14,865 bases of DNA, taken from contig WJIO01000364.1 of the NCBI GenBank assembly GCA_014730235.1, positions 1 through 14,865 on the forward strand. The letters are read 5' to 3'. The notes under the pieces are model-generated. The model was not told the DNA's origin, made no database searches, and worked only from the letters and a program-made list of their open reading frames with translations. The DNA is from Candidatus Poribacteria bacterium. Lineage in GTDB: Bacteria; Poribacteria; DTPJ01; WJIO01. This document shows, in pieces, positions 1-14,865 of this stretch. A program made the position numbers and the translations under genes. Positions within the stretch are counted from its first letter, which is position 1; every line of letters begins with the position of its first letter.

Positions 1-3000
1 GCCGGGAATACTTCGTAAGTTCCATGAATCTGAAGCGTCGTCGTATCCAATACCCAGGGCTTTGCCGGGATCTGCAAGGATGTTCAGTTGAACCATGAAA
101 TCCCTGCGGATTCTTCCGTCCTTTGTGCCGCGTCGGCGAAAAACTATGCGTGATTCCCAGCAGTGTAAGGTACGATGGAATGAAAAACTTAAATTGCTTA
201 TATCTTTAACTCTGTCATCATATTCATACTCTAATTCACACCTTAGACTCCAAATCCTGCTTAATCGGAGGTTTAATTTGCCTGAAAAAAACTGTCTCCA
301 TTCATCCCCGTATTGGTAATAAACACTTTGCCTTCTCAGGTATGCCGTCCATTTTCTTTCAGGAGCGGAATATCTGGCATCGGTATTGACAGTAATTAAA
401 AAAGGCTTTTCATTGTTGAAATTATTGGGGTTGTTTTCCAGAACAGTGCCAAACTCCCACTGCTTATTGGGTGTTAGTGTAAAAGTATTCCTTACCCTGT
501 CATAACGTCTGTCTGAGTCTTTATCCTCGGTATAGTCGGCTCCGGCACTGAGATTCCATCGAAAAAGGGATATACGCTCGCGTTTCTTCTTTGTCTTTAT
601 ATCTATACTATTAGTCATGCTGACTGTCAATCTTTTTCTTTCATAAGTCCATACGGCGGAACCAAAGGGATACAAACTCGGCTCTATTTCTTCCTGGCGT
701 TTTTCCGATTCTCCCGGAGGGGCATAAGTGAAACCTATGGAAGGTCTTACCGTATGTTTAAGTGCATGAAGTCCAGGAACAAATGATGGGTAGTAAATTC
801 GGTGTAAATCTGTACTCAACCGGGCAGAGGCGTTCCAGGCATTGCTAAAGACATTATATTCGCGTTCGTCAAAATCCCAACTTGGTTCTATTTCTTCTTC
901 ATCAAGGTAGATCAGACTGTTGCCTAAAGGTTGAGTTTTGCTATGCCATATTTGGCGATAAGTTCCATCAAGATCCAGATTAAATTCTCTGGTGACACCA
1001 AGCCTGATTATTGCCCTTTTACTTAAAGTTGTGCTGGCATCGGCTGTTTGAAGCCAGATATTATTTTCATCTCTATATTCATCCTTGTAATAATTTCCTA
1101 CATTGGTATCAAAAGATACTGAAGTATTATTAAGGGTGATAAAACCCAGGGAAGGTCTTGATCCTTCATCAAGCTTTCGGTAAATTATATCAGACAGCTT
1201 GCTGGCTTCGTCTTTTGTTCTGATGTTGGGGTCAATGGCAATGAAAATGTGACGGGCTTTTACCTGTATACGCTGGCCTCGCTCCTGTTTTACATCCTCT
1301 ACCTTTACTATCTGATAACCACCGGTAACGGATATGGGTTCGCTGATATCCCCGGGTTCCAGCTTATTGGGATCAAAAATATCAGCTTCAACTTTAGATC
1401 CCAGACCGCTTTCGCCTTTTCTAAACCACCCAAGGTCACCGCCAAGTTTCCGGGTGCTGGGATCGTCTGAAAACTGTCGGGCTAAATTTGAAAAACGGGA
1501 TTTACCCTGAATCCGGTCAGAGATATAAAGTAATCCTGAATTTGCCCTCTTAAAAGGCTGAATCTCGTTCAGACGATATCGAGGAAGTCTAAGGCTGAAG
1601 TCCGGATATTTTTGCAGCAGACCAGTATCCTCCCCCAGCAGATCCCTTGTTCCATCAACTATCAACCTTGCGCTGCCCCTGGAGGCATGTTTAGACATCC
1701 AATAATAATCAAACGCGCAGTATGACCTTAATTCCTGTTCGGGTCGGTAGCTTTGATAGACCTGCTTATATTCCTTACCGGCCAGGCTTAACTCGGCCCT
1801 CATGGCCAGGGCTTTTTCCATCAACAACTTTTCCTGTCGTGTAGCTGTGTCGTATTGCTTTCTTTCGCCGCCACGCCAGAGAGTCTGGTTATGGTGTATG
1901 TTTACATCCCAGGTTCGACCCAGCTTTATGGGGTTGTCGTCAATCTGGTACGAATATAACTCACCATAATTTAAGTAAACATCGCCGCCAAGACGACGCT
2001 TCTTTTCGATTTTAACTATGCGGTAGCCGTCCTCGCATTTAATGGGCCTTGTTATATTGCCAATCTCAGTCCGGAAGGCCTCTTTTCTGACTTCGGGTTG
2101 TAGTTCCCATTTATTTCGATAGCCAATGTCTCCACCAACTTCGGCAGTAGGAGCTTTTGAAAGCTGTTTAGCTAACTCCCCAAAATCTGGTGTTGGTTCT
2201 TTGTCCTCTAATTTCAGTATATAAACACCTCGCTGAGTGTTAATGGGCCTGCTTATATCACCTTTATTAAGCCTTCTTAAAGGTCTGTGGAAGGATATAT
2301 CCAATTCCTGGAAAGTTGTCCATCCAAGGTCGCCGCCTTTTGAGGCTGATTCCTGGTGATCTGAATGTTCTCTGGCCAATTCTTCAAAAGATACTCCCTC
2401 AGAAAGTTTAGTTAATATATCATCAGCTTCGTTTTGTGCATCCTCCTGGGCTTTGTCACTGGGTCTAAACTCCAGGAATATATATCTTACTACGGCTTTT
2501 TCCTTATCATCACCTTCCAGCTTTACTATAAAATAACCGTCCTTGGTCTCGATGGGTTCGCTTAACTGATTGGGCTGAAGTTCATAAGCGGTTTTTATCA
2601 CAGGATACAGGAAAGATGGAACAGGTTCTGTTTCATCCCTTATCTTTTTACTTATACCATTTTCATCAATTACATAATTTTCCAGAGGGCCCAGGTAACC
2701 ACCCCTTGATTTAGTGTCTTTATCGTCAGACCATCTTCGGGCTAACTGGCTGAATTCTGAATCTTCTTCGTTGAGCTTTTCCATTAGTTCCTGGACGCGT
2801 TCCCGGGTTTCCTCTTTTTCAGCTTCGCTTATCTGGAATTTAATAAATATCTGTTTAAGCCATATTTTATCCAGTTCACCAGTAGCCCTTTGAAGTATAT
2901 TCTCTATCTCTTTCCGGGTATCAAGCCATTGGGAGCTTGAAGCATCCTCTGGCACAGGTATGAAAATTTCCCGCAGGCTTATTTTATCTGCATCATAATC

Positions 3001-3786
3001 AAATTCCAGACCGCCGCTGGTACCGCGCCGGGTAGTATAATTCAGGAACAAAGAACCATCCAGCATCCTCCATCGGACAGGCAGGATGTTTTTGACGTAG
3101 TAACCCTCATATGTGTTGGAACCAAGTTTAAATATAAATCTTGATGGCTTTTCTTCCTCCAGAGAACGCCTGTAGACGGGAAGATACAACATGGGTATCC
3201 CACCGACTTTAAAAACCACATGCTTTGCGATCAATTCTTTTTTCAGATGAATGACGATCTTGGAAGCTTCAAAAACATAATGAGGTTCGCTGAGGGAGCA
3301 ACTGGTCATTGACCCTTTTTCTATGTAGGAATCATCGGCAGTAAGACGGGTCATCTCATCGCCGGAGTTATACCAGGGTCTATCGAAGCTTGTTCCATCA
3401 CGCATTATTCCCCGTTTGTCTTTCAGGTCAAATATCATACTCTCGGCCAGTATAGTCTGATCTTTCATCTCAAGGATAACATTACCTTGAGCTTCTACGA
3501 CTTCCCTTCTTAGATCAGCCCATACATGGTCAGCTTTTAGGGTAACATCCTCATAAACAACCACAGCATCGCCATGAGCAGTTCCCATTTGCTGGCTGAA
3601 GAACCAGTTTACCTTTCCGCCAGAACCTGTGGTTATGGATACGGTGTTTTTTTGATTTTCCTGCTGGGGATCGGATTTGTCTTCTTCATCCTGGGCGGGA
3701 GTAATATCTACGGTTAGAAAAAGCAGAATTAATAAAAGTGAAATAAGATAAAGTATACTATCTGAGCTTTTATGAGTTTTCTCCAT
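1..3786 (-). CDS. lptD: LptD-type LPS-assembly outer-membrane protein with inserted parvulin domains (3' end cut by window)
   Basis: The frame is open from ATG at 3786 to the window edge (1262 codons, no stop), so the C-terminus is missing. LptD is the barrel that inserts LPS into the outer leaflet. Seen in order: hydrophobic signal segment (about 9-32); OstA/LptA-like beta domain (about 55-190), with the TSC motif (C163) typical of the LptD N-domain; the GGIPMLYLPVY motif (196-206); early barrel strands (208-282); insertion 1 (about 285-600) with two full parvulin modules (307-426, 430-527) and a half module (533-598); barrel (600-748); insertion 2 (about 750-877) with a permuted parvulin module; then a long barrel with RPSIGFTYAPP (1014-1024) and C1209 near the end. 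Ordinary LptD proteins are roughly 750-1000 aa. The gene lies 22 bp after surA without a clear Shine-Dalgarno, so it is probably co-transcribed and perhaps translationally coupled. The LptD assignment is firm; the side of the membrane for the insertions is unknown. Confidence 0.9.
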   Translation of the reverse strand, partial: MEKTHKSSDSILYLISLLLILLFLTVDITPAQDEEDKSDPQQENQKNTVSITTGSGGKVNWFFSQQMGTAHGDAVVVYEDVTLKADHVWADLRREVVEAQGNVILEMKDQTILAESMIFDLKDKRGIMRDGTSFDRPWYNSGDEMTRLTADDSYIEKGSMTSCSLSEPHYVFEASKIVIHLKKELIAKHVVFKVGGIPMLYLPVYRRSLEEEKPSRFIFKLGSNTYEGYYVKNILPVRWRMLDGSLFLNYTTRRGTSGGLEFDYDADKISLREIFIPVPEDASSSQWLDTRKEIENILQRATGELDKIWLKQIFIKFQISEAEKEETRERVQELMEKLNEEDSEFSQLARRWSDDKDTKSRGGYLGPLENYVIDENGISKKIRDETEPVPSFLYPVIKTAYELQPNQLSEPIETKDGYFIVKLEGDDKEKAVVRYIFLEFRPSDKAQEDAQNEADDILTKLSEGVSFEELAREHSDHQESASKGGDLGWTTFQELDISFHRPLRRLNKGDISRPINTQRGVYILKLEDKEPTPDFGELAKQLSKAPTAEVGGDIGYRNKWELQPEVRKEAFRTEIGNITRPIKCEDGYRIVKIEKKRRLGGDVYLNYGELYSYQIDDNPIKLGRTWDVNIHHNQTLWRGGERKQYDTATRQEKLLMEKALAMRAELSLAGKEYKQVYQSYRPEQELRSYCAFDYYWMSKHASRGSARLIVDGTRDLLGEDTGLLQKYPDFSLRLPRYRLNEIQPFKRANSGLLYISDRIQGKSRFSNLARQFSDDPSTRKLGGDLGWFRKGESGLGSKVEADIFDPNKLEPGDISEPISVTGGYQIVKVEDVKQERGQRIQVKARHIFIAIDPNIRTKDEASKLSDIIYRKLDEGSRPSLGFITLNNTSVSFDTNVGNYYKDEYRDENNIWLQTADASTTLSKRAIIRLGVTREFNLDLDGTYRQIWHSKTQPLGNSLIYLDEEEIEPSWDFDEREYNVFSNAWNASARLSTDLHRIYYPSFVPGLHALKHTVRPSIGFTYAPPGESEKRQEEIEPSLYPFGSAVWTYERKRLTVSMTNSIDIKTKKKRERISLFRWNLSAGADYTEDKDSDRRYDRVRNTFTLTPNKQWEFGTVLENNPNNFNNEKPFLITVNTDARYSAPERKWTAYLRRQSVYYQYGDEWRQFFSGKLNLRLSRIWSLRCELEYEYDDRVKDISNLSFSFHRTLHCWESRIVFRRRGTKDGRIRRDFMVQLNILADPGKALGIGYDDASDSWNLRSIPG

Positions 3787-3808
3787 TTGATATTTTTATT
3801 ATAATTTC

Positions 3809-5107
3809 CTAATCTTCGGCCAATACCTGTATATAAGATTTCTCTCTGAGTTTTTTTGAATACTCAGCCAGCTTTTCCTGTAGCTTTCTATGGCTGATAA
3901 GTTCTCTTAGCTGTTCTTTTTCGTCTCTGCTTAGTTCCTGCCGATCAACAATTTTGAAAATATGGAAACCCAAAGGAGTTTTAACAGGTTTACTTATCTG
4001 ACCAACCTGAAAAGATTCAAAAGCATCTTTAAGTTCCGGACCCATGGATTCGATGGGTATCTCTTTCCAGTCGCCGCCTTCTTCTCTGGTTAATGGATCC
4101 TGAGAATATTTACTCACCATAACAGAGAACTTTGCTCCAGTTTCAATTTCTTTTAATATGGAGTTGGCTTTTTGTTTCACAGCTTTTTCCACATCCGGGG
4201 AGGGCCATATTGCAATATGAATACGTAGCACCTTTACGGAGCCTTCTTTTTTATCAACTAATTTCAGAATGTCATAACCTCCAGGAGTTTCTATAGGGAA
4301 ACTGATCTGACCTACCTGAAGTTCTGAAGCCGCTTCTTCCAGTCTAATGTCATATTTACCCATGCCTGGTATAAAATAGCCCAGGTCTCCCCCGGACTCC
4401 CTTGTAGGTTCATGATCCGAGAACTGCCGGGCCAGTTCGGCGAAATCTTCGCCGCTTTTAGCCATATTAATTATTTTTTCGACCTTTGCCAGAGCTTGTT
4501 CTTTGTCTTTTTCAGTTATATCAAATTTAAGGAAGATATGCCTGAGTTTCAGGACATCAGATTGCCCAGGAAATTGGTCTTTGTTTTCTTCATAAAAATC
4601 TATGATTTCTTGTTCTGTTACCCGGATATCCTGTCCAAATTGCTCTTCATTAAGCCTTTGGCTTAGAAGCCTTCTCTTAATATCCCGTTTGAAGGTGTCC
4701 AGATTATAACCTTCAGCAGCCAGGGCCTCTTTAAATGCTTCTTCCGATCCTGTTTGGTTTCTAAGAGTATTTACATACTGTTGAACTTCGGCATCAGTAA
4801 CCCTTATCCCTCTTTTTATGGCTGCCTGAATAAAAAGCAATTCATCAACCATCAGTTCCAGGAGTTCAGGTTTTGCAGCTTCCATTTCTTTCAGTAATTT
4901 CTGCTCATCCTGATAAAAAGGCCTTCTTAGTTCTATCTCTTTCTGCATTCGCTCTTCAAGTTCGGTTTTTGTAATCACCTCGTCACTTACTATTGCTACT
5001 ATTTTTTCAACTATTTTTGCTCTTAGGGATAAAGTTGTATATAGGGAAATAATTAGAGTTAGTGTGCATAAAAAGATGATTCGGAATTTTGAATTTCTTT
5101 TATTCAT
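3809..5107 (-). CDS. surA: SurA-like periplasmic chaperone / peptidylprolyl isomerase
   Basis: This is a 432-aa periplasmic chaperone of the SurA family, which holds unfolded outer-membrane proteins on their way to the barrel assembly machinery. Seen: a signal peptide (about 1-30, ending SLRA), a SurA N-domain with the VAIVSDEVITKTEL start (37-50), then two tandem parvulin domains. The first (about 187-286) has RHIFLKF, ARQFSD and GGDLGYF. The second (about 292-388) has YSQD, GGDW and GFHIFKI. A C-terminal helix (about 390-425) follows, as in E. coli SurA, which is close in length. Domain 1 keeps the first His (RHIF) but has Asp in place of the second (GYDI). Domain 2 lacks the first His but keeps the second. 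Catalysis may therefore be weak. The gene lies 138 bp after the lipoprotein gene and 22 bp before lptD. Its Shine-Dalgarno is poor. Confidence 0.92.
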   Translation of the reverse strand: MNKRNSKFRIIFLCTLTLIISLYTTLSLRAKIVEKIVAIVSDEVITKTELEERMQKEIELRRPFYQDEQKLLKEMEAAKPELLELMVDELLFIQAAIKRGIRVTDAEVQQYVNTLRNQTGSEEAFKEALAAEGYNLDTFKRDIKRRLLSQRLNEEQFGQDIRVTEQEIIDFYEENKDQFPGQSDVLKLRHIFLKFDITEKDKEQALAKVEKIINMAKSGEDFAELARQFSDHEPTRESGGDLGYFIPGMGKYDIRLEEAASELQVGQISFPIETPGGYDILKLVDKKEGSVKVLRIHIAIWPSPDVEKAVKQKANSILKEIETGAKFSVMVSKYSQDPLTREEGGDWKEIPIESMGPELKDAFESFQVGQISKPVKTPLGFHIFKIVDRQELSRDEKEQLRELISHRKLQEKLAEYSKKLREKSYIQVLAED

Positions 5108-5159
5108 TTTTCTGGTTGTCTCTGGTTAATGTAGTTTTCTACGATTTTACGAAAAAAAA

Positions 5160-5213
5160 TTGTAGGTTAGTTTTGAGTCTGCGAAACCCAACAGCAGAAT
5201 TAGGTTTCGCAGA
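5160..5213. repeat. Dispersed-type palindromic repeat / hairpin upstream of surA
   Basis: An 11-bp perfect inverted repeat (5178-5188 and 5203-5213, TCTGCGAAACC / GGTTTCGCAGA) encloses a 14-nt loop. The adjoining segment (TGTAGGTTAG, then TTGAG and GCGAAACCCAACA) resembles the widespread bacterial repeat built of GTAGGTTGGGTTGAG and CGAAACCCAACA; that comparison is from memory. It fills much of the gap between the lipoprotein gene and surA. On the minus strand a run of eight T (5152-5159) follows 18 nt after the hairpin. Confidence 0.6.
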
Positions 5214-5245
5214 TATAGGCAGATATAATACAATCCCAACTTTTA

Positions 5246-6223
5246 TTATTCGCTATTTTCTGTTTCTTTTTCATTAGACTCAGCGGTTTCTTCTTCAGTC
5301 ATAGCTTCTTCTCCATCGGCTTCCGTTGTATCTGCTTCCTCAACCACCTGAGGTATCTTTTCGGGATACAGTTTGAAATCATTCTCAGCCTTTAATTGAG
5401 CCAGCCACTTATCCATTCTTTCTTTCTTCTGATCTTTTTCCACAGCCCTTCTGATCTTTTTCTCTACCTCTGAGAATTCCTTTTGTCTAGGCGGAATACG
5501 TTCATCCAACCTTATGATCATATAGTATGTCTTTTCACCTATAGGCTGGACTATAATATCGCTCATGGCTCCAACTTCCAGACTGAAAGCTGTATTTACA
5601 AATTCCTGAGCTGATGAGAAGGAATCCTGGCTAAAGGTAACTTTACCTTCATTGCGCTGACCAGGGCCAACGGATTCGGCTTTGTCCGACATTTCCTTTG
5701 CCAACTGGGTGAAATCAGCACCGGATTTTATCTTTTCCATTATCTCTTTTGCTTTTTCTTCATCTTCTAGGGTTATTTCTGTTACAGCTACTTTTTCAGG
5801 CTCTACATATTCGTCTTTGTGCTGTTCATAATATGTTTTCAGGAAATCATCCGTTATGTTAATTTTGTCGTCAACTTCCCGTTTTACCAGTTCTTTGACA
5901 ATAAGCTGGTCTTTATATTCCTGAGTCTGTTTGAGTATCTCAGGATCTTCATCTAGACCTTTATCGTTGGCGACTTTGAGAAGCATCCTGCTTTCGGCCA
6001 TAAGTACGAGATATTCCTCTTTACCTTCCTGATCTGTATATTTTTTCTTTTTGTATTCAGGCAACTCGGAAATTTCATTTTCAAGCTCAGTTAAGGTTAC
6101 GGTTTGATTGTCGAATTCAGCCAGGATAGTTCCAGTCTGGGCTTTTTGGGAACATCCTGTAAATAAAGAAACAAATACTGAAAGCATTAGTAAAGTAACG
6201 CTTAAACATATAACCTTTTTCAT
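5246..6223 (-). CDS. Parvulin-type (PpiC/PrsA/SurA-like) peptidylprolyl isomerase lipoprotein
   Basis: The protein is 325 aa from the ATG at 6223. This start is chosen because AGGAGG (6230-6235) sits 6 nt upstream and because it gives a clean lipoprotein signal: MKK, a hydrophobic stretch, then LFTGC with the lipidated Cys at 24. A longer frame to 6316 would add 31 residues that spoil the signal peptide. After the Cys comes a SurA_N/PrsA-like helical region (about 30-139), then a divergent parvulin domain (about 141-240, with DFTQLAKEMSD and a C-terminal YYMIIRL strand). A charged helix follows, then a very acidic low-complexity tail (about 293-325) rich in Glu and Thr. The catalytic His residues of active parvulins are not evident, so a chaperone role is likely. 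The protein would sit in a periplasm-facing membrane leaflet. Its neighbours mfd, surA and lptD match an envelope-biogenesis operon. Confidence 0.85.
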   Translation of the reverse strand: MKKVICLSVTLLMLSVFVSLFTGCSQKAQTGTILAEFDNQTVTLTELENEISELPEYKKKKYTDQEGKEEYLVLMAESRMLLKVANDKGLDEDPEILKQTQEYKDQLIVKELVKREVDDKINITDDFLKTYYEQHKDEYVEPEKVAVTEITLEDEEKAKEIMEKIKSGADFTQLAKEMSDKAESVGPGQRNEGKVTFSQDSFSSAQEFVNTAFSLEVGAMSDIIVQPIGEKTYYMIIRLDERIPPRQKEFSEVEKKIRRAVEKDQKKERMDKWLAQLKAENDFKLYPEKIPQVVEEADTTEADGEEAMTEEETAESNEKETENSE

Positions 6224-6229
6224 TAACAT

Positions 6230-6235
6230 CCTCCT
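6230..6235 (-). promoter_or_regulatory. Ribosome binding site deciding the lipoprotein start
   Basis: AGGAGG on the minus strand directly abuts one ATG (6229) and lies 6 nt from the second (6223). Only the second has workable spacing, so it is taken as the start. This excludes the 31-residue upstream extension. Confidence 0.75.
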
Positions 6236-6376
6236 ATTATAACGCCAGAGTTTAATATTTGTCGCGTATTGAATATTTTGGTTCTCCCGACTTGGGTGCG
6301 GAAATGAAAATAACACGCTTATAAAAGTTTTTCATTTTTAACACACTAACTTCTAAAGAACCAAATTTTTAATTAT

Positions 6377-6406
6377 GTAGGTTATATCACCAATATTTAA
6401 ACCTAC
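6377..6406. repeat. Short inverted repeat downstream of mfd
   Basis: GTAGGTT (6377-6383) and AACCTAC (6400-6406) form a 7-bp stem around a 16-nt AT-rich loop, in the 245-bp gap between mfd and the lipoprotein start. No T-run follows on the minus strand, so it is a weak terminator candidate at best. The TGTAGGTTA end also occurs in the repeat upstream of surA. Confidence 0.35.
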
Positions 6407-6468
6407 GCAAAAAACTACAAAATCAATTTAACTTTTTGAATTCAAGATTATGGAAAATGATAACATAC

Positions 6469-9400
6469 TTAGATAAGCCGTCGCAAGACATTTTTTATTG
6501 TCCTTAACTGCCTATCCTGACCTGCCCCCTTTATATCAACCAGCAGTTGGTCTGGTGGTATCAGTTTTATATTTTTCTGATTTTCCACCATATGAATAAT
6601 CTTCTGCGGATTTACATTTGTTTTTTGTGTATCGAAAGATACCTTGACCACATCGCCACTGGAAATAATTTCACTTGCCCCTACTTGTTGAGCCAGACGT
6701 TTTATATCCGCTATCTCCAGTAGACGATTAACCGGTGGAGGAGGGTTACCATATCTGTCCTTTAATTCGGTGATCATACTGGAATTCTCTTCCTCGCTGG
6801 ATATTTGAGCGATTTTTTTGTAAAGAGAGACTTTTTGACTGCTATCAGAAACATAATCATCGGGCAGATATGCATCAACAGCAAGGTTAATACTGGATTC
6901 AAATTCTTCCTGGACTTCCTCGCCTTTTACCTCTTTTACGGCTTCTTCCAGAAGCTTGCAGTATAAATCGTAACCTACAGCGATCATGTGCCCGTGCTGC
7001 TCTGCCCCCAGGATGTTACCCATTCCCCGAATTTCCAGATCTCTGAGGGCTATTCTGAATCCTGCACCCAGGTCTGTAAATTCCTCAATAACCCGTAGAC
7101 GTTTCTGGGAATCTTCTGTAATAGACCGACCTTCGGGATAAAACAGATAACCGTAGGCTTTATAACGGTCGCGCCCCACTCTTCCCCTCAATTGGTAAAG
7201 CTGAGCCAGACCCAAAGCGTCGGCACGGTTTATTATTATGGTATTTACATTAGGTATATCCAGACCTGATTCAATTATAGTGGTGCATACAAGAACATCA
7301 TATTCGTAGTCTATGAAGTCCATCATCACCTCTTCAAGTTGATGTTCTTTCATCTGACCATGAGCAATGGCTATTCGGGCTTCGGGTACAAGGTGAAGCA
7401 AACCGTTGGCGATACTGGCAATGCTCTGAACCCTGTTGTGGACAAAAAACACCTGTCCCCCTCTATCCATCTCCCGAAGTATAGCTTCCCGGACAATTTC
7501 CGGGTTGTATTCCATAACGTAAGTTTCTATAGGCAGTCGGTTTTCCGGTGGGGTGTTGATAACGCTTAAATCCCGGGCCCCAACAATAGACATATGAAGA
7601 GTTCGGGGGATAGGTGTGGCTGTTAGGGTTAAAATATCCACAGTCTTACGCATTTGCTTCAGCTTTTCTTTTTGCATAACACCGAAACGCTGTTCTTCAT
7701 CTATTACCAATAGGCCTAGATCCTTGAATTTTATATCTTTGGATAACAGCCGATGAGTTCCGATTATAATATCAATTTTGCCTTGAGTTATCTCCTCAAG
7801 AGTTTCTTTAATCTGTTTTGAAGTTCGAAATCTACTTAACATACCTATTTTTATTGGATAGGCTTCAAATCGCTTTGTAAAGGTATTAAGATGCTGTTGA
7901 GCAAGAATGGTTGTAGGTACTAATACTGCAACCTGCTTTCCGTCCATAACAGCCTTAAAAGCTGCTCTCATGGCGACTTCAGTCTTACCATAGCCCACAT
8001 CACCACAAACAAGTCTATCCATTGGCCTTGAGCGTTCCATATCATTTTTGACATCTTCAATAGCAGTGCGCTGATCCTCTGTTTCTTCATATGGAAATGC
8101 AGCTTCAAATTCCTTTTGCCATGTAGTATCCGGGGAAAACGCGTGGGCTTTTCCGGCTTCTCTGGCTGCGTATAGTTCCAGTAGTTCTTTTGCCAGACGA
8201 CGAACAGATTCTTTTGCTCTTCTTTTAACCTTGCTCCAGGAAGCACCTCCCAGCTTGTCAACCTTCAGCTTTGTCTCATCACCGCCGATATATTTTTGAA
8301 CCATACCGATCTGGTATGTTGGCACGTAAAGAACATCAGTGCCGGCATAGCTGATCTTCAGGAAATCCTGTTCCCTTCCACCTATCTTCAGCTTTTGTAT
8401 GCCTTCATATATCCCGATTCCATGAGTTACATGGACAACATAATCCCCTACCTTTAAATCCACAAAGCTGGATATGGGAACACCTTCTTTAAACTTGCGT
8501 CTTCGTCGTCTACGTCTGTGACGGCCAAACATCTCATCATCAGAGACCAAAGCCAATTGGAGATCATCGGAGACAAAACCCTCGCTGATAATACCGATTT
8601 GAACATTTACACCCTCTATTCCTCTTTCGGAAATTATCTCACGCATGCGTTCTGCCTGTTTCTCATTATCGCTCATGATCATCACAGAATAGTCTTTAAC
8701 TCTCCAATTTTCTATCTCCTGTAAAAAAACCTGGAAATTCCCCCTAAGACCTGCAAAGGATCGCATTTTGAAGGTAAATGTATCCTCATGATCGATTTTA
8801 ACAGGTTCATTTCTGCCGACATTTCTGCTGGGATAAGAATATACAGTCTTTTTTTTCTGACATATTTTTAATATTTCATCAAAATTACTGAATATCTCCG
8901 AGGGTGGTACAGCAGGTCTATCCAATTCAATTTCTTTTTGGAAAAAGGTGTCAGCTTGTTCTATCAGCTTTTCAGCTTCCGATTGCAGCCAGTTTGGCTC
9001 ATCCAGAATTATAATAATGTCCTGGGGCATGTAATTCCAAAGGTTTGCCAGATCGGGATAAAGAAAGGGTAAATAACCTTCTATGCCATCAAACCTGCTG
9101 TTTTGTTCCAATCTTTCAGTCAAAAGTTTTATTTCATTTGTAAGTTTGGGGGATTTGTATTTTTCCGATAACTCCTGAGTTCGTTTTTGCCAATATTCAA
9201 TAACATTAGGAGAAAGGATTATTTCACTCATGGGTACAACCCATGCTTCGTCTTTCTTGCGCTGGGTAGAAAGCTGAGAAATAGGGTCAAATTCTCGGAT
9301 GGAATCCACCTCATCACCGAAAAGCTCAATACGGATAGGAATGTCATATGCCAGGGGAAATATATCCATAATTCCACCCCGCAGGGCAAAATCACCCTTC

Positions 9401-9936
9401 ATCTCCACCATATCAAGCCTTTGGTAGCCACTGTGTATTAAGGTCTCTGTGATATTATCCAGATCAATTATGTCACCAACTGCAAACCTTATAGCTGCAC
9501 TTAGAAATAGCTGGGGGGATATTAGCTTTTGCATTAGGGCCTGTATACTGGTAACCAGTATACTTCTGTGACCGTGAATAAGCCTTTCCAGGGAAAGCAT
9601 GCGGTCTGCTAACACTATACTCGGAGGTGAGGCCCCACCATGAAGGAAAGTCTGCCATTGGGAAAATAGTAGTATCCCCTCATCATCTTCAACGCCTTCA
9701 TCAATGGGCTTGTTAAAGGCCTGTAGTTCCTGCAATAATTTTTCAGCTTCATCCTGATCCTGGGTAACTACCAGAAACGTAGTATCAGGTAAATCCTGCA
9801 TCATAGTAGCTATTAAATAAGCTCTGGATATACCTTTAAGGCCTTCAACTCTTATCTGATCTCTGTCATGGCTAAGAGCTGGTAAAAGGGATTTATAAGT
9901 CTGGGATTCTCTAAGTATATTAAGCAGATTCAGCAT
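6469..9936 (-). CDS. mfd: Mfd transcription-repair coupling factor
   Basis: The protein is 1155 aa, the usual Mfd length (E. coli about 1148). It removes RNA polymerase stalled at DNA lesions and recruits UvrA to begin nucleotide excision repair in the cytoplasm. Seen in order: a UvrB-like N-terminal module (about 1-350, with [12 protein letters not shown] at 183-194); a linker with an unusual run of basic residues (472-481); the CarD-like RNA-polymerase-interacting domain (about 490-550, [16 protein letters not shown]); superfamily 2 helicase motifs: Walker A GDVGYGKT (645-652), DEEQ (746-749), TATPIPRT (772-779), [16 protein letters not shown] (891-906), [10 protein letters not shown] (915-924); then the C-terminal TRCF domain (about 1010-1105). 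No good Shine-Dalgarno precedes the ATG. The gene lies 80 bp after the aminotransferase on the same strand. Linkage of mfd to parvulin genes is also known in Deltaproteobacteria. Confidence 0.97.
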
Positions 9937-10016
9937 TTATTTTAGTGGAAAATGTCTATTTGTTCCATTATCAATGAATTGTAACGATTATAAACCACAA
10001 TTGGAGTACATAAATA

Positions 10017-11153
10017 TCAAAGAACATTTAAAGCTTCGATAAGCTTATCAATTTCGTCATAATTATTATAATAGTTTGTTGATATACGAATGGAATTAAT
10101 ATCCGGCACACCCCTCACTATTATGTTCCGTTCTTTCAGGTGTTCGCTAACCTGATTCCACTGGTAACCATCCATTGTAAAAGAAGTGTTACCCGAGCTT
10201 TTTTCCCAATCATCGGATGTATGTATGATACATTTATGAATAGTGTGAAGATTTTCCTTGAAGTATGATGATAGCTCTTTTATTCTACCTGCTTTCATGA
10301 GCCAGTTCCATTCCTCATATAATTCCAATACTGCCAGAAGACCCATAAGTATCACTTTTCCCCTTGTTCCATATTCAAATCTTGTGGCACAACATCTTAC
10401 TTTGGGATCCTCGCTAAAATTTCCCAGAGCCAGAAATCTTGGTGATGGTTCCAGGGTAGATTCAGGATTTATGTATAAAAACGAAGTTCCTTTTGGACCA
10501 CAAAGCCATTTATGACCGTTGCAGATATAAAAATCACAACTGTAATCCCGGACATTTACATCAATGTTACCAACCGTCTGAGCACCATCGAAAAGCACAT
10601 AAGCACCGATTTCCCTTGCAATTTTACCCATTTCCTTAACTGGCAGACGTATACCGGTTTGACAGCTTATATGACTGGAAGCTAATAATTTTGTTCTGTG
10701 ACTAATCTGCTCTTTTACTGATTGTAGTGTATCCTTAGGTTCTTTGCTGATTTTAAATTTCTTAACCTTAGCCATACCTGATTTATTTATATGGTTCAGG
10801 GGATACATTAACGCCTCATGTTCCTGATCCGATGTAAGTATTTCGTCATCAGGATTTAAGTCTATGTTGGACAGGGCAATAGTGATTCCTTCAGTCGCAT
10901 TACGGGTAAAGCATATATCTGTGGGATTGACTGCCGATATGAGAGATGCAATCTTCCCCCGCAGGATTTTAACGGCTTCCTCCACTTCTTGGTACCTGGA
11001 ATATACCTCCGTCTCAAATTTCATTATAGCATCAGCAAGATTTTTTGCTGCGCTTTTAGGCATTATACCTACTATACCGGTGGCAAACCATGTTGTATCC
11101 TGTAATACAGGAAACTCCCGCCTGATTAATTCTTCATCTATCAGACATTTCAT
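10017..11153 (-). CDS. PLP-dependent class V aminotransferase (cysteine desulfurase / isopenicillin-N epimerase-like)
   Basis: The protein is 378 aa, a fold-type I PLP enzyme of the class V aminotransferase family. In 379-aa numbering, which begins one codon earlier at TTG 11156, these are seen: the phosphate-binding RNATEG (85-90); a His in SDQEHEALMY (109-118); FDGAQTVG (189-196), with the Asp that contacts the pyridine nitrogen; the Schiff-base lysine K216 in NGHKWLCGPKG; and a C-terminal arginine in SIRIST (355-360), the usual carboxylate contact. The ATG at 11153 is preferred because AAAGGAG (11162-11168) lies 8 nt upstream. The family includes cysteine desulfurases, isopenicillin-N epimerases and hercynylcysteine lyases. 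The catalytic Cys loop of desulfurases is not obvious and no substrate can be named. It is transcribed divergently from the sulfatase-like gene. Confidence 0.85.
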   Translation of the reverse strand: MKCLIDEELIRREFPVLQDTTWFATGIVGIMPKSAAKNLADAIMKFETEVYSRYQEVEEAVKILRGKIASLISAVNPTDICFTRNATEGITIALSNIDLNPDDEILTSDQEHEALMYPLNHINKSGMAKVKKFKISKEPKDTLQSVKEQISHRTKLLASSHISCQTGIRLPVKEMGKIAREIGAYVLFDGAQTVGNIDVNVRDYSCDFYICNGHKWLCGPKGTSFLYINPESTLEPSPRFLALGNFSEDPKVRCCATRFEYGTRGKVILMGLLAVLELYEEWNWLMKAGRIKELSSYFKENLHTIHKCIIHTSDDWEKSSGNTSFTMDGYQWNQVSEHLKERNIIVRGVPDINSIRISTNYYNNYDEIDKLIEALNVL

Positions 11154-11161
11154 CAATCCAA

Positions 11162-11168
11162 CTCCTTT
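11162..11168 (-). promoter_or_regulatory. Ribosome binding site of the aminotransferase
   Basis: AAAGGAG on the minus strand lies 8 nt before ATG 11153 and 5 nt before an in-frame TTG at 11156. Spacing and codon preference favour the ATG. Confidence 0.65.
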
Positions 11169-11200
11169 GTAATATCGTGAATGATAATAGATATTGGTAT

Positions 11201-11229
11201 ATCATAGGACATTTCCATTTAATTTTGAA
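11201..11229 (-). promoter_or_regulatory. Candidate sigma70-type promoter for the aminotransferase
   Basis: On the minus strand, TTCAAA (11224-11229) and TATGAT (11201-11206) are separated by exactly 17 nt, 47 bp before the start codon. The match is 4 of 6 at -35 and 5 of 6 at -10. In AT-rich DNA such matches also arise by chance. Confidence 0.4.
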
Positions 11230-11291
11230 GAGCTTTATTCATTTAGAGATTTCAAAAGTATACCTCTTTTCAGGTAAAGTGTAAATGTTTA

Positions 11292-11320
11292 TTGACAAAA
11301 AAATTCCAATATGTAAAAAT
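11292..11320 (+). promoter_or_regulatory. Candidate sigma70-type promoter for the sulfatase-like gene
   Basis: A perfect -35 TTGACA (11292-11297) is followed after 17 nt by AAAAAT (11315-11320), with a TG at the extended -10 position (11312-11313). The -10 itself is weak. It lies 40 bp before the start codon, back to back with the aminotransferase promoter candidate. Confidence 0.45.
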
Positions 11321-11360
11321 AGTATCCGGTTTTTAATTAAAACAAGTGAAGGAGGAATAG

Positions 11361-12728
11361 ATGAATGTCATCGTAATCTTTCTGGACAGTTTCAGGCAGG
11401 ATCATTTAAGCATTTATAATCAGGGGAATGCACCATTTCCCAATATTCCCGCCTGCAATACACCTAATCTGGATAAATTTGCAAAACAATGCGTTATATT
11501 TGAAAACGCATATCCTGAAGCATTACCCACAATTCCTGTGAGATGTCAGCTAATGACTGGACAAAGAACTTTACCATTTCGCCCCTGGGAACCTTTGACA
11601 TCTCAGGATATTACTCTTACAGAGATTTTACGAAAACAGGGATATATATGTGGACTTATTTCTGATACCTATCATTATCGCGCACCGGGAATGAATTACC
11701 ACGCTAATTTTCACGAATACCGATGGATTCGGGGACAGGAATATGATCCTTATGTTTCGTCTCCGCCAAAGAGGGATGTGGAAAATTACGTTAATGAACA
11801 TTATACAGATAAATGGAAAAACCGAATTAAACAGTTTCTGGCAAATACAGATGATTTCACCTCGGCAGAGGACTGGTTTCCAGCCAAAGTAGTAAAAGAA
11901 AGTGTTCGCTGGCTTAAGGATAATCGCTCTCATGATAAGGTTTTTCTGTGGATAGATTCCTTTGATCCTCATGAACCCTGGGACCCTATAGAAGAATTTG
12001 ACACATATACCGATCCTGATTATGAAGGTTCCAGGCTTATTATGCCTATGGGTGGTATTGCAGATCACTGGGCAAGAGATCATGAGATTGAGTATATACA
12101 GGGACTTTATGCTGGTGAAGCATCTTTTGTGGATCACTGTCTTGGAGAATTATTTGAAAACCTTCAGGAACTTGGTTATTATGAGGATTCAATAATAATA
12201 CTTCTGGCGGATCATGGCCATCCCCTTTGTGACCACATGAAGTTCCTTAAAGGATCTGATAGGATGTATAGTGAGTTGTTGAAAGTTCCATATTTAATAC
12301 ACCTGCCGGGTGGCAAAAACGCAGGCATGAGGACAGATGCTATTATTCAGTTTCACGACACATTGCCGACTATCCTGGAATTGCTGGACTCAAGCTGTGT
12401 CTCAGGTACTCATGGTGAAAGTTTTGTGCCAGTGCTTTATGGTGATACAGATGAGCATAGACAGGCCATGATTACCGGATATTATCAAGGCATAGACCGC
12501 TGTATAAGGGATAAAACATGGAGTTACATACAAAGACCGGAAGATGAACCGGATGAGCTATATAACCTTCAGAAAGATCCCAGGGAAACAAAAAACCTTA
12601 TTGATAAGCATACAGAAGAAGCCAAACGCCTTTCGGCCATGTTTGGTGACTACTTCCGACAAATACCAGCCAAGGTTATTAAAGGTGTGCAGGAAACTTA
12701 TGAAATGGTTTCAGGTAGTGTTGAATAA
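11361..12728 (+). CDS. Sulfatase-superfamily hydrolase with Thr at the nucleophile position
   Basis: The protein is 455 aa with an arylsulfatase (alkaline-phosphatase superfamily) fold. ATG follows AAGGAGG (11349-11355) by 5 nt. Seen: N-terminal metal Asp in VIFLDSFRQDHL (D9, D14); CNTPNLDKFA (32-41); active-site segment TIPVRCQLMTGQR (57-69); FDPHEPW (201-207, His204); LLADHGH (281-287) with metal ligands D284 and H285; K294 and K297 near the active site; and the C-terminal ELYNLQKDPRETKNL (399-413) typical of sulfatases. The usual C/S-x-P-x-R, whose Cys or Ser becomes formylglycine, here reads T57-I-P-V-R61. Formylglycine cannot form at Thr, so the enzyme may be a phospho- or sulfo-hydrolase with Thr as nucleophile, as in related superfamily members. 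No signal peptide is visible, so it is probably cytoplasmic. The substrate is unknown. A hairpin follows the gene. Confidence 0.85.
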   Translation: MNVIVIFLDSFRQDHLSIYNQGNAPFPNIPACNTPNLDKFAKQCVIFENAYPEALPTIPVRCQLMTGQRTLPFRPWEPLTSQDITLTEILRKQGYICGLISDTYHYRAPGMNYHANFHEYRWIRGQEYDPYVSSPPKRDVENYVNEHYTDKWKNRIKQFLANTDDFTSAEDWFPAKVVKESVRWLKDNRSHDKVFLWIDSFDPHEPWDPIEEFDTYTDPDYEGSRLIMPMGGIADHWARDHEIEYIQGLYAGEASFVDHCLGELFENLQELGYYEDSIIILLADHGHPLCDHMKFLKGSDRMYSELLKVPYLIHLPGGKNAGMRTDAIIQFHDTLPTILELLDSSCVSGTHGESFVPVLYGDTDEHRQAMITGYYQGIDRCIRDKTWSYIQRPEDEPDELYNLQKDPRETKNLIDKHTEEAKRLSAMFGDYFRQIPAKVIKGVQETYEMVSGSVE

Positions 12729-12755
12729 TCAAACAATTTAAATACAAAAACATTT

Positions 12756-12781
12756 CAAGGGCGCAGTTCTATGCGCCCTTG
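12756..12781 (+). terminator. Strong hairpin between the sulfatase-like gene and pepP
   Basis: A 10-bp perfect GC-rich stem (CAAGGGCGCA / TGCGCCCTTG) with a 6-nt loop lies 27 bp after the sulfatase-like stop. The trailing TTTG is a poor U-tract. It is therefore a probable or partial terminator; on the minus strand the flank is richer in T. Confidence 0.6.
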
Positions 12782-12787
12782 TTTGCT

Positions 12788-12795
12788 AAAGGGAG
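12788..12795 (+). promoter_or_regulatory. Ribosome binding site deciding the pepP start
   Basis: AAAGGGAG lies 7 nt before TTG 12803. An alternative in-frame TTG at 12779 falls inside the hairpin and has no Shine-Dalgarno, so 12803 is taken as the start. Confidence 0.65.
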
Positions 12796-12802
12796 TTTAA
12801 AT

Positions 12803-14095
12803 TTGACAGACAAGACATGGATTTACAAAACACGAAGGGATAAGTTTATGTCACATCTTAAAGATGGGGCAGCAATATTTGGAAGTGCACCCGGTTGTAG
12901 ACATAAATACAGACAGGACAGCAATTTTTATTATCTTACTGGTTTTAAAGAGCCTGAATCAGTTTGTGTTCTGGCCCCGGAACATCCAGAACATAAATTT
13001 ATACTTTTTGTCAGACCAAAGGATAAGAAACAGGAGATATGGACTGGTAAACGAGCAGGGGTTGAAGCTGCTGTTGAATTGTATGGAGCAGATGCAGCCT
13101 ACAAGCTGGATGAAATAGATAAAGAGCTTCCCAAATATTTTGAAAAAATAGAGAATATTTACTATACACTGGGAAGTAATGAAAATCTGGATAAAATGAT
13201 GCTGAATATTCTCAAAAAGTTCAGAGGACATCGCTACGACACACTCACTGGTCCTGTTGCTATTATGGACCCAGCCGAGGTTGTCCACAATATGAGAGCC
13301 ATTAAAGACGAACATGAAATAGATTTAATGCACAAAGCGGCGGAAATATCCAGTTACGCTCATATTGAAGCCATGAAAGCCGCAAAACCGGGTATGTATG
13401 AATATGAGTTACAGGCAATTATAGAACAGACATTCCTGAAAAACGGTGCAGATTATCCCGCTTATCCAACAATAGCAGGAACAGGAACAAACGCGACGTG
13501 TTTGCATTACGATGAAAATAACTGCATAATTCAGGATGGCGACCTGATATTAATAGACGCAGGTGCTGAATATATGCATTACTCCGGTGATATTACCAGA
13601 ACTTTTCCGGCAAACGGCAAATTTTCTGATATTCAGAAAGAGCTTTATGACATCGTTCTGAAGGCAAATATGAAAGCTATTGAAGTTATAAAACCCGGTG
13701 TCAAATTTGATGAATTCCATAAAAAAGCCCTGGACGTTCTGGTTGACGGCCTTATAGAAATTGGTTTGCTGGCAGATGACCGGGATAAAATCATGGAGGA
13801 AAAAGAATACAATAAGTTCTACATGCACAATACAGGACACTGGATCGGCCTGGATACCCATGACGTAGGACGACACAAACTAGGAAACGAGATAAGAGTT
13901 TTTGAACCGGGGATGGTGGTTACTGTGGAACCCGGTCTTTATGTCGCGGAGGATATGGAGGACGTTGATCAAAAATACCGGGGGCTCGGTATACGCATTG
14001 AGGATAATGTATTGGTGACAGAAGAAGGTAACGAAGTTACCACATACAAAACACCCAAGACTATTGAAGATATTGAATCAATTATGAATTTATAG
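12803..14095 (+). CDS. pepP: Xaa-Pro aminopeptidase (M24B, PepP-like)
   Basis: The protein is 430 aa from TTG 12803, close in length to E. coli PepP (about 440). It removes N-terminal residues that precede proline, using a dinuclear metal centre in the cytoplasm. Seen: an N-terminal AMP_N domain (about 1-165, with FGSAPGCRHKYRQDSNFYYL near the start) and a C-terminal pita-bread domain. All five metal ligands are visible: D252 (LILIDAG), D263 (SGDITRTFP), H346 (TGHWIGLDTHDVG), E376 (TVEPGLY) and E400 (IRIEDN). Their spacing matches E. coli PepP. H353 in THDVG is the second conserved active-site His. No signal peptide is visible. It lies 74 bp after the sulfatase-like gene across a hairpin, so the two may be separately or partly jointly transcribed. 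I see no functional link with that gene. Confidence 0.93.
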   Translation: MTDKTWIYKTRRDKFMSHLKDGAAIFGSAPGCRHKYRQDSNFYYLTGFKEPESVCVLAPEHPEHKFILFVRPKDKKQEIWTGKRAGVEAAVELYGADAAYKLDEIDKELPKYFEKIENIYYTLGSNENLDKMMLNILKKFRGHRYDTLTGPVAIMDPAEVVHNMRAIKDEHEIDLMHKAAEISSYAHIEAMKAAKPGMYEYELQAIIEQTFLKNGADYPAYPTIAGTGTNATCLHYDENNCIIQDGDLILIDAGAEYMHYSGDITRTFPANGKFSDIQKELYDIVLKANMKAIEVIKPGVKFDEFHKKALDVLVDGLIEIGLLADDRDKIMEEKEYNKFYMHNTGHWIGLDTHDVGRHKLGNEIRVFEPGMVVTVEPGLYVAEDMEDVDQKYRGLGIRIEDNVLVTEEGNEVTTYKTPKTIEDIESIMNL

Positions 14096-14103
14096 AAACC
14101 TGG

Positions 14104-14123
14104 ATTCCTGCTTTCGCAGGAAT
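14104..14123. repeat. Hairpin after pepP, resembling a common dispersed repeat
   Basis: ATTCCTGC (14104-14111) and GCAGGAAT (14116-14123) make an 8-bp stem with a TTTC loop, 8 bp after the pepP stop. The wider string GGATTCCTGCTTTCGCAGGA followed by ATGACA looks like the CTGGATTCCCGCTTTCGCGGG family found in many bacteria; that comparison is from memory. It may terminate pepP transcription, though no T-run follows at once. Confidence 0.6.
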
Positions 14124-14187
14124 GACAAAATTTGATTTTTACATTTTTGTAGGGTACGCTAACGCGTACTCTATATACTTGTCATTC
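14120..14187. repeat. Nested inverted repeat (MITE-like or RNA fold)
   Basis: An outer pair, GAATGACAA (14120-14128) and TTGTCATTC (14179-14187), encloses an inner palindrome, AGGGTACGC (14151-14159) and GCGTACTCT (14164-14172), with loop TAAC and one G-T pair in the stem. The outer left arm overlaps the preceding hairpin, so the folds are alternatives. Confidence 0.5.
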
Positions 14188-14232
14188 TGGGAATCATATT
14201 CCTCATTTTAGTCGGAGTGAAGAATATATCTC
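14180..14232. repeat. Degenerate copy of a TCATTCTG...GAAGAATCTC-type repeat
   Basis: TGTCATTCTGGGAATC followed by GGAGTGAAGAATATATCTCC resembles, from memory, the widespread GTCATTCTGAGCGAAGCGAAGAATCTC repeat with an insertion in the middle. Only similarity of wording supports this; no second copy lies in the window. Confidence 0.35.
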
Positions 14233-14362
14233 CATCCTTTGAATTTTCTCATCAACCCAAAAATATTCATATTACAACACAAACCTTTACTATATATTTA
14301 CGAAGCTTTTGCGCTAAATTAGGAATAAAAGAATATAATATAGTTTAAACCTATAATACCAA

Positions 14363-14391
14363 TTTAAATAAATGTTGGACTGTGCTATAAT
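14363..14391 (+). promoter_or_regulatory. Candidate promoter of the IS630-type transposase
   Basis: A perfect -10 TATAAT (14386-14391) with an extended TG (14383-14384) is preceded, after 17 nt, by TTTAAA (14363-14368), a 4 of 6 match to -35. A strong AGGAGG follows at 14401-14406. Confidence 0.5.
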
Positions 14392-14433
14392 TAACACCAT
14401 AGGAGGAAAAGAACTTGGTTTTTTGACTTTCCA

Positions 14434-14865
14434 ATGGAGTTGATAATGAAAGCAATAGCATTAGCAGATCATCTTACAGAGTCGGAACTTATAGATAAGA
14501 TACGCCATGAAAAGGATGCATCAGTCCGGGACAGATATCGAGCTATTCTCTGGATACATCAGGGAGAAAGTCGTGGCGTGGTAGCCAAACGTCTGGGCAT
14601 TGGTTGTAACACTCTTTACCGTTGGGTAAAGCGTTATAACAGTCATGGCGAGTCGGGGCTTCATCATCAACCTGGACAGGGCAGGAAAAAGATACTAACC
14701 CCTGAGATAGTGGAGAAGATAAAATCCTGGGTTAATGCAGAAGAAGGAGTATGGACTCTGAAACGCATGATGCTGGAACTGGAGGAAAAGGAAGATATAT
14801 GTGTAACCCAGCAAGCCATCTGGTATGCCCTGGAAGATTCAGGCTGGAGCTGGAAGACAGGTAGA
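14434..14865 (+). mobile_element. IS630-type insertion sequence, partial (left boundary uncertain)
   Basis: The transposase defines the element. The true left end probably lies upstream of the promoter at 14363, but no terminal inverted repeat can be checked because the right end is outside the window. Confidence 0.5.
14446..14865 (+). CDS. IS630-family transposase, N-terminal part (cut by window)
   Basis: 140 codons are open from ATG 14446 to the edge. GGAG (14436-14439) lies 6 nt upstream; an in-frame ATG at 14434 lacks a ribosome binding site. Seen: a helix-turn-helix (about 40-65, GVVAKRLGIGCNTLYRWVKRY), a GESGLHHQPGQGR linker (68-80), and a second helical DNA-binding region (about 85-135, with VWTLKRMMLEL and VTQQAIWYALEDSGWSWK). 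This order matches the paired N-terminal DNA-binding domains of IS630/Tc1-mariner transposases. The DDE catalytic domain would lie beyond the window, so integrity cannot be judged. The left inverted repeat of the element was not identified. Confidence 0.8.
   Translation, partial: MKAIALADHLTESELIDKIRHEKDASVRDRYRAILWIHQGESRGVVAKRLGIGCNTLYRWVKRYNSHGESGLHHQPGQGRKKILTPEIVEKIKSWVNAEEGVWTLKRMMLELEEKEDICVTQQAIWYALEDSGWSWKTGR

Follow-up and report, generated by a model that had tools for sequence, protein, structure and literature searches.

Many Gram-negative bacteria cannot live without LptD, which is also a drug target. Outside Proteobacteria the question is how the jellyroll of LptD stays in place over the gate when disulfides are absent. 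The locus described here raises this question for Poribacteria, a sponge-associated phylum. The window, i.e. the whole stretch of 14,865 nucleotides that was analysed (contig WJIO01000364.1 of a Candidatus Poribacteria bacterium), holds a reading frame in which LptD segments alternate with parvulin segments. Is this frame an LptD, how are the parvulins built into it and what might they do there?

The lptD-parvulin gene was delimited by ORF, Pfam and contig overlap. It covers 1..3786 on the minus strand, on which all of its parts listed below are located, and is a single open frame of 1262 codons (residues 1-1262) without an internal stop. The frame exceeds the window edge; contig C29, from the same genome, overlaps it by 47 residues and supplies MGRVGGFLRPGSSSYYY and the stop codon. 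Once the overlap is joined the full length is ~1279 residues, the last 17 of which are encoded on C29. A probable Sec signal peptide was read from the sequence at residues 1-31 (...LTVDITPAQ; 3694..3786). Pfam searches with the window protein yielded Rotamase in four stretches (E 1.8e-66) and LptD_2 at residues 887-1075 (E 4.7e-9). This bears out the first-pass annotation, which had seen an LptD core with SurA-type parvulin modules in one uninterrupted frame, and both of the insertion sites it had proposed were recovered by alignment and module profiles.

The first 280 residues gave weak matches to LptD and to CT351-barrel proteins (NCBIfam). In profile-profile comparison an insert-free poribacterial profile matched the LptDs of E. 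coli and other proteobacteria over the full length (probability 99.6%, E 1.3e-23, 630 columns). AlphaFold models were available for residues 63-1262 of the window protein (pLDDT 74.5, pTM 0.55) and for the homologue L055 (pLDDT 78.8, pTM 0.57). VIA-align against an LptD model gave Z values of 19.9 for L055 and 18.6 for the window protein over ~600 residues, and the top 23 Foldseek hits of the L055 model were all LptD structures (best E 2.8e-21). The barrel, for which the first-pass annotation had suggested a structure prediction, was modelled with 26 strands in the window protein, as counted from the DSSP listing with the inserts left out at limits that we assigned. The protein has an N-terminal jellyroll followed by an LptD-type barrel: the jellyroll (beta-taco) comprises residues ~50-208 with the lone Cys163, the counterpart of E. 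coli C173 (3163..3639; profiles and models), strands beta1-beta4 residues ~213-267 (2986..3150; alignment and model), beta5-beta10 residues 598-748 (1543..1995; alignment and model) and beta11-beta26 residues 878-1262 including the LptD_2 match (1..1155; Pfam and model). P236 is invariant and aligns with P246, the hinge proline in beta2 of E. coli LptD. LpxC was present in 58 of 58 poribacterial genomes and LptE exceeded the cut-off in 24 of 58 at the sensitivity used, among them the genome of the window, which also has two LptF/G genes. With LpxC, LptF/G and LptE as pathway genes, poribacterial LptD would be expected to insert LPS into the outer membrane. Judged by its sequence, the frame 3786..1(-) is a genuine LptD, presumably a working LPS-translocon protein in a phylum-specific form.

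Insertion 1 had been placed at residues 285-600 and read as three successive parvulin domains, P1 to P3. The insert as such stands, yet its limits are 268-597 (bases 1996-2985) and the succession of three domains does not hold. The Rotamase match of P3 spans profile positions 34-96 only, so the first third of a parvulin, beta1-alpha1, is missing, while the stretch just upstream of P1, ISLREIFIPVPEDAS...LQRATGE, resembles beta1-alpha1. Joining this stretch (P0N) to the P3 remainder (P3C) raised the Pfam Rotamase score from 52.4 to 66.5 bits. An independent profile built from SurA/PrsA domains alone gave a mean gain of 17.2 bits in 60 sequences, compared to 1.0 for shuffles, and in 60/60 sequences the gain surpassed all 20 shuffles. 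In the L055 model residues 229..546 superposed as one parvulin on PrsA (6vj6, rmsd 1.1 A over 91 residues) and on SurA P1 (1m5y, 1.6 A over 101 residues), and 266..479 matched a two-domain PPIase over 208 residues. In the window model the parvulin matches span 241..470, and thus the pairing of halves within P1 and P2 is ambiguous there. Because of the profile-score gains and the L055 superpositions, the best reading of insertion 1 is a single parvulin interrupted between its helices 1 and 2, in which two tandem parvulins are predicted to be nested (306-531).

The modules of insertion 1 are P0N, beta1-alpha1 of the split parvulin (residues 268-305, 2872..2985), the nested parvulins P1 (306-428, 2503..2871) and P2 (429-531, 2194..2502), and P3C, alpha2 to beta4 of the split parvulin (532-597, 1996..2193). 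P0N and P3C were assigned by profile scores and model, P1 and P2 by Pfam, alignment and superposition; by Pfam, joined-profile scores and superposition the LptD modules show the parvulin fold and profile. The SurA_N chaperone core was absent from the LptD protein and present in the neighbouring SurA according to Pfam. L047-L054 and other copies of the main family carry a long, variable acidic low-complexity linker rich in Glu, Gln and Asp after helix 2 of P3C, which is absent in the window copy and in G016 and G057.

Profile-profile alignment mapped insertion 1 to E. coli LptD residues ~282-285, two strands past P246 in beta2. The models show continuous strands at both edges, E193-215 and E525-549 in the window protein and E217-239 and E534-558 in L055, which supports the view that beta1 of the split parvulin (in P0N) continues barrel beta4 and its beta4 (in P3C) continues barrel beta5. 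An even number of strands precedes the site and insertion 1 is therefore predicted to be periplasmic; the same parity count applies to insertion 2 after strand 10. Model and alignment support a graft of insertion 1 on the periplasmic beta4-beta5 turn. Because its edge strands continue beta4 and beta5, the parvulin block would hang from this turn on the lateral-gate side, near the jellyroll hinge. A surface-exposed cap, one of the functions suggested at first, is unlikely with both sites on the periplasmic side by strand parity.

Insertion 2 (residues 749-877, 1156..1542; alignment and profile scores) is a different matter. It contains a parvulin as annotated, but in the order alpha2-to-beta4 followed by beta1-alpha1. 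Restoring the usual order increased the Pfam score from 56.6 to 67.6 bits and the score with the independent SurA/PrsA profile from 40.0 to 64.9, while 200 shuffles reached at most 51.6. We read insertion 2 as a circularly permuted parvulin on these scores; the window model, mostly of low pLDDT here with one stretch below 50, gives the fold no support. The insert was found only in the window genome and in G001, i.e. in two families of one order, and in no other copy; the equivalent turn of the other copies has a short helix instead. Between the window and G001 its identity is 56-63%, similar to the 47-61% found for the remaining protein. By this distribution insertion 2 appears as a separate order-level addition outside the phylum-wide feature.

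The homologues for which the first-pass annotation had suggested a search were found: all 58 sampled poribacterial genomes, from 14 genera, carry the fusion. With alignment-built profiles the order jellyroll, P0N, P1, P2, P3C, mid-barrel and C-barrel was read in every one of the 65 complete copies at named loci. With the single window protein as query no related loci were detected; an alignment-based search recovered them. Several of the copies are located on single-contig chromosomes. A profile search detected no parvulin module in outgroup LptDs (Omnitrophota, Planctomycetales, Proteobacteria and others). Among the matches listed for 77 outgroup genomes (58 Omnitrophota and 19 of the phylum of locus L125) there was no LptD-parvulin fusion and no LptD frame above 816 residues in a contig scan seeded by jellyroll patterns, which a non-poribacterial fusion with a divergent jellyroll could escape. 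A plasmid search returned partial parvulin-region matches only, mostly to SurA. Taken together the fusion is phylum-wide, old and vertically inherited. In a domain tree the LptD modules clustered by kind (P03 98/87, P2 82/85 and P1 100/95, the last without the copy of the window); with 101 columns and weak deep forks it does not resolve an origin from SurA P1 or P2. P2 or insertion 2 of LptD and P1 of the neighbouring SurA share 39-40% identity, which is only suggestive of origin. The parvulin block probably arose from SurA-type parvulins, an origin we propose because surA is the neighbouring gene.

Directly upstream of lptD in the window lies surA with SurA_N and two Rotamase domains (3809..5107, minus strand; Pfam), preceded by a PrsA-like parvulin lipoprotein with the lipobox ...LFTGC (5246..6316, minus strand; ORF and domain searches). 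This arrangement, with surA immediately upstream and in the orientation of lptD, was found in 58 poribacterial loci. The order mfd, parvulin lipoprotein(s), surA, lptD (window 3809-9936) is conserved across much of Poribacteria, so that a row of parvulin genes ends in LptD. The lipoprotein of G001 (L037:810-2804) has 664 amino acids and two Rotamase_2 stretches, like that of family f4; outside G001 and f4 its place is taken by one or two separate genes, each encoding ~330 amino acids. Elsewhere in the window we noted by eye a putative sulfatase-like gene (11361-12728) and, at the contig edge (14434-14865), a putative helix-turn-helix transposase-like, IS630-like frame.

Most of Poribacteria keep a full SurA with two parvulins. 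Family f4 (G003, G040 and G055; also L064, L067 and L099) has beside lptD a core-only SurA of ~223-288 residues as read, in which SurA_N is directly followed by the C-terminal segment and both PPIase domains are missing, while LptD retains its parvulins. These genes are at L045:3868-4542 (+), L047:6970-7641 (-), L046:3346-4212 (-), L064:5863-6690 (+), L067:6014-6688 (+) and L099:6081-6755 (+). In f4 the parvulin pair accompanying the SurA core is present only inside LptD. This would link SurA with LptD and is the best argument for a cis-chaperone, as a correlation within one clade.

If the LptD parvulins served as isomerases, the active-site residues should be retained. Pin1 has paired active-site histidines, H59 and H157, at neighbouring positions of the parvulin active site. 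Histidine at both positions was found in none of the P0/3, P1 and P2 modules of 60 sequences. The commonest pairs were Glu/Arg in the split domain (50/60), Gln/His in P1 (50/60) and Arg/Tyr in P2 (49/60); the replacing residues are module-specific and themselves conserved. Insertion 2 has one histidine (RHIF) and Gln at the other position (GGYQIVK). The SurA-type profile of the modules, which had been called chaperone-like, stands, but the paired catalytic histidines are lacking throughout, and by sequence we infer that the parvulin block is not an isomerase. The two halves of the split parvulin might be linked by a salt bridge between Glu273 and Arg589. Median dN/dS was 0.05-0.18 for the insertion-1 segments and 0.03-0.09 for barrel and jellyroll; dS is near saturation and the absolute values are rough. 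Insertion-1 modules show purifying selection in these codon comparisons.

The cysteines provide a further clue. E. coli LptD has the interdomain disulfides C31-C724 and C173-C725, which anchor the jellyroll at the turn between beta24 and beta25 (beta24-beta25 anchoring: PMC12644819). We regarded them as a trait of the E. coli protein and did not take them to define the whole LptD family. Mature poribacterial LptDs have 0-1 Cys in 57/60 sequences, the single conserved Cys aligning with E. coli C173, so disulfides of the E. coli type cannot form in nearly all copies. LptDs of other phyla may lack both the disulfides and such inserts.

The loss of the disulfide cysteines and the location of the block beside the gate lead us to favor, tentatively and at somewhat short of an even chance, a permanent non-catalytic module that would act in cis, as a brace or dock for the jellyroll above the lateral gate. 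The block would do the positioning that in E. coli is done by disulfides and the lipoproteins LptM and LptY. Alternatively, the block may act in cis as a built-in chaperone of LptD assembly, which is a real possibility if a doubtful one. Its modules are SurA/PrsA-type next to a surA gene, and the core-only SurA of f4 points in the same direction, as does E. coli, where the N-terminal half of the LptD barrel is largely unstructured at BAM and tended by BepA (PMC8423444). The missing catalytic pair in 60/60 sequences speaks against it, yet chaperone activity would still be possible because the core of SurA suffices to complement a surA deletion, the roles of the PPIase domains being unclear (PMC11366764). 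Two other observations weigh against assembly: the block is joined to barrel strands on both sides and so remains after assembly, and since most of the phylum keeps the full two-parvulin SurA, the domains were not simply relocated from SurA. That LptD is a client with its own chaperone built in, so that f4 SurA shed its PPIase domains because LptD has them, we consider rather unlikely. The bracing or docking role fits as well as, or slightly better than, folding of the barrel in cis.

Less probable still is that the block, instead of bracing LptD itself, serves as a docking adaptor for a partner, be it LptE, a lipoprotein or a bridge of the LptA/LptC type. E. coli lipoproteins do bind the same region, LptM on the periplasmic side of beta1-beta4 adjoining the jellyroll hinge and LptY at the jellyroll (PMC12644819), and the conserved module-specific residues in place of the catalytic ones would suit a docking surface; however, the candidate partner LptE is detectable in only the 24 of 58 genomes mentioned above. 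Functionless inserts, tolerated in periplasmic turns after surA recombination, might explain the long, variable P3C linker in the main family and the absence of GGDLG from P2 in several lineages, but presence of the block in every genome examined and low dN/dS make a neutral passenger most improbable. A chimera in which surA and lptD were joined by assembly or binning is suggested by surA adjacency alone and is practically excluded because the same order recurs in independent MAGs and single-contig chromosomes. This is in favor of the first-pass annotation, which had named a chimeric assembly as a refutation.

As far as found, the architecture is undescribed, as supposed at first: the open-access literature yielded no LptD with parvulin domains. 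Poribacteria represent a natural experiment, a whole phylum that has lost the LptD disulfides and in which parvulins are attached to the barrel next to the gate. Poribacterial LptD also offers a testable system for the question whether the dispensable-looking PPIase domains of SurA serve LptD specifically. If true, a split parvulin with a nested pair, strand-continuous with an outer-membrane barrel, would be a new way of attaching a periplasmic domain.

Poribacterial LptD resembles E. coli LptD/Imp (LPS-assembly protein) in its jellyroll, its barrel modelled with 26 strands, the lateral-gate hinge proline in beta2, the C-terminal aromatic end of poribacterial relatives and the LPS genes of the genome. 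Unlike E. coli LptD it has a parvulin block in the beta4-beta5 turn and, in one order only, a permuted parvulin in a second turn, and it lacks the cysteines of the interdomain disulfides. The tandem pair P1-P2 resembles P1-P2 of SurA, the product of the adjacent gene; in contrast to SurA with its SurA_N and two parvulins, LptD has no SurA_N and never both catalytic histidines, and its pair lies within a third parvulin, which is split and runs into the barrel. Likewise, the split domain of the L055 model superposes on the PPIase domain of PrsA (see above), yet differs from parvulins of the PrsA/PpiC type in being discontinuous in sequence and in the replacement of the His pair by Glu and Arg.
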